Origin: Giesbergeria sp.
Lineage (GTDB): Bacteria > Pseudomonadota > Gammaproteobacteria > Burkholderiales > Burkholderiaceae_C
Direction of reading: 5' to 3'
Assembly (NCBI RefSeq): GCF_028686475.1
Contig: NZ_JAQUCA010000018.1
Span: forward strand, 1-64,000
Length of the DNA: 64,000 nucleotides
The stretch's first letter is position 1. Each line of letters opens with the position of its first letter. The position numbers were made by a program, and so were the translations under genes. This document shows positions 1 to 64,000 of this stretch, piece after piece. The notes under the pieces are model-generated. The model saw only the letters and a program-made list of their open reading frames with translations. It did not search any database and was not told the origin of the DNA.

Positions 1-84
1 CCAAACAGAACGGATGATCTTTTTAAAAGAGAGGCAATCGCACGGGCAATCCTTCGCTCTATCGACGCATTGCCGCCCAACTAA
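1..84 (+). CDS. C-terminal end of an unidentified protein (partial)
   Basis: Frame 1 is open from the window edge and ends at TAA 82-84, giving 27 codons that finish IDALPPN. The residues look like a helical protein tail (KREAIARAILRSID). I cannot name the family from so little. The start lies outside the window. It could be chance, since 27 open codons at an edge is weak evidence. It sits just upstream of a toxin-gene relic on the same strand, but nothing ties the two together. Confidence 0.3.
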   Translation, partial: PNRTDDLFKREAIARAILRSIDALPPN

Positions 85-145
85 TCAATCCAGCGGACGC
101 TTTCGGCACCGCTGATTTCAGCGTTAGAGACGCGGTGCAATTAAG

Positions 146-164
146 TACGGGATTCCCGTATAAT
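146..164 (+). promoter_or_regulatory. Palindromic operator overlapping a TATAAT -10 box of a toxin-antitoxin-type promoter
   Basis: A perfect inverted repeat with 7-bp arms (146-152 and 154-160, one central base) runs directly into TATAAT at 159-164, seven bases before the ATG at 171. No good -35 box is seen. This layout, an operator over the -10 just ahead of a RelE/ParE-type toxin start, is what autoregulated type II toxin-antitoxin operons use. The gene it served is now only a stub, so the site is probably a relic, though it could still bind an antitoxin encoded elsewhere. Confidence 0.5.
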
Positions 165-170
165 TAAGCC

Positions 171-203
171 ATGCAAACAGTGGTTGGACACCCTATCTTT
201 CAA
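171..203 (+). pseudogene. N-terminal stub of a RelE/ParE-family toxin gene
   Basis: The ATG at 171 begins MQTVVGHPIFQ, which matches from memory the usual opening of COG4737 RelE/ParE toxins (MQTVVETPxF). After about 11 codons the sequence changes to the typical right end of a TnpB element (from about 204) and the frame stops soon after, at about 252. The rest of the toxin and any antitoxin are not in the window on this side. A full toxin of this family is around 100-120 residues, so this is a stub with no function expected. The operator just upstream supports the assignment. Confidence 0.5.
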
Positions 204-372
204 CTTGACATCCTCTCCAGGCTAAACCCCAGAACCTTACCCACATCTTTATAACTATTTGATTTGTATAGACTTTTTCAGTGATAAACTAGAGTCACAA
301 ATCAATGAAATCAATAGCTTATGTGAGATTTGGGTAAAGGCAAGGGCTAAATCCCGGAGATTCCTGCTGCTA
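204..372 (-). repeat. Right-end hairpin of an IS200/IS605-type TnpB element, split in two
   Basis: Bases 204-226 (CTTGACATCCTCTCC then aGGCTAAA) and 352-372 (TCCCGGAGATTCC) form one hairpin if the intervening 125 bp are removed. The rebuilt stem pairs TCTCCAGG with CCCGGAGA, with one mismatch. The motif GACATCCTC...GGAGATTCC is typical of the right end of TnpB-type IS605 elements, which also gives the 3' end of the guide-like omega RNA. It lies directly downstream of the minus-strand TnpB remnant, as expected. The split by another element would break any omega RNA. Confidence 0.55.
227..344. mobile_element. 118-bp MITE-like element inside the TnpB right-end hairpin
   Basis: The segment is flanked by a direct repeat GGCTAAA (220-226 and 345-351), which fits a 7-bp target duplication. 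Its ends are imperfect inverted repeats: CCTTACCCACATCT at 235-248 against CCTTTACCCAAATCT read from the other strand at 340-326. It is AT-rich compared with its surroundings and has no coding capacity. It therefore looks like a small non-autonomous element or the collapsed ends of an IS. The parent family was not identified; ISL3-type ends are one possibility but I could not check this. Confidence 0.5.
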
Positions 373-676
373 GATGAAGATGGCCAGCCGTGAGAATGTT
401 CCGTGCTGCATTCACGTCGCGGTCGTGTGCCGCCCCGCAATCGCTGCACGTCCATGCTCTTATTCCAAGTCCTGCCCTACCTTTCGGACTGCTGGCAGGT
501 ATAACCCCGCAGCACGAGCAAGTCTGGGTTGAATACGCTTGTTCGTTGGATGCCGTGGCGCAGTCTTTGAGTCCGAGGTTTATGCCCACGGCTGGGACCG
601 GAAGTCGGGGGCCAATGAATTCTGGAAGTTCTACTGTGACGTTGAAATACCAGCGGCCCCGGCTGTCTTCGGTCAA
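347..676 (-). pseudogene. tnpB: TnpB (IS200/IS605 OrfB) remnant with internal deletion
   Basis: The 109-codon frame opens at a TTG and carries pieces of TnpB: a strand RWYFNVTVE, the RuvC-I block GINLGLKD (residues 31-38), the zinc finger CSCCG (53-57) paired with CSDCG (77-81), and the RuvC-III block HDRDVNAARNI (84-94). The stretch between RuvC-I and the zinc finger, including the RuvC-II glutamate, is missing, and the RuvC-I aspartate is N33. The N-terminal half is also lost; an in-frame stop lies just upstream. Intact TnpB has roughly 350-400 residues. This is a dead remnant, not an active nuclease. It stands where the rest of the gsp operon would be expected. Confidence 0.75.
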
Positions 677-765
677 TCATCTCGCACCGCCTGCGCCCAG
701 CTTCAGCAGTTCCGGGCGGCTGCGTAACATCAGTGACTTACCAAAAATGGCCCCCAACACCGGTT

Positions 766-1131
766 TTAGCGCCGCCCCACAATAGTGCTTAAACGCAGCA
801 CGGGCCTATTTTCTATCAGCACTTGGGCATCCACGCGCCGAAAACTGGGGTTGGGCGTAGGCCGCACCGCCACTGCCACAGTCAAGCGCTGCCCGGCCTG
901 TTCGCAAATTTCGGTAGTGTCGCCAATGGCTGGCATTTGGCGCGTTAGCCGGGTTTTGACCAGCATGTTTTCAGCGCACAGTTGCGCCAACAAAATATCC
1001 GATTGGCGTTGGGCATGGCGCGTCAGGGCGGCGCTGGCCTGCAAACCAGCCATCAGGGCAATCGCCACAATGCTCAAGGCCACCAACACCTCGACCAGTG
1101 TAAAACCTGCTTGCTGGCGCGTTAGCTTCAT
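766..1131 (-). CDS. gspI: Type II secretion minor pseudopilin GspI
   Basis: The protein has 121 residues and starts with a short basic leader followed by the prepilin peptidase site and methylation glutamate (AGFTLVEVLVALSI), then one hydrophobic helix that anchors it in the inner membrane and packs into the pseudopilus. The AENMLVKTRL stretch and the small C-terminal domain are typical of GspI, which caps the pseudopilus with GspH, GspJ and GspK. Its ATG overlaps the gspH stop by 4 bp, so the two are translationally coupled. No gspJ follows; a TnpB remnant does. It may no longer serve a working secretion system unless the other gsp genes are elsewhere. Confidence 0.8.
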   Translation of the reverse strand: MKLTRQQAGFTLVEVLVALSIVAIALMAGLQASAALTRHAQRQSDILLAQLCAENMLVKTRLTRQMPAIGDTTEICEQAGQRLTVAVAVRPTPNPSFRRVDAQVLIENRPVLRLSTIVGRR

Positions 1132-1586
1132 GGCACAGGCTGCACGGCGAACGGGCGCAGACCATCCGTGGCCACGCGCAAGGCGATGGCCGGTGCCTCA
1201 CGGCTGACCAAGGTGATGCCTTGGGCGGCTATCAAAGGCTCAGGCCCCAGCAATAGCTGGCTATCGCCACGCACCGAGGTGCTGTCCGATAGCCATTGCG
1301 TGGGCAGCCGCTCTGGGGGGAGGCCGACAAACTCAAACCCACCGGCTACGCTGTGCCAGCGCACCGGCACCCCACTGGCGCGCGACTGCGCCCGACCGGC
1401 CTCTAGCAGTGCGGCCAGGCGCTCGGCTTCGCGCTCTAGGGTGCCGCTGCTGCTGTCGCGCAATGCCAAAGCCGTGCCAGCGGTGGCCACGGCAATGATG
1501 CTAATCACTACCAGCAGCTCTAGCAGCGTAAAACCGTGCTGGCGCTGACCAAGGCGGGGGATGGTATCGGTACCTATTTTTGCCAC
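1128..1586 (-). CDS. gspH: Type II secretion minor pseudopilin GspH
   Basis: The 152-residue product has the prepilin signature HGFTLLELLVVISII near residues 17-31 and a GspH/FimT-type C-terminal region. It starts with GTG at 1586, since no ATG lies upstream in frame before the leader. GspH is a minor pseudopilin at the tip of the type II secretion pseudopilus. It overlaps gspI by 4 bp. The usual upstream neighbour gspG is absent; comEC lies divergently instead. FimT of type IV pili is an alternative, but the GspI partner favours GspH. Confidence 0.75.
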   Translation of the reverse strand: MAKIGTDTIPRLGQRQHGFTLLELLVVISIIAVATAGTALALRDSSSGTLEREAERLAALLEAGRAQSRASGVPVRWHSVAGGFEFVGLPPERLPTQWLSDSTSVRGDSQLLLGPEPLIAAQGITLVSREAPAIALRVATDGLRPFAVQPVP

Positions 1587-1655
1587 CTGTAAACTAAAAA
1601 GCCCCTATGATGATAGCTGCAATTGCTACCGGCCTAACACACCATCTGCCTGCCT

Positions 1656-4115
1656 ATGTCCTGTTCAAAGCCTCGTCTGTGGCATGGTAGCGCTATCGTT
1701 GTGGGTGGCTTGCTGGGGGCGGCGCTGCAAGTGTGCCAAGCCCAGTTGTGGCCGTTGGCGTGGTATGCGGGTGTGGGCTTGCTGGCCTTGGGGGGTGCTT
1801 TGGCTGGGGTGTTGGCCAGCCAACGCCAGCGCTTGGCGGGCTATCGCGCCCATGCTGTATGGTTGCTGCTGGCCACGCTGCTGCTGTTTGCCATCACTGG
1901 GTTACGCGCGCAGCATTTTGCAGCGGGTGCCTTGTCGCCAGCGTTAGAGGGCCAAGACATCCGCATCACTGGCATGGTAACTGCCATGCCCCAACCCTTA
2001 GAGGGTGGGCAGCGCCTGCGCCTGCGCGTAGAAGCCGCCACCCTGCTGCCCCAAGGCAGCCCCGTACCACTGCCCGAGTTGCTGGATTTAGGCTGGTACC
2101 ACCGGCCACAACATAGCAACGATGCCGCAGACAGCAGCACGCCGGTGCTGGTGCGCCCCGGAGAGCGCTGGCAAATGACAGTGCGCCTCAAAGCGCCGCA
2201 CGGCCTACGCAACCCACATGGCTTTGACTACGAACTGTGGGCTTGGGAGCAAGGCGTGCAAGCGGTGGGCGATGTGCGTACCAGCAAAAAAGACCAGCCA
2301 CCACAACGCTTGGCTGCCACCTACCAGCACCCGGTAGAGCAGGCCCGCCAGCGCGTGCGCGATGCCATCATGGCGCAATTGGCCGCCAATCCGTTTGATG
2401 CAGCCAGCCAGCGCGTTGCTGGGGTAGTGGCAGCGTTGGTCACGGGCGACCAACGCGCCATTGAGCGCAACGATTGGGACCTGTTCCGCACCACGGGGGT
2501 GTCGCACTTGATGAGCATCTCCGGGCTGCACATTACCCTGTTTGCTTGGTTGGCAGCCGCATTGATTGGTGTGCTGTGGCGGCGCTCAGTGCGCCTGTGC
2601 CTGTGGTTGCCCGCACCTTCGGCAGCGCTGCTGGGTGGTGCTGCATTGGCAGCAGCTTATGCTTTGTTCAGTGGCTGGGGCATTCCGGCACAACGCACGA
2701 TTTCTATGCTGTGCGCCGTGGCCTTGTTGCGCCTGTTGGGCTTGCGCTGGCCTTGGCCACAAGTGTGGTTACTGACCTGCGCGGCGGTCGTCTGGCCAGA
2801 CCCGTGGGCGCTGTGGCAGCCAGGGTTTTGGCTCAGTTTTGTGGCCGTAGGGATTTTGTTTGCCAGTGACCCCGGCGGCAGCGCCCAAGAACGCCCCAGT
2901 CTGTGGAGCCGCTTTGTCTCCATGCTGCGCGAGCAATGGGTCGTCACGCTGGCCTTAACGCCCTTGGGATTGCTGATGTTCGGTCAGGTGTCGGTGGTGG
3001 GCTTTGCCGCCAATATGCTGGCGATTCCGTGGGTGACCTTGGTGGTTACGCCCTTGGCGTTTTTGGGGGTGCTGTGGGGGCCTTTGTGGCAATTGGCAGG
3101 CACCGCCGTGCAATGGATGGTATTGTGGCTGGAATGGTGGGCCGCCGTGCCGGGAGCGGCGTGGTGGCTACCGATAGCGCCGCTGTGGGCGGGCGTCGCG
3201 GCGGTGGCCGGTGGCACCTTGTTGGCCTTGCGTTTGCCCATGCCGGTGCGCCTGTTGGGTTTGCCCTTGTTGCTGCCGGTGTTTTTTTGGCAGCCCCCAC
3301 GCCCAGCGGTAGGGCAGTTTGAACTGTTGGCCGCCGATGTCGGCCAAGGCACTGCCGTGTTGGTGCGTACCGCCAGCCGCACCCTGCTCTATGACGCTGG
3401 CCCGCGCACCAGCGCCAGCAGCGATGCCGGTAGCCGCGTGCTGGTGCCTTTGTTGCGTGCCTTGGGCGAGCGCCTCGATACCCTGTTGCTCAGCCACCCA
3501 GATAGCGACCACACTGGCGGGGCCGTGGCCGTATTGCAAGCCCAGCCCCAAGCACAATTATTGGGTTCTGTGGCAGAGCTGCCCGAGCTGCAAGCCCTGC
3601 GCCCGGCCAGTGCGTGCATGGCGGGTCAACGCTGGCACTGGGATGGCGTGGAATTTTCTATCTTGCATCCCCAGCCAGCAGAGTCAGATGCCCCCGCCAG
3701 CACCGGCAAAACGCGCAACACCAATGCCCAAAGTTGCGTGCTGCGAATCATGGCCCCCAATGGCGTAGCCGCCCTGTTGCCCGGCGACATCGAAATTGCC
3801 CAAGAGCAAAGCTTGCTGGCACAAGCCGCTCCATTGCGTGCCGATGTGCTATTGCTGCCGCACCACGGCAGCAAAACCTCGTCCGGTGCGGCGTTGTTGG
3901 ATGCCGTGCGCCCGCGCAGTGCCTGGGCGCAAACCAGCTACCGCAACCGCTTTGGCCACCCGGCCCCAGAAGTGGTGCAACGCCTGCAAGAGCGCCAAAT
4001 TCGCTTGGTCAACTCGGTGCAGTGTGGGGCGGCACACTGGTCTTCAGAACAGCCCGACAACGTGACTTGCCAGCGCCAAAACCCAGCGCGCTACTGGCAA
4101 CACCTAGTGCCTTAA
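1656..4115 (+). CDS. comEC: DNA internalization/competence protein ComEC/Rec2
   Basis: This 819-residue inner membrane protein forms the channel through which single-stranded transforming DNA enters the cytoplasm. N-terminal membrane helices and an OB-like region come first, then the ComEC core with the TGVSHLMSISGLHI motif, then many membrane helices. The C-terminal metallo-beta-lactamase-like domain has DVGQG near residue 560, HPDSDHTGG near 614 and PHHGSKTSS near 734, so the putative nuclease site looks intact. Length is normal for proteobacterial ComEC. It is divergent from gspH with about 70 bp between them. Its presence suggests natural transformation is possible, but the other competence genes are not in the window. 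Confidence 0.93.
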   Translation: MSCSKPRLWHGSAIVVGGLLGAALQVCQAQLWPLAWYAGVGLLALGGALAGVLASQRQRLAGYRAHAVWLLLATLLLFAITGLRAQHFAAGALSPALEGQDIRITGMVTAMPQPLEGGQRLRLRVEAATLLPQGSPVPLPELLDLGWYHRPQHSNDAADSSTPVLVRPGERWQMTVRLKAPHGLRNPHGFDYELWAWEQGVQAVGDVRTSKKDQPPQRLAATYQHPVEQARQRVRDAIMAQLAANPFDAASQRVAGVVAALVTGDQRAIERNDWDLFRTTGVSHLMSISGLHITLFAWLAAALIGVLWRRSVRLCLWLPAPSAALLGGAALAAAYALFSGWGIPAQRTISMLCAVALLRLLGLRWPWPQVWLLTCAAVVWPDPWALWQPGFWLSFVAVGILFASDPGGSAQERPSLWSRFVSMLREQWVVTLALTPLGLLMFGQVSVVGFAANMLAIPWVTLVVTPLAFLGVLWGPLWQLAGTAVQWMVLWLEWWAAVPGAAWWLPIAPLWAGVAAVAGGTLLALRLPMPVRLLGLPLLLPVFFWQPPRPAVGQFELLAADVGQGTAVLVRTASRTLLYDAGPRTSASSDAGSRVLVPLLRALGERLDTLLLSHPDSDHTGGAVAVLQAQPQAQLLGSVAELPELQALRPASACMAGQRWHWDGVEFSILHPQPAESDAPASTGKTRNTNAQSCVLRIMAPNGVAALLPGDIEIAQEQSLLAQAAPLRADVLLLPHHGSKTSSGAALLDAVRPRSAWAQTSYRNRFGHPAPEVVQRLQERQIRLVNSVQCGAAHWSSEQPDNVTCQRQNPARYWQHLVP

Positions 4116-4198
4116 AGCCTACACGCTACCGCGCAAAATCCATTTGCGGCGACAATGCCGCTCCTTTTGATTTTTTCCTGTTTTCGTTCGGTTTTTTC

Positions 4199-4714
4199 AT
4201 GTCCATTCAGGTACGTCCCGCTACGCTCCGCGATGCCAAAGCCATCGCCCAACTCCATACCCTATCGGCCCAAACAGTTTACAAGGGCCTGATTCCTGAT
4301 GAGCATCTCAAGACCATGTCGGTAGAGAAGCGCCAAGCCTACTGGCGCGAGGCCATCGAATACTGTGAGCCACAAGTTCAGGTGGCGGTAGAAGACGACA
4401 AAATCGTCGGCTTTGTCGGCTACGACCGCTCACGCGATGAAAAATCGCGCCCCACCACGGGTGAAATCTGGGCCATCTACGCCGCCCCCAGCCACTGGAA
4501 CCAAGGCATCGGCTTGGCCTTGTGGGATGCCGCGCGCGAAGGGCTGCAAGAAGAAGGCTGCACCAACGTCACCGCTTGGGTGCCACTACGCAATGAACGC
4601 GCCATCCGCTTTCACGAGCTGGCCGGTTTTAAGCGCGAAATGTCCACCGCCAAAACCGCCGTGGTGGGTGGTGTCAAAATCGAAGAAGTGCGCCTGAAGC
4701 GCTCACTTAACTAA
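4199..4714 (+). CDS. GNAT-family N-acetyltransferase
   Basis: The 171-residue protein starts at the ATG at 4199 (MSIQVRPATL). An open frame continues upstream but overlaps comEC and lacks the family pattern. The acetyl-CoA binding motif A is visible as IWAIYAAPSHWNQGIGLAL followed by the helix to GLQEEG. The strand NVTAWVPLRNERAIRFHELAGF is the usual C-terminal half of the fold. It resembles the small-molecule GNATs of the RimI/PhnO group, but the substrate cannot be told. It lies 84 bp after comEC and 27 bp before a methyltransferase gene. Confidence 0.85.
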   Translation: MSIQVRPATLRDAKAIAQLHTLSAQTVYKGLIPDEHLKTMSVEKRQAYWREAIEYCEPQVQVAVEDDKIVGFVGYDRSRDEKSRPTTGEIWAIYAAPSHWNQGIGLALWDAAREGLQEEGCTNVTAWVPLRNERAIRFHELAGFKREMSTAKTAVVGGVKIEEVRLKRSLN

Positions 4715-4741
4715 TTCTCTTACCCACAGAAAGCTATCCCC

Positions 4742-5893
4742 ATGATTGAATGGAACGAACAGGGCGAGGTGCGTACAGCGCACTGGCGTTCCGAGAGTGG
4801 CGCACCCGCGCCCAAGCGCGTTATTTTGGCCGACGACACCCTGTCGGCTGATACCGCCTACCGCCATGCTTGCGCCGGTACTGCCTTGCTGTGGCGCGGT
4901 GATTTTCAGAACGCCCGCCTGCTATTGCAAGCGCTGATGCGCCGCGTAGAGCGCAAACCGGCCAAAGCCGCTGCCCGTGCTGCCGCCAAACGGGCGCAGG
5001 CCACGCCAGAGCAAGCTTTTCATTTGCACCGACAAGCCCAATCACAGCGTGCGCGCACTTTGGCCAGCATCGTCATTCAGCTAGAAGGCGACTACCGCAT
5101 CGCTTTGCGCCGCGCGCCAGATTGGGTTCAAGCCTGTACGCAAGCGTGGGGGCCAGCTACCGGCCAGCCGCAAGTGGTCAGCCTGCGCGAGTTGCTCGGC
5201 TTGGTCGGCGCTTACGAATGGCGTAAAAAAGGGGTAGAAATTGCCGCCTTGGGCGATGGTGCGCGCATCCACCCGCATTACGGCGTTTTTTCGCCGGTGC
5301 GTGGCGAATACATCACCTTGGTAGCCCAAGCACCTTTGCCAGCGCAAGAACTGGCCTTTGACATTGGCACCGGCACCGGCGTACTGGCGGCGGTGCTGGC
5401 GCGCCGTGGGGTACGCCACATCATCGCCACCGACAACGCCCCACGCGCCTTGGCCTGCGCCCAAGACAACCTGCAACAACTCGGTTACGGCCAACAGGTG
5501 CAGGTGCAACCGGCGGATTTGTTCCCAGCAGGACAAGCGCCGTTGATTGTGTGCAATCCGCCGTGGTTGCCAGCGCGCGCCAACTCGCCATTAGAGCAGG
5601 CCGTCTATGACGAAGGCAGCCGCATGTTGCGTGGCTTTTTGGCAGGCTTGGCAGCGCATTTAAGCCCCGGCGGCGAAGGCTGGCTGATTTTGTCGGACTT
5701 GGCCGAGCATCTGGGTTTGCGCCCACGTGAGCAGCTATTGGGCTGGATAGCCGAAGCCGGTTTGCGCGTATTAGAGCGCCACGACATCCGCCCACAGCAC
5801 CCCAAAGTGCAAGACAGCAGCGACCCACTGCACGCCGCACGGGCCGCCGAAGTCACTTCGCTGTGGCGCTTGGCAGTGGCCGCAACGGCCTAA
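4742..5893 (+). CDS. Class I SAM-dependent methyltransferase with NPPW motif
   Basis: The 383-residue protein has an Ala/Arg-rich N-terminal region and then a Rossmann methyltransferase domain. The SAM-binding loop is AFDIGTGTGVLAAVLA (about residues 205-220), an acidic ATDNAP strand end follows, and the catalytic motif IVCNPPW is near residue 270. NPPW/NPPY motifs mark enzymes that methylate planar nitrogen groups, such as HemK/PrmC (glutamine) and RlmF/RlmG-like or N6-adenine RNA enzymes. I cannot choose among these substrates. Its stop overlaps the stop of the convergent downstream gene by a few bases. Confidence 0.8.
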   Translation: MIEWNEQGEVRTAHWRSESGAPAPKRVILADDTLSADTAYRHACAGTALLWRGDFQNARLLLQALMRRVERKPAKAAARAAAKRAQATPEQAFHLHRQAQSQRARTLASIVIQLEGDYRIALRRAPDWVQACTQAWGPATGQPQVVSLRELLGLVGAYEWRKKGVEIAALGDGARIHPHYGVFSPVRGEYITLVAQAPLPAQELAFDIGTGTGVLAAVLARRGVRHIIATDNAPRALACAQDNLQQLGYGQQVQVQPADLFPAGQAPLIVCNPPWLPARANSPLEQAVYDEGSRMLRGFLAGLAAHLSPGGEGWLILSDLAEHLGLRPREQLLGWIAEAGLRVLERHDIRPQHPKVQDSSDPLHAARAAEVTSLWRLAVAATA

Positions 5894-6384
5894 CAAGTCT
5901 CCAACGCCATTTCTGGCGTTGGACTGGCCCACACCGCAGACACTTGGGTGCGTAATGATGCGGCGCGTTCATCGCCTGCATGGTGGGTTACTTGGGCAAA
6001 CAGTTCTTCGGCCACATGGCGCAAGGTATCGCCATCGCGTGCATTACGCAAAGCGGTACGCAGGTGGTGGGCCAACTCAGGATGGCGGCGGGCAAACATG
6101 CGCTCACAAATATCAAACAGGTACATGCGCGCCCCGGCCAGCGATAATTCGCTACGCAGTGCAGCCGCTTGCACCGCCTGGGCATGGGCCGCGCTGGTGC
6201 GCGTCAGGTAACCTTGGTGCAGCAGGTTCTCGACAATTTGTGCGCCCATACCGTGGTACATGGCCTGCAAGGCCGACACCGGTTTGCCATCGGCCAACAG
6301 CAGCAACGAACGCTCACGCAGGCTCAAGGTGCGAACACCGGGAGAGAGTTCCTGATGGGCTTTTTCAGTTTTCTGCAATCGCAT
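5890..6384 (-). CDS. Hypothetical protein, winged-helix-like N-terminal part
   Basis: The 164-residue protein is taken from the ATG at 6384 (MRLQKTEKAHQEL). The first 75 residues (LSLRERSLLLLADGK, then VENLLHQGYLTR) look like a small winged-helix domain, and the rest is helical with CERMFARRHPELAHHLR. It resembles hypothetical proteins common in Burkholderiales, but I do not know a function. It is convergent with the methyltransferase, sharing about 3 bp at the stops, and divergent from the dus gene with 54 bp between start codons. Confidence 0.6.
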   Translation of the reverse strand: MRLQKTEKAHQELSPGVRTLSLRERSLLLLADGKPVSALQAMYHGMGAQIVENLLHQGYLTRTSAAHAQAVQAAALRSELSLAGARMYLFDICERMFARRHPELAHHLRTALRNARDGDTLRHVAEELFAQVTHHAGDERAASLRTQVSAVWASPTPEMALETC

Positions 6385-6438
6385 GAAAATCAAGCAGTGG
6401 ATAAAACCGCTATTAAATCGCCCAACCATGACATTTCG

Positions 6439-7449
6439 ATGAAGCCCCCAGCCCCAGCCCGTATGCCCCTGCTCTTGGCCCCGATGGAGGGCTTGCTTGA
6501 TTTTGTGCTGCGCGATGTGCTGACCCGCGTGGGTGGTGTGGACCGCTGTGTCTCGGAATTTATCCGCATCAGCGATACTTTGTTGCCCGATAAGGTATTT
6601 TTGCGCTATCTGCCCGAATTGCAAAATGGCAGCCGCACCCTGGCTGGCGTGCCCGTGCGGGCGCAATTGCTCGGCTCCGACCCGGTGTGCATGGCAGAAA
6701 ATGCCGCGCGTCTGGCCGCCCTGAACCCCGAAGGCATTGATTTGAATTTTGGTTGCCCGGCCAAGGTGGTCAACCGGCACGGGGGCGGTGCGGCCCTGCT
6801 GCAAAACCCCGAACACATCGCCCGGCTGGTGGCTGCGGTACGCCGCGCTGTACCAGCACATCTGCCTGTGTCGGCCAAAATGCGCTTGGGCTACCACGAT
6901 GCCAGCTTGGCGCGTGAATGCGCCCAAGCAATGGCCGACAACGGAGCCTGCGAGATTGTGGTTCATGCCCGCACCAAGCAAGACGGCTACCGCCCTCCCG
7001 CCTACTGGGAGCAAATTCCAGCGATTCAAGCCGCAGTATCGGTGCCCATAGTGGCCAACGGTGAAATCTGGACGGTACAAGATGCCCAGCGCTGCCGCAG
7101 CGTCTCGGGTTGCAATGCCCTGATGCTGGGGCGCGGCATGGTGGCCAATCCGGGGCTGGCGCTGGCCATTCGGGCCGCCGATGCTGCCGCCGCCGATACC
7201 CTCCTCGCCAGTGGGCAAGACAGCCTGCCTGCGCCGGTGCAATGGCCCGAGCTTTTGCCCCACATCGCCCACTTTTGGCAATTGGTGTGTACCAATTTAG
7301 AGCCACGCCAGCGCGCTGGCCGCCTCAAGCAATGGCTTAATTTGTTGCGTCGGCGCTTTCCCGAAGCCGAAATGGCCTACCAAGAAATTCGCCCCCTGAC
7401 TGACCAACGCACCATCAGTGCTTGGGTGCAGGCACAGCAATCGGTTTAA
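6439..7449 (+). CDS. dusC: tRNA-dihydrouridine synthase, DusC type
   Basis: This 336-residue FMN enzyme reduces uridine to dihydrouridine in tRNA. The Dus barrel begins with LLLAPMEGLLDFVLRDVLT. The catalytic cysteine is in NFGCPAKVVNRHGGGAALL, and the FMN phosphate-binding part is near VPIVANGEIW and NALMLGRGM. The FGCPAKVVNRHGGG pattern and length fit DusC better than DusA or DusB. I chose the ATG at 6439; the ATG at 6428 is out of frame and meets a stop at once. A small zinc-ribbon gene follows 43 bp later. Confidence 0.88.
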   Translation: MKPPAPARMPLLLAPMEGLLDFVLRDVLTRVGGVDRCVSEFIRISDTLLPDKVFLRYLPELQNGSRTLAGVPVRAQLLGSDPVCMAENAARLAALNPEGIDLNFGCPAKVVNRHGGGAALLQNPEHIARLVAAVRRAVPAHLPVSAKMRLGYHDASLARECAQAMADNGACEIVVHARTKQDGYRPPAYWEQIPAIQAAVSVPIVANGEIWTVQDAQRCRSVSGCNALMLGRGMVANPGLALAIRAADAAAADTLLASGQDSLPAPVQWPELLPHIAHFWQLVCTNLEPRQRAGRLKQWLNLLRRRFPEAEMAYQEIRPLTDQRTISAWVQAQQSV

Positions 7450-7492
7450 CTTGGCACAAAATACCCTTCAGCACCCCAGCCAGTCCTTCGCT

Positions 7493-7693
7493 ATGCCTAT
7501 TCGCCCACCTCCGCTTCACATCCGTTGTCCACAATGCACTTGGCAGCAGCATTGGCAGCCTAGCTCTGATGCCCTGATGGCCCTGCCCCCGAAAATCTGT
7601 CCGCGTTGTGGTCATACACATTTGGAAGCCCGCCCTGCCTCTGGCGCATCAGCCTTGTGGGAGCAATTGCCGCAGTGGCTTACACGCCCCTGA
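7493..7693 (+). CDS. Small zinc-ribbon protein
   Basis: The 66-residue protein has two CxxC knuckles, RCPQC and ICPRCGH, about 26 residues apart. This fits a single zinc ribbon, followed by a short tail ending QWLTRP. The ATG at 7493 gives a compact protein; the frame stays open upstream into the dus stop region. No catalytic domain is present, so it may be an adaptor or nucleic-acid or protein-binding module. It lies 56 bp upstream of the RavA-like ATPase on the same strand and may be co-transcribed with it. I do not recognise a named family. Confidence 0.6.
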   Translation: MPIRPPPLHIRCPQCTWQQHWQPSSDALMALPPKICPRCGHTHLEARPASGASALWEQLPQWLTRP

Positions 7694-7749
7694 GCTTTTG
7701 TTCACCTCGGCCACCCGATGCCCCTTGTTTGTTCAACCAAGTTTTACCG

Positions 7750-8976
7750 ATGAACCACCCTTTGAAGCAAAAACTCATCCGCCTGTTGGACTCCCTCAAC
7801 CACGGCTTGGTAGAACGTGAACCCGCCATTAAGGCAGCTTTGCTGACCGTGCTGGCCGGGGAAAACCTGCTGCTGGTTGGGCCACCGGGCACTGCCAAGA
7901 GCCTGATTGCGCGGCGCATGGCCGAGAGTCTGCACCACAGCGACGCAACAGCGGGCTATTTTGAATACCTGCTCACCAAGTTTTCGACCCCGGAAGAAAT
8001 CTTCGGGCCACTGTCCATCAGCGAACTCAAGGCCGACCGCTTCCGGCGCAACACGGCGGGTTATTTGCCCTCGGTACGCTTGGCATTTCTGGATGAGATT
8101 TTCAAGGCCAGCTCCTCGATTTTGAATGCGCTGCTGACCATTTTGAACGAGCGCATCTACCACAACGGCACCGAAGCCCAGCCGGTACCGTTGCAGGCGC
8201 TGATCGCCGCTTCCAACGAACTGCCCACCGGACAAGAAGAGCTGGAGGCCCTCTACGACCGATTTTTGCTACGCAGCTTTGTCGATTACGTCAGTGAAGA
8301 CGGGCTGCCACAGTTGCTGCGTAAACCGGGGCCAGCGCCAGCGCTGGAACCACTCACCGGGGCCGATATGGAGGCGGTGCGCCAAGCCGCCGCCAACGTG
8401 AACTTGCCACCGGAAATCATCACGGCCCTGCAACGCATTTGGGCCGGGCACAAGCAGCTGTTCAAAGAAGACCGGCGCGAGAACCTGTCCGACCGCCGCC
8501 TGAAAAAGGCCGTAGGCTTGCTGTGTGTCTCGGCGGCCACCAATGGGCGTGACGCGGTGGATTTGTCCGATCTGTTGCTGCTCAAAGATTGCCTGTGGAA
8601 CCACCCGGACAATGCACCCAAGGTTAGAGATTTGATCCTGAATGTTTTATTACCCGAGAAAATTTTCTTTGGAGATGGTGTTATCCAAATCCAAGCTCCA
8701 GATATCGGTGGCTTCAATGATGTGACCGTGATCGAGTTGCTGGTCAGGCCGGGCGATACCATCCAAGTCGGGCAAAGCCTGATCACTATCGAATGCGACA
8801 AAGCCGCCCTAGAGATTCCCTCCAGCCATGCGGGTATGCTGAAGGAACTGACAGTCGCACTAGGTGACAAGGTCTCAGAAGGTTCTGTAATCGCGAAGAT
8901 AGCGACTAAGCACATAAAGGAAATGAGAGACAAGATCAAGCTCTCCGAACAAGTGTGTGCCAACTTCTGGCTCTAA
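7750..8976 (+). CDS. RavA-like MoxR AAA+ ATPase fused to a C-terminal lipoyl domain
   Basis: The 408-residue protein starts at the ATG at 7750 (MNHPLKQ). Residues 1-300 are a MoxR/RavA AAA+ module: Walker A GPPGTAKS at 44-51, Walker B LAFLDEI at 111-117, sensor 1 AASNEL near 153-158, and the arginine-finger region LYDRFLLR at 168-175. Residues 311-384 are an E2-type lipoyl (biotinyl/lipoyl) domain with DIGGFNDVTVIELLVRPGD, the attachment motif ECDKAALEIPSS (lysine 351) and LGDKVSEGS. MoxR ATPases remodel proteins with a VWA partner, here encoded 12 bp downstream. RavA normally ends in a different (LARA) domain. The lipoyl part has clearly lower GC than its flanks, which suggests a recombined tail. 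The frame is continuous with no stop or frameshift at the joint. Confidence 0.85.
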   Translation: MNHPLKQKLIRLLDSLNHGLVEREPAIKAALLTVLAGENLLLVGPPGTAKSLIARRMAESLHHSDATAGYFEYLLTKFSTPEEIFGPLSISELKADRFRRNTAGYLPSVRLAFLDEIFKASSSILNALLTILNERIYHNGTEAQPVPLQALIAASNELPTGQEELEALYDRFLLRSFVDYVSEDGLPQLLRKPGPAPALEPLTGADMEAVRQAAANVNLPPEIITALQRIWAGHKQLFKEDRRENLSDRRLKKAVGLLCVSAATNGRDAVDLSDLLLLKDCLWNHPDNAPKVRDLILNVLLPEKIFFGDGVIQIQAPDIGGFNDVTVIELLVRPGDTIQVGQSLITIECDKAALEIPSSHAGMLKELTVALGDKVSEGSVIAKIATKHIKEMRDKIKLSEQVCANFWL

Positions 8977-8988
8977 AGGCGGCCTGCT

Positions 8989-10635
8989 ATGCTTCCTTTT
9001 CTCGGGCCGCTGCTGGGCGGCTGGGGGCGGCTCACCGCCGCCCTCGGCATCAAGCCGCTCAAATACTTTATCGACAGCGTGTTCCGCGACAAGGTGCGCC
9101 CGATGCCTGGCAGCGTGCTGTATTGCGACCTGTGGCTGGCGGTAGAGCACTCTGGCATTTACCTCGGCGACGGCCAAATCTCCAACATCGTGGTCGATGG
9201 GCTGGCCGAAAGCACCGTGCAAGCCTGTGGCCCGGAAAGTTTTACTTCCAAAAGCAGCATGGGGCGCAAAATTTACGTCTCTTGCAATAGCCAAGGGGCA
9301 GTCGGCCATTCTGCGGTGGCACACGGCGCGGCCCGCCATGTGGGCGAACGCGCTTTTTATGGGTTGGTGATTAAAAACTGCCACCAGTTTTCTACCCGCT
9401 GCGTTAACTATGCGGGCAACGATGTAGAGCTGTCACTGCTCGATCGTGCCCTGGCCATGCTGCCTGATGGCACCTTTGAGCCTACCATCACGGCGTTGAA
9501 AGCGGCTGCCCGTGACAAACTCGGGGCCACCAAATGGCGGCTGTGGGATTGGCAGAACGAGGATGCCGCCGCACCCCGCGAAGAACCCCCGCCCGAACCC
9601 GATTGGCAAGCCCATGCCGACCATTTCTGCCAGCTGGACTTGGATGCCGACAGCATCGCCGACATCCGCGCTCAACTTGCCGCCACCCAAACTTACGAAG
9701 CCGAGATTGCCGACGAGAACATTCCGGCCCCCATTCGCCAGAAACTGGGGCAATTCCGCCAAACCTTGAGTGACATTTCGCAAAAATACGAAGAGGTCAA
9801 AGGTTTTTTGGCCGCCTGCCCCGGCGCACGCTTTTCTTATGCCGAACTCAAGGCAATGGGTGAGGATTTTTCGGCGTTGGCGCTGCAGTTGCAGGGCAAT
9901 CCCCGCATCCAAGAACTGGCACGCAAAATGGGGCGCAACTATATTTCCGAGGAGCGCAAAAAACAGACCCGAGTACCGCAAGCCAGCCGCAGTGAAGTCC
10001 ACGGCACGCACCGCAGCGACGATTTGATGCGCGTCTTGCCCAGTGAACTGCTTAATCTGGAAGATGAAACGCTGGAAACCGTGTTCTACGCCCGACTGCT
10101 GGAAAAAAACCTGCTGTCCTACGAGTTGCAAGGGGTGACATTCCGCAACGGCGAAGAGATAGAACGCCAGCAGCAACGTACCGGCCCAGTGGTAGCCTGT
10201 TTGGATACTTCAGGCAGTATGCAGGGCGCGCCCCTGCTCAAAGCCAAGGCGCTGTTGCTGGCCATTGCCAATATCTTGCAGCAAGAAAATCGCTCGCTGC
10301 ATGTGCTGCTGTTTGGGGCTTCGGGCGAGGTGCGCGAGTTTTCAATGGAGCAGCGCAACGATGCTGTGGGGCTGCTCCAGTTTCTGCAACAAGGCTATGG
10401 CGGTGGCACCGATTTTGAGACCCCGTTGCACCGCGCGTTGGCTCTCATTGCGGAGCAAAAAAGCTACCAAAAAGCCGATGTGCTGATGCTGAGTGATGGC
10501 GATTGCCAGCTCTCAGCCGATTTTGCCGCTACTCTTGCCGTGCAAAAGGCCCATTTGGATTGCTCGGTTTATTCGGTGCTGTGCGCTGGTACGCGGGTGG
10601 CAGATAACTTCAGCGATGAAGTGGTGGTTTTATAA
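8989..10635 (+). CDS. ViaA-like VWA protein with an N-terminal LRAT/NlpC-P60-like domain
   Basis: The 548-residue protein has three parts. Residues 37-142 resemble the LRAT branch of NlpC/P60 papain-like folds: EHSGIYLGDG at 53-62 with candidate catalytic H54, and KNCHQFSTRC at 129-138 with candidate C131. Residues 205-395 are a helical ViaA-like middle (LMRVLPSELLNLEDE, then VFYARLLEKNLLSYE). Residues 400-548 are a VWA domain with an intact MIDAS (DTSGS at 406-410, T474 in GGGTDF, D503 in LSDGD). ViaA is the VWA partner of RavA. E. coli ViaA has no LRAT part, so this looks like an added effector or lipid-acting domain. The spacing from the ATPase gene is 12 bp, with an AAAGGCGG ribosome site across it. 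Confidence 0.82.
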   Translation: MLPFLGPLLGGWGRLTAALGIKPLKYFIDSVFRDKVRPMPGSVLYCDLWLAVEHSGIYLGDGQISNIVVDGLAESTVQACGPESFTSKSSMGRKIYVSCNSQGAVGHSAVAHGAARHVGERAFYGLVIKNCHQFSTRCVNYAGNDVELSLLDRALAMLPDGTFEPTITALKAAARDKLGATKWRLWDWQNEDAAAPREEPPPEPDWQAHADHFCQLDLDADSIADIRAQLAATQTYEAEIADENIPAPIRQKLGQFRQTLSDISQKYEEVKGFLAACPGARFSYAELKAMGEDFSALALQLQGNPRIQELARKMGRNYISEERKKQTRVPQASRSEVHGTHRSDDLMRVLPSELLNLEDETLETVFYARLLEKNLLSYELQGVTFRNGEEIERQQQRTGPVVACLDTSGSMQGAPLLKAKALLLAIANILQQENRSLHVLLFGASGEVREFSMEQRNDAVGLLQFLQQGYGGGTDFETPLHRALALIAEQKSYQKADVLMLSDGDCQLSADFAATLAVQKAHLDCSVYSVLCAGTRVADNFSDEVVVL

Positions 10636-10664
10636 ATCCGCTCGGCCAGTCGCATCCCAGCCCA

Positions 10665-11078
10665 TCAGCGGTGCAGCTCACCTGCACGTTCAGGCTGGTA
10701 CAAAATATCGGTCACGCGCACCGTCATGGCTTTGCCCGCTGGGCCGGGCCAAGCCAGCTCATCGCCCACCGACAAACCCAGCAGCGCACTGCCCACCGGG
10801 GCCAAAATAGACACCTTGTCGGCACTGCCGTCCATATCGCGTGGATAAACCAACGTTAGGCGCAGTTCCTTGCCCGTTTCTAGCATCGTAAACTGCACCG
10901 TTGAATTCATGGTGACCACATTGGGCGGCATTTCTTCTGGCGATAAAACATCTGCCCGGTCTAACTCGGCTTGCAACTCGGCCTTGCCCGCCAGCGCACT
11001 CGACGGAATGCCCGCCAGCAGGGCTTCGATACGTTCCAAGTCTAAAGAAGACAAAATTAGCGGCGGCTTTGAACCCAT
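10665..11078 (-). CDS. rnk: Rnk-like nucleoside diphosphate kinase regulator (GreA/GreB family)
   Basis: The 137-residue protein starts at MGSKPPLILS (ATG at 11078). It combines a short N-terminal helix with a GreA/GreB-type C-terminal FKBP-like domain (VSILAPVGSALLGLSVGDELAWPGP). Rnk lacks the long Gre coiled coil and binds RNA polymerase near the secondary channel. A frame continues upstream but carries no family sequence. It is convergent with the VWA gene, with about 30 bp between the stops, and does not appear to belong to that system. Confidence 0.82.
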   Translation of the reverse strand: MGSKPPLILSSLDLERIEALLAGIPSSALAGKAELQAELDRADVLSPEEMPPNVVTMNSTVQFTMLETGKELRLTLVYPRDMDGSADKVSILAPVGSALLGLSVGDELAWPGPAGKAMTVRVTDILYQPERAGELHR

Positions 11079-11181
11079 AGCATCCTCACAAAGTGCAAGA
11101 CAGACAAGGGGCGCAATGTAGCCCATTGCGAATCTCGCACTGTGCTGCACGGACAATGAATAGCCCCGCAGGCATTGCCCC

Positions 11182-12930
11182 TTAGCGATTGGTTTGGGCC
11201 GTTTGCACGCTACGGCAGGGCGCATAAATGTCTTGCGTAGCTTGGTATGCCGTAGTTTGCACATCCATCAGGCCCAGCACCGAATGAAAATAAGCATCAT
11301 GGCTGATGCGCTGCTCGGCCAATTCTTTTTGCAAGCAGCCAAGGTTCAGCTGGTGGCGCGCCTGCATGGCCGACGATAGCCAGGTAATCCAAGGCACCTG
11401 CTTTTGCACATCGGGTGCAATAGCGTAAGGCAGGCCGTGCAGGTACAGGTTGCCCTCGCCCAAAGATTCGCCGTGGTCGGACACATAGAGCATCGCTGTA
11501 TGGGCTTGGTCTGCGCGTGCTTGCAACCATTCAATGGTGGCATTCAGAAAAGCATCGGTGGCCACAATACTGTTGTCGTAGGCATTCACCACTTGGGCCT
11601 GCCCGCATTCTTGCAGTGTATTCGAGGTGCATTCAGGGGTAAATGCCTTTTGAGACTTGGCCGAGCGCTTGAAATAAGCGGGGCCGTGGCTGCCCATTTG
11701 GTGCAGCACTACCACGGTGCCACGGGCGCGTTGCTCGGCGGGCAAAGCGGCAATGCGCTGCTCCAAGTCTTTTAGCATGATAGTGTCGGGGCACTCGCCC
11801 TCTGGGCACAGGGCGGGGTCGGTGTCACGGCTGGTGCTGGCTTGGGCTACGCGGTCGCATACCCCTTTGCAGCCAGATTGGTTGTCCACCCACAGCACCG
11901 CCAGTCCCGCGTGCTGCAATACATCCAACAGGCTTTCAAAGTTGTTTTTGCGCCCTTCAAACCCATCGCGGCCCAAATGCGAAAACATGCACGGCAACGA
12001 TGCCGCTGTGCTGGTGCCGCAAGCCCAAGCATTGCGCGCACTGACCAAATCGGTGCGCGCTGATAGCAATGGCGTGGTGTTGCGTGCATAGCCATTCAGG
12101 CCAAAATTGGCACTGCGTGCGGTCTCGCCCAGCACCAGCACCAGCAAGGGCACTTTGCTTTGCTGGGTATAGCTGGCACCCAATTGGGCATCGCGCCCCA
12201 AGGGTAGCAAAGTGCTGGTATCCATACGCAAAGGCTTGGTTGCCATATGCGCCACGGCATAGACGCTGTTGAGCGGGTTAATCAAATAGCGCAACTGGGT
12301 ATGGTTACGCATGGTAGAAGCAAAATCCTGAAACACCAGCAGCAGGGCAGCTACCAACACCAACAACGCCGCAGCCAGCAAAGCTGCATTGTGTGCCAGA
12401 TGGCGCACCAGCCCCAACGGGCGCACTTGCTGGTGCCACAGCCACCACAGCGGCGGTGCAGCCAACACCAACACCGTGACCACTAAACGCCCATTGAGCA
12501 AATCCCCAGCCTCGCGCACATCGGTTTGCAGCACATTGGTCAACATGCTGGCATCAATCACGATGCCATAGTTGAGCATAAAGTAACTGCCAAAGGCCGC
12601 CATCAGCACAAAACTGCCAAGTACCCACTTGGTAGCGCGGCCCCACGCCAAAAGGCTTAATACCGCCACATTCCCAGCGGCCACAATCACGGCAAAGGCC
12701 AGCACAAACCCCCAGCTATGCAGGTCTGTCCCATTGGGTAAAGCCGTGAGTGCGCGCCACAGTGCAGCGTTGCACACCGTGGCCAGCCACACACTGATCA
12801 GCAAAATAGGCCATGCAGGGTGTCTGGCTAAAGGTGCCGCACCCCCTTCTGCACTGGCAATATCTAAGGGACGGGAAGGGGTGTGCGAGCTGACCCCAAA
12901 AGGCAGCCAGCGAATCAGTGTCTGGGGCAT
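11182..12930 (-). CDS. eptA: Lipid A phosphoethanolamine transferase (EptA/MCR family)
   Basis: The 582-residue enzyme has five or so N-terminal membrane helices (about residues 40-200) and a periplasmic sulfatase-like domain. Zinc and nucleophile motifs are present: GETARSANFGLNGYARNTTP (E269), CGTSTAASLPCMFS with the nucleophile threonine near 306, and SDHGESLGE near the C-terminus. Paired cysteines such as CKGVC and CPEGEC match the disulfides of the family. It transfers phosphoethanolamine from phosphatidylethanolamine to lipid A, which usually lowers polymyxin binding. No two-component regulator is nearby. Confidence 0.9.
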   Translation of the reverse strand: MPQTLIRWLPFGVSSHTPSRPLDIASAEGGAAPLARHPAWPILLISVWLATVCNAALWRALTALPNGTDLHSWGFVLAFAVIVAAGNVAVLSLLAWGRATKWVLGSFVLMAAFGSYFMLNYGIVIDASMLTNVLQTDVREAGDLLNGRLVVTVLVLAAPPLWWLWHQQVRPLGLVRHLAHNAALLAAALLVLVAALLLVFQDFASTMRNHTQLRYLINPLNSVYAVAHMATKPLRMDTSTLLPLGRDAQLGASYTQQSKVPLLVLVLGETARSANFGLNGYARNTTPLLSARTDLVSARNAWACGTSTAASLPCMFSHLGRDGFEGRKNNFESLLDVLQHAGLAVLWVDNQSGCKGVCDRVAQASTSRDTDPALCPEGECPDTIMLKDLEQRIAALPAEQRARGTVVVLHQMGSHGPAYFKRSAKSQKAFTPECTSNTLQECGQAQVVNAYDNSIVATDAFLNATIEWLQARADQAHTAMLYVSDHGESLGEGNLYLHGLPYAIAPDVQKQVPWITWLSSAMQARHQLNLGCLQKELAEQRISHDAYFHSVLGLMDVQTTAYQATQDIYAPCRSVQTAQTNR

Positions 12931-12988
12931 AGGCAGCGATTGTTGTGGCGTTGCCTTAACGGTAGATTAACCTATCTGGCCACGTTGA

Positions 12989-14140
<1,152 letters not shown>

Positions 14141-14183
14141 CTAGCTGCGCTGTGCCAGACCGCTACTATAGGCCAGCACCCAT

Positions 14184-14211
14184 AAAAAAACCCGCCGGGC
14201 CACGGCGGGTT
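14184..14211 (-). terminator. Rho-independent terminator after gltA
   Basis: On the minus strand AACCCGCC pairs with GGCGGGTT around a short loop and is followed by a run of seven T. It lies about 40 bp past the gltA stop and before frmA, so it should end the sdh-gltA transcript. Confidence 0.85.
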
Positions 14212-14249
14212 GGGCTACTTGCAGCGCACAAGCGCTGCAAAACGGCACT

Positions 14250-15545
14250 TTAGGCCACGTCGCGGCGGGGTGCGCCAGTGAACAATTGGCGTGGACGGCC
14301 AATCTTGTACTCAGGGTCGCTGATCATTTCGTTCAGTTGGGCAATCCAACCGACGGTACGGGCCAGGGCAAAAATACCAGTGAACAGGTTGACCGGAATA
14401 CCGATGGCGCGTTGCACGATACCGGAGTAGAAGTCCACGTTCGGGTAGAGCTTGCGGCTGACGAAATAGTCGTCTTCCAGAGCGATTTTTTCCAGTGCCT
14501 TGGCCAGCTTGAACAGCGGGTCGTTTTGCAGGCCCAGTTCGGCCAGCACTTCGTCGCAGGTTTCTTGCATCAGCTTGGCGCGTGGGTCGTAGTTCTTATA
14601 GACGCGGTGGCCAAAACCCATCAGCTTGACGCCGGAGTTCTTGTCCTTGACCTTTTCCATGAACTCGCCCACCTTGTCGATGCCGCCTTGGCGCTGGATG
14701 TCTTCTAGCATGTTCAGGCAGGCTTCGTTGGCACCGCCGTGGGCAGGGCCCCACAGGCAAGCCACACCTGCGGAGATAGCAGCAAACGGGTTGGTGCCCG
14801 AAGAACCGCACAGGCGCACGGTAGAAGTGGAAGCGTTTTGCTCGTGGTCGGCGTGCAAAATGAAGATGCGGTCCATCGCACGTTCAATCACGGGGTTGAC
14901 CTTGTACTCTTCGCAAGGGGTACCGAACATCATCCGCAGGAAGTTGCCAGCGTAGCTCAGGTTGTTTTGTGGGTACATGTAAGGCTCGCCCTTACCGTAC
15001 TTGTAAGCCATTGCCACCAGCGTGGGCATCTTGGCGATCAGGCGAATTGCAGCCACATCGCGGTGTTCGGGGTTGTTGATGTCGGTGCTATCGTGGTAGA
15101 AGGCCGACATAGCGCCTACCAAGCCCGTCAACACCGCCATCGGGTGGGCATCACGGCGGAAGCCACGCAGGAAGAACTGCATTTGCTCGTTCACCATAGT
15201 GTGGTCTAGCACCAACTTATGGAAGTCAGAGCGCTGGGGCGCTGTGGGCAGTTCACCCTTGAGCAGCAGGTAACAGGTGTCGAGGTAATCGCACTTGGTG
15301 GCCAGTTGTTCAATCGGGTAGCCACGGTAGAGCAATTCACCCTTGTCACCATCAATGTAGGTGATGGCCGATTGGCAGGAGGCGGTGGACAGGAAACCGG
15401 GGTCGTAGGTGAACATACCGGTTTGGCCATACAGCTTGCGGATGTCAATGACATCTGGGCCAATATTGCCTTGGTACACAGGAAGTTCCACGCTGGGGCT
15501 GCCATTGGAGAACGACAGGGTGGCTTTGTTGTCAGCTAACTTCAT
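14250..15545 (-). CDS. gltA: Citrate synthase
   Basis: The 431-residue type II citrate synthase condenses oxaloacetate and acetyl-CoA. The start [12 protein letters not shown] (ATG at 15545) has an AAGGAA ribosome site; a longer open frame upstream overlaps sdhE and is not family-like. Visible motifs are [12 protein letters not shown], the active-site region [10 protein letters not shown], and [15 protein letters not shown]. It is the last gene of the sdhC-sdhD-sdhA-sdhB-sdhE-gltA cluster, 61 bp after sdhE, and is followed by a strong terminator. Confidence 0.96.
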
Positions 15546-15606
15546 TGTAATTTCCTTGGGTAGGTTGCCGATGGTTAGGGCTGGGGAGAGGGGCTGCGTG
15601 CTTTGT

Positions 15607-15933
15607 CTATCCGTGCGCTGGCGCTGTTGCACCACTGCCACCTTGGCGCATCATGCCTAGCACTTCACGCACTTCTTCGGTATTCAACGCGCCTTCTGGC
15701 TCACGCCGCCGTAGCAGCAAATCCAGCAGGTCGTTGTCTGCCAAATCCATTAACGCATTCATGCCGTCGGCATGGCGTTGGTGTAATTGGGAAGCAAAGC
15801 GGGTGAAAAACCGTTCGATGAACAGGTCGTTCTCCACCATGCCACGCCGACTGCGCCAGCGCAACATGCTTACCGCCCGCTCGTCCAGCAGTGGCATGTC
15901 TGCCACCATATCGGAGGATGGAATTTCACCCAT
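15607..15933 (-). CDS. sdhE: Succinate dehydrogenase assembly factor SdhE
   Basis: The 108-residue protein contains the [14 protein letters not shown] motif that marks the SdhE/YgfY (SdhAF2) family, followed by [17 protein letters not shown]. SdhE promotes covalent FAD attachment to SdhA. It sits 15 bp after sdhB in the same operon, as in many betaproteobacteria. Both ends extend slightly beyond the core fold. Confidence 0.88.
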
Positions 15934-15948
15934 AATTTTGTCAGTGCC

Positions 15949-16656
15949 TTAGATAGCGCGACGCACCATCAGCTCTTTGATTTTGCCAATGGCGCGCGTG
16001 GGGTTGAGACCCTTGGGGCACACATCGACGCAGTTCATGATGGTGTGGCAGCGGAACAGACGGTACGGGTCTTCCAAGTTGTCGAGGCGCGCAGCGGTTT
16101 CTTCGTCGCGGCTGTCGGCAATGAAGCGGTAGGCTTGCAGCAGGCCAGCGGGGCCGACGAACTTGTCGGGGTTCCACCAGAAGCTGGGGCAGCTGGTCGA
16201 GCAGCTGGCGCACAAAATGCACTCGTACAGGCCGTTGAGTTCTTCGCGCTCTTCGGGCGATTGCAAACGCTCTTTAGTCGGCGAGGTCAGGCTATCGTTT
16301 TGCAGATACGGCTTAATCGAGTTGTACTGCTTGAAGAACTGCGTCATGTCCACAATCAAATCGCGGATGACGGGCAGGCCGGGCAGGGGCTTGAGCACGA
16401 TTTCACCGGGCAAGGTGTTCATGTTGGTCAGGCAGGCCAAACCGTTCTTGCCATTGATGTTCATGGCATCGGATCCGCACACGCCTTCGCGGCAGGAGCG
16501 GCGGAAGGAGATGGTCGGGTCTTGTTGCTTGAGCTTGACCAGCGCATCCAGCAGCATGCGTTCGTGGCCGTCCAGCTCAATCTGCACGGTTTGCATGTAG
16601 GGCTTGGCATCCTTATCAGGATCGTAGCGGTAGATTTTGAAAGTACGTTTTGCCAT
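15949..16656 (-). CDS. sdhB: Succinate dehydrogenase iron-sulfur subunit
   Basis: The 235-residue SdhB carries electrons from SdhA to quinone. The 2Fe-2S cysteines are in SCREGVCGSDAMNING, and the 4Fe-4S and 3Fe-4S clusters are in CILCASCSTSCPSFW and CHTIMNCVDVCPKGLNP. All expected cysteines are present. It lies 23 bp after sdhA and before sdhE. Confidence 0.96.
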   Translation of the reverse strand: MAKRTFKIYRYDPDKDAKPYMQTVQIELDGHERMLLDALVKLKQQDPTISFRRSCREGVCGSDAMNINGKNGLACLTNMNTLPGEIVLKPLPGLPVIRDLIVDMTQFFKQYNSIKPYLQNDSLTSPTKERLQSPEEREELNGLYECILCASCSTSCPSFWWNPDKFVGPAGLLQAYRFIADSRDEETAARLDNLEDPYRLFRCHTIMNCVDVCPKGLNPTRAIGKIKELMVRRAI

Positions 16657-16679
16657 TGTTTTACTCCAGTGCGCTGCGA

Positions 16680-18485
16680 TCAGAAGGTACGGACTTTAGG
16701 TGGCACGCTGTCCACGGTCAGGGGTTTGAGGTTCACCGGCTTGTAGGTCAGGCTGTTGTTAGCACTGTGCCACAGGGTGTGCTTCATCCATTCCTTGTCG
16801 TTGCGGCCCAGCGGGAACTCGGCGTGGTCAGCTGGATGCTCGTAGTCATAGACGGTGTGCGCGCCACGGCATTCTTTGCGGGCAGCGGCGGAAGTCATGG
16901 TAGCTTGGGCTACTTCGATCAGGTTGTCCACTTCCAGCGCTTCCATGCGGGCAGTGTTCCAGACCTTGGACTTGTCTTGCAGCGTCACCGAGGAGACTTG
17001 GCTACGCAAGCCGTTGATTTTGACCACGCCTTCGTCCATGCTTTTTTGCGTGCGGAACACGCCAGCGTGCTGCTGCATCGAAGTACGGATGTCGTTGGCC
17101 AGCGTTTGGGCGTAGGTGCCGCTCTTGGACTCTTGCAGTTGGTTCAGGCGCGTCAGGGTGCGCTCAGAACCATTGGCGGGCACCGGCTGGTGGTCGCCAT
17201 GTTCTTTGACAAACTGCACAATGTGTTTGCCTGCCGATTTGCCAAACACCAGCAAATCGAGCAGCGAGTTGGTGCCCAAACGGTTGGCACCGTGTACCGA
17301 GACGCAAGAGCATTCGCCCACGGCATACAGGCCGTTGACCACATGGTTTTGCACGCCATCGTGTACCACCACTTGGCCATTGATGTTGGTTGGGATACCG
17401 CCCATTTGGTAGTGGATGGTGGGCACGACGGGAATCGGCTCTTTGGTGATATCCACGTTGGCAAAGTTGTGGCCAATTTCTTCCACCGAGGGCAGACGCT
17501 TGCGGATGGTGTCGGCACCGAGGTGGTCCAACTTCATCAGGATGTAGTCCTTGTTGGGGCCACAGCCACGGCCTTCCTTGATTTCTTGGTCCATCGAGCG
17601 CGAAACGAAGTCGCGCGGGGCCAAGTCTTTCAGGGTGGGCGCATAGCGCTCCATGAAGCGCTCGCCATTGCTGTTGAGCAAAATCGCGCCTTCGCCACGG
17701 CAGCCTTCGGTCAGCAGCACACCCGCACCAGCCACGCCGGTGGGGTGGAACTGCCAGAATTCCATGTCTTGCAGCGGAATGCCAGCACGGGCCGCCATGC
17801 CCAAACCGTCGCCGGTGTTGATGAAGGCGTTGGTCGAAGCGGCAAAAATACGGCCTGCGCCACCAGTGGCCAGCAGCACGGCTTTGGCGTGCAACTCGTA
17901 CAGGTCGCCGGTTTCCAGCTCTAGCGCCGTGACACCGACCACATCGCCTTGGCTGTTGCGAATCAAGTCCAGCGCCATCCACTCGACAAAGAAGTTGGTT
18001 TTGGCCTTGACGTTTTGCTGGTACAACGTGTGCAGCATGGCGTGGCCGGTACGGTCGGCCGCAGCGCAAGCGCGTTGCACGGGTTTTTCGCCGTAGTTGG
18101 CAGTGTGGCCACCAAACGGACGCTGGTAAATCGTGCCATCGGGGTTGCGGTCAAACGGCATACCGAAGTGTTCCAACTCAATCACGACGTTGGGGGCTTC
18201 GCGGCACATGAATTCAATCGCGTCTTGGTCGCCGAGCCAGTCAGAGCCTTTGATGGTGTCGTAGAAGTGGTAGTGCCAGTTGTCCTCGCTCATGTTGCCC
18301 AGCGAGGCGGACACGCCACCTTGCGCGGCCACGGTGTGGCTACGGGTGGGGAACACTTTGGACAGCGAGGCCACGTTCAGGCCAGCGCGCGAGAGTTCGA
18401 GGGCGGCGCGCATACCGGAGCCGCCGGCCCCGACAATAACCACGTCAAATTTGCGCTTAGTGATGTTAGCGTTGGTGTAGCTCAT
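16680..18485 (-). CDS. sdhA: Succinate dehydrogenase flavoprotein subunit
   Basis: The 601-residue SdhA oxidises succinate to fumarate at the inner face of the cytoplasmic membrane. The FAD fold has VIVGAGGSG (17-25), and H50 in TRSHTVAAQGG is the covalent flavin site. Active-site blocks include HPTGVAGAGVLLTEGCRGEG and HGANRLGTNSLLDL. Length is normal. It follows sdhD by 22 bp. Confidence 0.96.
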   Translation of the reverse strand: MSYTNANITKRKFDVVIVGAGGSGMRAALELSRAGLNVASLSKVFPTRSHTVAAQGGVSASLGNMSEDNWHYHFYDTIKGSDWLGDQDAIEFMCREAPNVVIELEHFGMPFDRNPDGTIYQRPFGGHTANYGEKPVQRACAAADRTGHAMLHTLYQQNVKAKTNFFVEWMALDLIRNSQGDVVGVTALELETGDLYELHAKAVLLATGGAGRIFAASTNAFINTGDGLGMAARAGIPLQDMEFWQFHPTGVAGAGVLLTEGCRGEGAILLNSNGERFMERYAPTLKDLAPRDFVSRSMDQEIKEGRGCGPNKDYILMKLDHLGADTIRKRLPSVEEIGHNFANVDITKEPIPVVPTIHYQMGGIPTNINGQVVVHDGVQNHVVNGLYAVGECSCVSVHGANRLGTNSLLDLLVFGKSAGKHIVQFVKEHGDHQPVPANGSERTLTRLNQLQESKSGTYAQTLANDIRTSMQQHAGVFRTQKSMDEGVVKINGLRSQVSSVTLQDKSKVWNTARMEALEVDNLIEVAQATMTSAAARKECRGAHTVYDYEHPADHAEFPLGRNDKEWMKHTLWHSANNSLTYKPVNLKPLTVDSVPPKVRTF

Positions 18486-18507
18486 TATTTGCCTTCAGTC
18501 GCGGGAA

Positions 18508-18873
18508 TCAGAGACGCCACAAAACTTGGAAACCCCAGCCAGCACAGCCGACCAGCCAGACGAGGGTGAAAACCTGCAATACCAGGCGCAGCCCAACCGG
18601 TTGGACATAGTCCATCCAGATGTCGCGCACGCCTACCCAGACGTGCCAAATCAGGGCCACAATGACCGAGAAGGTGACGACCTTCATCCATTGGCTAGAG
18701 AAAATGCCTGCCCAAGCAGCGTAACCGATGGGGCCTTTGGTGAAAATCAGTTGTGCAAGCACAACCACAGTAAACAGCGCCATCAGAGCCGCTGTAACAC
18801 GCTGGCTGAGCCAGTCGCGCAGACCATAGTGGGCACCGACGACGATGCGCTTGGAGCCGTAATTGACGGACAT
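18508..18873 (-). CDS. sdhD: Succinate dehydrogenase membrane anchor SdhD
   Basis: The 121-residue protein has three hydrophobic helices (around LMALFTVVVLAQLIF, VVTFSVIVALIWHVWVGV and LRLVLQVFTLVWLVG). The HVWVGVRDIWMDYV region carries the usual heme/quinone-site residues. It anchors SdhAB with SdhC in the membrane and lies 57 bp downstream of sdhC. Confidence 0.9.
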   Translation of the reverse strand: MSVNYGSKRIVVGAHYGLRDWLSQRVTAALMALFTVVVLAQLIFTKGPIGYAAWAGIFSSQWMKVVTFSVIVALIWHVWVGVRDIWMDYVQPVGLRLVLQVFTLVWLVGCAGWGFQVLWRL

Positions 18874-18930
18874 GGTGGAATTCCTTTTGAATGAGGGGTG
18901 GACTGGGATGCAGTGCTGGCCACAGGGCCA

Positions 18931-19365
18931 TCAGTACAGGCCAAACAGTTTGGCACCCAGCACCACAGTCAGGGCAATGCTGATAACCAAGGTAACGACA
19001 GCGGTGGATTTGCCCGACTCTTTAGTGACCGAGTCGTGGTTCATGTCCATACGCAGGTGGCGCACACCAGCGCAGAAGTGGTGCAGGTAGGCCCAAATGA
19101 GGGCCAACACCACCAACTTGACAAACCAGCCGGGCACAAAGCCCAGCCCATCGCTAAAGGCAGCCGTGAAACTCGCAAAAGAGATTTCGGACGACAGCGA
19201 CATGTCGAACATCCAGAGAATGAACGGCAGCAACAAGAACATGATGACACCACTGGCACGGTGCAGGATGGAAACCCATGCAGCCGGGGCCATGCGATAA
19301 GTCGTCAGGTCCTTGAAGGCGTTGATGTTGCGGAATTCAGGCCGCTTTTTGGCTAGCTCGGTCAT
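18931..19365 (-). CDS. sdhC: Succinate dehydrogenase cytochrome b556 subunit SdhC
   Basis: The 144-residue protein has three membrane helices. The SdhC signature runs from RPEFRNINAF through ILHRASGVIMFLLLP to HHFCAGVRHLRMD, which holds the heme-ligand histidine. It is the first gene of the sdh operon. A 142-bp gap separates it from the GntR gene upstream on the same strand. I did not find a convincing promoter hexamer pair there. Confidence 0.92.
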   Translation of the reverse strand: MTELAKKRPEFRNINAFKDLTTYRMAPAAWVSILHRASGVIMFLLLPFILWMFDMSLSSEISFASFTAAFSDGLGFVPGWFVKLVVLALIWAYLHHFCAGVRHLRMDMNHDSVTKESGKSTAVVTLVISIALTVVLGAKLFGLY

Positions 19366-19507
19366 GGCAAATGCTTTCGTGGATGTAACTAATTCTTACG
19401 CAGACAAGGAAAGCCAAAATTCTATTGCAATGCAGCAAGGCGTAGGTTTGGCGCGGCGCATATTGTCGACTCTTTGCTGACGTGGTGCTGATGATAGGCG
19501 CATAGTT

Positions 19508-20299
19508 TCAACTCAAATCGTTGCGGTAATGGTGGCTATCGGTGCGGTACAGGCCACGGCGTAGCTCCATTGGCACATCGTTGTAGGTGTAGGCCAACCG
19601 CTCGACACTGAGCAGGGGCGTAGCGGGTGAAATTTGTAATAAATCGGCTTGCTCCGGCTCGGGCAATACGGCACGGATTTTTTCTGCGGCGCGCACCATA
19701 CGCACGCCAAAATCTAACTCGAACATGGCGTAAGTGGGGCCGGGGTAGTTGGCCATTTGTTCGGCATTGAGGCTTTTGAACGAGGTGCCGGGCAACCAGA
19801 TGTCTTCCAAAATAGTCGCTACACCATTGAACGATAGCACGCGGCGCACCTGCATGACCGGGTCGGCGGCGCGCAAGCCCAAACTGCGTGCCACTTCAGC
19901 GTTGGCGCGCACCCGTTTGCACTCGATGATGTGACGCTGTGCGGGGCGCTCGGCGTTGGCATCGCCATGATCGGGCAACAAACGCAAAAAACGGTACTGC
20001 ACTTGCTGTTCGGCATGGGTGGCGACAAAAGTGCCTTTGCCTTGGCGGCGTACCACCAAATTTTCTGCCGCCAAATCGTCAATCGCTTTGCGTACTGTGC
20101 CTTGGCTGACTCGAAAGCGCGCGGCCAGCTCCATTTCGCTGGGGATGGCCTCGCCGGGCTTCCATTCGCCCGCTTGCAGGCTGTGCAAAATCAAGCCCTT
20201 GATTTGCTGGTACAAAGGGCTAAAGGCAGGCACAGACAGGCCCGCAGCGCTGGGCAACGCAACCGGGTTATCAGAGGAAGAAAGGGGCAATGACGGCAT
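19508..20299 (-). CDS. GntR-family regulator of the HutC/UTRA type
   Basis: The 263-residue repressor-type protein has an N-terminal winged helix (about residues 25-97, with IPSEMELAARFRVSQGTVRKAIDDL) and a C-terminal UTRA ligand domain (VRRVLSFNGVATILEDIWLPG). It lies between the sdh operon and mdh, which is its usual place in Burkholderiales, so it probably controls TCA-cycle genes. A palindrome between it and mdh is the likely binding site, which would also give autoregulation. The effector is unknown. Confidence 0.88.
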   Translation of the reverse strand: MPSLPLSSSDNPVALPSAAGLSVPAFSPLYQQIKGLILHSLQAGEWKPGEAIPSEMELAARFRVSQGTVRKAIDDLAAENLVVRRQGKGTFVATHAEQQVQYRFLRLLPDHGDANAERPAQRHIIECKRVRANAEVARSLGLRAADPVMQVRRVLSFNGVATILEDIWLPGTSFKSLNAEQMANYPGPTYAMFELDFGVRMVRAAEKIRAVLPEPEQADLLQISPATPLLSVERLAYTYNDVPMELRRGLYRTDSHHYRNDLS

Positions 20300-20316
20300 G
20301 GTGAGGCAGACGCATC

Positions 20317-20334
20317 ATATCTTATATAAGACAT
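20317..20334. promoter_or_regulatory. Probable GntR operator in the regulator-mdh intergenic region
   Basis: The 18-bp site ATATCTTATATAAGACAT has a perfect 12-bp core palindrome (20320-20331) and matches its own reverse complement in all but one base pair. Symmetric AT-rich CTTATATAAG sites are typical of HutC-type GntR operators. It lies 17 bp upstream of the regulator start and just upstream of the mdh -35 box, so binding could control both directions. Confidence 0.65.
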
Positions 20335-20342
20335 AAGACAAA

Positions 20343-20372
20343 TTGACGCACAACAAAAATCGAGGCTACAAT
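20343..20372 (+). promoter_or_regulatory. Sigma70-type promoter for mdh
   Basis: TTGACG at 20343-20348 and TACAAT at 20367-20372 are 18 bp apart, close to the sigma70 consensus. The mdh ATG is about 97 bp after the -10, leaving an untranslated leader. The GntR-type palindrome ends 9 bp before the -35. Confidence 0.65.
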
Positions 20373-20469
20373 CTTCAGCTGTTTGCGGGGCACATGTTGC
20401 TGGTTACAGGCGCAGGTGGCAACCGCTGCAATCTTCCCTGTTTTTCTTCACTTCCTGGAGTTTTCCACC

Positions 20470-21459
20470 ATGAGCAAAGCACCCGTTCGCGTGGCCGTCA
20501 CCGGCGCAGCAGGTCAAATCGGTTACGCCCTGTTGTTCCGCATCGCTTCCGGCGAAATGCTGGGCAAAGACCAGCCCGTCATCCTGCAACTGCTCGAAAT
20601 CCCAGACGAAAAAGCCCAAAACGCCCTCAAAGGCGTGATCATGGAGCTGGAAGACTGTGCTTTCCCGCTGCTGGCTGGCATCGAAGCCCACAGCAACCCC
20701 GAAGAAGCCTTCAAAGACACCGATTACGCCCTGTTGGTCGGTGCCCGTCCGCGTGGCCCCGGCATGGAGCGCGCTGACCTGTTGGCCGCCAACGCTGCCA
20801 TCTTCACCGTGCAAGGCAAGGCCCTGAACAAGGTCGCCAGCCGCAATGTCAAGGTGCTGGTGGTGGGCAACCCCGCCAACACCAACGCTTACATCGCCAT
20901 GAAGTCGGCCCCCGATCTGCCCGCCAAGAACTTCACCGCCATGTTGCGTCTGGACCACAACCGCGCGGCTTCGCAAATCGCGGCCAAGACCGGCACCGCC
21001 GTGGGCGACATCAAGGGCCTGACCGTGTGGGGCAACCACTCGCCCACCATGTACGCCGATTACCGTTTTGCCACCATCAACGGCGCTTCGGTCAAAGACA
21101 CCATCAACGACCAAGTCTGGAACGCCGAAGTGTTCCTGCCCACCGTGGGCAAGCGCGGGGCGGCCATCATCGCTGCCCGTGGCCTGTCTTCGGCGGCTTC
21201 GGCTGCCAACGCCGCCATCGACCACATGCGCGATTGGGCTTTGGGCTCCAATGGCGAATGGGTAACAATGGGCGTGCCTTCCAACGGCGAATACGGTATT
21301 CCTGCTGGCATCGTGTTTGGCTTCCCCGTCACCACCACCCCTGATGGCGAATACAAAATCGTCGAAGGTCTGGAAATTGATGCCTTCTCGCAAGAGTGCA
21401 TCAACAAGACTTTGGCCGAGCTGCAAGGCGAAGCCGACGGCGTGAAGCACCTGCTGTAA
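20470..21459 (+). CDS. mdh: Malate dehydrogenase
   Basis: The 329-residue NAD enzyme interconverts malate and oxaloacetate. The start [20 protein letters not shown] (ATG at 20470) contains the NAD-binding glycine motif. The substrate loop is [15 protein letters not shown], and the catalytic histidine is in [12 protein letters not shown]. This is the lactate-dehydrogenase-like group of MDH common in Burkholderiales. It is divergent from the GntR gene and ends in a strong terminator, so it is transcribed alone. Confidence 0.95.
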
Positions 21460-21472
21460 TCGCCCCTTGACA

Positions 21473-21522
21473 GCGCAGTCCCAGATGCCGGTGTGTGTTC
21501 TGGGACTGCGCTTTGTTTTTTC
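21473..21522 (+). terminator. Rho-independent terminator after mdh
   Basis: GCGCAGTCCCAGA (21473-21485) pairs exactly with TCTGGGACTGCGC (21499-21511), followed by TTTGTTTTTT. The 13-bp perfect stem lies 14 bp past the mdh stop. Confidence 0.9.
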
Positions 21523-21552
21523 CGGCCTCGTTGGCCTAGTGTGTAATTGTCT

Positions 21553-22527
21553 ATGACCCATCCCCGCGACGTTCTCCTTGGTGCCCAGGCGCAAACCGGT
21601 TTTTTGCCCGTCTGTGACCATTACAGCGGCGTTGAAGTGCGGATGCGTAAAAGCCTGCAATTGCAGGCCGAAATGACTGAAGAATTTGGTACCTGCGTGT
21701 TTGATGTCACGCTGGACTGTGAAGATGGTGCCCCTGTGGGTGGCGAGGCTCCCCATGCCGCTTTGGTGGCCGCCTTGGCCCAAACCGCAGCACCCGGTGC
21801 GCGTGTGGCCGCGCGGGTGCATCCGGTAGACCACCCGGCTTTTGCCAATGATATGGCCACCATTGCGGGCGAGGCGGGCCATAAGCTGTGCCACATCATG
21901 CTGCCCAAGGTGGAGTCGGTCGATGATGTGTTGCTGGCCGAAAAAGCCCTAGAGCGCGCTGGTGCCGCCCATTTGCCACTGCAAGTATTGATTGAATCGC
22001 CCGCCGCCGTACATCGCGCCTTTGAAATTGCCGCGCATCCACGGGTGCAAAGCCTGAGTTTTGGCCTGATGGATTTTGTCTCGGCGCATGGTGGGGCGAT
22101 TCCGGCCTCGGGCATGACTTCTGCCGGGCAGTTTACGCACCCACTGGTGCTGCGCGCTAAATTAGAAATTGCCGCCGCCTGCCATGCCCACGGCAAAACG
22201 CCATCGCATTGTGTCGTCACTGAGTTTACCGATAGCGCTGCTATGCAAGCGGCTGCCCACCGCGCCGCTGCCGAGTTGGGTTACACGCGCATGTGGAGCA
22301 TCCACCCGGCGCAAATTCGGCCCATTTTGGCCGCCTTTGCCCCAGCCCAAGACGAGATTGACCATGCCGCGCGCATCATTGCTGCTGCTGGCACCGCCGA
22401 TTGGGCACCCATTAGCCTCGATGGCGTTTTGCATGACCGGGCCAGTTACCGTTACTTCTGGCAATTGTTAGAACGCGCCCACCAAACTGGCCGGGCTTTG
22501 CCAGTTGCGGTACAACACTGGTTGTGA
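21553..22527 (+). CDS. HpcH/HpaI-family CitE-like lyase
   Basis: The 324-residue protein belongs to the aldolase/citrate lyase beta family. Magnesium and acyl-CoA site blocks are visible: [46 protein letters not shown] and [13 protein letters not shown]. The true CitE partners CitD and CitF are absent, so it is more likely a (3S)-malyl-CoA or citramalyl-CoA type lyase than citrate lyase. Its position between mdh and acnB is common in Comamonadaceae. The ATG at 21553 is preferred over the TTG two codons earlier. Confidence 0.82.
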
Positions 22528-22575
22528 ACTTTTGTTCTGTTCATGCACCCTTATTTAATTTTGCCGGAGTTCCTT

Positions 22576-23226
22576 ATGAAAGCCCTGTTTGCTACCACCT
22601 TGCTGGCCTTAGTCCCTGCACTGGCACTGGCAGCACCTTCTAGTCCCTCTAGCGCCAAAGCCAAGCCAGCCGCCAAGGCCAGCAGCACGAAAGCCATCAG
22701 CGCCAAAGCCAAGCCCAGCCAAAAAATCGTGGTGGCCAAGGCCGATACCAGCAGCCGTTCTTCTGGCCGTGGCCGCGCTGTGGCGGTCGGTGCTGCCGTC
22801 GTGGGTGCGGGTGCTTTGGGCGCTGCCGCCTTGACCAGTACCCCGGTAGCTGCAGCTGCTCCTTTATCGCCCGATGTGCTGTCGCTGGCCGAGCGCGTAC
22901 ACACCGGCACCATCGCTTGCGAGTTGGGTGCTTCGGTGCGCGTCACGCCTGACCCACAAACGCCCGGTCACTTCCAAATTGATGGTAAAGGCTTTAAGTA
23001 CCACATGGCACCCGTGGCCACCAGCACCGGCACCGTGCGCCTAGAAGACCAAAAAGCCGGTGCGGTTTGGTTACAAATTGCCAACAAATCCATGTTGATG
23101 GACCAAAAACGTGGCCAGCGCTTGGCCGATGAGTGCATGAGCCCTGAGCAATACCAAGTGGCCCAAGCCATCAAAAAGACCCCCCCACCCAGCGTGCTGG
23201 ATGCACAGCCCACCGCTACCCGCTAA
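22576..23226 (+). CDS. Secreted or periplasmic protein of unknown function
   Basis: The 216-residue protein starts at MKALFATTLLALVPALALAAP (ATG at 22576, with GGAG upstream), a clear signal peptide cleaved near AAP. Residues 22-60 are a low-complexity Ala/Lys/Ser stretch (AKAKPAAKASSTKA). A hydrophobic glycine-alanine segment follows (AVGAAVVGAGALGAAAL), then a compact C-terminal domain with CELGASVRVTP and ADECMSPEQY that has two cysteines. The basic repeat could bind anionic polymers. It lies 58 bp before acnB. I do not recognise a named family. Confidence 0.75.
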   Translation: MKALFATTLLALVPALALAAPSSPSSAKAKPAAKASSTKAISAKAKPSQKIVVAKADTSSRSSGRGRAVAVGAAVVGAGALGAAALTSTPVAAAAPLSPDVLSLAERVHTGTIACELGASVRVTPDPQTPGHFQIDGKGFKYHMAPVATSTGTVRLEDQKAGAVWLQIANKSMLMDQKRGQRLADECMSPEQYQVAQAIKKTPPPSVLDAQPTATR

Positions 23227-23284
23227 GGGCGGCTGCCTTCACTGCTGAAATCGCCCCACCCCTATAAAACCACCGGAGAAATTG

Positions 23285-25876
23285 ATGTTAAAAGCCTACC
23301 GTGATCATGCGGCCGAGCGCGCCGCACTGGGCATTCCCCCCCTGCCGCTGGATGCCAAACAAGTGGCCGAATTAATCGAACTGATTAAGAACCCACCCGC
23401 TGGCGAAGAAGCCTTCTTGCTGGACTTGCTCACGCACCGCGTGCCACCGGGCGTGGATGATGCCGCCAAGGTCAAGGCCAGCTTTTTGGCTGCGGTAGCG
23501 CATGGTGACATCGCTGTGGGTTTGATTTCCAAAGCCAAAGCCACTGAGCTGCTGGGCACGATGGTGGGTGGCTACAACGTGCATCCGCTGATTGAACTGC
23601 TCGACGATGCCGAAGTAGCTGGCGTGGCCGCCGAAGCGCTGAAGAAGACGCTGCTGATGTTTGACTTCTTCAACGATGTGGCCGACAAAGCCAAAGCGGG
23701 CAACGCCAAGGCCCAAGAAGTGATGCAAAGCTGGGCTGAAGGCGAATGGTTCACCAGCCGCCCCGAAGTCGAGAAAAAAATCACTGTCACCGTGTTCAAG
23801 GTGCCCGGCGAGACCAACACCGACGACCTGTCGCCCGCGCCCGATGCCTGGAGCCGCCCCGACATCCCGCTGCACTATTTGGCCATGCTGAAGAACACCC
23901 GTCCTGACGCTGCCTTCAAGCCCGAAGAAGACGGCAAGCGCGGCCCGATGCAGTTCATCGACGACCTGAAGAAAAACGGTCACCTCGTGGCCTACGTCGG
24001 CGATGTGGTCGGTACGGGTTCGAGCCGCAAGTCGGCCACCAACTCCATCGTTTGGGCTACCGGCCAAGACATCCCCTTCGTGCCGAACAAGCGCTTTGGC
24101 GGTGTCACGCTGGGCGGCAAAATTGCCCCGATTTTCTTCAATACGCAAGAAGATTCTGGCTCGCTGCCGATTGAAGTCGATGTGTCCAAGCTGGAAATGG
24201 GTGACGTGATTGACGTGCTGCCCTACGACGGCAAAATCGTTAAAAACGGCGACACCGTGGCCGAGTTTGCCCTGAAAAGCGATGTGCTGTTTGACGAAGT
24301 GCGCGCCGGTGGCCGTATCAACCTGATTATTGGCCGCTCGCTCACTGCCAAGGCGCGTGAGTTTTTGGGCCTGCCCGCTTCCACGCTGTTCCGCCTGCCC
24401 ACACCACCGGCTGAGACCAAAGCTGGCTTCACGCTGGCGCAAAAAATGGTCGGTCGTGCCGTCGGTCTGCCAGAAGGCCAAGGCGTGCGCCCCGGTACCT
24501 ACTGCGAACCCAAAATGACCACCGTCGGTTCGCAAGACACCACCGGCCCCATGACGCGCGACGAGCTGAAAGACTTGGCTTGCTTGGGCTTCAGTGCTGA
24601 TTTGGTGATGCAATCGTTCTGCCACACCGCTGCGTATCCCAAGCCAGTCGATGTGAAAACCCACCGCGAACTGCCCGCCTTCATCAGCAACCGGGGCGGC
24701 GTGGCCCTGCGTCCCGGTGACGGTGTGATTCACAGCTGGCTCAATCGCTTGCTGCTGCCCGATACCGTCGGTACTGGCGGTGACTCGCACACGCGCTTCC
24801 CGATTGGTATTTCCTTCCCCGCTGGTTCCGGTTTGGTGGCCTTCGGTGCGGCTACTGGCGTGATGCCGCTGGATATGCCTGAATCCATCTTGGTGCGCTT
24901 CAAGGGCGAAATGCAGCCCGGCGTAACCCTGCGCGATTTGGTACACGCGATTCCGCTGTACGCCATCAAGCAAGGTTTGCTGACCGTGGCCAAGGCAGGC
25001 AAGATTAACGCCTTCTCGGGCCGTATCTTGGAAATCGAAGGTCTGCCCGATTTGAAGGTCGAGCAAGCCTTTGAACTGTCCGACGCTTCGGCTGAACGTT
25101 CTGCCGCCGGTTGCACCATCAAGCTCAACCCCGAGCCGATTGCCGAGTACCTGCGTTCCAACATCGTGCTGATGAAGAACATGATTGCCGATGGCTACCA
25201 AGACGCAAAGACGCTGGCCCGTCGCATCGAGAAGGTCGAAGCCTGGTTGGCCAACCCCAATCTGCTCGAAGCCGACAAGGATGCCGAATACGCCGCCGTG
25301 ATTGAAATCGACTTGGCCGATATCAAAGAGCCTATCGTTTGCTGCCCGAATGACCCGGACGATGCCAAGTTCCTGTCCGAAGTGGCGGGCACCAAGATTG
25401 ACGAATCGTTCATCGGCTCCTGCATGACCAACATCGGCCACTTCCGTGCCGCTGCCAAGCTGCTGGGCGGCCAGCGTGACATCCCGGTCAAGATGTGGGT
25501 GGCCCCTCCCACCAAGATGGACCAAACCGAACTCATCAAAGAAGGCCATTACGCTGCCTTTGGTGCCTCGGGTGCGCGTACCGAAATGCCCGGTTGCTCG
25601 CTGTGCATGGGCAACCAAGCCCAAGTGCGCGAAGGCGCTACCGTGATTTCTACCTCCACGCGCAACTTCCCCAACCGTTTGGGCAAGAACACCAATGTGT
25701 TCTTGGGTTCCGCCGAGCTGGCCGCGATTGCTTCCAAACTGGGCAAGTTGCCCACCAAGGAAGAGTATCTGGCGGCGATGGGCGTGATTGATGCCGACAA
25801 GGCCAGCGTTTATCGTTACATGAACTTCGACCAAATTGAAGAGTACGCTGACGTGGCCAAAGGCGTTGCCGCTTAA
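23285..25876 (+). CDS. acnB: Aconitate hydratase B
   Basis: The 863-residue bifunctional aconitase isomerises citrate to isocitrate. The AcnB order is present: HEAT-like N-terminus ([17 protein letters not shown]), swivel domain ([19 protein letters not shown]), then catalytic domain. Cluster cysteines are in [18 protein letters not shown] and [12 protein letters not shown] use the ATG at 23285 with a GGAG site; the preceding TTG is less likely. It ends in a strong terminator. AcnB can also bind mRNA when its cluster is lost. Confidence 0.95.
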
Positions 25877-25937
25877 TTTGGACACTGCATGAGGGGCATC
25901 TAGGGCTGTAAGGCGCTAGGTGGCCACTTTTTGTCCC

Positions 25938-25966
25938 AAGCCCGCGCAGTGCGCGGGCTTTTTTTG
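25938..25966 (+). terminator. Rho-independent terminator after acnB
   Basis: AAGCCCGCGC pairs with GCGCGGGCTT around a short loop, followed by a run of T. It lies 60 bp past the acnB stop and 40 bp before the helicase gene. Confidence 0.9.
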
Positions 25967-26005
25967 TTATGGTTAGCTCCTGCTCACTTTTCACCCTCTC
26001 TGTTT

Positions 26006-28912
26006 ATGGACGTTCTGTTGCATACCGATTTGGATTTGACTGGTTTTCAGACCAAGTTCAACAAAGTCCGCGCCGCTATCGAGCGGGGTGATTTCAAGAG
26101 TGCTGATGTCAAGAAACTGGCCCCTACGCCCTACTGTCGCGCCAAACTCGATGATGCGAGTCGTCTGCTGGTGCGCTTTGTGCGCCACGGCGAGCGCACG
26201 GTGTGTTTGGCCTTGGAAGTGATTGCCCACCATGCTTACGATAAATCACGTTTTTTGCGTGGGGCGCGCCTAGACACTTCCCAGACGCTCGATGTCGATG
26301 CGGCGCAGGCCGCCCAAGAGGCCGAGCCACTGCGCTACCTGCACCCTGGGCGCGTGGATTTTCATGTACTAGACAAGCCGATTTCGTTTGACGATGCCCA
26401 AGAGAGCATCTACCGCCTGCCACCCCCCTTGATTTTGGTCGGGTCGGCAGGCTCAGGCAAAACGGCACTGACTTTGGCCAAGCTACGCCAAACCGAGGGC
26501 GAGGTGCTGTATGTCACCCAATCGCCGTGGTTGGCGCAAAATGCACGCGCCATTTACGAGTCCCACGGCTATGAAAACCCGGCGCAAGAAGCACAATTTT
26601 TGTCCTACCGCGAATTTTTGGAAACCCTGCGCGTGCCGCCGGGGCGCGAAGTAACGTTTGCCGCCTTTCGCAACTGGTTTGAGCGCCACCGCCAGTTTTA
26701 TCGCTTCACCGATGCCCACCCGTGTTTTGAGGAGTTTCGCGGTGTGATTGGCAGCCAGCCCGAAGGCGTACTGACGCGCCAAGCCTATTTGGCCTTGGGG
26801 CCGCGCCAGTCTATTTTTGAGCCTGAACAGCGTGAGGCGATTTATGCCCTGTTTGGCAAATACCGCGACTGGCTGGCCGAAAGCCAACAGTTTGACAGCA
26901 ACCTGATTGCCCACGAATGGCAGGCGCTGGCCCAGCCGCAGTACGATTTCATCGTGGTGGACGAGGTGCAAGACTTGACCAATGCCCAGCTGGCGCTGGT
27001 GTTACGCACGCTCAAATCGCACAAAGGGCCGGGACGCTTTATGTTGTGTGGCGATTCCAATCAGATTGTGCATCCCAACTTTTTCTCGTGGAGCGCCGTT
27101 AAGAGCCTGTTTTGGCGCGATCCACAGCTGGCCGAACACCAAAGCCTGTCGGTGTTGGCCGTCAATTACCGCAATACGCGCGAAGTGACGCGCGTGGCCA
27201 ATACGCTACTTAAAATCAAACATGCACGCTTTGGCTCGATTGACCGCGAAAGCAACCACTTGGTGCGCGCTGCGGCCAACGCAGAAGGGCAAGTGCGCCT
27301 GTTGCCCGACAAAGATGCCGTCAAGCGAGAATTGGATGCCCGTACCCGGGCCTCGACCCAGTTTGCCGTGCTGGTTTTGCGCGACGAGGACAAGGCCGAG
27401 GCGCGCGCTGTCTTTCGCACGCCGCTGGTGTTTTCGGTACACGAGGCCAAGGGCTTGGAGTATCCCAGCATCATCCTGTACCGCTTTGTCAGCGCCCAAC
27501 GCCAAGCCTATGCCGAAATTTGCGAGGGTGTCAGTGCCGCTGCGCTGGCCAAGGAAGAGCTGGACTACCGCCGCGCCAAAGACAAACACGACCGCTCCTT
27601 GGAGCTGTGGAAGTTCTACGTCAATGCACTCTACGTCGCCATCACCCGGGCGGTAGAAAACCTGTTCTTGGTAGAGAGTGATTTGGCCCATCCGCTGTTG
27701 CAACTGCTAGAGCTGCACGATAACGGCGAGCGTGTGGAGGTGCAAGCGACGGCCTCCAGCCGCCAAGACTGGGAGCGCGAAGCCCACCGCCTAGAACAGC
27801 AGGGCAAACAAGAGCAGGCCGATGCGATTCGCCAAAATGTATTGCGTACCAAACCCGTGCCTTGGCCGGTCTGGAATGGCGAATTGCTGGCCGCCAGCGC
27901 CGAGCGCGCCTACGATGCCAGCAATCTGTCCAACAAGCCACGCCAGCAACTGCTGGACATGGCCGTCTGGCATTATTTAGATAACCACTTGTATGCACTG
28001 AATGCAGAAATGCACTGGCCCGTAGCTGGCCAAATGTTGGCCAATTTGCGTTCCGGCTCCTTTAGCCGCGCCCGCGAGGCACTGAATACCCGCTACGCCA
28101 AATCCTACGAAAAAAAGAACTTCAAAGACATCTTGCAACAGTGCGACCAGTACGGCGTGGACCACCGCACGGTATTAGATGCCACGCCGCTGATGCTGGC
28201 TGCCGAGGCGGGCAACCTGCCTTTGGTGGAGGTGTTAATCGACCGTGGGGCCGACATCGAGGTACGCGACCTGTTCGGCCACACCGCCCAGCATTACGCG
28301 CTGGCCCGTGCCACACGCGATGCCGCCTATGCGCGCGACGAGTTTGCCGCCATCTGGGAGCGCGTAGCCGCGCCTTTTATTGATGTGCAGGTCGATGGGC
28401 GCTTGCTGCGCTTGCACCAGCACCAAGGCGAATACTTACCGCTGCAACTGATGCTGTCCGGACTCAAGACGCTGGCCTCAATGCTGTACAACCCCTATGT
28501 GGCAGGCGACCCGAAGCAACCCGGCATCGTCCGCCTGTCCGGCTTTGACGCGGCTTATTTAATGCGTAACATGGATGCCCTGCCCCATGCCGTTTGGCGC
28601 GAAGAGCGGCGCAAGCGCAGCTACTTTAACGCGGTGCTGGCCCGCGCCGAGGTCAACAGCGATTACCAGCCCGCCCGTCGTCTGTGGCAGCGCATGATGA
28701 ACGGCCACTATCTGCCCAACCCGGCACTGCGTTTGCGCGTGTTGGGCGCAGATGGACAGGAGCAGTGGCTGCCGGTGTACGAGGTACTGGCGCTACCAGC
28801 GATTGAACGTGGCAATGGCCGTAGCTATGGGCGCATGGGACCTGCTCTGCGCGAGATGCTGCAGCAGGCACAAATGCAAGCCCAGCCCCATCCACCGGCG
28901 TTCATGCGGTAG
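26006..28912 (+). CDS. RelE-fold-like / SF1 (UvrD-like) helicase / ankyrin fusion protein
   Basis: The 968-residue protein starts at MDVLLHTDLDLTGFQ (ATG at 26006). Residues 1-88 resemble a RelE/ParE toxin-like fold (YCRAKLDDASRLLVRFV, then ALEVIAHHAYDKSRFLRG). Residues 130-560 hold SF1 helicase motifs: Walker A GSAGSGKT (146-153), Walker B VVDEVQDL (317-324), LCGDSNQ (347-353), VNYRNTREV (386-394), SVHEAKGLEYPSI (477-489) and YVAITRA (543-549). An ankyrin-like pair lies near 717-770 (TPLMLAAEAGNLPLVEVLIDRG). A C-terminal region of about 190 residues is unassigned. The motifs look intact, so ATPase activity is likely. It stands alone after the acnB terminator. A role in RNA or DNA surveillance or phage conflict is inference. 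Confidence 0.78.
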   Translation: MDVLLHTDLDLTGFQTKFNKVRAAIERGDFKSADVKKLAPTPYCRAKLDDASRLLVRFVRHGERTVCLALEVIAHHAYDKSRFLRGARLDTSQTLDVDAAQAAQEAEPLRYLHPGRVDFHVLDKPISFDDAQESIYRLPPPLILVGSAGSGKTALTLAKLRQTEGEVLYVTQSPWLAQNARAIYESHGYENPAQEAQFLSYREFLETLRVPPGREVTFAAFRNWFERHRQFYRFTDAHPCFEEFRGVIGSQPEGVLTRQAYLALGPRQSIFEPEQREAIYALFGKYRDWLAESQQFDSNLIAHEWQALAQPQYDFIVVDEVQDLTNAQLALVLRTLKSHKGPGRFMLCGDSNQIVHPNFFSWSAVKSLFWRDPQLAEHQSLSVLAVNYRNTREVTRVANTLLKIKHARFGSIDRESNHLVRAAANAEGQVRLLPDKDAVKRELDARTRASTQFAVLVLRDEDKAEARAVFRTPLVFSVHEAKGLEYPSIILYRFVSAQRQAYAEICEGVSAAALAKEELDYRRAKDKHDRSLELWKFYVNALYVAITRAVENLFLVESDLAHPLLQLLELHDNGERVEVQATASSRQDWEREAHRLEQQGKQEQADAIRQNVLRTKPVPWPVWNGELLAASAERAYDASNLSNKPRQQLLDMAVWHYLDNHLYALNAEMHWPVAGQMLANLRSGSFSRAREALNTRYAKSYEKKNFKDILQQCDQYGVDHRTVLDATPLMLAAEAGNLPLVEVLIDRGADIEVRDLFGHTAQHYALARATRDAAYARDEFAAIWERVAAPFIDVQVDGRLLRLHQHQGEYLPLQLMLSGLKTLASMLYNPYVAGDPKQPGIVRLSGFDAAYLMRNMDALPHAVWREERRKRSYFNAVLARAEVNSDYQPARRLWQRMMNGHYLPNPALRLRVLGADGQEQWLPVYEVLALPAIERGNGRSYGRMGPALREMLQQAQMQAQPHPPAFMR

Positions 28913-28973
28913 CCCGCCACAAAGGCCGTAAGACCCTAAGGAGCAAGGCCAGCGGGTAAAATCACCCGCTCCC

Positions 28974-29894
28974 ATGCCTGCTATCTCCTTCCAAGCGGTC
29001 TCTAAGACCTACTCCACGGCCCAAGGGCCGTTCCATGCCCTCAATAATGTCAGTTTAGACATCCAAGAGGGCGAATTTTTTGGCCTGCTCGGCCCCAACG
29101 GGGCCGGCAAAACCACCATGATCAGCATTTTGGCTGGTCTGGCCCGCGCCAGCAGTGGCCGGGTGTTGGTGCAAGGCAGCGATGTGCAAACCGACTACGC
29201 CGCTGCCCGGCGCAAGTTGGGCATCGTGCCGCAAGAGTTGGTGTTTGACCCGTTTTTTAACGTGCGCGAAGCGCTGCGCTTTCAGTCGGGCTATTTTGGT
29301 GTCAAGCACAACGATGCCTGGATTGACGAACTGTTAGAGAGTTTGGGCCTGACAGAAAAAGCCAATGCCAATATGCGCCAGCTCTCGGGTGGTATGAAGC
29401 GGCGTGTGCTGGTGGCACAAGCGCTGGTACACAAACCGCCCATCATCGTGCTGGATGAGCCTACCGCTGGTGTCGATGTGGAACTGCGCCAAACCCTGTG
29501 GCACTTTATCGCCCGCCTGAACAAAGAAGGCAACACGGTACTACTGACCACCCATTATTTGGACGAAGCCGAAGCCCTGTGCGGACGCATCGCCATGCTC
29601 AAACGCGGCCAAGTGGTGGCGCTAGACGACACTTCCAAGCTATTGCAAGCCGTATCGGGCAACGTGCTGGTGTTCAAAACCGACGATGCTTTGCCGACTG
29701 CTTTGGCCGCGCAAGCCCGCATCACGGGCCGCGTGGTGCAAATGGTAGCCCACGATGCGCAAGAGATTGAACGCCACTTGGCGGCCCTGCGTGAGGCAGG
29801 GGTGCAGGTGCAAGATGTAGAAATCCGCCGCGCTGATTTAGAAGATGTGTTCCTGAGCGTGATGGCTGCCCACACCACCGGAGGTGCCGCATGA
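28974..29894 (+). CDS. ABC-2 type exporter, ATP-binding subunit (YadG-like)
   Basis: The 306-residue ATPase has Walker A GPNGAGKTT (about residues 41-49), signature LSGGMKRRV and Walker B IIVLDEPTAGVD. A C-terminal extension (VQDVEIRRADLEDVFLSVM) is typical of DrrA/CcmA/YadG-type exporters. It overlaps the permease gene by 4 bp (ATGA), so the two form one transporter. The substrate is unknown. This pair precedes bolA-murA-his genes in many Burkholderiales. Confidence 0.9.
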   Translation: MPAISFQAVSKTYSTAQGPFHALNNVSLDIQEGEFFGLLGPNGAGKTTMISILAGLARASSGRVLVQGSDVQTDYAAARRKLGIVPQELVFDPFFNVREALRFQSGYFGVKHNDAWIDELLESLGLTEKANANMRQLSGGMKRRVLVAQALVHKPPIIVLDEPTAGVDVELRQTLWHFIARLNKEGNTVLLTTHYLDEAEALCGRIAMLKRGQVVALDDTSKLLQAVSGNVLVFKTDDALPTALAAQARITGRVVQMVAHDAQEIERHLAALREAGVQVQDVEIRRADLEDVFLSVMAAHTTGGAA

Positions 29895-30646
29895 CTGGCT
29901 GGCAAATGCTGTTTTATAAAGAGGTGCTGCGTTTTTGGAAGGTCAGTTTCCAGACCATCGCCGCGCCGGTGCTGACCGCTGCCCTGTACCTGCTGATTTT
30001 TGGCCACGTGATGCAAGACCACGTCAAAGTGTATGACCGCATCGACTATGCCAGCTTTTTGGTGCCCGGTTTGGTGATGATGAGCGTGCTGCAAAACGCC
30101 TTTGCCAATAGCTCGTCGAGCTTGGTGCAAAGCAAAATCATGGGCAACGTGGTGTTTTTGCTGCTCACGCCCTTGTCGCATTGGGCGTGGTTTGTCGCCT
30201 ATGTCGGCTCCTCGGTGGTGCGTGGTTTGGCTGTGGGCGTGGGCGTGTTTTTGGTCACGCTGGGCTTTGCCACGCCAGAATTTGCCGCGCCGCTGTGGAT
30301 TGTGGTGTTTGCCGTATTGGGCGCTGCCCTGCTGGGCACCTTGGGCCTGATTGCCGGTCTGTGGGCCGATAAATTTGACCAGATGGCCGCGTTCCAGAAC
30401 TTTGTCATCATGCCCATGACTTTTCTATCGGGCGTGTTTTACTCTATCCACTCGCTGCCAGCGTTTTGGCAGCAAGTCAGCCACCTGAACCCATTTTTTT
30501 ACATGATTGATGGCTTCCGCTATGGCTTTTTTGGCCAAAGCGATGCCTCGCCGTGGCTGAGTTTGGGCATTGTGAGTGTCGCTTGGCTGCTGGTGAGCGC
30601 CGTGGCACTGCACCTGTTACGCACGGGCTACAAAATCCGCAACTAA
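29891..30646 (+). CDS. ABC-2 type exporter, permease subunit (YadH-like)
   Basis: The 251-residue membrane protein has about six helices and the ABC-2 pattern: LVPGLVMMSVLQNAFANSSSS, then MPMTFLSGVFYSIHSLP and HLNPFFYMIDGFRYGFFG. It pairs with the ATPase gene it overlaps. Homologues include YadH, NodJ and DrrB. No substrate-binding protein is encoded nearby, as expected of an exporter. Confidence 0.88.
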   Translation: MTGWQMLFYKEVLRFWKVSFQTIAAPVLTAALYLLIFGHVMQDHVKVYDRIDYASFLVPGLVMMSVLQNAFANSSSSLVQSKIMGNVVFLLLTPLSHWAWFVAYVGSSVVRGLAVGVGVFLVTLGFATPEFAAPLWIVVFAVLGAALLGTLGLIAGLWADKFDQMAAFQNFVIMPMTFLSGVFYSIHSLPAFWQQVSHLNPFFYMIDGFRYGFFGQSDASPWLSLGIVSVAWLLVSAVALHLLRTGYKIRN

Positions 30647-30662
30647 GATTTCTCCAATTTTT

Positions 30663-30908
30663 ATGACTGCCGAACAACTACAACAACTGATTGGCGCGGG
30701 TCTGTCCTGCCAACACCTGAGCGTCGAGGGCGATGGCCGCCATTGGTACGCCACCATCGTTTCGCCCGAATTTGAAGGCAAGCGCGCCATTGCGCGCCAC
30801 CAGCGCGTCTATGCCACGCTGGGCAGCAAGCTGCAAACGGATGAGGTCCACGCCCTGTCCATGAAAACCTACACCCCCGCCGAATGGGCGGCCCAATCGG
30901 GCAACTAA
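30663..30908 (+). CDS. BolA/IbaG-family protein
   Basis: The 81-residue protein has the BolA fold ([34 protein letters not shown]). The His-containing RHQRVY segment can form the Fe-S site with monothiol glutaredoxin. It lies 16 bp after the permease gene and 10 bp before murA; this bolA-murA pairing is the one in which the E. coli member is called IbaG. A role in iron-sulfur handling and cell envelope stress is known for the family. Confidence 0.9.
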
Positions 30909-30918
30909 GACCCTGACC

Positions 30919-32199
30919 ATGCACAAACTTTTGATTCGCGGTGGCCGCCCCCTGATGGGTGAAGTGGTGGTCTCAGGCGCTAAAAACGCCGCTCTGCCCG
31001 AGCTGTGCGCTGCCTTGCTCACGCCAGAGCCGGTACAGCTCAACAACGTGCCCCATCTGCAAGATGTGGCCACCATGCTCAAGCTGATTCGCAATATGGG
31101 CGTGACAGCGCAGCGCGATCACCACGGCGGTGTACAGCTGGATGCAGGCGCTTTGTCCAACCCCGAAGCACCCTATGAGCTGGTCAAGACCATGCGCGCT
31201 TCGGTGCTGGCGCTGGGGCCGTTGCTGGCGCGTTTTGGCCGTGCTACCGTGTCTTTGCCCGGTGGTTGTGCCATTGGTTCGCGCCCGGTTGACCAGCATA
31301 TCAAAGGCTTGCAGGCCATGGGGGCCGAGATTGTGGTCGAGCATGGCTACATGGTAGCCCGCCTGCCCGAAGGCCGTACCCGCCTGAAAGGCGCACGCAT
31401 CACCACCGATATGGTCACTGTCACCGGGACAGAAAACTTCCTCATGGCAGCCACTCTGGCCGAGGGCGAGACAGTACTGGAAAACGCGGCCCAAGAACCC
31501 GAAATTGTCGATTTGGCCGAAATGCTGATTCGCATGGGAGCCCAGATTGAAGGCCACGGCAGCAGCCGCATCCGCATTCAAGGCGTGCAGCAATTGCACG
31601 GCTGCACCCACGAGGTCGTGGCCGACCGAATCGAGGCCGGTACTTTTCTGTGCGCTGTGGCCGCCACGGGTGGCGATGTGCTGCTGCGCCACGCCCGCCC
31701 CGATCATTTGGATGCCGTGATCGATAAATTGCGTGACGCAGGGGTGGAGGTACAGGCTGCGCCCGGTGGCATCCGCGTCTCTAGCCCTGGTGCAGACCAA
31801 CTCAAGGCCCAGGGCTTCCGCACCACCGAGTATCCAGGCTTCCCCACCGATATGCAGGCGCAGTTCATGGCGCTCAACTGTGTAGCGCAAGGCACGGCCA
31901 CGGTGTCGGAAACCATTTTTGAAAACCGCTTCATGCACGTCAACGAGCTGCTACGTCTGGGCGCACGCATCCAAATTGATGGCCGCACCGCCGTGATCGA
32001 AGGCTTGGGGCAGAGTGGCCATAAGCTGTCGGGTGCTACCGTCATGGCAACCGATTTACGCGCCTCAGCCAGTTTGGTCATTGCTGGTTTAGTGGCAGAC
32101 GGTGAAACCACCGTCGACCGGATTTACCACCTCGACCGGGGTTACGACTGCATGGAAGCCAAACTGCGCGGCTTGGGTGCCGACATAGAAAGAATTTGA
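30919..32199 (+). CDS. murA: UDP-N-acetylglucosamine 1-carboxyvinyltransferase
   Basis: The 426-residue MurA transfers enolpyruvate from PEP to UDP-GlcNAc, the first committed step of peptidoglycan synthesis. K22 (SGAKNAALP) and the fosfomycin-target cysteine C117 ([17 protein letters not shown]) are present. Other blocks are [17 protein letters not shown] and [16 protein letters not shown] cysteine at 117 predicts sensitivity to fosfomycin at the target level. Confidence 0.96.
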
Positions 32200-32202
32200 C
32201 CG

Positions 32203-32868
32203 ATGATTACCCTCGCCCTGTCCAAAGGCCGCATTTTTGATGAAACTATGCCTTTGCTGGCTGCTGCTGGCATTCAGGTATTAGAAGACCCCGAAAAATC
32301 GCGCAAGCTGATTTTGCCCACCAACCAAGCCGATGTGCGCGTGGTCATGGTACGTGCCAGCGATGTGCCGACCTATGTGCAGCATGGTGGTGCCGATATG
32401 GGTGTGTGCGGCAAAGACACCCTGATCGAGCACAGCGCCGAATGGGGTGGTGCAGCCCGCTCGGGCCTGTACCAACCACTGGACTTACGCATTGCCCAAT
32501 GCCGCGTCAGTGTGGCCGTGCGCGCTGGTTTTGACTATGCCGAGGCCGTGAAAAAAGGCTCGCGCCTGAAGGTCGCTACCAAGTACACCGCCATTGCCCG
32601 CGAATTTTTTGCCAGCAAAGGCGTGCATGTGGATCTGATCAAGCTCTATGGCAGCATGGAACTGGCCCCGCTCACCGGCATGGCCGATGCCATCGTCGAT
32701 TTGGTTTCTACCGGCAACACTCTCAAGGCCAACCACTTGGTTGAGGTCGAGCGCATCATGGACATCAGCTCGCATTTGGTGGTCAATCAAGCTGCGCTCA
32801 AACTGAAAATGGCCCCTTTGCGCCGTTTGATTGATATTTTTGCCGCGGCCATTCCCGCGCAAGATTAA
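32203..32868 (+). CDS. hisG: ATP phosphoribosyltransferase, short form
   Basis: The 221-residue HisG catalyses the first step of histidine synthesis. It begins [19 protein letters not shown] and has the PRPP loop region [21 protein letters not shown]. At this length it lacks the C-terminal regulatory domain, so it belongs to the HisGS type, which needs HisZ for activity and feedback control. hisZ is not in this window. It starts 3 bp after the murA stop. Confidence 0.94.
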
Positions 32869-32911
32869 GCCGCGCTACCACTACGGCCCACGTTTATCAG
32901 GAAAGCATCGC

Positions 32912-34240
32912 ATGATCCAAGCTACCCCCATCCGTCTGTGTACCGAGAGCGCCTCGTTTGAAGCTGATTTTGCGGCGCGCCTGCACTGGTCTGCCGATAC
33001 CGATGCCGCGATTGAGCAGCGTGTAGCCGACATCTTGGCCGATGTGCGCCAAGGCGGGGATGCCGCCGTGCTGGAATACACGCAGCGCTTTGACGGCGTG
33101 CCGGCCACCCGTATGGCCGAATTGGAACTGCGCCAAGAGGAACTCAAAGCCGCCTTCGATACCCTGCCTGAGCAGCAGCGCCAAGCCCTGCAACAAGCCG
33201 CCGCCCGCGTACGCCGCTACCACGAAGCACAAAAGAAAGCCAGCGGCGAGAGCTGGAGCTACCGCGACGAAGATGGCACCTTGCTCGGACAAAAAGTCAC
33301 GCCCCTAGACCGGGTGGGCATTTATGTACCCGGCGGCAAAGCCGCCTATCCGTCCAGCGTGCTCATGAACGCTATTCCAGCCCATGTGGCCGGGGTAGAA
33401 GAAATTATCATGGTCGTGCCTACGCCCAAGGGCGAGAAAAACCCACTGGTGCTGGCGGCGGCCTATGTGGCCGGGGTCACGCGGGCTTTCACCATTGGCG
33501 GTGCCCAAGCCGTGGCTGCTTTGGCCTACGGCACCGAAACCGTGCCCAAGGTGGACAAAATCACCGGCCCCGGCAACGCTTACGTCGCCAGTGCCAAAAA
33601 GCATGTGTTTGGCACCGTCGGCATCGACATGATTGCGGGTCCAAGCGAAATTTTGGTGCTGGCCGATGGCACAACCCCGCCCGACTGGGTGGCGATGGAC
33701 TTGTTCAGCCAAGCCGAACACGATGAGCTGGCCCAATCCATTTTGCTCAGCCCCGACGCGGCCTATTTGGATGCCGTACAAGCGGCCATTGACCGCCTGT
33801 TGCCCACCATGCCGCGCGCCGACATCATCGCCAAAAGCCTGAATGGCCGTGGTGCGCTGATTCAAACCCGCAGCATGGAAGAAGCCTGCGCCATCAGCAA
33901 CCGCATCGCGCCCGAGCATTTGGAAGTCTCTAGCCAAGAGCCGCACCGCTGGGAGCCACTGCTCAAGCACGCTGGGGCCATCTTTTTAGGTGCCTACACC
34001 AGCGAGAGCTTGGGCGATTATTGCGCTGGCCCCAACCATGTGCTGCCCACTTCGGGTACGGCGCGTTTTAGCAGCCCGCTCGGGGTCTATGATTTCCAAA
34101 AACGCAGCAGCCTGATTGAAGTGAGCGAGCAAGGCGCGCAGGTGTTGGGCCAGATTGCTTCTGTCATTGCCCACGGCGAGGGCTTGCAAGCCCATGCGCG
34201 GGCCGCTGAAATGCGGTTGCGCTCCAACAGCGTCGCTTAA
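32912..34240 (+). CDS. hisD: Histidinol dehydrogenase
   Basis: The 442-residue zinc enzyme oxidises histidinol to histidine in two steps. I take the ATG at 32912 ([17 protein letters not shown]); a longer frame overlaps hisG. Motifs include [61 protein letters not shown] and the zinc-site IAPEHLE. The his genes stop here: the next gene is on the opposite strand, with 8 bp between the stops. Confidence 0.95.
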
Positions 34241-34248
34241 AACCCAAG

Positions 34249-34896
34249 TCAGGCCGGAGGTGGGCGCAGGTACAGCCGGTCTGACCAAGTGGCCAGCCAC
34301 TCGGGCTTAAAGGCGACAAACACGGCGGTGAGCATTCCGGTCATGAAGGCATCGCCCCAGGCCATCAGCCAGTGTGCCACCATAGACAAATCACCCCCCA
34401 CGCCGGGCAGCGGCTGGCCCAACCATTGCGCCAATGCCGACGAGGCAAACAGGCAAACGGCAGTGCCCAAAAAGGCGCGGCCCAGCACATATACAAACAG
34501 ATGCTCACCTGTGATGCGGCGCAGCAGCGCCCCCAAACACAGCGCCAGCGTGGCTGGCAGCACCCCCTGCCACAGTGCCAGTGCCACGATGCTATTGAGC
34601 GCTGGCGCACCACTGAGCAGGCCAGCTATCACGGCCACCGCCAACAAAAGCAGCACCGCCAGCGGCCAACCCAGCATCAGCGTGACCATGCAAGCCCCAG
34701 AAAACTGCAATTGCAAGGGCATGGCGTGCAATTGCGGCAAAGCCCACAACCACGGTAACACCACCAAGGTGGCTAATACGGGCGTTAGCAAAGCACCGCC
34801 GCGCAACCAGCGCCAAGGCTGCATCCACAGGGCCACGGCCAAGGCACAAACCAGCAAGCTGGCATCTAAAAAAGCATTGTGGATGGCGGAGGGCAT
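34249..34896 (-). CDS. CbiM-like energy-coupling transporter membrane protein
   Basis: The 215-residue protein has about six membrane helices (LVCALAVALWMQPW, LLAVAVIAGLL, ALWQGVLPATLALCLGALL) and GDAFMTGMLTAVFVAFKPEWL near its end. This resembles the CbiM-like permease proteins of ECF-type cobalt/nickel importers in Burkholderiales. No CbiN, CbiQ or CbiO genes lie beside it, so it may be an orphan. It is convergent with hisD and 25 bp before the efflux outer membrane gene on the same strand. Confidence 0.6.
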   Translation of the reverse strand: MPSAIHNAFLDASLLVCALAVALWMQPWRWLRGGALLTPVLATLVVLPWLWALPQLHAMPLQLQFSGACMVTLMLGWPLAVLLLLAVAVIAGLLSGAPALNSIVALALWQGVLPATLALCLGALLRRITGEHLFVYVLGRAFLGTAVCLFASSALAQWLGQPLPGVGGDLSMVAHWLMAWGDAFMTGMLTAVFVAFKPEWLATWSDRLYLRPPPA

Positions 34897-34921
34897 AAGC
34901 GCTTAACTTTAGCAGCGAATT

Positions 34922-36358
34922 TTAAAGCCCGTGGTCTTCCTTCCAGCCGCCGCCCAAAGCTTTGTAGAGCGCCACTTGGTTTTGCTGCTGCGCCAGCCGG
35001 GTCTGCACCCAAGCCTGCTGGCTGGCAAACAAAGCCCGTTGGGCATCCAGCAACTCTAGGTGGTTGGCCACGCCATTGCGGTAACGCAAATCGGCCAAGC
35101 GCAAACGTTCTTGTTCGGCCTGCATTTGCGCTTGCTGGGCCTGCCATTGCTGCTGTAAGGTGCTTTGCCCGGCCAGCGCATCGGCCACTTCGCGGAAGGC
35201 GGTTTGGATGGCTTTTTCGTACTGCGCCAAGGCCAGCTGGCGACCGGCTTGGGCCACTTCCAAATTGGCCTGATTGCGTCCGGCATCAAAAATAGGCAAC
35301 AGCGCTTGGGGAGCCAAAGTCCAGCCCCAAGAACCACTTTCAAACAGGCCCGAGAGCGCCCCGCTGGCCGTGCCTGCACTGGCCGTTAAAGCAATGCGTG
35401 GAAAAAACGCAGCCCGTGCCGCGCCAATGTTGGCATGGGCAGCCAGCAATTGCTGCTCGGCTTGGCGAATATCCGGGCGGCGTTGCAACAAGTCGGAGGG
35501 CAGCCCCACCGGCACCGGGTGCAGCGGCAAAACGCCAGCGGCCAGCGCATCCACTGCTGGGCGCGCTGACGGTTGTTGCATAGACTCGGGTAGCGCTTGG
35601 CCTAGCAACAAGGTCAGGGCATTCACATCCAAGGCTTGCAAGCGCTGTTGCTGCGCTTGGGCCACGCGCGCCGCCGCCAGCACCGATTCGGCTTGGCGCA
35701 ACTCCAAGGCCGAAGCCACGCCTTGCTCAAAGCGCAGGCGCACCAAACGCAAAGATTCTTCGCGGCTGGCCACCGTAGCTTGGGCAAGGGCCAACAATTG
35801 GCTATTGCTTTGCCAACTAAGCCAGCTACTGGCCACCGCCGCCACCAAACTGGTTTGCACGGCGTTGCGTGCCTCTTGCGTCGCCAGCCATTGGGCTTGG
35901 GCCGCCGTTTTCAGGTTGGCAATGCGGCCAAATACATCCACTTCCCAGGCGGTGAGCAACAGTCCAGCACTGTAAGCGCTGGTCATATCGCCGCTACCAT
36001 CGGTTTTGGGCTGGCGGTTGCCCATCACACCGGCATTGATGGTGGGGAATTGGTCGGCACGGCGGATTTGGTATTGCGCCCGCGCTTGCTCGATATTGGC
36101 CAGCGCCAACCGCAAATCGCGGTTCTGCTGCAAAGCCAAGCTGACCAATTCGCGCAGTTGGGCATCGACAATAAAGTCTTGCCAAGCGGCAATATCGGCC
36201 TGGGCTTGCTGGCTGCTGGCATGGGCCTCGGTAGAGGTCGGCCAGTGTGCCGCTACGGGTGCTTCAGGGCGTACATACTCCGGCGCAAAAGAGCAGGCGG
36301 TCAAGCCACTGGCAGCGAGCAAAGCCAGCCCAGTGCGGATAGAAAAATTCAGCGGCAT
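34922..36358 (-). CDS. RND efflux outer membrane lipoprotein (OprM/NodT family)
   Basis: The 478-residue protein starts with a lipoprotein signal (LLAASGLTACS, acylated C22). Two repeats of the outer membrane efflux domain follow, with long helical stretches rich in Gln and Ala. These form the trimeric beta-barrel and periplasmic tunnel. It is the last gene of the acrA-acrB-oprM-type operon, 3 bp after the acrB stop. Confidence 0.9.
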   Translation of the reverse strand: MPLNFSIRTGLALLAASGLTACSFAPEYVRPEAPVAAHWPTSTEAHASSQQAQADIAAWQDFIVDAQLRELVSLALQQNRDLRLALANIEQARAQYQIRRADQFPTINAGVMGNRQPKTDGSGDMTSAYSAGLLLTAWEVDVFGRIANLKTAAQAQWLATQEARNAVQTSLVAAVASSWLSWQSNSQLLALAQATVASREESLRLVRLRFEQGVASALELRQAESVLAAARVAQAQQQRLQALDVNALTLLLGQALPESMQQPSARPAVDALAAGVLPLHPVPVGLPSDLLQRRPDIRQAEQQLLAAHANIGAARAAFFPRIALTASAGTASGALSGLFESGSWGWTLAPQALLPIFDAGRNQANLEVAQAGRQLALAQYEKAIQTAFREVADALAGQSTLQQQWQAQQAQMQAEQERLRLADLRYRNGVANHLELLDAQRALFASQQAWVQTRLAQQQNQVALYKALGGGWKEDHGL

Positions 36359-36361
36359 GGT

Positions 36362-39300
36362 TCAGTGTCCCTTCTGCGGAGGTTGATGGGGCGCATCGGC
36401 GTTACTGGCTCCTTGGTGCAGGGCGCGCTTTTCTTCTTCCGATAATCCTTCTTCGGCTTGGGCCAACAAAGCAGCGCTGGCTTCGGCAGTGATGCCCGCT
36501 TCTTCGGCGTGGTGCTTAAAGCGCTCACGCTGGCGAGCGCTGTCTTTGAACAGGCTACGCACCACGACAAAGAAAATCGGCACAAAAAACACTGCCAGCA
36601 GCGTACCGACCACCATGCCCGAAATCACCCCCGTGCCAATGGCGCGCTGGCTGGCCGAGCTGGCCCCAGTGGCAATGGCCAAGGGCACCACGCCCAAAAT
36701 AAAGGCCAGCGAGGTCATGATGATAGGCCGGAAGCGCAAATGGGCTGCCGCCAGCGCGGCCTCAAATACGCTTTCGCCTTGGGCTTGCAAGTCTTTGGCA
36801 AACTCGATAATCAAAATCGCGTTTTTAGCCGATAAGCCAATGATGGTAATCAAGCCGACTTGGAAATAAACGTCGTTGGTCATGCCACGCCCGGTAATGC
36901 CCAGCAACACGCCCAGCACACCCAGTGGCACCACCAAAATGACGGCCAGCGGAATCGACCAGCTTTCGTACAGCGCGGCCAGTGCCAAGAACACCGCCAA
37001 AATAGCAAAACCGTACAAGATGATGGCTTGCGAGCCAGCCAGTTTTTCTTCGCGCGATTGGCCCGTCCATTCAAAGCCAAAACCGGGCGGCAATTGGGCG
37101 GCTAAGCGCTCCATCTCGGCCATCGCTTCGCCGGTGCTGTAACCCGGTGCAGCACTGCCCGAGATACGCATCGACGGATAACCGTTGTAACGCACGGTTT
37201 GCATCGCCCCAGACACCCAGCGCGTGCTGGCAAAGGCCGACAGCGGTACCGCCTTGCCTTGGTTATTCACGGCGGTCAGGTTGAGGATGTCTTCGGGCTG
37301 CATCCGGTCTTTGGCTTCGGCCTGCACCACTACGCGCTGCAAACGGCCCTCATTGGGAAAATCGTTCACATAGGCAGAACCCAAAGCGGTAGAAATAATG
37401 CTGTTGATGGCGGCAAAGCTCACCCCTTGGGCATTGGCCTTATCGCGGTCAATATCCACTTGCAATTGGGGTGCGTCTTCTAAGCCATCGGGGCGCACGC
37501 CAGTGAGGATTTTATTTTGGCGTGACATACCCAGCATTTGGTTGCGCGCAGCCACCAAGGCATCATGGCCGTTGCCGCCTCGGTCTTGCAAGCGGAAACT
37601 AAAGCCCGAACTGGCCCCCAATTCTGGAATCGGCGGCGGATTGAGCGGGAAAATAAACGCATCGCGGATACCCATCAAAGCACCCATCGCGCGCTTGACC
37701 AGCGCCTCGGCGGTGTGGGCCTCGCCGGGACGCTCGGCCCAATCCTTCAAGGTAACAAAAGACAGCGCGGCATTTTGCCCTTGGCCCGAGAAGCTAAAGC
37801 CCAACACGGCCACCATGCTTTTTACTTCGGGCTGCGCCAGCATAAAGGCTTCGACCTTTTCAGCTACGGCGCGGGTGCGCTCTTGCGTGGCACCGGGCGG
37901 CAGCTGGATATTCACCAACACGCTGCCTTGGTCTTCATTGGGCAAGAAAGAAGTGGGTAGGCGCAGATACAACACCCCCATCGCCGCCACCAGCGCTACA
38001 TAAATCACCATCATGCGCCCGGAGCGGCGCAATAATTTAGCCACCCAACCTTCGTAGCCTTTGGTACTGCGGGCAAAGCCTCGGTTAAAAGCACCAAAAA
38101 AGCCAGTTTTGGCATGGGCATGGCCCGCTTGCACCGGCTTGAGCAAGGTAGCGCACAGTGCCGGTGTGAGCGATAGCGCCATAAAGGCCGAAAAGGCAAT
38201 CGACACCGCCATCACGGCAGAAAATTGGCGGTAAATATTGCCCACCGAGCCAGCAAAGAAGGCCAGCGGCACAAACACCGAAATCAGCACCACCGTAATA
38301 CCGATGATGGCCCCAGAGATTTGGCTCATGGCTTTGCGCGTGGCTTGCAGGGGGGATAGCCCCTCCTCGCTCATGATGCGCTCGACGTTCTCTACCACCA
38401 CAATCGCATCGTCCACCACAATACCAATCACCAACACCATGCCAAACATGGTGAGTACGTTGATGGAGAAGCCCATCGCCAGCAGTGCGCCAAAAGTACC
38501 CAGCAGCGCCACCGGCACCACAATGGTAGGAATGACGGTGTAGCGCAAGTTTTGCAAAAACAAGAACATCACCAAAAACACCAGCACAATCGCTTCCAGC
38601 AGCGTCATCGCTACCTGTTTGATGGAGATTTTGATGAAGTTGGAGCTATCGTAAGGAATCGACCAAACCACGCCGGGCGGGAAAAACTTTTCCAACTCGG
38701 TCAAACGGGTTTTGACGGCCTCCGCTGCGGCCAAAGCATTGCCCGAGGGCGACAACTGCACCCCCATACCGGCGGCAGGTTTGCCGTTCAGGCGCGCGCT
38801 GGTGGCGTAGGATTGCGAACCAAGTTCAATGCGTGCTACATCGCGCAGGCGCACGGTAGAACCATCGGCATTGGCGCGCAACACAATGCGGCCAAACTCT
38901 TCTACCGTACTCAATTGGCCCGGCACCACCACCGTGGCCGAAATGGTTTGGCCCACCAGGTGCGGCAATTCGCCCAAACTGCCCGCCGATACTTGGGCGT
39001 TTTGTGCTTGGATGGCGCTGGCTACTTCGGCGGCCGATAAGTGGTAACTTTGCAGTTTGTTCGGCTCTACCCAGACGCGCATGGCACGCTCGGCACCAAA
39101 CAATTGCACTTGGCCAATGCCGGGTAGGCGTTGTAACTCAGGCACCACGTTGCGCGAGGCGTAATCGCTCAACATCGACACGTCGATTTTTGGGTCGTTT
39201 GACGACAACATGGCAAACAACAAGAAGTTGGAGCGCGCCTTGTCCACGCGCACCCCTTGCTGGTTCACCACCGCTGGCAGGCGCGGCGTAGCGCGTGACA

Positions 39301-39631
39301 GGCGGTTTTGCACCTCCACCTGTGCCAGCTCGGCATTGGTACCGGGTTCAAAGCTCAGGGTGATGGTGCCCGAGCCATTGGCTTGGCTCACGGTTTCGAT
39401 ATACGCCAAGCCGGGCGCGCCATTCATTTCGCGCTCAATCACGGCCAGCACGCTGTCTTCCAATGTTTGCGCCGAAGCACCGGGATAGGCTGCCGTGATT
39501 ACAATCGTGGGCGGTGCCACAGCCGGGTACTGGGCAATGGGCAATTTGGTGATAGACACCGCCCCCAGCACCATGATGAACAGGGCAATCACCCAGGCAA
39601 AAATGGGCCGGTCAATAAAAAATTTAGCCAT
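36362..39631 (-). CDS. acrB: RND multidrug efflux transporter of the HAE1 family (AcrB/MexB type)
   Basis: The 1089-residue inner membrane pump starts MAKFFIDRPIFAWVIAL, as is usual for HAE1 pumps. The proton-relay aspartates D407 and D408 are present (GIVVDDAIVVVEN). Two periplasmic porter repeats and twelve membrane helices are recognisable. The C-terminal tail beyond the last helix (HHAEEAGITAEASAAL and onward) makes it longer than E. coli AcrB, which has 1049 residues. Typical substrates are dyes, detergents and several antibiotics. The exact profile cannot be read from sequence. Confidence 0.94.
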   Translation of the reverse strand: MAKFFIDRPIFAWVIALFIMVLGAVSITKLPIAQYPAVAPPTIVITAAYPGASAQTLEDSVLAVIEREMNGAPGLAYIETVSQANGSGTITLSFEPGTNAELAQVEVQNRLSRATPRLPAVVNQQGVRVDKARSNFLLFAMLSSNDPKIDVSMLSDYASRNVVPELQRLPGIGQVQLFGAERAMRVWVEPNKLQSYHLSAAEVASAIQAQNAQVSAGSLGELPHLVGQTISATVVVPGQLSTVEEFGRIVLRANADGSTVRLRDVARIELGSQSYATSARLNGKPAAGMGVQLSPSGNALAAAEAVKTRLTELEKFFPPGVVWSIPYDSSNFIKISIKQVAMTLLEAIVLVFLVMFLFLQNLRYTVIPTIVVPVALLGTFGALLAMGFSINVLTMFGMVLVIGIVVDDAIVVVENVERIMSEEGLSPLQATRKAMSQISGAIIGITVVLISVFVPLAFFAGSVGNIYRQFSAVMAVSIAFSAFMALSLTPALCATLLKPVQAGHAHAKTGFFGAFNRGFARSTKGYEGWVAKLLRRSGRMMVIYVALVAAMGVLYLRLPTSFLPNEDQGSVLVNIQLPPGATQERTRAVAEKVEAFMLAQPEVKSMVAVLGFSFSGQGQNAALSFVTLKDWAERPGEAHTAEALVKRAMGALMGIRDAFIFPLNPPPIPELGASSGFSFRLQDRGGNGHDALVAARNQMLGMSRQNKILTGVRPDGLEDAPQLQVDIDRDKANAQGVSFAAINSIISTALGSAYVNDFPNEGRLQRVVVQAEAKDRMQPEDILNLTAVNNQGKAVPLSAFASTRWVSGAMQTVRYNGYPSMRISGSAAPGYSTGEAMAEMERLAAQLPPGFGFEWTGQSREEKLAGSQAIILYGFAILAVFLALAALYESWSIPLAVILVVPLGVLGVLLGITGRGMTNDVYFQVGLITIIGLSAKNAILIIEFAKDLQAQGESVFEAALAAAHLRFRPIIMTSLAFILGVVPLAIATGASSASQRAIGTGVISGMVVGTLLAVFFVPIFFVVVRSLFKDSARQRERFKHHAEEAGITAEASAALLAQAEEGLSEEEKRALHQGASNADAPHQPPQKGH

Positions 39632-39643
39632 AAACGTGGCTCC

Positions 39644-41044
39644 TTAGTGCTGGGCCGCGCTGGCGGGTGCCGTGCTATCGGCCTTGGTGCTGCTGGCTGG
39701 CGCTGCTGGAGCGCTGCTGGCAGGCTTGTCTGTGCTGGCTGCTGGTGCTGGCTCTGCGGTCGGACTGGCCGTTTTCTCAGGTGCAGGCGCAGGTGCGGCA
39801 GGTGCGCTGGCGTTGGCTTGCCACGGCACCGCCTTGACCGGGGTGCCCGGTGGCAGCATTTGCAGCTTCTGGAAGCCATCGACCATCACCTGCTCGCCTG
39901 CCTTGAGGCCCTCCAGCACCAACCATTGGTTGTTGCGCGCTGCCCCCACCTTCACCATGCGCGGTACCAATTTGCCATCGGCAGTAACGATGGTGACTTT
40001 GTCGCCCTGTTGGGTGCGCGTGACGGCTTGCTGTGGAATGCTGATGGCATCCGATACTTGGGCTTGCTCTAAACGCACACGCACATACAGGCCGGGCAAC
40101 AATTCGCCTTTCGGGTTGGGTACCTCGGCGCGCAGCGTGATTTGGCCGGTGCTGGCATCGACCGTTAAATCGGAAAACAAAAGTTTGCCCGACAGCGGGT
40201 ATTCGCTTCCATCTTCTAGCACCACGCGCACGCTGGCGGCTTCTTTGCCCGCTGCCCGTTGTAGCTGGCCAGACTCCAAAGCACGGCGCAGTTTCATGAC
40301 TTCAGCCGCAGATTGGGTGAAGTTGACATACACCGGCTGAATTTGCTGAATCACCGCCAAGGGGGTGCTTTCGCCTTGGCCAACCAAAGCCCCCTCCGTG
40401 ACCAAAGCGCGCCCAATGCGGCCAGAAATCGGGGCCGTGACGCTGGTATAGCCCAAGTTAATTTGCGCTGTTTGCACCGCTGCTTTGCCAGCAGCTACAT
40501 CAGCTTGGGCTTGCTGCTGTGCCGCAACGGCATTGGCATATTCTTGTCGGCTCACGGCTTGGGCCTCGACCAAAGGTTGGTAACGCTGGGCCAAGGCCGT
40601 GGCTTGGCCTAAATTGGCTTGGGCGCGGGCCAATTGGGCTTGGGCCGTTTGCAAAGCCGCTTGGTAGGGGGCGGCATCAATCGCCAACAACAATTGGCCT
40701 TGCTTGACATCGCTGCCTTCGGTAAACAGGCGTTTTTGTACGATGCCAGCGGCCCGTGCGCGCACTTGCGCCACCCGCGAGGCTTCTACCCGTCCGGGCA
40801 GCTCGGTCACCAAACCGACATCGCCCAAACTGACCGTGACCACACCGACCTCAGGCAGGGGCATTTTGCCACCGGGCGGGCCTCCGGGGCCAGCCGTTGG
40901 GGCCTCGGTTTTGCCACAGCCAGCCAACAACAAAGCAGCTACCACCGCACTGACAGCAGCACCTGTATGAAAAAATCGTCGTGCGGGCGGCAGGGCCACG
41001 GCGAAAGACAAGGCCGTCTGGGGGGGACGCGAAAAACCGGACAT
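39644..41044 (-). CDS. acrA: RND efflux periplasmic adaptor lipoprotein (AcrA/MexA type)
   Basis: I take the ATG at 41044 (MSGFSRPPQTAL), which has an AAGGA site and gives 466 residues. The longer frame to 41134 has no such site. A lipobox (LLLAGC, C43) follows a basic start. Next come the barrel-sandwich and hairpin halves (RARAAGIVQKRLFTEGSDVKQGQLLLAID), then ASTGQITLRAEVPNPKGELLPG. The last 60 residues are a low-complexity Ala/Pro/Ser/Thr tail not present in AcrA. It leads the operon and bridges AcrB to the outer membrane channel. Confidence 0.9.
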   Translation of the reverse strand: MSGFSRPPQTALSFAVALPPARRFFHTGAAVSAVVAALLLAGCGKTEAPTAGPGGPPGGKMPLPEVGVVTVSLGDVGLVTELPGRVEASRVAQVRARAAGIVQKRLFTEGSDVKQGQLLLAIDAAPYQAALQTAQAQLARAQANLGQATALAQRYQPLVEAQAVSRQEYANAVAAQQQAQADVAAGKAAVQTAQINLGYTSVTAPISGRIGRALVTEGALVGQGESTPLAVIQQIQPVYVNFTQSAAEVMKLRRALESGQLQRAAGKEAASVRVVLEDGSEYPLSGKLLFSDLTVDASTGQITLRAEVPNPKGELLPGLYVRVRLEQAQVSDAISIPQQAVTRTQQGDKVTIVTADGKLVPRMVKVGAARNNQWLVLEGLKAGEQVMVDGFQKLQMLPPGTPVKAVPWQANASAPAAPAPAPEKTASPTAEPAPAASTDKPASSAPAAPASSTKADSTAPASAAQH

Positions 41045-41162
41045 GACAGAAATCCTTTGAAGGAAAAAGGCAGTGCAAGCGGCAAAAAACCAGCCGCTGG
41101 GGCCAGACGGCGCGCACAGCAACCCCTCCCACACACAGGAGGGGTGAAGAAAGCGATTAGTA

Positions 41163-41186
41163 TATATACATTCAAGAATGTATGTA
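41163..41186. promoter_or_regulatory. AcrR-type operator between acrA and acrR
   Basis: The 24-bp site has arms TACATTC (41167-41173) and GAATGTA (41176-41182) extended by TATA and TGTA. It closely resembles the E. coli AcrR operator TACATACATTTGTGAATGTATGTA, quoted from memory. It lies between the divergent acrA and acrR genes, 41 bp before the acrR start, so it can serve both promoters. Confidence 0.8.
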
Positions 41187-41226
41187 TAGTGTGACTTTTA
41201 ACCGCAAGTAAACCGGAGGTAAAAGA

Positions 41227-41865
41227 ATGGCGCGACGCACCAAGGCTGAGGCGCAAGCCACCCGCAACAGCTTGCTGGATGCAGCAGAACAGCTTTTTCA
41301 GGCCCGAGGGGTTTCGCGCACCTCGCTCAATGATATTGCCAGCGCGGCGGGCACAACCCGTGGGGCCATTTATTGGCACTTTAAGGACAAGGCCGATTTG
41401 TTCAATGCGATGATGGAGCGCGTCACGCTGCCACTGGAGGCCACCCACGCCCAAGCCAACCAAACCGGCCCAGCGGAACAAAGTTTAGACCGATTGCGCG
41501 CTGCCTTACTGAGTGCGCTGCACCTGATTGCTACCGATATTTCTACGCGGCGCGTGCTAGAAATTGCCATCCAAAAGATGGAACTGACCAATGAATTAGG
41601 CGCGGTGCAAGAGCGCTGCCAGCGTATTTACCAACGCTGTGTCGAGCAAAACCAACGGGCCTTGGCCGCTGCCAGCCAAGCCAGTGGCCAGCCCCTGAGC
41701 ATTGCCCTGCACACCGCAGCTATTGGCCTGCAAGCCTTGGTGGAAGGCTTGGTGCACCACTGGCTGCTCAATCCGCAGGCTTTCGATTTAGAGCAAACTG
41801 GCCAACAGACGATAGATGTCTATCTGGCCGGGCTTACTTACCCCCAGCGCTGCGAAACGCCTTGA
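41227..41865 (+). CDS. acrR: TetR-family repressor of the efflux operon (AcrR/TtgR type)
   Basis: The 212-residue regulator opens MARRTKAEAQATRNSLLDAA. Its helix-turn-helix is SLNDIASAAGTTRGAIYWHFKDKADLF (about residues 38-64), close to AcrR/TtgR. The C-terminal ligand-binding domain is helical. It is divergent from acrA across the palindromic operator and probably represses the pump until a drug binds. Its last 32 bp overlap the end of hflC on the other strand. Confidence 0.92.
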   Translation: MARRTKAEAQATRNSLLDAAEQLFQARGVSRTSLNDIASAAGTTRGAIYWHFKDKADLFNAMMERVTLPLEATHAQANQTGPAEQSLDRLRAALLSALHLIATDISTRRVLEIAIQKMELTNELGAVQERCQRIYQRCVEQNQRALAAASQASGQPLSIALHTAAIGLQALVEGLVHHWLLNPQAFDLEQTGQQTIDVYLAGLTYPQRCETP

Positions 41866-42718
41866 AAAACTCGGAAGAACTGGGGTCTAGCAGCAGCACA
41901 TCGCTCTTTTTGTTAAAGCTGGCTTTGTACGCATCGAGGCTACGGTAAAACTGGGCAAATTGTGGGTCACGGCCAAAGGCTTCAGCGTAGATGCGCGCGG
42001 CTTCGGCATCGCCCTCGCCCTTGACTTTTTGCGCGTCGCGGTAGGCATTGGCAATGGTGACTTCACGTTGGCGGTCGGCATCGGCGCGGATTTTTTCGCC
42101 TTCGGCGGCACCGGTAGAGCGCAACTCGTTGGCGACGCGCTTGCGTTCTGCTTCCATGCGGCGATAGACCGACTCGGTGATGGATTCGACATAATCCACG
42201 CGCGTAATCCGCACATCGACCACATCCACGCCCCACGGCTTGGCCCCACGCACCGACTCCAACACCTCGCGTTTGACGTCGGCCATGAGTTGCTCGCGCT
42301 TGGCCGAGAGCAATTCTTTCACGGTGCGCTTGTTGATTTCTTCTTGGAAGGCGTTACGCACCACGCGGTTGAGCTGCATGGCACCGGCGTTTTCATCCAA
42401 GCCCACGTTACGGATGTATTCGGAAGGCTCGCTGATGCGCCAGCGTACATACCAATCAATTACCACGCGCTGCTTTTCTGCCGTCAGCATCGGCTCGGTA
42501 TCGGTGCTGTCTAGCGTGAGCAGGCGCTTGTCAATGTAGGTAACGTTTTGGAAGGGCGGTGGTAGTTTGAAGTTCAGGCCAGGCTCGGTAATCACTTCTT
42601 TAATCTGCCCTAAGGCATAGACGATACCAAACTGGCGCTGATCCACCACAAACAACATCGAGCTGGCCAAGGCCAGCAAGGCAAAAACGGAGGAAGCAAA
42701 AAATCCAACACGATTCAC
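41834..42718 (-). CDS. hflC: HflC, protease modulator (SPFH/prohibitin family)
   Basis: The 294-residue protein has one N-terminal membrane helix (FFASSVFALLALASSMLFVV) and an SPFH domain with a coiled-coil tail (ESVYRRMEAERKRVANELRSTGAAEGEKIRADADRQRE). With HflK it forms the large periplasmic cage around FtsH and restrains it. The start is GTG (MNRVGFF). It follows hflK by 9 bp. Its end overlaps acrR tail to tail. Confidence 0.94.
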   Translation of the reverse strand: MNRVGFFASSVFALLALASSMLFVVDQRQFGIVYALGQIKEVITEPGLNFKLPPPFQNVTYIDKRLLTLDSTDTEPMLTAEKQRVVIDWYVRWRISEPSEYIRNVGLDENAGAMQLNRVVRNAFQEEINKRTVKELLSAKREQLMADVKREVLESVRGAKPWGVDVVDVRITRVDYVESITESVYRRMEAERKRVANELRSTGAAEGEKIRADADRQREVTIANAYRDAQKVKGEGDAEAARIYAEAFGRDPQFAQFYRSLDAYKASFNKKSDVLLLDPSSSEFFKAFRSAGGK

Positions 42719-42727
42719 AGGGTTCTC

Positions 42728-44107
42728 CTAGCGGACTTCGCGGTCGCGGGTGCGGCTGTTGTCACGCGCGCGGGCATCTACCGGCAAGCTGGCCGGTGCT
42801 GACGCAGGTGCAGGTGCGGTGGCAGCGCTGGCGGGTACGCCCAGCAAATCAGGGGCTGGGATAGCACCGGTTTGCAAAATTTTGTCCAGTGGCAAATAAA
42901 GCAAATTGCCGCCTTGGCGCGAATCCACCACCACCTTGGTGACGTTGCTGTAAATTTGCTGCATCGAATCGAGGTACATGCGCTCGCGCGTGACCTGCGG
43001 GGCCTTTTGGTATTCGGCCAACACCGCGCTAAAGCGTTGGGCATCGCCTTGGGCTTGGGCCACAATGCGCGCTTTGTAGGCTTCGGCTTCTTCTTTCAGG
43101 CGCGAGGCCGAACCCACCGCCCGTGGAATCACATCGTTGGCGTAGGCTTCGGCTTCGTTTTTGGCACGTTCGCGCTCTTGACCGGCTTTGAGCACATCGT
43201 CAAAGGCAGCTTGTACCTGTTCGGGCGGACGCACGCCGCCTTGCTGCAAATTGATGCCTACCACTTCAACACCGACTTTGTAGCGGTCCAAAATCGTTTG
43301 CATCAGGTTACGCACGCGCGGCGCAATTTGGTCGCGCTCTTCAGCCAAGGCGGTGTCCATCCGCATTTTACTGACGACTTCGCGCACTGCGGTTTCTGCG
43401 GCTTGGGTGACGGCATCGGCGGGATTTTTGCTCTCAAACAGCCAAGCGCGCGCATCGTTGAGGCGGTATTGCACGGCAAATTTGATTTCAACGATATTCT
43501 CGTCTTCGGTCAGCATGGCCGACTCGCGCAGGCCGGTGGATTTAATCACGCTGTCGCGCCCGACATCGGTCGAGCGAATTTGCGTCACAAACACCAGCTC
43601 ATGGCGTTGCACCGGATAGGGCATCCGCCAATTAAAACCGGCCCCCACGGTGCTGTGGTATTTGCCAAATTGGGTAATGACGGCCTGTTGGCCTTCTTGC
43701 ACAATAAAAAAGCCGGTACCGAGCCAAATCAACACCGCAATGGTGGCAATCACGCCAATGCCAATGCCTGCGCCTTTCATGTCGGGGGGCTGCTGGCTGT
43801 GGTGGCCGTTGTGGTTACCCCCGCCGCCTTGCTTATCGCCAAACAGACCGGCCAACTTGCGATTGAGGTCACGCCAGAGTTCGTCTAAATCGGGCGGCTG
43901 CTGTCCATTGTTCTGCCGCCCTGAATCGCGCCCACGGCTATCGGGCGAAGCATCGGCTGCGGGCGGACGCGGTGGTGCGGGTGGCGCGGGCTTGTCGTCG
44001 CCAGTGCTGTTGTCACCCCGGCCCCAACGCGGGTCGTTGAGATTGAACATCCCACGCAGGCGCTGCAACAGGGGTGCCCAGCCACGGACAGAAGAGGGTT
44101 GGTTCAT
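42728..44107 (-). CDS. hflK: HflK, protease modulator (SPFH/prohibitin family)
   Basis: The 459-residue protein has a Gly/Pro/Asn-rich cytoplasmic N-terminus (RWGRGDNSTGDDKPAPPAPP), a membrane helix near IGIGVIATIAVLIWLGTGFF, and an SPFH domain with long helix (LKEEAEAYKARIVAQAQGDAQRF). The C-terminal tail is Ala/Pro-rich. It lies between hflX and hflC, as in E. coli. No ribosome-site anomaly is seen. Confidence 0.94.
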   Translation of the reverse strand: MNQPSSVRGWAPLLQRLRGMFNLNDPRWGRGDNSTGDDKPAPPAPPRPPAADASPDSRGRDSGRQNNGQQPPDLDELWRDLNRKLAGLFGDKQGGGGNHNGHHSQQPPDMKGAGIGIGVIATIAVLIWLGTGFFIVQEGQQAVITQFGKYHSTVGAGFNWRMPYPVQRHELVFVTQIRSTDVGRDSVIKSTGLRESAMLTEDENIVEIKFAVQYRLNDARAWLFESKNPADAVTQAAETAVREVVSKMRMDTALAEERDQIAPRVRNLMQTILDRYKVGVEVVGINLQQGGVRPPEQVQAAFDDVLKAGQERERAKNEAEAYANDVIPRAVGSASRLKEEAEAYKARIVAQAQGDAQRFSAVLAEYQKAPQVTRERMYLDSMQQIYSNVTKVVVDSRQGGNLLYLPLDKILQTGAIPAPDLLGVPASAATAPAPASAPASLPVDARARDNSRTRDREVR

Positions 44108-44153
44108 GCGAAAAATCTCTGATTCTGGTTTCAGTTAGCTTGGGGCGCGGGCC

Positions 44154-45302
44154 TCAATCTAGCGCATCTGCTGCTGGCACTGCTGGCAACACCGCTTGGG
44201 CCAGCAAGCCACGCAAAGCGGCCAAGCCGCTGCCACTGCGCGCACTGACAAACACCCGAGGTATCGGTCGGCCATCTAGCTCATAAACATCCTGCACTTG
44301 CTCGGGTTGCTGCGCCTCGGGCAGGGCATCTAGTTTGTTAAACACCAGCAATTGCGGCACATCGCTCGCCCCAATCTCTTGCAACACCTGTTGCACCTGC
44401 TGAATTTGCTCGGGAAACTTAGGGTTGGAGGCATCGACCACATGCAGCAGCAAATCGGCATCTATCGCTTCTTGCAAGGTGGCTTGAAAGGCATCAATCA
44501 AGCCGTGTGGCAAATCGCGGATAAAGCCCACGGTGTCAGACAGCGAAATCGAGCGCTGAATTTCGGTCAAATACAGCTGGCGCGTCGTGGTGTCCAATGT
44601 GGCAAACAACTGGTCTGCCGCATAGGCGCGCGCTTTGACCAAGGCATTGAACAGGGTTGATTTACCGGCATTGGTATAACCCACCAGCGAGACATTGAAA
44701 GTTTCGCGTCGCTCACGCTGGCGGCGCTGGGTGGAGCGTTGGCGCTTGACTTTAGAGAGACGTTCTTTGACGCGCTTGATGGCCTCGCTAATCATGCGCC
44801 GGTCTAGCTCAATTTGCGCTTCGCCAGGGCCACCACGCGCACCAATACCGCCGCGTTGGCGCTCTAAGTGCGACCAGCGGCGCACCAAGCGCGTGCTAAG
44901 GTACTGTAAGCGCGCCAGCTCCACCTGCAATTTACCTTCGTGGCTGCGCGCACGCTGGGCAAAAATTTCTAAAATCAAAAAGGTGCGGTCATTGACCGGT
45001 ATCTCTAGGTGGCGTTCTAAATTGCGTTGCTGCGCTGGGCTGAGGGCTTGGTCAAACCAAACCTCGGCAGCGCCGTGCATTTGCGCCAACAGCCGAATTT
45101 CATCGGCTTTGCCACTGCCGACAAACAAGGCCGGATCGGGGGCCTTGCGCTTGCACACCACCGTAGCCACGGGGCGCATACCGGCGGTTTGGGCCAGCAG
45201 GCCCAGCTCTTCGAGTGGTGCGTCAAAATCGGGGCCACCAAAATCCACACCCACCAATATGACGGGCGTGGCCTCTTGCTGCTGTGCGTTATCGGGGTTC
45301 AA
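44154..45302 (-). CDS. hflX: GTPase HflX
   Basis: The 382-residue GTPase binds the ribosome and can split stalled or heat-damaged ribosomes. The N-terminal HflX domain (DQALSPAQQRNLERHL, RLVRRWSHLERQRGGIGARGGPGE) precedes the G domain with GYTNAGKSTLFN, DTVGFIRDLPH and NKLD. The start appears to be TTG, 3 bp after the hfq stop, with AGAGAGA upstream. It is followed by hflK. Confidence 0.94.
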   Translation of the reverse strand: MNPDNAQQQEATPVILVGVDFGGPDFDAPLEELGLLAQTAGMRPVATVVCKRKAPDPALFVGSGKADEIRLLAQMHGAAEVWFDQALSPAQQRNLERHLEIPVNDRTFLILEIFAQRARSHEGKLQVELARLQYLSTRLVRRWSHLERQRGGIGARGGPGEAQIELDRRMISEAIKRVKERLSKVKRQRSTQRRQRERRETFNVSLVGYTNAGKSTLFNALVKARAYAADQLFATLDTTTRQLYLTEIQRSISLSDTVGFIRDLPHGLIDAFQATLQEAIDADLLLHVVDASNPKFPEQIQQVQQVLQEIGASDVPQLLVFNKLDALPEAQQPEQVQDVYELDGRPIPRVFVSARSGSGLAALRGLLAQAVLPAVPAADALD

Positions 45303-45305
45303 ATA

Positions 45306-45554
45306 TCAATCTCTCTCTGGCTCGGTGTTTTCGGCCACAGAAAAACTGACGGCGCGTCCGGGCACAATGGTAGAGATGGCATGTTTATAAACCATCTGGG
45401 TGACGGTGTTACGCAACAGTACCACGTACTGGTCAAAGGATTCAATTTGGCCCTGCAATTTAATACCATTGACCAAGTAGATAGACACTGGCACATGCTC
45501 GCGCCGCAAAGCATTCAGAAACGGATCCTGCAAAATTTGACCTTTGTTACTCAC
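45306..45554 (-). CDS. hfq: RNA chaperone Hfq
   Basis: The 82-residue Hfq starts at GTG with a strong GGAGG site. The Sm1 motif ([35 protein letters not shown]) and Sm2 ([11 protein letters not shown]) are intact, so the hexameric ring with both RNA faces should form. The C-terminal tail is short, as in many betaproteobacteria. It lies between der and hflX. Confidence 0.96.
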
Positions 45555-45643
45555 GATATCCTCCGTGTTAAATAAAACTAAAAATAGACCGCAAAAAACG
45601 GCAAGAAATGCCCCAATGGCAGGAAAACAACGGTGCCTGAAGA

Positions 45644-46984
45644 TTAGCGTTCTTGGTCGGCATAGGGATTTTTAGAAGTTTTCATCTCTATGCGTAACGG
45701 GGTGCCCACCAGCTTAAACTCTTTGCGAAAGCGCCCTTCTAAAAAGCGCTTATAGGCTTCGGTCACATGCTCTAAAGAGTTGCCATGAATGACGATGACC
45801 GGCGGATTCATGCCGCCTTGGTGCGCGTAGCGCAGTTTGGGCCGGAACATACCGGCACGCTGTGGGCTTTGAAATTGCACCGACTCTAGCAGCAAGCGGG
45901 TAAGTACCGGCGTGGACATTTTGCAAGTGGCCGATTGGTGCGCTTGCAAAATCGCTGGCCACAAAGCTGCTAAATCTTGGCGCTTGATGGCCGAAATAAA
46001 ATGCAGTGCAGCAAATTTGAGAAAGCCCAATTTAGAATCAATGGCGCGCTCAACCAATTGGCGTTGGTATTCGTCGATGGCATCCCATTTATTTACCGCC
46101 AGCACCACAGCACGGCCACTTTCTAAAATGTAACCGGCAATATGGGCATCTTGGTCGGTCACGCCTTGGGTGGCATCGAGCAATAACAACACCACATTGG
46201 CCGAATCAATCGCCTGCAAGGTTTTAACGACTGAAAATTTTTCAATCGCTTCAAATACTTTGCCTTTGCGGCGCAAGCCAGCGGTGTCAATCAGCTCAAA
46301 TTTTTGCCCGTCGCGCTCAAACGGCACCGAAATGGCATCGCGCGTGGTGCCGGGCATATCGAAGGCCACTAGGCGCTCTTCGCCCAACCAAGCATTAATC
46401 AGGGTTGATTTACCGGCATTGGGCCGCCCAGCCACCGCCAATTTGATGGTTTTTTCTTCTTCTGCGGCGGCATCTTCGTCTGGCTCGGGCAGGGCCAGGC
46501 TGTCTAATGCCAGCTCGACCAAGCCGCGTATGCCTTGGCCGTGCGCTGCGGAGACCGGATAGACATCGCCCAAGCCTAGCTCATAAAACTCGGTCAGTTG
46601 CACGCCCTCGCGCATACCTTCGGCTTTGTTGGCCACCAACAGGCATTTTTTGCCCAAGCGGCGCAGGTATTGGGCGATATCATGGTCTTGGCCCGATAGG
46701 CCAGCGCGTGCATCCACCACAAACACCACCACATCGGCCTCGGCCACGGCTTGTTGGGTTTGGCGTGCCATTTCACGGTAAATACCGGCAGAGGCATCGG
46801 GTTCAAAGCCGCCAGTATCAATCACGATGTATTCGTGTGGACCTTGTTTGCCGCTGCCATAGTGGCGGTCGCGCGTGAGACCCGCAAAATCGGCCACGAT
46901 GGCATCGCGGGTTTTGGTCAGGCGGTTGAAAAGGGTAGATTTGCCCACATTGGGCCGCCCTACCAAGGCAATGACTGGTTTCAT
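45644..46984 (-). CDS. der: Ribosome biogenesis GTPase Der
   Basis: The 446-residue EngA/Der has two tandem GTPase domains, with P-loops GRPNVGKS (9-16) and GRPNAGKS (near residue 187). A C-terminal KH-like domain follows ([24 protein letters not shown]). It is needed for 50S assembly. It follows bamB by 16 bp and precedes hfq by 89 bp. Confidence 0.95.
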
Positions 46985-47000
46985 TGGATTGTAATTATTG

Positions 47001-48137
47001 TTATTCGGGACGGAAGCCGTAGATTTTGCCGGCTACCGTGGTCACGACCAAGGTGTTTTCGGCCAGCATAGGCTGGGCAGAGATGCCAGAGTCATCGGTT
47101 TTGAGGCGATTGAGCAAGCTGCCATCGGTTTTGGACAAGAAGTAGAGGTTGCCCTCATGGTCGCCCACCACCACCGAGCGCCCTACCAGCAGCGGTGGCG
47201 ATAGTTTACGGTGCTTGAGCAGTTCAGAAGACCATTGCAGCGTGCCGTTGTTGCGGCCCCAAGCCTGCACCATGCCATTGCTTTCGATGCCGTACACTGT
47301 TTGTGCATCACCAGCGACACCATGCACCCCTTGGGCTTTTTGGCTCCAGGCCATTCTACCGCTGCCCGTGTCTAAGCAGGCCAGCGCCGACTGAAAAGCC
47401 CTGGCACAAACGCTGCCACTGTGTTTGCTGATGGGGGCCACCAGCTCAACCAAGCGTTCGATTTCGTTGGTGCCACGCGGAATGGACAGAGCGGACTCCC
47501 ACAGCACGCTGCCGCTGTCGGGTTGCAGCGCAACCATGCGCCCATGAATACCCACCAACAAGCTGTTGCCGCTGGCCGCCAGCACGCCCGCTTGTTGCAG
47601 CACCAAGCTATCGCTGCTGGTGCCGGGGCTTTGCGTCCAGAGGCGATAACCGTTGGCGGCATCTAAAGCCTGTACGCTGCGGTCGGTGGCCAGCACAAAC
47701 ACCCGGCCTCCGGCTACCAATGGCGGGGTGAAGACCGTGGCTTGTAAGCGCTGGCGCCATTTTTCTTGGCCCGCTTGCAAGACGATTAATTCGTTGTTGG
47801 CCGAGACCACGGCCACGGTGTCGCCATCAAACCCAATGGCCGCACTGAGCGGTTCTTGCAGGGCGCGCTGCCACAAAATTTGGCCGCTGCTGCTGTCTAG
47901 TGCCAGCACTTGGCCATCGCTAGAGGCCAAACTGACTACCCGGCCTTTGGCCTGCATTGCCAACGGGGGCTTAAAACCTGCCCCTACCCGTGCCGTCCAA
48001 GCCTGTTGCACCCCGAGCAAGGGAGCGACCATCTCGATGGTTTGCGGCTTGGGTGCCGAACTGCTGCCCCAAGAGGAGCAACCCGCCAACAACACTGCCA
48101 GCGCTAAACCCAGCCCAATACGCGCTTTATTCTTCAT
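47001..48137 (-). CDS. bamB: Outer membrane assembly lipoprotein BamB
   Basis: The 378-residue lipoprotein has a lipobox (LLAGC, C20) and PQQ/beta-propeller repeats ([42 protein letters not shown]). It is a non-essential part of the BAM complex that inserts outer membrane proteins. Its start overlaps the yfgM stop by 4 bp. The order yfgM-bamB-der matches E. coli. Confidence 0.92.
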
Positions 48138-48817
48138 CCTGCAACCCCTTGGCCTGCTGTGGCGACGCTGGCTTTGGCCGGTTGCACACCCAAGGCATTG
48201 AGCTTGAACTCTACCAAGCGGCGGTATTCGGGGTTGTCGGCCAACTTATCGTAGGCTTTGCGGTATTGCTCTAGGGCTTGTTCGGGCTTGTCTTGTAATA
48301 TGCGAACATCGCCTTGGCGGTCGGCCACAATGCCTTCAAAGGCAGCGGGTACGGCAAAGGAGAGTTGTTGCAAGGCTTCGTCGTAGGCTTTCTTTTCCAT
48401 CAGCAAGCCAGCCAAGCGCAAACGGGCAATGGTTTTGTGGCCTTCGTCGGCCCCGCTTTGGCTGACCCATTGCAATACTTCTTCGGCCTTGGTGGCATTT
48501 TTTTGGTCTTGCCATGCTTTGGCTGCCAGCAAACCGGCCAACACCGATTGGTTGGTGCTGGCGTATTGCTCGCGCACATCTTTAAATGCCTGCTCTAATT
48601 TGGCCTCGTCTTTGGCCAATACGGCGCTGTCGAGGGCTTCTAGCACCGCAGCGGCCTGCATGGCTTGTCGGTTTTGCCAATACTGGTAGCCATTCCAGAT
48701 AGCAATCGACCCAAAAACCAGCAACAGCACCGAGCTAATCAGGGTGCCCCAGGTATTCCAGAAGTGCTTGAGCTGGTCTATTTGTTCTTGTTCTTCAAGA
48801 TCGAGATGGTTGGCCAT
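48134..48817 (-). CDS. yfgM: YfgM-like membrane protein with TPR fold
   Basis: The 227-residue protein has a cytoplasmic start (MANHLDLEEQEQIDQLKHFW), one membrane helix (LISSVLLLVFGSIAIWNGY) and a periplasmic TPR-like domain (EQALEQYRKAYDKLADNPEYRRLVEFKLNAL). In E. coli YfgM associates with PpiD and the Sec translocon. It lies between hisS and bamB, as expected. Confidence 0.88.
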   Translation of the reverse strand: MANHLDLEEQEQIDQLKHFWNTWGTLISSVLLLVFGSIAIWNGYQYWQNRQAMQAAAVLEALDSAVLAKDEAKLEQAFKDVREQYASTNQSVLAGLLAAKAWQDQKNATKAEEVLQWVSQSGADEGHKTIARLRLAGLLMEKKAYDEALQQLSFAVPAAFEGIVADRQGDVRILQDKPEQALEQYRKAYDKLADNPEYRRLVEFKLNALGVQPAKASVATAGQGVAG

Positions 48818-48832
48818 AGGGTGAACCCGTGT

Positions 48833-50176
48833 TTAATGGGTAGATTTTAAGAGGGCAGCCCAGTTAGCCACTTGGGCGAGAGGGTATTCTGATTGTTGGT
48901 TTTGCTCTTGGCTTTGGCTATCGCGCAAGGCTTTGACTTTGACACAGCCGCGTGCGACTTCGTCTTCGCCAAAAATGAGCGCGTAAGCCGCCCCACTGGC
49001 ATCGGCCTTTTTGAACTGCGATTTCATGCTGCCCATGCCTTCGCCCGGCTGGGTAGGACTGTGCATTTGCACCGAAGTTCCCAAGGCGCGCAATTGTTGC
49101 AGGGCCATAAAAGCAGCGGGCAAAACGGCAGCGCTGGGCACAATCGCATAGGCATCGGGTGCTGGGGGTGCTGGCATGGTGCCTTGTTCTTTGAGCAGCT
49201 CTAACACGCGCTCTACGCCCAAGGCCCAACCGACTGCGGGGGCAGGTTTGCCGCCAATTTGCTCAATCAGGCCATCGTAGCGGCCACCACCGCAAATGGT
49301 GCCTTGTGCGCCGAGTTGCTCGGTGATGAACTCGAACACGGTCAGATTGTAATAATCCATGCCACGCACCAAACGCGGATTGATCTGCCAGACGACACCA
49401 GCGGCATCTAAAATATTTTGTACGGTGCGTAAATGGGCCAAAGAAGCCTCGCCCAGAAAATCAAGCAGTTTGGGCGCGCCTTCGACCAGCGCTTTCATGG
49501 CTGGATTTTTGGTATCCAAAATCCGCAGCGGGTTGCTGTGCAAACGACGGCGGGCATCTTCGTCTAACTGCTCGGCGTGCTGCTCAAAATAGGCAATCAG
49601 GGCAGCGCGGTGCGCTTGGCGCTCTGGCGGCTGGCCCAAGCTGTTGAGTTCCAAGCGTACATTTTGCAGGCCCAGTTCTTTCCAGAGGGCATCGGCCAGC
49701 AAAATCATTTCGGCATCAATTTCGGCACCGGGAAAGCCCAGCGCCTCGGCACCGATTTGGTGAAACTGACGATAGCGTCCACGCTGGGGGCGTTCGTGGC
49801 GGAACATGGGCCCCATGTAATACAGGCGCTTGCCACCTTCGTAAAGCATGGAATGCTCGACCACGGCGCGCACCACGCCAGCGGTGCTTTCGGGGCGCAG
49901 GGTGAGTTGCTCGCCATTGAGGCGGTCTTCAAAGGAATACATTTCCTTTTCGACGATGTCGGTCACTTCGCCCAAGCCACGCACAAACAGGCCGGTATTT
50001 TCGACTATCGGGGTGCGGATATTTTGGTAAGCAAAGCGGGCCATGAGTTGGCGCACTTTGTCTTCTAGCCATTCCCATTGGGCCGATTGGGGCGGCAAAA
50101 TATCGTTCATGCCCTTAATGGCTTTGATTTTTTCGGCCTTGGGCAAGGGTTTGGTTTGGGGTTTGTCGGTTGTCAC
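48833..50176 (-). CDS. hisS: Histidyl-tRNA synthetase
   Basis: The 447-residue class II synthetase has motif 2 ([19 protein letters not shown]), the histidine loops ([15 protein letters not shown]) and motif 3 ([15 protein letters not shown]). The C-terminal anticodon-binding domain follows. It starts at GTG ([18 protein letters not shown]) with a short Lys/Pro-rich lead before [12 protein letters not shown]. It follows ispG by 55 bp. Confidence 0.95.
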
Positions 50177-50231
50177 ACGTATCTCTTATCTATAAGCAGC
50201 ACTGGTATTGGTAGCAGCTACGGCCAGTGCG

Positions 50232-51497
50232 TCAGGGGGCAAATTTGCGCTGAATATAGGCATCGACCATCTGCTGAAACTCGGCGATGATGTGGCTGCC
50301 GCGCAGGGTGGCCGCTTTTTGGCCGTCAATAAACACGGGGGCCGCTGGGGCCTCGCCGGTGCCGGGCAGGCTGATGCCAATGTCGGCGTGTTTGCTCTCG
50401 CCGGGGCCATTGACAATGCACCCCATCACGGCCACTTTGAGCGTTTCTACACCGGGATATTGCGCGCGCCAGACGGGCATTTGTTGGCGCAAATAGTCGT
50501 CAATTTGCTTGGCCAACTCTTGGAAGGTGGTGCTGGTAGTGCGGCCACAACCGGGGCAGGCGGTCACGCTGGGGTTGAACATGCGTAAGCCCAAGGCTTG
50601 CAAAATCTCCGACGCAACCACTACTTCTTGGGTACGGGCTTCGCCCGGCTGGGGTGTGAGCGAGACCCGAATGGTGTCGCCAATGCCTTCTTGCAGTAGC
50701 ACCGACAGCGCAGCGGTGGAGGCCACCGTGCCTTTGGTGCCCATGCCGGCTTCGGTCAGGCCCAAGTGCAGCGGGTAATTGCAGCGTTGGGCCAATTCAC
50801 GATAGACCGAAATCAAGTCTTGCACGCCACTGACTTTGCACGATAGGATGATTTGCTCACCTGCCATGCCCATAGATTCGGCAGTTTGGGCTGAATCTAA
50901 GGCCGAGCTAATCAACGCCTCGTACATGATTTGTTGAGCATCTAGCGGCGTGGCGCGTTGGGCGTTGTCGTCCATCAGGCGGGCCAATAGTTCTTGGTCT
51001 AGGCTGCCCCAATTGACACCAATACGCACCGGCTTTTGCCAGCGCATGGCTGCTTCTATCATTTGGCCAAACTGGCGGTCGCGCTTGTCGCCCTTGCCTA
51101 CATTGCCGGGATTGATGCGGTATTTGGACAGGGCCTCGGCACAGGCCGGGTAGTCGGTCAGGAGGGTGTGGCCGTTGTAGTGGAAATCGCCCACCAAAGG
51201 CACGTCAATGCCCATGCGGTCCAATTGTTCGCGCACGTAGGGCACGGCAGCAGCGGCCTCGGGGGTGTTGACGGTAATGCGTACCAATTCGGAACCGGCT
51301 TGGGCCAGTTCTTTCACTTGGATGGCGGTGGCGATGGCATCCACGGTGTCGGTGTTGGTCATGGATTGGATGCACACTGGCGCATCACCCCCAATTTTGA
51401 CCACACGCCCGCCCCAAACCACTTGGGCTTGGCGGCTACGGCGCGCTTGCGGCGCAGCTACTGCAATAGCGCTGCTGGCAGGCTGAAGAACAGACAT
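50232..51497 (-). CDS. ispG: 4-hydroxy-3-methylbut-2-enyl diphosphate synthase IspG
   Basis: The 421-residue Fe-S enzyme of the MEP isoprenoid pathway has its cluster cysteines in CPGCGRTT and GCIVNGPGE. The TIM-barrel start is [17 protein letters not shown]. Two ATG codons are adjacent. I prefer the second (51497), which sits five bases from the GAGGTG site; the first, at 51500, overlaps the rodZ stop. It is coupled to rodZ. Confidence 0.95.
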
Positions 51498-52465
51498 CAT
51501 TTCACCTCAAATCGGGCCACATTGCTTTGCGCCAGCGCAGCGGTATTGAAAGGCAGGCCACGCACCATGACATCGGTCATGTCGGCCCGGCCTACGGTGA
51601 CCGTCAGGGGGGGCGTTTGCCCCACCACCAAGCGCTCGCCAGTGCCCAAGGTGCGCTGCAACACCGTGTTGCCTTTGCCATCACGCACATGCACCCAAGA
51701 GGAGGCACGGGCACTGAGTACCAGCACTTCTGCCGCGTTGCTGCTGGCCGCTGGCACCGCCGCAGCGGGTGGCGGCGTGGATGGCAACGCTGCTGGCGCT
51801 ACTGGTGCAGGCACTGACGGCGACAAAGGCACGCTGGTAGCCGCTGGCACCACAGGCACCGTGGCGGCGGGTGGCGGCGTGGCAGACAGTGGCGCAACCG
51901 ATGCCGGCACTGCCGCATCGGCGGGGCTGGGGGCTACGGGTGTGTTGACGGCTGGAGGCTCCGTCTCGGTGGTCTGAGCGGCCTCTTCGGTGGGCGTTTC
52001 AGGGTCTGGCTCGGTCTCTGCTGACTGCTTTGGCATGAAAAACAGCAAAACCGCCCCCACCAGCAAGGCAAAAACGGCCAAGGCAATCGGTTTGCCACCC
52101 AGCAAAGTGAGCAGACCACGGCTGCGTTCATCGCGCAGGCGGGTGTTGATGCCCTCGCTGTTGGGCGATAGCCGATGCAAGGCACCGGGTGGCAAAGCTG
52201 CCAATACGGGTGCAGCATCTATTTTTAAGGTGCGGCACACGCTGCCCGCAAAGGCGCGGACAAAATTGGCATCGGGAAAGACCTGGAACTGGTCGGTTTC
52301 GAGGGCCTCTAGCTTGGCCACCGAAACTTTGAGCGAGGCCGCTACGGTCTCGATGTGCAAGCCTTGGGCTTGGCGGGCTTGGCGCAACAAGGCACCGGGC
52401 GAGACGGCGCCCGGCATCGGTGCGCTGGTCAATGGCGGGGAGGAGGAAGGATGCAAATCACTCAT
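51497..52465 (-). CDS. rodZ: RodZ-like cytoskeleton protein
   Basis: The 322-residue protein has an N-terminal helix-turn-helix ([33 protein letters not shown]) that binds MreB. A membrane helix follows ([19 protein letters not shown]), then a Pro/Ala/Thr-rich periplasmic linker of about 100 residues, and a C-terminal domain ([19 protein letters not shown]). I take the ATG at 52465 (MSDLHPSS), which overlaps pilF by 8 bp; a frame extension to 52483 is possible. It shares a place with pilF and ispG, the classic order. Confidence 0.85.
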
Positions 52466-53279
52466 CAAAGCGCCCTTTGTCATACAGGGCCCACTCGGGA
52501 GAATCGGGGAAGCGTTTACGCAACTGCTCGGCCAGCTGTTGCATGGCGACGGTATTACGCATCACGCGCTCTACCTTGATGCCCAACCACAGGGTTTCGG
52601 CGTTGGACATTTCACTGTTGTTGAGGCGGCGAATATAAAACTGGGCGCGCACCAACTCGTTATTCTTAAACAATAAATGAGACAGATGGTAGGCTACCAC
52701 GGGGTTGCCCGCGTCAAGTTCGTAGGAGCGCATCAGGGCTTGTTCTGCGGCCGCAGTATCTCCGGCCTTGATGTAACACAAACCTTGTGCCATCAGGGTT
52801 TTGCTGCGCGCGCCATAGCTGGGGTTGGCCAGCGCTTGCACAAACAATTCATTGGCCAGTGCATATTTTTTTTGCGCGCACAGCAACCAGCCCCGGTTGT
52901 GCAACAAATTAGGGTCTCCCGGACGCAGTTCTAGGGCGCGCACAAAGCTGGCATCGGCTTGGGCCTCGTCATTGAGGCGCATATAAATTAAACCCAGCAG
53001 GCTATAAGCATCGGCATAAGACGGGTCATTGGCCAAGGATTGGCGCACCTCATCCAAAGCTACTTGCGGCTGGCCTGATTCAAAATAATTAGCCGCCAGC
53101 TCTAGCCGAATACGGGCGCGCCGACGCGCCTCGGTTTCTTCGGCTTGTGGCAACAGCGGGTCGGCACGCAAACCCGCTGCATGGTGGGTAGCGCAACCTT
53201 GCAAGCTGGCCAGGCAGATTAGCAGCCCCGCCACAGCACCCCAATAACGGGTTTTTTGTGGCCAAGTGGCAGACACCAT
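52458..53279 (-). CDS. pilF: Type IV pilus biogenesis lipoprotein PilF/PilW
   Basis: The 273-residue lipoprotein has a lipobox (ASLQGC, C29) and about six TPR units (YFESGQPQVALDEVRQSLANDPSYADAYSLLGLIYMRLND). PilF helps the secretin PilQ to multimerise in the outer membrane. It precedes rodZ and follows rlmN with a 1-base gap. Its presence supports type IV pilus formation, consistent with comEC in the same window. Confidence 0.9.
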   Translation of the reverse strand: MVSATWPQKTRYWGAVAGLLICLASLQGCATHHAAGLRADPLLPQAEETEARRRARIRLELAANYFESGQPQVALDEVRQSLANDPSYADAYSLLGLIYMRLNDEAQADASFVRALELRPGDPNLLHNRGWLLCAQKKYALANELFVQALANPSYGARSKTLMAQGLCYIKAGDTAAAEQALMRSYELDAGNPVVAYHLSHLLFKNNELVRAQFYIRRLNNSEMSNAETLWLGIKVERVMRNTVAMQQLAEQLRKRFPDSPEWALYDKGRFDE

Positions 53280-53280
53280 A

Positions 53281-54420
53281 TTAATGCTTCTCCTGATGAA
53301 GGCTGATAGGGGTCAGCGTGATGGTGCGGCGCTGGGCCATGCGCTCGGTGGCGCGGGTACGGTCTTGCACCTCGCCCGCCAATTGGCCGCAAGCGGCATC
53401 AATATCGTCGCCACGGGTTTTACGCACGGTGGTGACGATACCGGCATCGTTGAGCAGCTGGCCAAAGGCCAAGACACGGGCTTGCGGCGACCGCTGCAAG
53501 CCAGAGGCAGGGAAGGGATTGAACGGAATCAGGTTAAATTTGCACCAAGCGCGTCCGTGGGCATAAGCGCGCACCAAACGAATCAGTTGCTGGGCATGTT
53601 CGGGCTGGTCATTCACACCATCCAACATGCAGTATTCAAAGGTGATGAAGTCGCGTGGGGCGTGTTCTAGGTAGCGCACGCAGGCTTGCAACAATTCATC
53701 GAGGGGATATTTGCGGTTGAGCGGCACCAGATGGTCGCGCAGGGCATCGTTGGGGGCGTGCAGAGACACCGCCAAGGCCACCGGGCAATCTTGGGCCAAG
53801 CGGTCTATCATGGGCACAATGCCCGAAGTGGATACCGTGAGACGACGGCGTGATAGGCCATAGCCGTGGTCATCGAGCATGGCACGCAAGGCGGGCAGCA
53901 AGGCGTTGTAGTTTTGCAGCGGCTCGCCCATGCCCATCATCACGACGTTAGAAATGATGCGTTCAGAGACACCCAAGCGCTGGCGCAGGGTGTGTTCGGC
54001 AAACCAGAGTTGGGCCAAAATTTCGGCGGTACTGAGGTTGCGGCTAAAGCCTTGGTGGCCGGTGGAGCAAAAACGGCAGCCCACGGCACAACCAGCTTGG
54101 GATGATATGCACAGCGTGCCCCGATCGTCTTCGGGGATAAATACCGACTCTACGGCATTGCCTGCACCGACATCAAACAGCCATTTGATGGTGCCATCAG
54201 CCGATTGGTGTTCACTGACCACTGGCAGGGCGTTGATGTGCGCGCAGGTGGCCAATTTTTGGCGCAGCGATTTGGCCAAATCACTCATTTGGTCAAAATT
54301 GCGTGCGCCACGCTGGTGAATCCAGCGGAACAACTGGGTAGCCCGAAAACGCTTTTCGCCCAACTGTTCGCAAAACGCGGTCAGGCCTTCAAGATCAAAA
54401 TCCAGTAAATTGGTGCTCAT
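53281..54420 (-). CDS. rlmN: Dual-specificity RNA methyltransferase RlmN
   Basis: The 379-residue radical SAM enzyme methylates C2 of A2503 in 23S rRNA and A37 of some tRNAs. The cluster cysteines are in [15 protein letters not shown]. The catalytic cysteine region is near the C-terminus ([17 protein letters not shown]). The N-terminal HhH-like part ([17 protein letters not shown]) is normal. The C-terminal tail is slightly longer than that of E. coli. Confidence 0.95.
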
Positions 54421-54455
54421 GTCTTTGCAAAAACGCTTTCGTGCAGGGTGCGGTT

Positions 54456-54881
54456 TTAGCGCGAGTAAACGTTCATGCCAGCGAAGAAGAAGGCGATTTC
54501 AACGGCAGCGGTTTCGGGGGCATCGGAGCCGTGTACGGCGTTGGCATCGATGCTATCGGCAAAGTCAGCGCGGATGGTACCGGCTTCGGCCTTTTTGGGG
54601 TCGGTAGCGCCCATCAGTTCGCGGTTTTTCAGGATGGCGTTTTCACCTTCCAGCACTTGAATCATGACAGGGCCGGAGACCATGAAGTCCACCAAGTCCT
54701 TGAAGAAGGGGCGCTCTTTATGCACGCCATAGAACTGTTCGGCTTCTAGGCGCGACAGGTGGGCCATGCGGGCAGCCACGACCTTCAGGCCAGCAGCTTC
54801 AAAGCGGGCATAGATTTGGCCGATAACGTTCTTGGCGACAGCGTCGGGCTTGATGATGGAGAGGGTGCGTTCGATAGCCAT
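54456..54881 (-). CDS. ndk: Nucleoside diphosphate kinase
   Basis: The 141-residue enzyme balances NTP pools. It starts at [18 protein letters not shown] (ATG at 54881). The catalytic histidine is in [12 protein letters not shown] and the nucleotide site includes [17 protein letters not shown]. It lies 35 bp before rlmN; this ndk-rlmN pairing is standard. Confidence 0.96.
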
Positions 54882-54978
54882 AGGATTTCCTAACAAAATA
54901 AAAGTGCAGTGAAAGTTTGCCCCTGTGGTACAGGAACAAAGCTTTTGATTCTAACCGGCTGCTGGTAGCCGCTGGGGC

Positions 54979-56223
54979 TTATCGGCGGCCACGCCCGCTG
55001 GGGTTGCGCCGCTGCTCTTGGCGATAACGCGATAGGCTATCGGTGCCAATATAGCCCACCGAGGTTTTCATGGGGTCGGGCTGGGTATTGCTGGGCTGGC
55101 GCGCGCTGCTGGGTTTTTCGGCATTGGGCGTGCGCGGGCCACGGCTGCTAAAGATGCGCCGGGCGGGTGTGGGGGGCTGCTCTGCGGCTTTGGGCGCAGG
55201 CTTGTTCAGGCCAGTGGCTTGTAGCAGGGCGTTGATGTCGCGTTCGTCCAACTCTAGCCAAGCGCCGCGCTTGAGGCCACGCGGCAGCACCATCGCGCCA
55301 TAGCGAATCCGAATCAAGCGACTGACGGCATGGCCCACGGCTTCTAACATGCGGCGCACTTCGCGGTTGCGCCCTTCAGAAATCGTGACGCGGTACCAGC
55401 AGTTGGAGCCTTCGCCGCCGCCGTCTTCAATCGAGCCAAACGCGGCCATGCCATCATCGAGTTGCACGCCGTCTAACAGGCGCTGCTTTTCTTCTTTGCT
55501 GAGTGCGCCCAATACACGCACGGCATATTCGCGCTCTAGGCCAAAACGCGGATGCATGAGCTGGTTGGCCAATTCGCCCGAGCTGGTAAACAGCAACAAG
55601 CCCTCGGTATTTAAATCTAAACGGCCCACCGATTGCCATTTGCCCTGCTGTAAACGCGGCAATTTGCGAAACACCGTGGGGCGGTTTTGCGGGTCGTCTT
55701 GGGTAACGACTTCGCCCACGGGCTTGTGGTAGGCAATGACGCGCGGGGGGGGCGGGTCAATGCGGTAGCGAATCGGCTTGCCATTGAGCTTGACCACATC
55801 GCCATACTGCACCCGTTGCCCGGTATGGGCAGGCTCGTTGTTGACCGAGATGCGCCCTTCCAAAATGAGCTGCTCCATCTCTAGGCGCGAACCCAAACCG
55901 GCTTGGGCCAACACTTTATGCAGTTTGGGGGTTTCTACCTGGGGCAGCAAGACGCGCTTGGCGGGTGCTACTTCGGGGCTGGTGTCGTCGGCATCCAATT
56001 GGCCCGAGACAATATCGGCAAACTGGTAACCCTCGGCTTCGGTGGCCACAGGCAGTGCTGCTGGCGCTGTTTTTTTGGCGCTTGTGCTGGAGCGCCGTTG
56101 TGGGCCTGCCTGCTTGCGCGCTGGGCGTGTTTTGCCTGCGGAACGCGGGGCAGCGTTTCTGCTGGGCTTGTGGGGCTGGCCCGGTTGTGCGGCATCGCCG
56201 TCACGGGGATTTTCTGGATTCAT
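54979..56223 (-). CDS. rluB: 23S rRNA pseudouridine synthase RluB
   Basis: The 414-residue protein has a basic, low-complexity N-terminus of about 90 residues, an S4 RNA-binding domain (PKLHKVLAQAGLGSRLEMEQLILEGRISVNN) and a pseudouridine synthase domain with the catalytic aspartate in GRLDLNTEGLLLFT. A basic C-terminal tail follows. The RsuA/RluB-type core and its place after scpB fit RluB, which modifies U2605 of 23S rRNA. Confidence 0.88.
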   Translation of the reverse strand: MNPENPRDGDAAQPGQPHKPSRNAAPRSAGKTRPARKQAGPQRRSSTSAKKTAPAALPVATEAEGYQFADIVSGQLDADDTSPEVAPAKRVLLPQVETPKLHKVLAQAGLGSRLEMEQLILEGRISVNNEPAHTGQRVQYGDVVKLNGKPIRYRIDPPPPRVIAYHKPVGEVVTQDDPQNRPTVFRKLPRLQQGKWQSVGRLDLNTEGLLLFTSSGELANQLMHPRFGLEREYAVRVLGALSKEEKQRLLDGVQLDDGMAAFGSIEDGGGEGSNCWYRVTISEGRNREVRRMLEAVGHAVSRLIRIRYGAMVLPRGLKRGAWLELDERDINALLQATGLNKPAPKAAEQPPTPARRIFSSRGPRTPNAEKPSSARQPSNTQPDPMKTSVGYIGTDSLSRYRQEQRRNPSGRGRR

Positions 56224-56302
56224 GGATTTTTTTGCAACGCCAAGGCATTGCCTAAGATAGACAAAAAAAGAATGGCGCCCTTATGCCCCTTGTGCCTGAT
56301 GG

Positions 56303-56917
56303 CTAATGGACTTGCGGCGATGCAGGCGTCGTCGTCGTGGGCAAACCGTCGTCTGGCAAGGACGGCAGGGTTTGCAAAACTTGCAAAGTAGCAGCAGGCT
56401 CCGAAGAACCTTCTTCTAGTACGGGCAATTGGCTCAGGGATTGCAGTCCCAAATCATCCAAAAACTGCCGCGTGGTGGCCAGCAAGGCTGGGCGGCCTGC
56501 GGTTTCGCGGTGGCCGATGGTTTCTACCCAGCCACGGTCTTCTAATTGCTTGATGATGGCGCTGTTGACCACAATGCCCCGGATATCTTCAATATCACCC
56601 CGGGTCACTGGCTGGCGGTAAGCGATGATAGCCAAAGTTTCTAAGGTGGCGCGCGAATAACGGCTGGATTTTTCGGGTTGCAAGCGCTCTAAAAATGCAC
56701 GCATCGCCGGTTTGCTTTGAAAGCGCCACCCCGAGGCCACCTGCACCAGCTCTAGGCCGCGCTGTTGCCATTCTTGTTGCAACTGCAATAGCAAGGATTT
56801 GAGGGTATCTGCGCCCAAAGCGCCGTCGAACACTGCACGCAACTCGCGCAGAGTCAAGGGCTGGTGGCTGCACAGCAGCACCGTCTCTAGCACCCGTTTG
56901 GCTTCTAGCGTATTCAT
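56303..56917 (-). CDS. scpB: Segregation and condensation protein ScpB
   Basis: The 204-residue protein starts at [21 protein letters not shown] (ATG at 56917). It has two winged helices ([23 protein letters not shown]). ScpB bridges the SMC-ScpA ring. ScpA is not adjacent here. Its start overlaps the rluD stop by 4 bp, so the two are coupled. Confidence 0.93.
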
Positions 56918-57975
56918 GCTGCCAACCGTTCGGGATTGTAGCCCAGCCCCCAGCAAGACAGGGCTTGCTGCATATCAGCTGGTAGGGGGGCGCGTACATC
57001 GAGCGCTTGGCCGGTGCTAGGGTGGTGAAAGGCCAGACGAAAAGCGTGCAGCGCTTGGCGCTCCAAGCCCGCACTGGCGCTGCCGCCATACAAAGTATCG
57101 GCCAGCAGCGGGTGGCCGATGTGTGCCATGTGGACGCGGATTTGGTGTGTGCGCCCGGTGTGCAAAGTGCATTGCACCAAGCAACCGGCCTCGCCATTGG
57201 CCAGCAATTGGATGTCGGTTTTGGCCGTTTTGCCCGCATGGGCCGATAAATCTACCACCGCCATGCGTAGCCGGTTGCGTGGGTCGCGCCCGATGGGGGC
57301 ATCGACACTACGCTGGGATGCGCCTTGCCACGGACGCTGTGCCAGCGCTAGATATTGGCGGCGCACGGTGCGGGCAGCAATCATCTGTACCAAGGCATCC
57401 ATCGTGCGGCGGTTGCGCGCTACCACCATCAGGCCGCTGGTGTCTTTGTCTAGGCGATGCACAATGCCCGCGCGCGGCAATAAGCTGGCTTGGGCATCAC
57501 GCGCCAACAGGCCATTGAGCAAGGTACCCGTCCAGTTGCCGGGTGCTGGATGCACTACCAGCCCGGCGGGTTTGTGCAGCACCAGTAAATCGGCATCTTC
57601 ATAGACTACCTCTAGCGCCATTGCCTCGGGGCGGAAGGCTTGGCTTTGCAGCGTGGCGCGCATTTCTAGCAATACGCTATCGCCCACCTTGATGCGTTGC
57701 GAGGCTTTGCGCGCCGTTTGGCCGTTGAGCCGCACCGCCCCTTGCTCTAGCAGTTGTTGCAGGTAGCTGCGCGAGAACTCGGGCACGCTATCGGCCAAAG
57801 CACGGTCTAGGCGCTGGCCATGTTGCGCGGCCCCCATCGGCAGGGCGCGTAACTCGACCTCGGCGCTGGCCTCTGCCTCTAGCTCAAATTCTGGCTCGGG
57901 TGTTTCTGGCGCGGTGCTGGCCCCTTGCAGCCCTGCCGAAAGGGGCAAGGGCGACAAGGATGGTGTCGGCTTCAT
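56914..57975 (-). CDS. rluD: 23S rRNA pseudouridine synthase RluD
   Basis: The 353-residue enzyme has an Ala/Glu-rich N-terminus, an S4 domain ([28 protein letters not shown]) and the RluA-type catalytic motif [16 protein letters not shown]. RluD modifies three uridines in helix 69 of 23S rRNA. It overlaps the nlpD stop by 4 bp. Finding it right after nlpD is unusual; rpoS is often there. Confidence 0.9.
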
Positions 57976-58820
57976 CGGGCGGGCAGGTAGCGCGAGGGAT
58001 CCACCGGCTTGCCTTGGCGGCGGATTTCAAAGTGCAGTTTGACGCGGTCGGCATCGGTGTTGCCCATTTCGGCAATTTTTTGCCCCTTGCGTACCGATTG
58101 GTCTTCTTTGACCAGCAGGGTTTGGTTGTGTGCGTAGGCGGTCAGAAAAGTATTGTTGTGCTTGAGAATGATGAGGTTGCCATAGCCACGCAGACCAGCG
58201 CCAGCATAGACCACGCGGCCATCGGCAGCGGCCATGACTGGGTCACCTGCTTTGCCGCTGATGTCATAGCCTTTGTTGCGCGCTTCGTCAAAACCGGCCA
58301 ACAAGGTGCCGCTGGCAGGCCAAATAAAGCCCAAATCGTCATCAGCCCCGGAGGCGGCCACCGCTGGCACCGGCTTGCTGCTGCTGGGGGTGGCTGTGGT
58401 GGGTTTGCTGGCGCTGCCGGTTGTGCCGGGCGCAATCACGGTGGCTACCACTGGGCGGCTACTGACGGCGGCAGCGGGGGCTTCGGGCGGCACCACGCGC
58501 AGCACTTGCCCGACTTCAATCAGGTTGGCGTTTTCGAGGTTGTTCCAACGGGCGATGTCTTTCCAGCTTTGGCCGCTTTCTAGGCCAATACGGATTAAGG
58601 TGTCGCCGGGTTTAACGGAGTAATAGCCCGGTTTGCCAGCGTTTTCGGCGCCGGGCAAAGGTTTGTCAGACACCATAGCGCCATACTGATTGCTTACCAT
58701 TCCAGCGGAGGTGCCCCGGTCTTCGACGGGGGCCTTGCTCAGCCGAGTGCCACAGCCAGCAAGTATGAGCCCCGCCAGCGCCATAGAACCCCAGACTTTC
58801 AGGCCACGCGATACCAACAT
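57972..58820 (-). CDS. nlpD: NlpD-like lipoprotein with LysM and degenerate LytM domains
   Basis: The 282-residue lipoprotein has a lipobox (LILAGC, C23), a LysM domain (YYSVKPGDTLIRIGLESGQSW, then IARWNNLENANLIEVGQVLRV) and a C-terminal M23/LytM domain. The zinc-site pattern is broken: NKGYDISG replaces the HxGxD form and KLHFEIR replaces HxHFE. So it should be an activator of AmiC-type amidases rather than an enzyme, as for NlpD. It follows pcm by 17 bp. Confidence 0.88.
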   Translation of the reverse strand: MLVSRGLKVWGSMALAGLILAGCGTRLSKAPVEDRGTSAGMVSNQYGAMVSDKPLPGAENAGKPGYYSVKPGDTLIRIGLESGQSWKDIARWNNLENANLIEVGQVLRVVPPEAPAAAVSSRPVVATVIAPGTTGSASKPTTATPSSSKPVPAVAASGADDDLGFIWPASGTLLAGFDEARNKGYDISGKAGDPVMAAADGRVVYAGAGLRGYGNLIILKHNNTFLTAYAHNQTLLVKEDQSVRKGQKIAEMGNTDADRVKLHFEIRRQGKPVDPSRYLPAR

Positions 58821-58837
58821 AAATCAATCCTATCCCT

Positions 58838-59626
58838 TTAGGCAATCCCCGATTTTAGAGGGACAAAATGCACCGACTCTAGGACGCTCTGTTTTAAGCC
58901 CTGTGCTGTCTTGTCCACCACCAACAATGCTTGCTTGCCACCCGATACCACCGTGGGGGCCACCAAGCGCCCGCCCACGGCCAATTGCTCGCACCAGCAG
59001 GGGGGCAAAGCATCGCCGCCAGCCGCCGCGATGATGCCGGCGTAAGGCGCGCCTTTAGGGTAACCCAACATGCCATCGCCCAGCATCAGATGCACATTCA
59101 TCAATTGCAGGGGGCGCAAATTGACGCGCGCACGCTCGTGCAGGCCGCGCAAGCGCTCCATCGAATAGACCTCGCGCACCAAGCGGCTCAAAACGACGGC
59201 TTGGTAGCCGCAACCAGTGCCAATCTCAAGCACGCGGCCCAAACCAGCGCCATTTTTGGCAATTTCGGCCCCCAACAACAGCTCGGCCATGCGCGCCACA
59301 ATGCTGGGTTTGGAGATGGTTTGGCCTAGCCCAATCGGCAAGCTGGTGTCTTCGTAAGCCTGATTGACCAGCGCCGTATCGACAAAGCGATGCCGCTCTA
59401 CCGTATTCATGGCTTGCAAAACTTGTGCCGAACTGATGCCTGCTGCCGCCAATCTTTGCACCATGCGCGCGCGCACGGCAGCAGAATCCATACCCACGCC
59501 CACGGGAGTCGCAAAGGGTAAAGGTGCGGGGCTTGCCTTGCGGGCTGCGGGTGTAGAACTTGCTGCGGGCGTGTTGCCCGAAAGCTGCGGAAGGCGGGCA
59601 GGAAACCCAGGTCGGCGTTGCTGCAT
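58838..59626 (-). CDS. pcm: Protein-L-isoaspartate O-methyltransferase
   Basis: The 262-residue enzyme repairs isoaspartyl damage in proteins. The methyltransferase loop is VLEIGTGCGYQAVVLSRL, and PIGLGQTISKPSIVARM is the PCMT signature. It has an extra 45-residue Ala/Pro-rich N-terminus before the family core. Its start overlaps the surE stop (TGATG). Confidence 0.92.
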   Translation of the reverse strand: MQQRRPGFPARLPQLSGNTPAASSTPAARKASPAPLPFATPVGVGMDSAAVRARMVQRLAAAGISSAQVLQAMNTVERHRFVDTALVNQAYEDTSLPIGLGQTISKPSIVARMAELLLGAEIAKNGAGLGRVLEIGTGCGYQAVVLSRLVREVYSMERLRGLHERARVNLRPLQLMNVHLMLGDGMLGYPKGAPYAGIIAAAGGDALPPCWCEQLAVGGRLVAPTVVSGGKQALLVVDKTAQGLKQSVLESVHFVPLKSGIA

Positions 59627-60438
59627 CAGTGCCCCTTGTCTGGCGTGGCCCCAACCTGGGGACTGTTATGGGGACCGTTGCCTGGCGCGCCCCATGCCGT
59701 GCGTTGCGCCCAATCGGGCAAATGCTCGTAATTGGTTAAATCAATTCGCAAGGGCGTAATCGCCACATGGCCTTGGGCGGTGGCGTAAAAATCAGTGCCT
59801 TCGCCGCTGTCTTTGGCGGCACCGGCACTGCCAATCCAATACATGGTGTCGCCACGCGGGCTTTGTTGGGTGATAACGCGCTCGGCGGCATGGCGGCGCC
59901 CCAAACGGCACCACTGCACCGAGCGCATGGCCTGCAAGGGCAAATTGGGGATATTCACATTGAGCAACCAAGGCTCTAGGCCAATGCGCTGCTGGGCTTG
60001 CAACTGCAACACAATTTGGCGTGCTTGCTCGGCGGCGGCTTCTAACTCGCCCCAGCCCTTGTCCACCTGCGAAAAAGCAATCGAGGGAATGCCAAACAAA
60101 TAACCTTCCATTGCTGCCCCCACCGTGCCGGAATAAATGGTGTCATCGCCCATATTGGCCCCGTTGTTGATGCCCGAGACCACCAAATCGGGCCGATAGC
60201 CCAACAAACCCGTCAGGGCAATGTGTACGCAATCGGCCGGGGTACCATTCACATAGCGGAACCCATTGGCCGCTGTATGCACGTACAAAGGCGAATGCAG
60301 CGTCAGGGCATTGGATTTGGCGCTGTTGTTGTGTTCTGGGGCTACCACTTCGACCTCGGCCACGCTAGACAAGGCTGCATGGAGCGCCACAATACCGGGG
60401 GCCTGGTGGCCGTCGTCGTTGGAAATGAGGATTTTCAT
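59626..60438 (-). CDS. surE: 5'/3'-nucleotidase SurE
   Basis: The 270-residue enzyme starts MKILISNDDGHQAPGIVAL (ATG at 60438), with the metal-binding DD pair. NNSAKSNALTL and VSGINNGANMGDDTIYSGTVGAA are further active-site blocks. It hydrolyses nucleoside monophosphates and short polyphosphates. It heads the surE-pcm-nlpD-rluD-scpB-rluB run. The usual tyrosine in NDDGY is histidine here. Confidence 0.93.
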   Translation of the reverse strand: MKILISNDDGHQAPGIVALHAALSSVAEVEVVAPEHNNSAKSNALTLHSPLYVHTAANGFRYVNGTPADCVHIALTGLLGYRPDLVVSGINNGANMGDDTIYSGTVGAAMEGYLFGIPSIAFSQVDKGWGELEAAAEQARQIVLQLQAQQRIGLEPWLLNVNIPNLPLQAMRSVQWCRLGRRHAAERVITQQSPRGDTMYWIGSAGAAKDSGEGTDFYATAQGHVAITPLRIDLTNYEHLPDWAQRTAWGAPGNGPHNSPQVGATPDKGH

Positions 60439-60617
60439 GAAGGGTGCAGGGGTCAACTAGGGCAGAGTGCGTCCAATTGTAGGCGGCAGCGTGTCGAAAG
60501 AACATGTTTTGGGCGGATGGTTTGTCTGGCATTGCTTTGCAATTGCTGTTTCGTCTGTCACACTCCCTAGCCTTGCTGATTGTTTCTTCTTCTTTTTTTG
60601 TACCCCGATGCCCTAGT

Positions 60618-62162
60618 ATGGCGCAACGACTTCCTTCGGACATTGCACGTGAAACCCTGAAGCTGCTGGCGGTACGCCGCCTGTCGCCTACGCCTGCCAA
60701 CTACCAAGCCCTTTATGACGAAATTGCTGGCTATAGCTCACCCGCGCCTTTTCCCGAAGGGCCACTGCGCTACATTTTGCGCGTCATTCCGGGGCAAACA
60801 CCAGCGCAAAAACGCCTGCTAGACCAGTTTGAAGCCGCTGTAACGCAGCACGACTGGGCTGCCCTGCAAAATGTGTTGGTAGGCTACGCCAAACTGGGCC
60901 TGCATCCGCAAGAGCTCAGTGTGGCCGAGCCGCCACCGCCCCCAGGCGCTACCACGGCCTTGGCGGTGGTTTTGCCCAATGAGCTGGCCGAACAAATTGC
61001 CCGCATGGTAGAACACACCCTGCCCGTTTTAGACAGCGAAGACGTGCGCGTCCACATGCTGGGCCAGCAGCTGGTGCAATTTTTGCGCCAACCGGAGCCG
61101 CCCGCCAGTACCGCCCAATTAATGTTGGCCAATTTTAGTTATCGGCTGTCCTTTGCCACCGAAGACCAAGCCGCTATTCGCAGCACCTTGTTAGAGCTGT
61201 TGCACATGGTATTTGCCAACATCGCCGCCCTCAGTGCCGATGACCATTGGCTCAGTGGCCAGGCCGAGGCCTTAATGGCCGCTACCTCGCAAACTTTATC
61301 CCTGCGCCGATTGGATGATGTGCGCTTGCGCCTGAAAGATGTCATCTTTAAGCAGACCGAGGCCAAAGGCCAGATGGTAGAAGCGCAAGAGCAAATGAAA
61401 GCCTTGCTGGCCATTTTTATTGACCGGTTGGCCGCTTTTAGCCGCAGCAGCGGCCATTATCAAGAGCAAATAGAGCAATGCGCGCAACAATTGGACAAAG
61501 CCACGGCCCTGCACGAGATTACCCCGGTGCTCAAAGAAGTGATGGTAGCCACCCGTGCAATGGCCTTGGATAGCCGAGTAACCCACGGCGAACTGACCGA
61601 TTTGCGCCAACGCACCGAAGAAAAACAAGCCGAAATGGCGCGCTTGCAACAAGAGTTAGACCGCGTCAGCGCCCAAGCCCGCCACGACCCCCTGACAGGC
61701 ACGCTCAACCGCAAAGGGCTAGACGAAACGATGGAGCGCGAACTAACGCGCGCCCGTCGCCAAGGCACGCCGCTGTGCTTGGCATTGCTAGATGTGGACA
61801 ATTTCAAGCAAATTAATGACCGTTTGGGCCACGATATAGGCGATGCCGCATTAATCCATTTGGCGGATATTACGCGCCAAGTGATGCGCCCGCAAGACAT
61901 GTTGGGCCGTTACGGTGGTGAAGAATTTGTCTTGGTGTTGCCAGATACCACTTTGCCCCAAGGGGTAGAGGCCATGCAGCGCTTGCAACGCGAACTCAGT
62001 ACCCGTATTTTTCTGCAAGGCACTGAGAAGGTCCTCATTACCTTCAGCGCAGGCGTGGCCGAAATAGAAGCCGATGAAACCAGCACCGAAGCCTTGCGCC
62101 GTGCCGACCAAGGCATGTATTTAGCCAAACGTTCGGGCAAGAACCGGGTAATGGCGGCTTAG
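60618..62162 (+). CDS. GGDEF-domain diguanylate cyclase
   Basis: The 514-residue protein starts at MAQRLPSDIARETLKLL (ATG at 60618). A long helical N-terminus of about 340 residues shows no membrane helix and ends in a coiled coil (TEEKQAEMARLQQELDRVSAQ). The GGDEF domain follows with DPLTGTLNRKG, GGEEF at 433-437, and an intact inhibitory I-site (RPQD) five residues upstream. It should make cyclic di-GMP under product feedback. Its N-terminal sensor type is not recognised. It is divergent from surE. Confidence 0.9.
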   Translation: MAQRLPSDIARETLKLLAVRRLSPTPANYQALYDEIAGYSSPAPFPEGPLRYILRVIPGQTPAQKRLLDQFEAAVTQHDWAALQNVLVGYAKLGLHPQELSVAEPPPPPGATTALAVVLPNELAEQIARMVEHTLPVLDSEDVRVHMLGQQLVQFLRQPEPPASTAQLMLANFSYRLSFATEDQAAIRSTLLELLHMVFANIAALSADDHWLSGQAEALMAATSQTLSLRRLDDVRLRLKDVIFKQTEAKGQMVEAQEQMKALLAIFIDRLAAFSRSSGHYQEQIEQCAQQLDKATALHEITPVLKEVMVATRAMALDSRVTHGELTDLRQRTEEKQAEMARLQQELDRVSAQARHDPLTGTLNRKGLDETMERELTRARRQGTPLCLALLDVDNFKQINDRLGHDIGDAALIHLADITRQVMRPQDMLGRYGGEEFVLVLPDTTLPQGVEAMQRLQRELSTRIFLQGTEKVLITFSAGVAEIEADETSTEALRRADQGMYLAKRSGKNRVMAA

Positions 62163-62282
62163 CCTGCCTCCGTGTTGAGTAGCCGGTTGGACTGTGGGCG
62201 TAGTTCACGCATATTGGCAAAATTTTTACGTAAAGCAACGGTAAAGAGGGGTGATTATGGTGTGTGGTCTGCATTTTGGTAA

Positions 62283-62288
62283 TATAAT
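62283..62288 (+). promoter_or_regulatory. Possible -10 box for the H-NS-family gene
   Basis: A perfect TATAAT lies 32 bp before the ATG, in an AT-rich stretch. No clear -35 hexamer is seen 16-18 bp upstream, so this is only a candidate. Confidence 0.35.
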
Positions 62289-62320
62289 CCAACCTCTTTC
62301 CACTTTATATTGCACTGATC

Positions 62321-62623
62321 ATGTCCAATTACAAAGAGCTGCTCAAAGAACGCGAACTCCTAGAAGCCAAAATTGAAGACGCTCGCCGGGCTGAACTGAC
62401 CAGCGCACTGCAAACTGTGCGTACTTTGGTCTCTGAGTACCAGCTCACCCAACAGCAAGTTTTCCCGCCACTGCGCGGCACGCGCAGTTTGGTAGGCTCT
62501 GTGGGTACCGTCAACAAGGTGGCTCCTAAATACCGCAATCCACTTACCGGCCAAACCTGGACGGGCCGTGGCAAGGCCCCTAAATGGATTGACGGCCAAG
62601 ACCGCGAGCAATTCCTGATTTAA
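62321..62623 (+). CDS. H-NS-family nucleoid protein
   Basis: The 100-residue protein has an N-terminal coiled coil (YKELLKERELLEAKIEDARRAEL) for oligomerisation and a C-terminal DNA-binding motif (YRNPLTGQTWTGRGKAPKWI). That motif is typical of betaproteobacterial H-NS homologues such as BpH3/Bv3F. It probably silences AT-rich DNA. The surrounding intergenic DNA is itself AT-rich, and the gene may be autoregulated. Confidence 0.9.
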   Translation: MSNYKELLKERELLEAKIEDARRAELTSALQTVRTLVSEYQLTQQQVFPPLRGTRSLVGSVGTVNKVAPKYRNPLTGQTWTGRGKAPKWIDGQDREQFLI

Positions 62624-62633
62624 GCTCCCACCC

Positions 62634-62665
62634 AGAATGTCCGCCCATGCGGACATTCTTCATTT
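62634..62665 (+). terminator. Likely terminator after the H-NS-family gene
   Basis: AGAATGTCCGC (62634-62644) pairs exactly with GCGGACATTCT (62649-62659) around a CCAT loop, followed by TCATTTG. The stem is strong but the T run is short. It lies 11 bp past the stop. Confidence 0.7.
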
Positions 62666-62797
62666 GCAGTGCAATATTTGGCCAAAGTTGCATCTGCTGG
62701 GTGCTAGGGTTTGCCAATAGGATATTTGGGACTCTGCCTCCATCAAAAATAGCCGCCAAGATGGCTGTACCATGCTTACACCCTTGCGGAGAATTGG

Positions 62798-63991
62798 ATG
62801 AGAAAACAGCTCTTGATTGCCGGTGGCGGCATTGGCGGTATGGCAGCGGCCTTAGGGGCTGTACGTGCTGGCTGGGAAGTGCGTTTATATGAGCGCGCCT
62901 CCACATTTACCGAAGTAGGCGCTGGGGTGCAATTAGGCCCGAATGTGGTGCGTTGCTTACAGAATTGGGGTTTGCAACAAAGTTTACAAGCCGTTGCCGC
63001 TTTTCCAGCGCGTTTACAAGTGCGTAGCGCCCTGAGTGGCCAAACATTGGCCACTTTAGCTTTGGGTGCCCAATCGGTGCAGCGTTATGGTGCTGCTTAT
63101 GCCACGATTCACCGGGCGGATTTACACCAATTGCTGCTCCAAGCCGTGCAGCCTTGCGCGCAAGTACAAATCAACCCCGGTGTATCCATTGAGGGCTATA
63201 CCGAGGCCAATGGCGCAGTGCTAATTCAAAGCAGTGCTGGTAAAGAGATAGAAGGCGATGCCCTGATTGGGGCCGATGGTGTTTGGGGGCATATTCGCAG
63301 CCAATTACTCCATGATGGCCCTCCGCGCACGACCGGCCATTTGGCCTACCGGGCTTTGGCGCGCCAAGCCTCACTGCCCAAACGCCTGCGTACCCAAGAA
63401 ATCACGGTTTGGCTAGGCCCTAAGCTGCATGTGGTGCAATACCCAGTGCGTCGGGGTGAATGGCAAAATTTGGTGGTGATTGTGCAAGGCCCTGCCCCCA
63501 CGGCCCTAGAACGCTGGGACCATCCCGGTCATGCTGCCGACCTGGCCCACGCCTTGGCGGGCACCTGTACCCCCTTGCAAGACCTGTTGCACGCCGTGCC
63601 AACTACCGGACAGGGCTGGCGCTTGTGGCCGCTATCTGACCGCCCGCCACTGCGCCATGCTGGGCAAATGGCGCAAGGCTTGGTGGCCTTGCTGGGCGAT
63701 GCAGCGCATCCCATGCGCCCTTATCTGGCCCAAGGGGCCGGCATGGCGATTGAAGATGCCACCCAATTGCAACATGTGCTGTCGATGCACGATGTAGAAG
63801 TATCGCTGCGCCTGCGCCGCTATGCGCTCAACCGCTGGCAACGCAATGCGCGTGTGCAAGCGCGCTCTGAGCGCAATGGGCGCATTTTTCATGCCACGGG
63901 GCTGGTGCGCTGGGGACGCGATTGGTCCTTGCGCTTGCTGGGTGAGCGTCTATTGGATGTGCCTTGGTTATACCGAGGGGCTGTGTTTTAG
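62798..63991 (+). CDS. FAD-dependent monooxygenase (salicylate/3-hydroxybenzoate hydroxylase-like)
   Basis: The 397-residue flavoprotein has the Rossmann start LLIAGGGIGGMAAALGAVRAG, the NADPH/FAD DG motif (ALIGADGVWGHIRSQL) and the GD motif (VALLGDAAHPMRPYLAQGAG). This is the class A group that includes salicylate hydroxylase, 3-hydroxybenzoate 6-hydroxylase and UbiH. The substrate cannot be told. The stop at 63989-63991 is in the window, so the gene is complete. No aromatic degradation genes are adjacent within the window. Confidence 0.85.
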   Translation: MRKQLLIAGGGIGGMAAALGAVRAGWEVRLYERASTFTEVGAGVQLGPNVVRCLQNWGLQQSLQAVAAFPARLQVRSALSGQTLATLALGAQSVQRYGAAYATIHRADLHQLLLQAVQPCAQVQINPGVSIEGYTEANGAVLIQSSAGKEIEGDALIGADGVWGHIRSQLLHDGPPRTTGHLAYRALARQASLPKRLRTQEITVWLGPKLHVVQYPVRRGEWQNLVVIVQGPAPTALERWDHPGHAADLAHALAGTCTPLQDLLHAVPTTGQGWRLWPLSDRPPLRHAGQMAQGLVALLGDAAHPMRPYLAQGAGMAIEDATQLQHVLSMHDVEVSLRLRRYALNRWQRNARVQARSERNGRIFHATGLVRWGRDWSLRLLGERLLDVPWLYRGAVF

Positions 63992-64000
63992 ACTGTTCTA

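Follow-up and report, generated by a model that had tools for sequence, protein, structure and literature searches.

The window (the whole stretch of DNA that was analysed: 64,000 nt of Giesbergeria sp., assembly GCF_028686475.1, contig NZ_JAQUCA010000018.1, positions 1-64,000, forward strand) contains two plus-strand genes that lie 12 bp apart. The first, P0001 (7750..8976, 408 aa), encodes a RavA-type MoxR AAA+ ATPase with a lipoyl domain, and the second, P0002 (8989..10635, 548 aa), a partner built from an LRAT-like domain, a middle region and a VWA domain; all features given below are on the plus strand. Both fusions, of a lipoyl domain to the ATPase and of an LRAT domain to the VWA protein, are confirmed as real. 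An assembly chimaera is an unlikely source of P0001, since the lipoyl part lies in frame between the AAA+ core and the C-terminal tail of the clade described below and is followed, after 12 bp, by the clade's partner gene. Judged by eye, the neighbouring genes in the window look like housekeeping genes, and a truncated second VWA copy is present elsewhere in the same genome.

In P0001 the AAA+ core (bpMoxR, aa 8-191; 7771..8322) reaches 194.7 bits, its cut-off being 27, and the AAA lid (AAA_lid_8, aa 233-296; 8446..8637) 67.1 bits. The P-loop reads GPPGTAKS, the consensus of the relatives being GPPGTGKS. Chains of E. coli RavA in the PDB match aa 3-290 (E about 8e-66), and the best fold matches of the model of a clade relative are likewise RavA entries, indicating a RavA-type MoxR core in both proteins. 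The RavA equivalog of NCBIfam (NF010054) gives 259.8 bits, below its cut-off of 681, and its match is limited to aa 3-305; the remainder consists of the lipoyl domain and the tail, and neither domain searches nor the RavA model revealed a LARA domain in P0001. The tail, LSEQVCANFWL (aa 398-408; 8941..8973), was delimited by the clade alignment: all 32 aligned clade ATPases share this ending (QQxxANIWL-like), with N405 and W407 invariant, and no such tail was seen at the ends of the other RavA-type ATPases compared. Its conservation, together with a model of pTM 0.55, suggests that it may be a docking element for the partner.

P0002 begins with the LRAT-like domain (about aa 20-190; 9046..9558), delimited by a family profile and including H54 (codon 9148-9150), N66 (9184-9186) and C131 (9379-9381). 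A helical middle region follows in the model (about aa 205-390; 9601..10158), within the ViaA-like stretch of aa 231-504, and a ViaA-type VWA domain (VWA_2, 39.8 bits; aa 395-548; 10171..10632) closes the protein. Its MIDAS is intact, as had been claimed earlier, and the residues D406, S408, S410, T474 and D503 are invariant in 32/32 partners. P0002 alone scores 21.4 bits with the LRAT family (PF04970), under the Pfam cut-off of 24.3. Each of the 32 partners in the alignment nevertheless matches LRAT with E <= 0.1, the strongest with 5e-6, and a profile of their LRAT region retrieves nine PDB matches, all PLAAT/LRAT proteins (best E 0.0048). H54 and C131, proposed earlier as candidate catalytic residues, are invariant in these 32 partners, and this conserved His-Cys pair, with the family-wide profile similarity, places the domain in the LRAT/PLAAT superfamily. 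N66, which we take to be the position of the second catalytic His of PLAAT, is Asn in 32/32 fused partners. Fold searches of the whole partner model against the PDB gave match lists filled by the VWA domain.

The earlier note had described a RavA/ViaA-like pair, and this description holds: P0001 matches E. coli RavA, P0002 matches ViaA over aa 231-504, and the genes are adjacent. Membership in RavA-ViaA proper, with two added domains, finds no support: both proteins fall far under the NCBIfam cut-offs (for ViaA, NF008230, 140.7 bits over aa 231-504 against 500) and LARA is absent. The link that the note drew to respiratory complexes and lipoate metabolism is still an inference.

The clade and its module slot

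By their sequences, the two proteins belong to a rare and patchy clade apart from E. coli RavA-ViaA. We collected 35 clade ATPases, two of them incomplete (L038 at an assembly gap, L064 at a contig end). The ATPase alignment omits these two and L090, which is close to L046; one partner alignment omits the partner of L090 and another those of L038 and L090. L090 itself has the LRAT partner, the tail and the beta-helix motif, with no lipoyl match. A locus cut within the AAA+ core (L084) may be a further member and was left uncounted, and L045 shows no partner gene within its 12.9 kb. The clade was found in 4/399, 4/399, 1/369 and 3/392 genomes, each count including its central genome. Repeat genome searches re-found known loci under other numbers (eight pairs checked), thereby adding to the counts without adding sequences.

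The AAA+ core, the C-terminal tail and the LRAT-middle-VWA partner are constant in the clade. What varies is the slot between ring and tail, the place of LARA in RavA: it holds a fast-diverging beta-helix in 32 of the 35 ATPases, nothing in two and a lipoyl domain in the window. A lipoyl domain occurs in two of the 35, and the exact order of core, lipoyl domain and tail in P0001 only. In this clade, then, lipoyl domains turn up as a module now and again, and the LRAT domain is a constant part.

Lipoyl domains and their captures

The lipoyl domain of P0001 (aa 313-384; 8686..8901) is a captured domain of the PDH type that scores 67.2 bits with Biotin_lipoyl (PF00364, E 1.1e-18; cut-off 22.1 bits). 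The earlier assignment of an E2-type domain with an intact lysine is thus borne out: K351 (codon 8800..8802) lies in a DKA hairpin, and is probably lipoylated. The domain is up to 70% identical to E3/E2 lipoyl domains of congeners, and its pairwise dN/dS against the lipoyl domain of the genome's own E3 is about 0.10-0.13. A CbbQ chain in the PDB (6l1q) was also matched by the lipoyl region, near the chain's N-terminus; this part is presumably an expression tag and was set aside.

The search for MoxR-lipoyl fusions elsewhere, proposed in the earlier note, yielded two further cases, so it is not limited to the present assembly. The ATPase of Undibacterium seohonense L049 carries a beta-helix plus a lipoyl domain in its slot, and Acinetobacter L101, from another RavA clade, shows a third capture, of a SucB-type domain. 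In the lipoyl tree the P0001 domain has a long branch and is placed weakly (86/56), and a single origin with the Undibacterium domain is rejected by an AU test performed after the first tree was seen (p-AU 0.010). The lipoyl trees thus argue for separate captures in these two lineages; the trees of the partner and of the AAA+ core fix no position for either member. Capture of lipoyl domains from 2-oxoacid dehydrogenase genes of the host type has occurred repeatedly. The lysine is retained in 3/4 copies; the A. lwoffii version has lost the lysine region, so the lipoyl group cannot be needed there. In Azoarcus, odhAB, ravA and viaA are linked, a single case in which the ATPase has no lipoyl domain.

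What the pair may do

LARA selects the target LdcI in E. coli RavA, which forms a hexamer and in which LARA sits within a triple-helical bundle. Our best explanation, held tentatively at somewhat under an even chance, is that the pair, built like RavA-ViaA, serves as an accessory remodelling machine of the MoxR-VWA kind whose module for target recognition can be exchanged, the lipoyl version being directed to 2-oxoacid dehydrogenase partners or to lipoyl-acting proteins. P0001 would assemble into a hexamer as RavA does; the clade tail would be the counterpart of the C-terminal part of the RavA bundle and would, jointly with the middle region of P0002, keep the two proteins together. Target choice would fall to whatever module sits between ring and tail, the role that LARA has for LdcI. 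In P0001 this module, a host-type lipoyl domain with a probably lipoylated K351, could dock the machine on lipoyl-binding proteins (E1/E3 components, lipoate-handling enzymes or a foreign attacker of these); ATP hydrolysis and the VWA domain would then work on the docked target, and the Cys-His LRAT-like domain might perform or gate a hydrolysis or the transfer of an acyl group, possibly at the membrane. We counted against targeting the rarity of the lipoyl domain (2/35 ATPases), its weak placement (86/56), the single Azoarcus linkage with a lipoyl-free ATPase and the lost lysine region of A. lwoffii.

This explanation suggests that the post-ring domain of RavA is a slot that can stay empty or be occupied by LARA, by a beta-helix or by a lipoyl domain, so that swapping modules offers a direct test of what RavA-ViaA-type machines act on. 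That lipoyl domains were captured separately from PDH-type and OGDH-type sources points to lipoyl-dependent complexes as target or battleground, and the LRAT-VWA fusion would supply a MoxR partner with a candidate enzymatic effector.

The battleground version, in which the machine is a conflict system that protects against invaders, the lipoyl domain an integrated decoy baiting foreign proteins that attack or hijack lipoylated enzymes of the host, the beta-helix a sensor under rapid change and the effector the LRAT domain, is unlikely but carries appreciable weight. The available part of Kaur et al. 2020 describes MoxR-vWA conflict systems that take modules from other cellular subsystems, and proposes decoys among them (PMC7159879); the modules there are described as typically inactive, against which stands the lysine kept in 3/4 lipoyl copies. 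The patchy spread and the fast divergence of the slot module fit this reading, as do the neighbours of the Acinetobacter lipoyl-RavA: one encodes a dynamin-like GTPase (38.8 bits with the LeoBC model), another is HEPN-like with a score under the Pfam cut-off. Among 114 flanking ORFs from 31 loci (130 aa or longer, picked by this length rule, some maybe spurious), restriction, Abi, integrase and transposase matches occur; no Pfam family is matched by more than four of them, and with no control set we claim no enrichment. Counting against the decoy are also the housekeeping-like neighbours in the window and PADLOC, which gave no family for five proteins at E <= 1e-5, the pair included. As for mobile elements, stand-alone LRAT genes occur on one Photobacterium plasmid and two viral contigs; the full LRAT-VWA protein was found neither in plasmids (42 records) nor in phages (9 records), where the matches are partial and none covers 80% of the query. 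Neither P0002 nor P0004 had a match in viral contigs, nor the DNA of the fused segment one in phages.

A bolder form seems rather unlikely to us: modular RavA-type guards that repeatedly capture lipoyl domains of host 2-oxoacid dehydrogenases as decoys or baits, sense attack on central carbon metabolism and fire an LRAT-type membrane or acyl effector. Plant immune receptors carry integrated decoys and offer a parallel.

That the pair is a chaperone devoted to assembling or repairing PDH or OGDH of the host itself is clearly improbable. The captured domains match the host's own in type, the Azoarcus linkage fits, and other MoxR-VWA pairs (NorQD, RavA-ViaA) serve enzyme maturation according to the excerpts available. 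However, 25 congeners, many of them showing PDH lipoyl domains, gave no RavA-type match at the E-values listed, so the operon cannot be a general requirement for PDH or OGDH. Near dus, it is absent from 21 congeners within about 1.5 kb downstream (less at contig ends), and since rnk and a zinc-ribbon ORF are also missing there, no clean empty site can be drawn.

Very improbable is a catalytic swinging arm, in which lipoate on K351 would pass on acyl groups or electrons, either to a redox partner or to the active site of the LRAT domain. The intact domain with its DKA lysine and low dN/dS would suit it, as would the acyl-thioester intermediates that LRAT enzymes form; yet 30 of the 31 relatives' partners pair with ATPases without a lipoyl match and still keep H54 and C131, so the LRAT chemistry cannot in general need a lipoyl arm. 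Highly unlikely, too, is an accidental, functionless fusion in a decaying operon, where illegitimate recombination swapped the beta-helix for a piece of a PDH gene: the architecture unique among 35 ATPases, the truncated VWA copy and the lack of such an operon in 25 congeners (among the matches listed) speak for it, while the intact frame, tail and partner, the low dN/dS, the separate uptake in Undibacterium and that from another source gene in Acinetobacter speak against it, the similar captures suggesting that the swap was useful.

Comparison with known systems

The open-access papers searched gave no description of a MoxR plus LRAT-VWA pair, the nearest match being a mycobacterial review of another arrangement; among the matches listed, none had RavA/ViaA or MoxR with a lipoyl domain, or MoxR with GLUG. 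In the part of that review at hand, mycobacterial MoxR1 adjoins ripA/ripB (PMC12067865), so that a MoxR ATPase is linked with a member of the NlpC/P60 superfamily, which also includes LRAT. These enzymes are separate, secreted peptidoglycan peptidases (PMC12067865), whereas the LRAT-like domain of P0002 is fused to VWA.

The ternary conflict systems share with our pair the MoxR and VWA proteins and the captured modules; P0001 matches bpMoxR and its GPPGTAKS fits the GXXXTAKS variant quoted in the available text (PMC7159879). The bpMoxR match is not discriminating, since RavA-type outgroups match it too. Our pair differs in that P0002 has no beta-propeller and it is the ATPase that bears the captured module; in a word count of the paper, LRAT and lipoyl come up 0 times and NlpC once (PMC7159879). 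By eye, no VMAP, iSTAND or FtsH genes were noticed among the window neighbours.

With PLAAT/LRAT proteins P0002 shares the His in EHxG and the Cys in NCHxF, and its family has a W-x-x-W at the end of the domain in common with the stand-alone LRATs of the Photobacterium plasmid and the viral contigs. These three keep His (two judged by eye) where the fused partners have Asn at N66, and they are free of the VWA protein to which the P0002 domain is fused. With PDH E2/E3, P0001 shares the full lipoyl domain and its DKA lysine, here carried by a MoxR ATPase that lacks the catalytic domains of E2 and E3. RavA-ViaA of E. coli is similar in the AAA+ core, the ViaA-like stretch of the partner and the adjacent genes; the differences are that P0002 has an LRAT domain where ViaA has a helical N-terminal region, and that the clade ATPase carries a lipoyl domain or a beta-helix, with a distinct tail, instead of LARA.

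The gene pair and its surroundings

The window carries two plus-strand genes, the ATPase gene P0001 (7750-8976, 408 aa) and the VWA protein gene P0002 (8989-10635, 548 aa), spaced by 12 bp. Pfam assigns bpMoxR (194.7 bits) and an AAA lid to P0001, and its residues 313-384 match Biotin_lipoyl (67.2 bits, E 1.1e-18), bearing out the lipoyl domain proposed in the earlier note; P0002 presents a VWA match and an LRAT match that, at 21.4 bits, stays under the cut-off of 24.3. The proposed likeness to RavA-ViaA stands for the AAA+ core, whose best PDB matches are E. coli RavA chains (about 8e-66), and for a ViaA-like stretch, but both NCBIfam cut-offs are missed: RavA scores 259.8 bits over residues 3-305 of P0001 (cut-off 681) and ViaA 140.7 bits over residues 231-504 of P0002 (cut-off 500). 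What the note observed is confirmed, and its interpretation is partly supported.

A small zinc-ribbon-like ORF (7418-7693) lies directly upstream of the ATPase; a search around dus in 21 congeners did not find it. A few kb downstream of the pair (14250-19365) are genes that look by eye like those for citrate synthase and succinate dehydrogenase; this proximity is probably due to chance, because the flanks of the relatives are not conserved, each Pfam family occurring in at most 4 of 114 flanking ORFs.

Counting the query's own genome, strong partner matches (E <= 1e-60) were found in 4/399 genomes of the window's family, 4/399 of its order and 1/369 of its class; with L049, an Undibacterium relative, included, the genus Undibacterium gave 1/43 and its family 3/392. 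None of 25 congeners showed an AAA+ core match among the matches listed (down to near 2e-8). On another contig, the window's own genome (C46) holds a shortened second VWA copy (L122 6004-6438, minus strand; 73% identity to residues 404-548 of P0002). This copy adjoins a tyrS-like gene and stops some 120 bases short of where that contig ends; no second AAA+ copy is among the matches listed for this genome.

A conserved LRAT-VWA partner

The ATPase query retrieved 427 relatives from 84,980 species genomes, and the best 80 of these loci were kept. Among them, 34 ATPases (L037-L068, L071, L090) constitute a near clade, 35 with the window's own; L084, broken off within the AAA+ core, may be a further member. 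An LRAT-bearing partner is present in the fetched DNA of 32 of the 34 relatives; of the other two, L064 ends at a contig end and L045 has no partner in view. By eye, toxin-antitoxin-like small genes (L042 8367-9103, L065 4088-4664, L071 8430-9048) or a transposase-like gene (L043 4378-4920) lie between the two genes at some loci.

We aligned the window's partner with 31 of the 32 LRAT-bearing relatives. H54 and C131, the candidate residues of the earlier note, are invariant (32/32), as are H132 and the MIDAS residues D406, S408, S410, T474 and D503, and Pfam LRAT is matched by every one of the 32 (E <= 0.1, with 5e-6 as the best value). The suggestion of an LRAT-like region is also supported by a profile of 31 clade members and one stand-alone LRAT protein (Photobacterium plasmid): searched against the PDB up to E 10, it retrieved nine sequences, all PLAAT/LRAT, the best at E 0.0048 (its top single stretch alone E 0.064). 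At what we take to be the position of PLAAT's second histidine, all 32 fused partners carry Asn and three stand-alone relatives carry His. These stand-alone LRAT proteins, of the same kind as the fused domain, are encoded on two viral contigs (L205 2895-3434, L206 4791-5441) and, flanked by IS66 elements, on the Photobacterium plasmid (L129 8001-8480).

Origins of the lipoyl domains

The fusion extends beyond this assembly, with further lipoyl-bearing ATPases in Undibacterium (L049) and Acinetobacter baumannii (L101). The L049 domain clusters with its counterparts in two Undibacterium proteins (support 99/98, 83% identity): the organism's own PDH E2 and a neighbouring protein with two lipoyl domains, which received no NCBIfam name at E 1e-100. 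The window's domain is closest to own-genus E2/E3 domains (no more than 70% identity); its branch is long and its placement weakly supported (86/56). Its DNA is 78% identical over 156 bp to the host's own E3 lipoyl segment. A tree holding both fused domains together was rejected (p-AU 0.0103, tested after the first tree was viewed). Pairwise dN/dS for the window's domain was about 0.10-0.13 against the host's own E3 domain and 0.14-0.20 against the host's E2 domains; L049, compared with the domains of its PDH cluster, gave about 0.02-0.10. These values include the source branches and come with high dS, which was incomputable in two of the NG86 comparisons.

L101 belongs to a different RavA clade with an ordinary ViaA-like partner; its SucB-type lipoyl domain (49 bits) is 73% identical to that of its own genome's SucB. 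A. lwoffii L082 carries a degenerate version lacking the lysine region and any Pfam lipoyl match; the two are 2 of 175 Acinetobacter genomes. We conclude that this is a MoxR-VWA machine whose partner bears an LRAT domain and whose swappable module has acquired lipoyl domains more than once.

Proposed working

Kaur et al. 2020 (PMC7159879) propose that MoxR-vWA conflict systems capture modules, possibly as decoys. By analogy, the captured lipoyl domain may be such a decoy. The Acinetobacter operon, which looks conflict-type, favours this, encoding a dynamin-like GTPase with a LeoBC match, the RavA-type ATPase, a 200-aa protein and the ViaA-like VWA protein (L082 3790-9305), followed in L101 (2790-9469) by a HEPN-like gene; the window pair, however, matches no PADLOC model.

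Beyond the architecture, we infer that the variable module would select the target and the constant ATPase tail would help to hold the partner, which is the simplest reading. A lipoyl module could then dock on E1/E3 components, lipoate enzymes or foreign attackers of these. In one case, Azoarcus sp. KH32C plasmid pAZKH (L207 6390-13566), a RavA-ViaA pair whose ATPase lacks a lipoyl domain lies directly behind odhA-odhB, the genes for 2-oxoglutarate dehydrogenase, on the same strand.

As described in two reports (PMC10585395, PMC9489729), E. coli LARA is RavA's docking element on LdcI, its lipid binding was reported by one group and not observed by another, and the ViaA middle domain stimulates RavA, with the triple-helical bundle as the suggested route. 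Clade ATPases lack the LARA domain of E. coli RavA and have, in its stead, a module that varies and a tail that stays constant.
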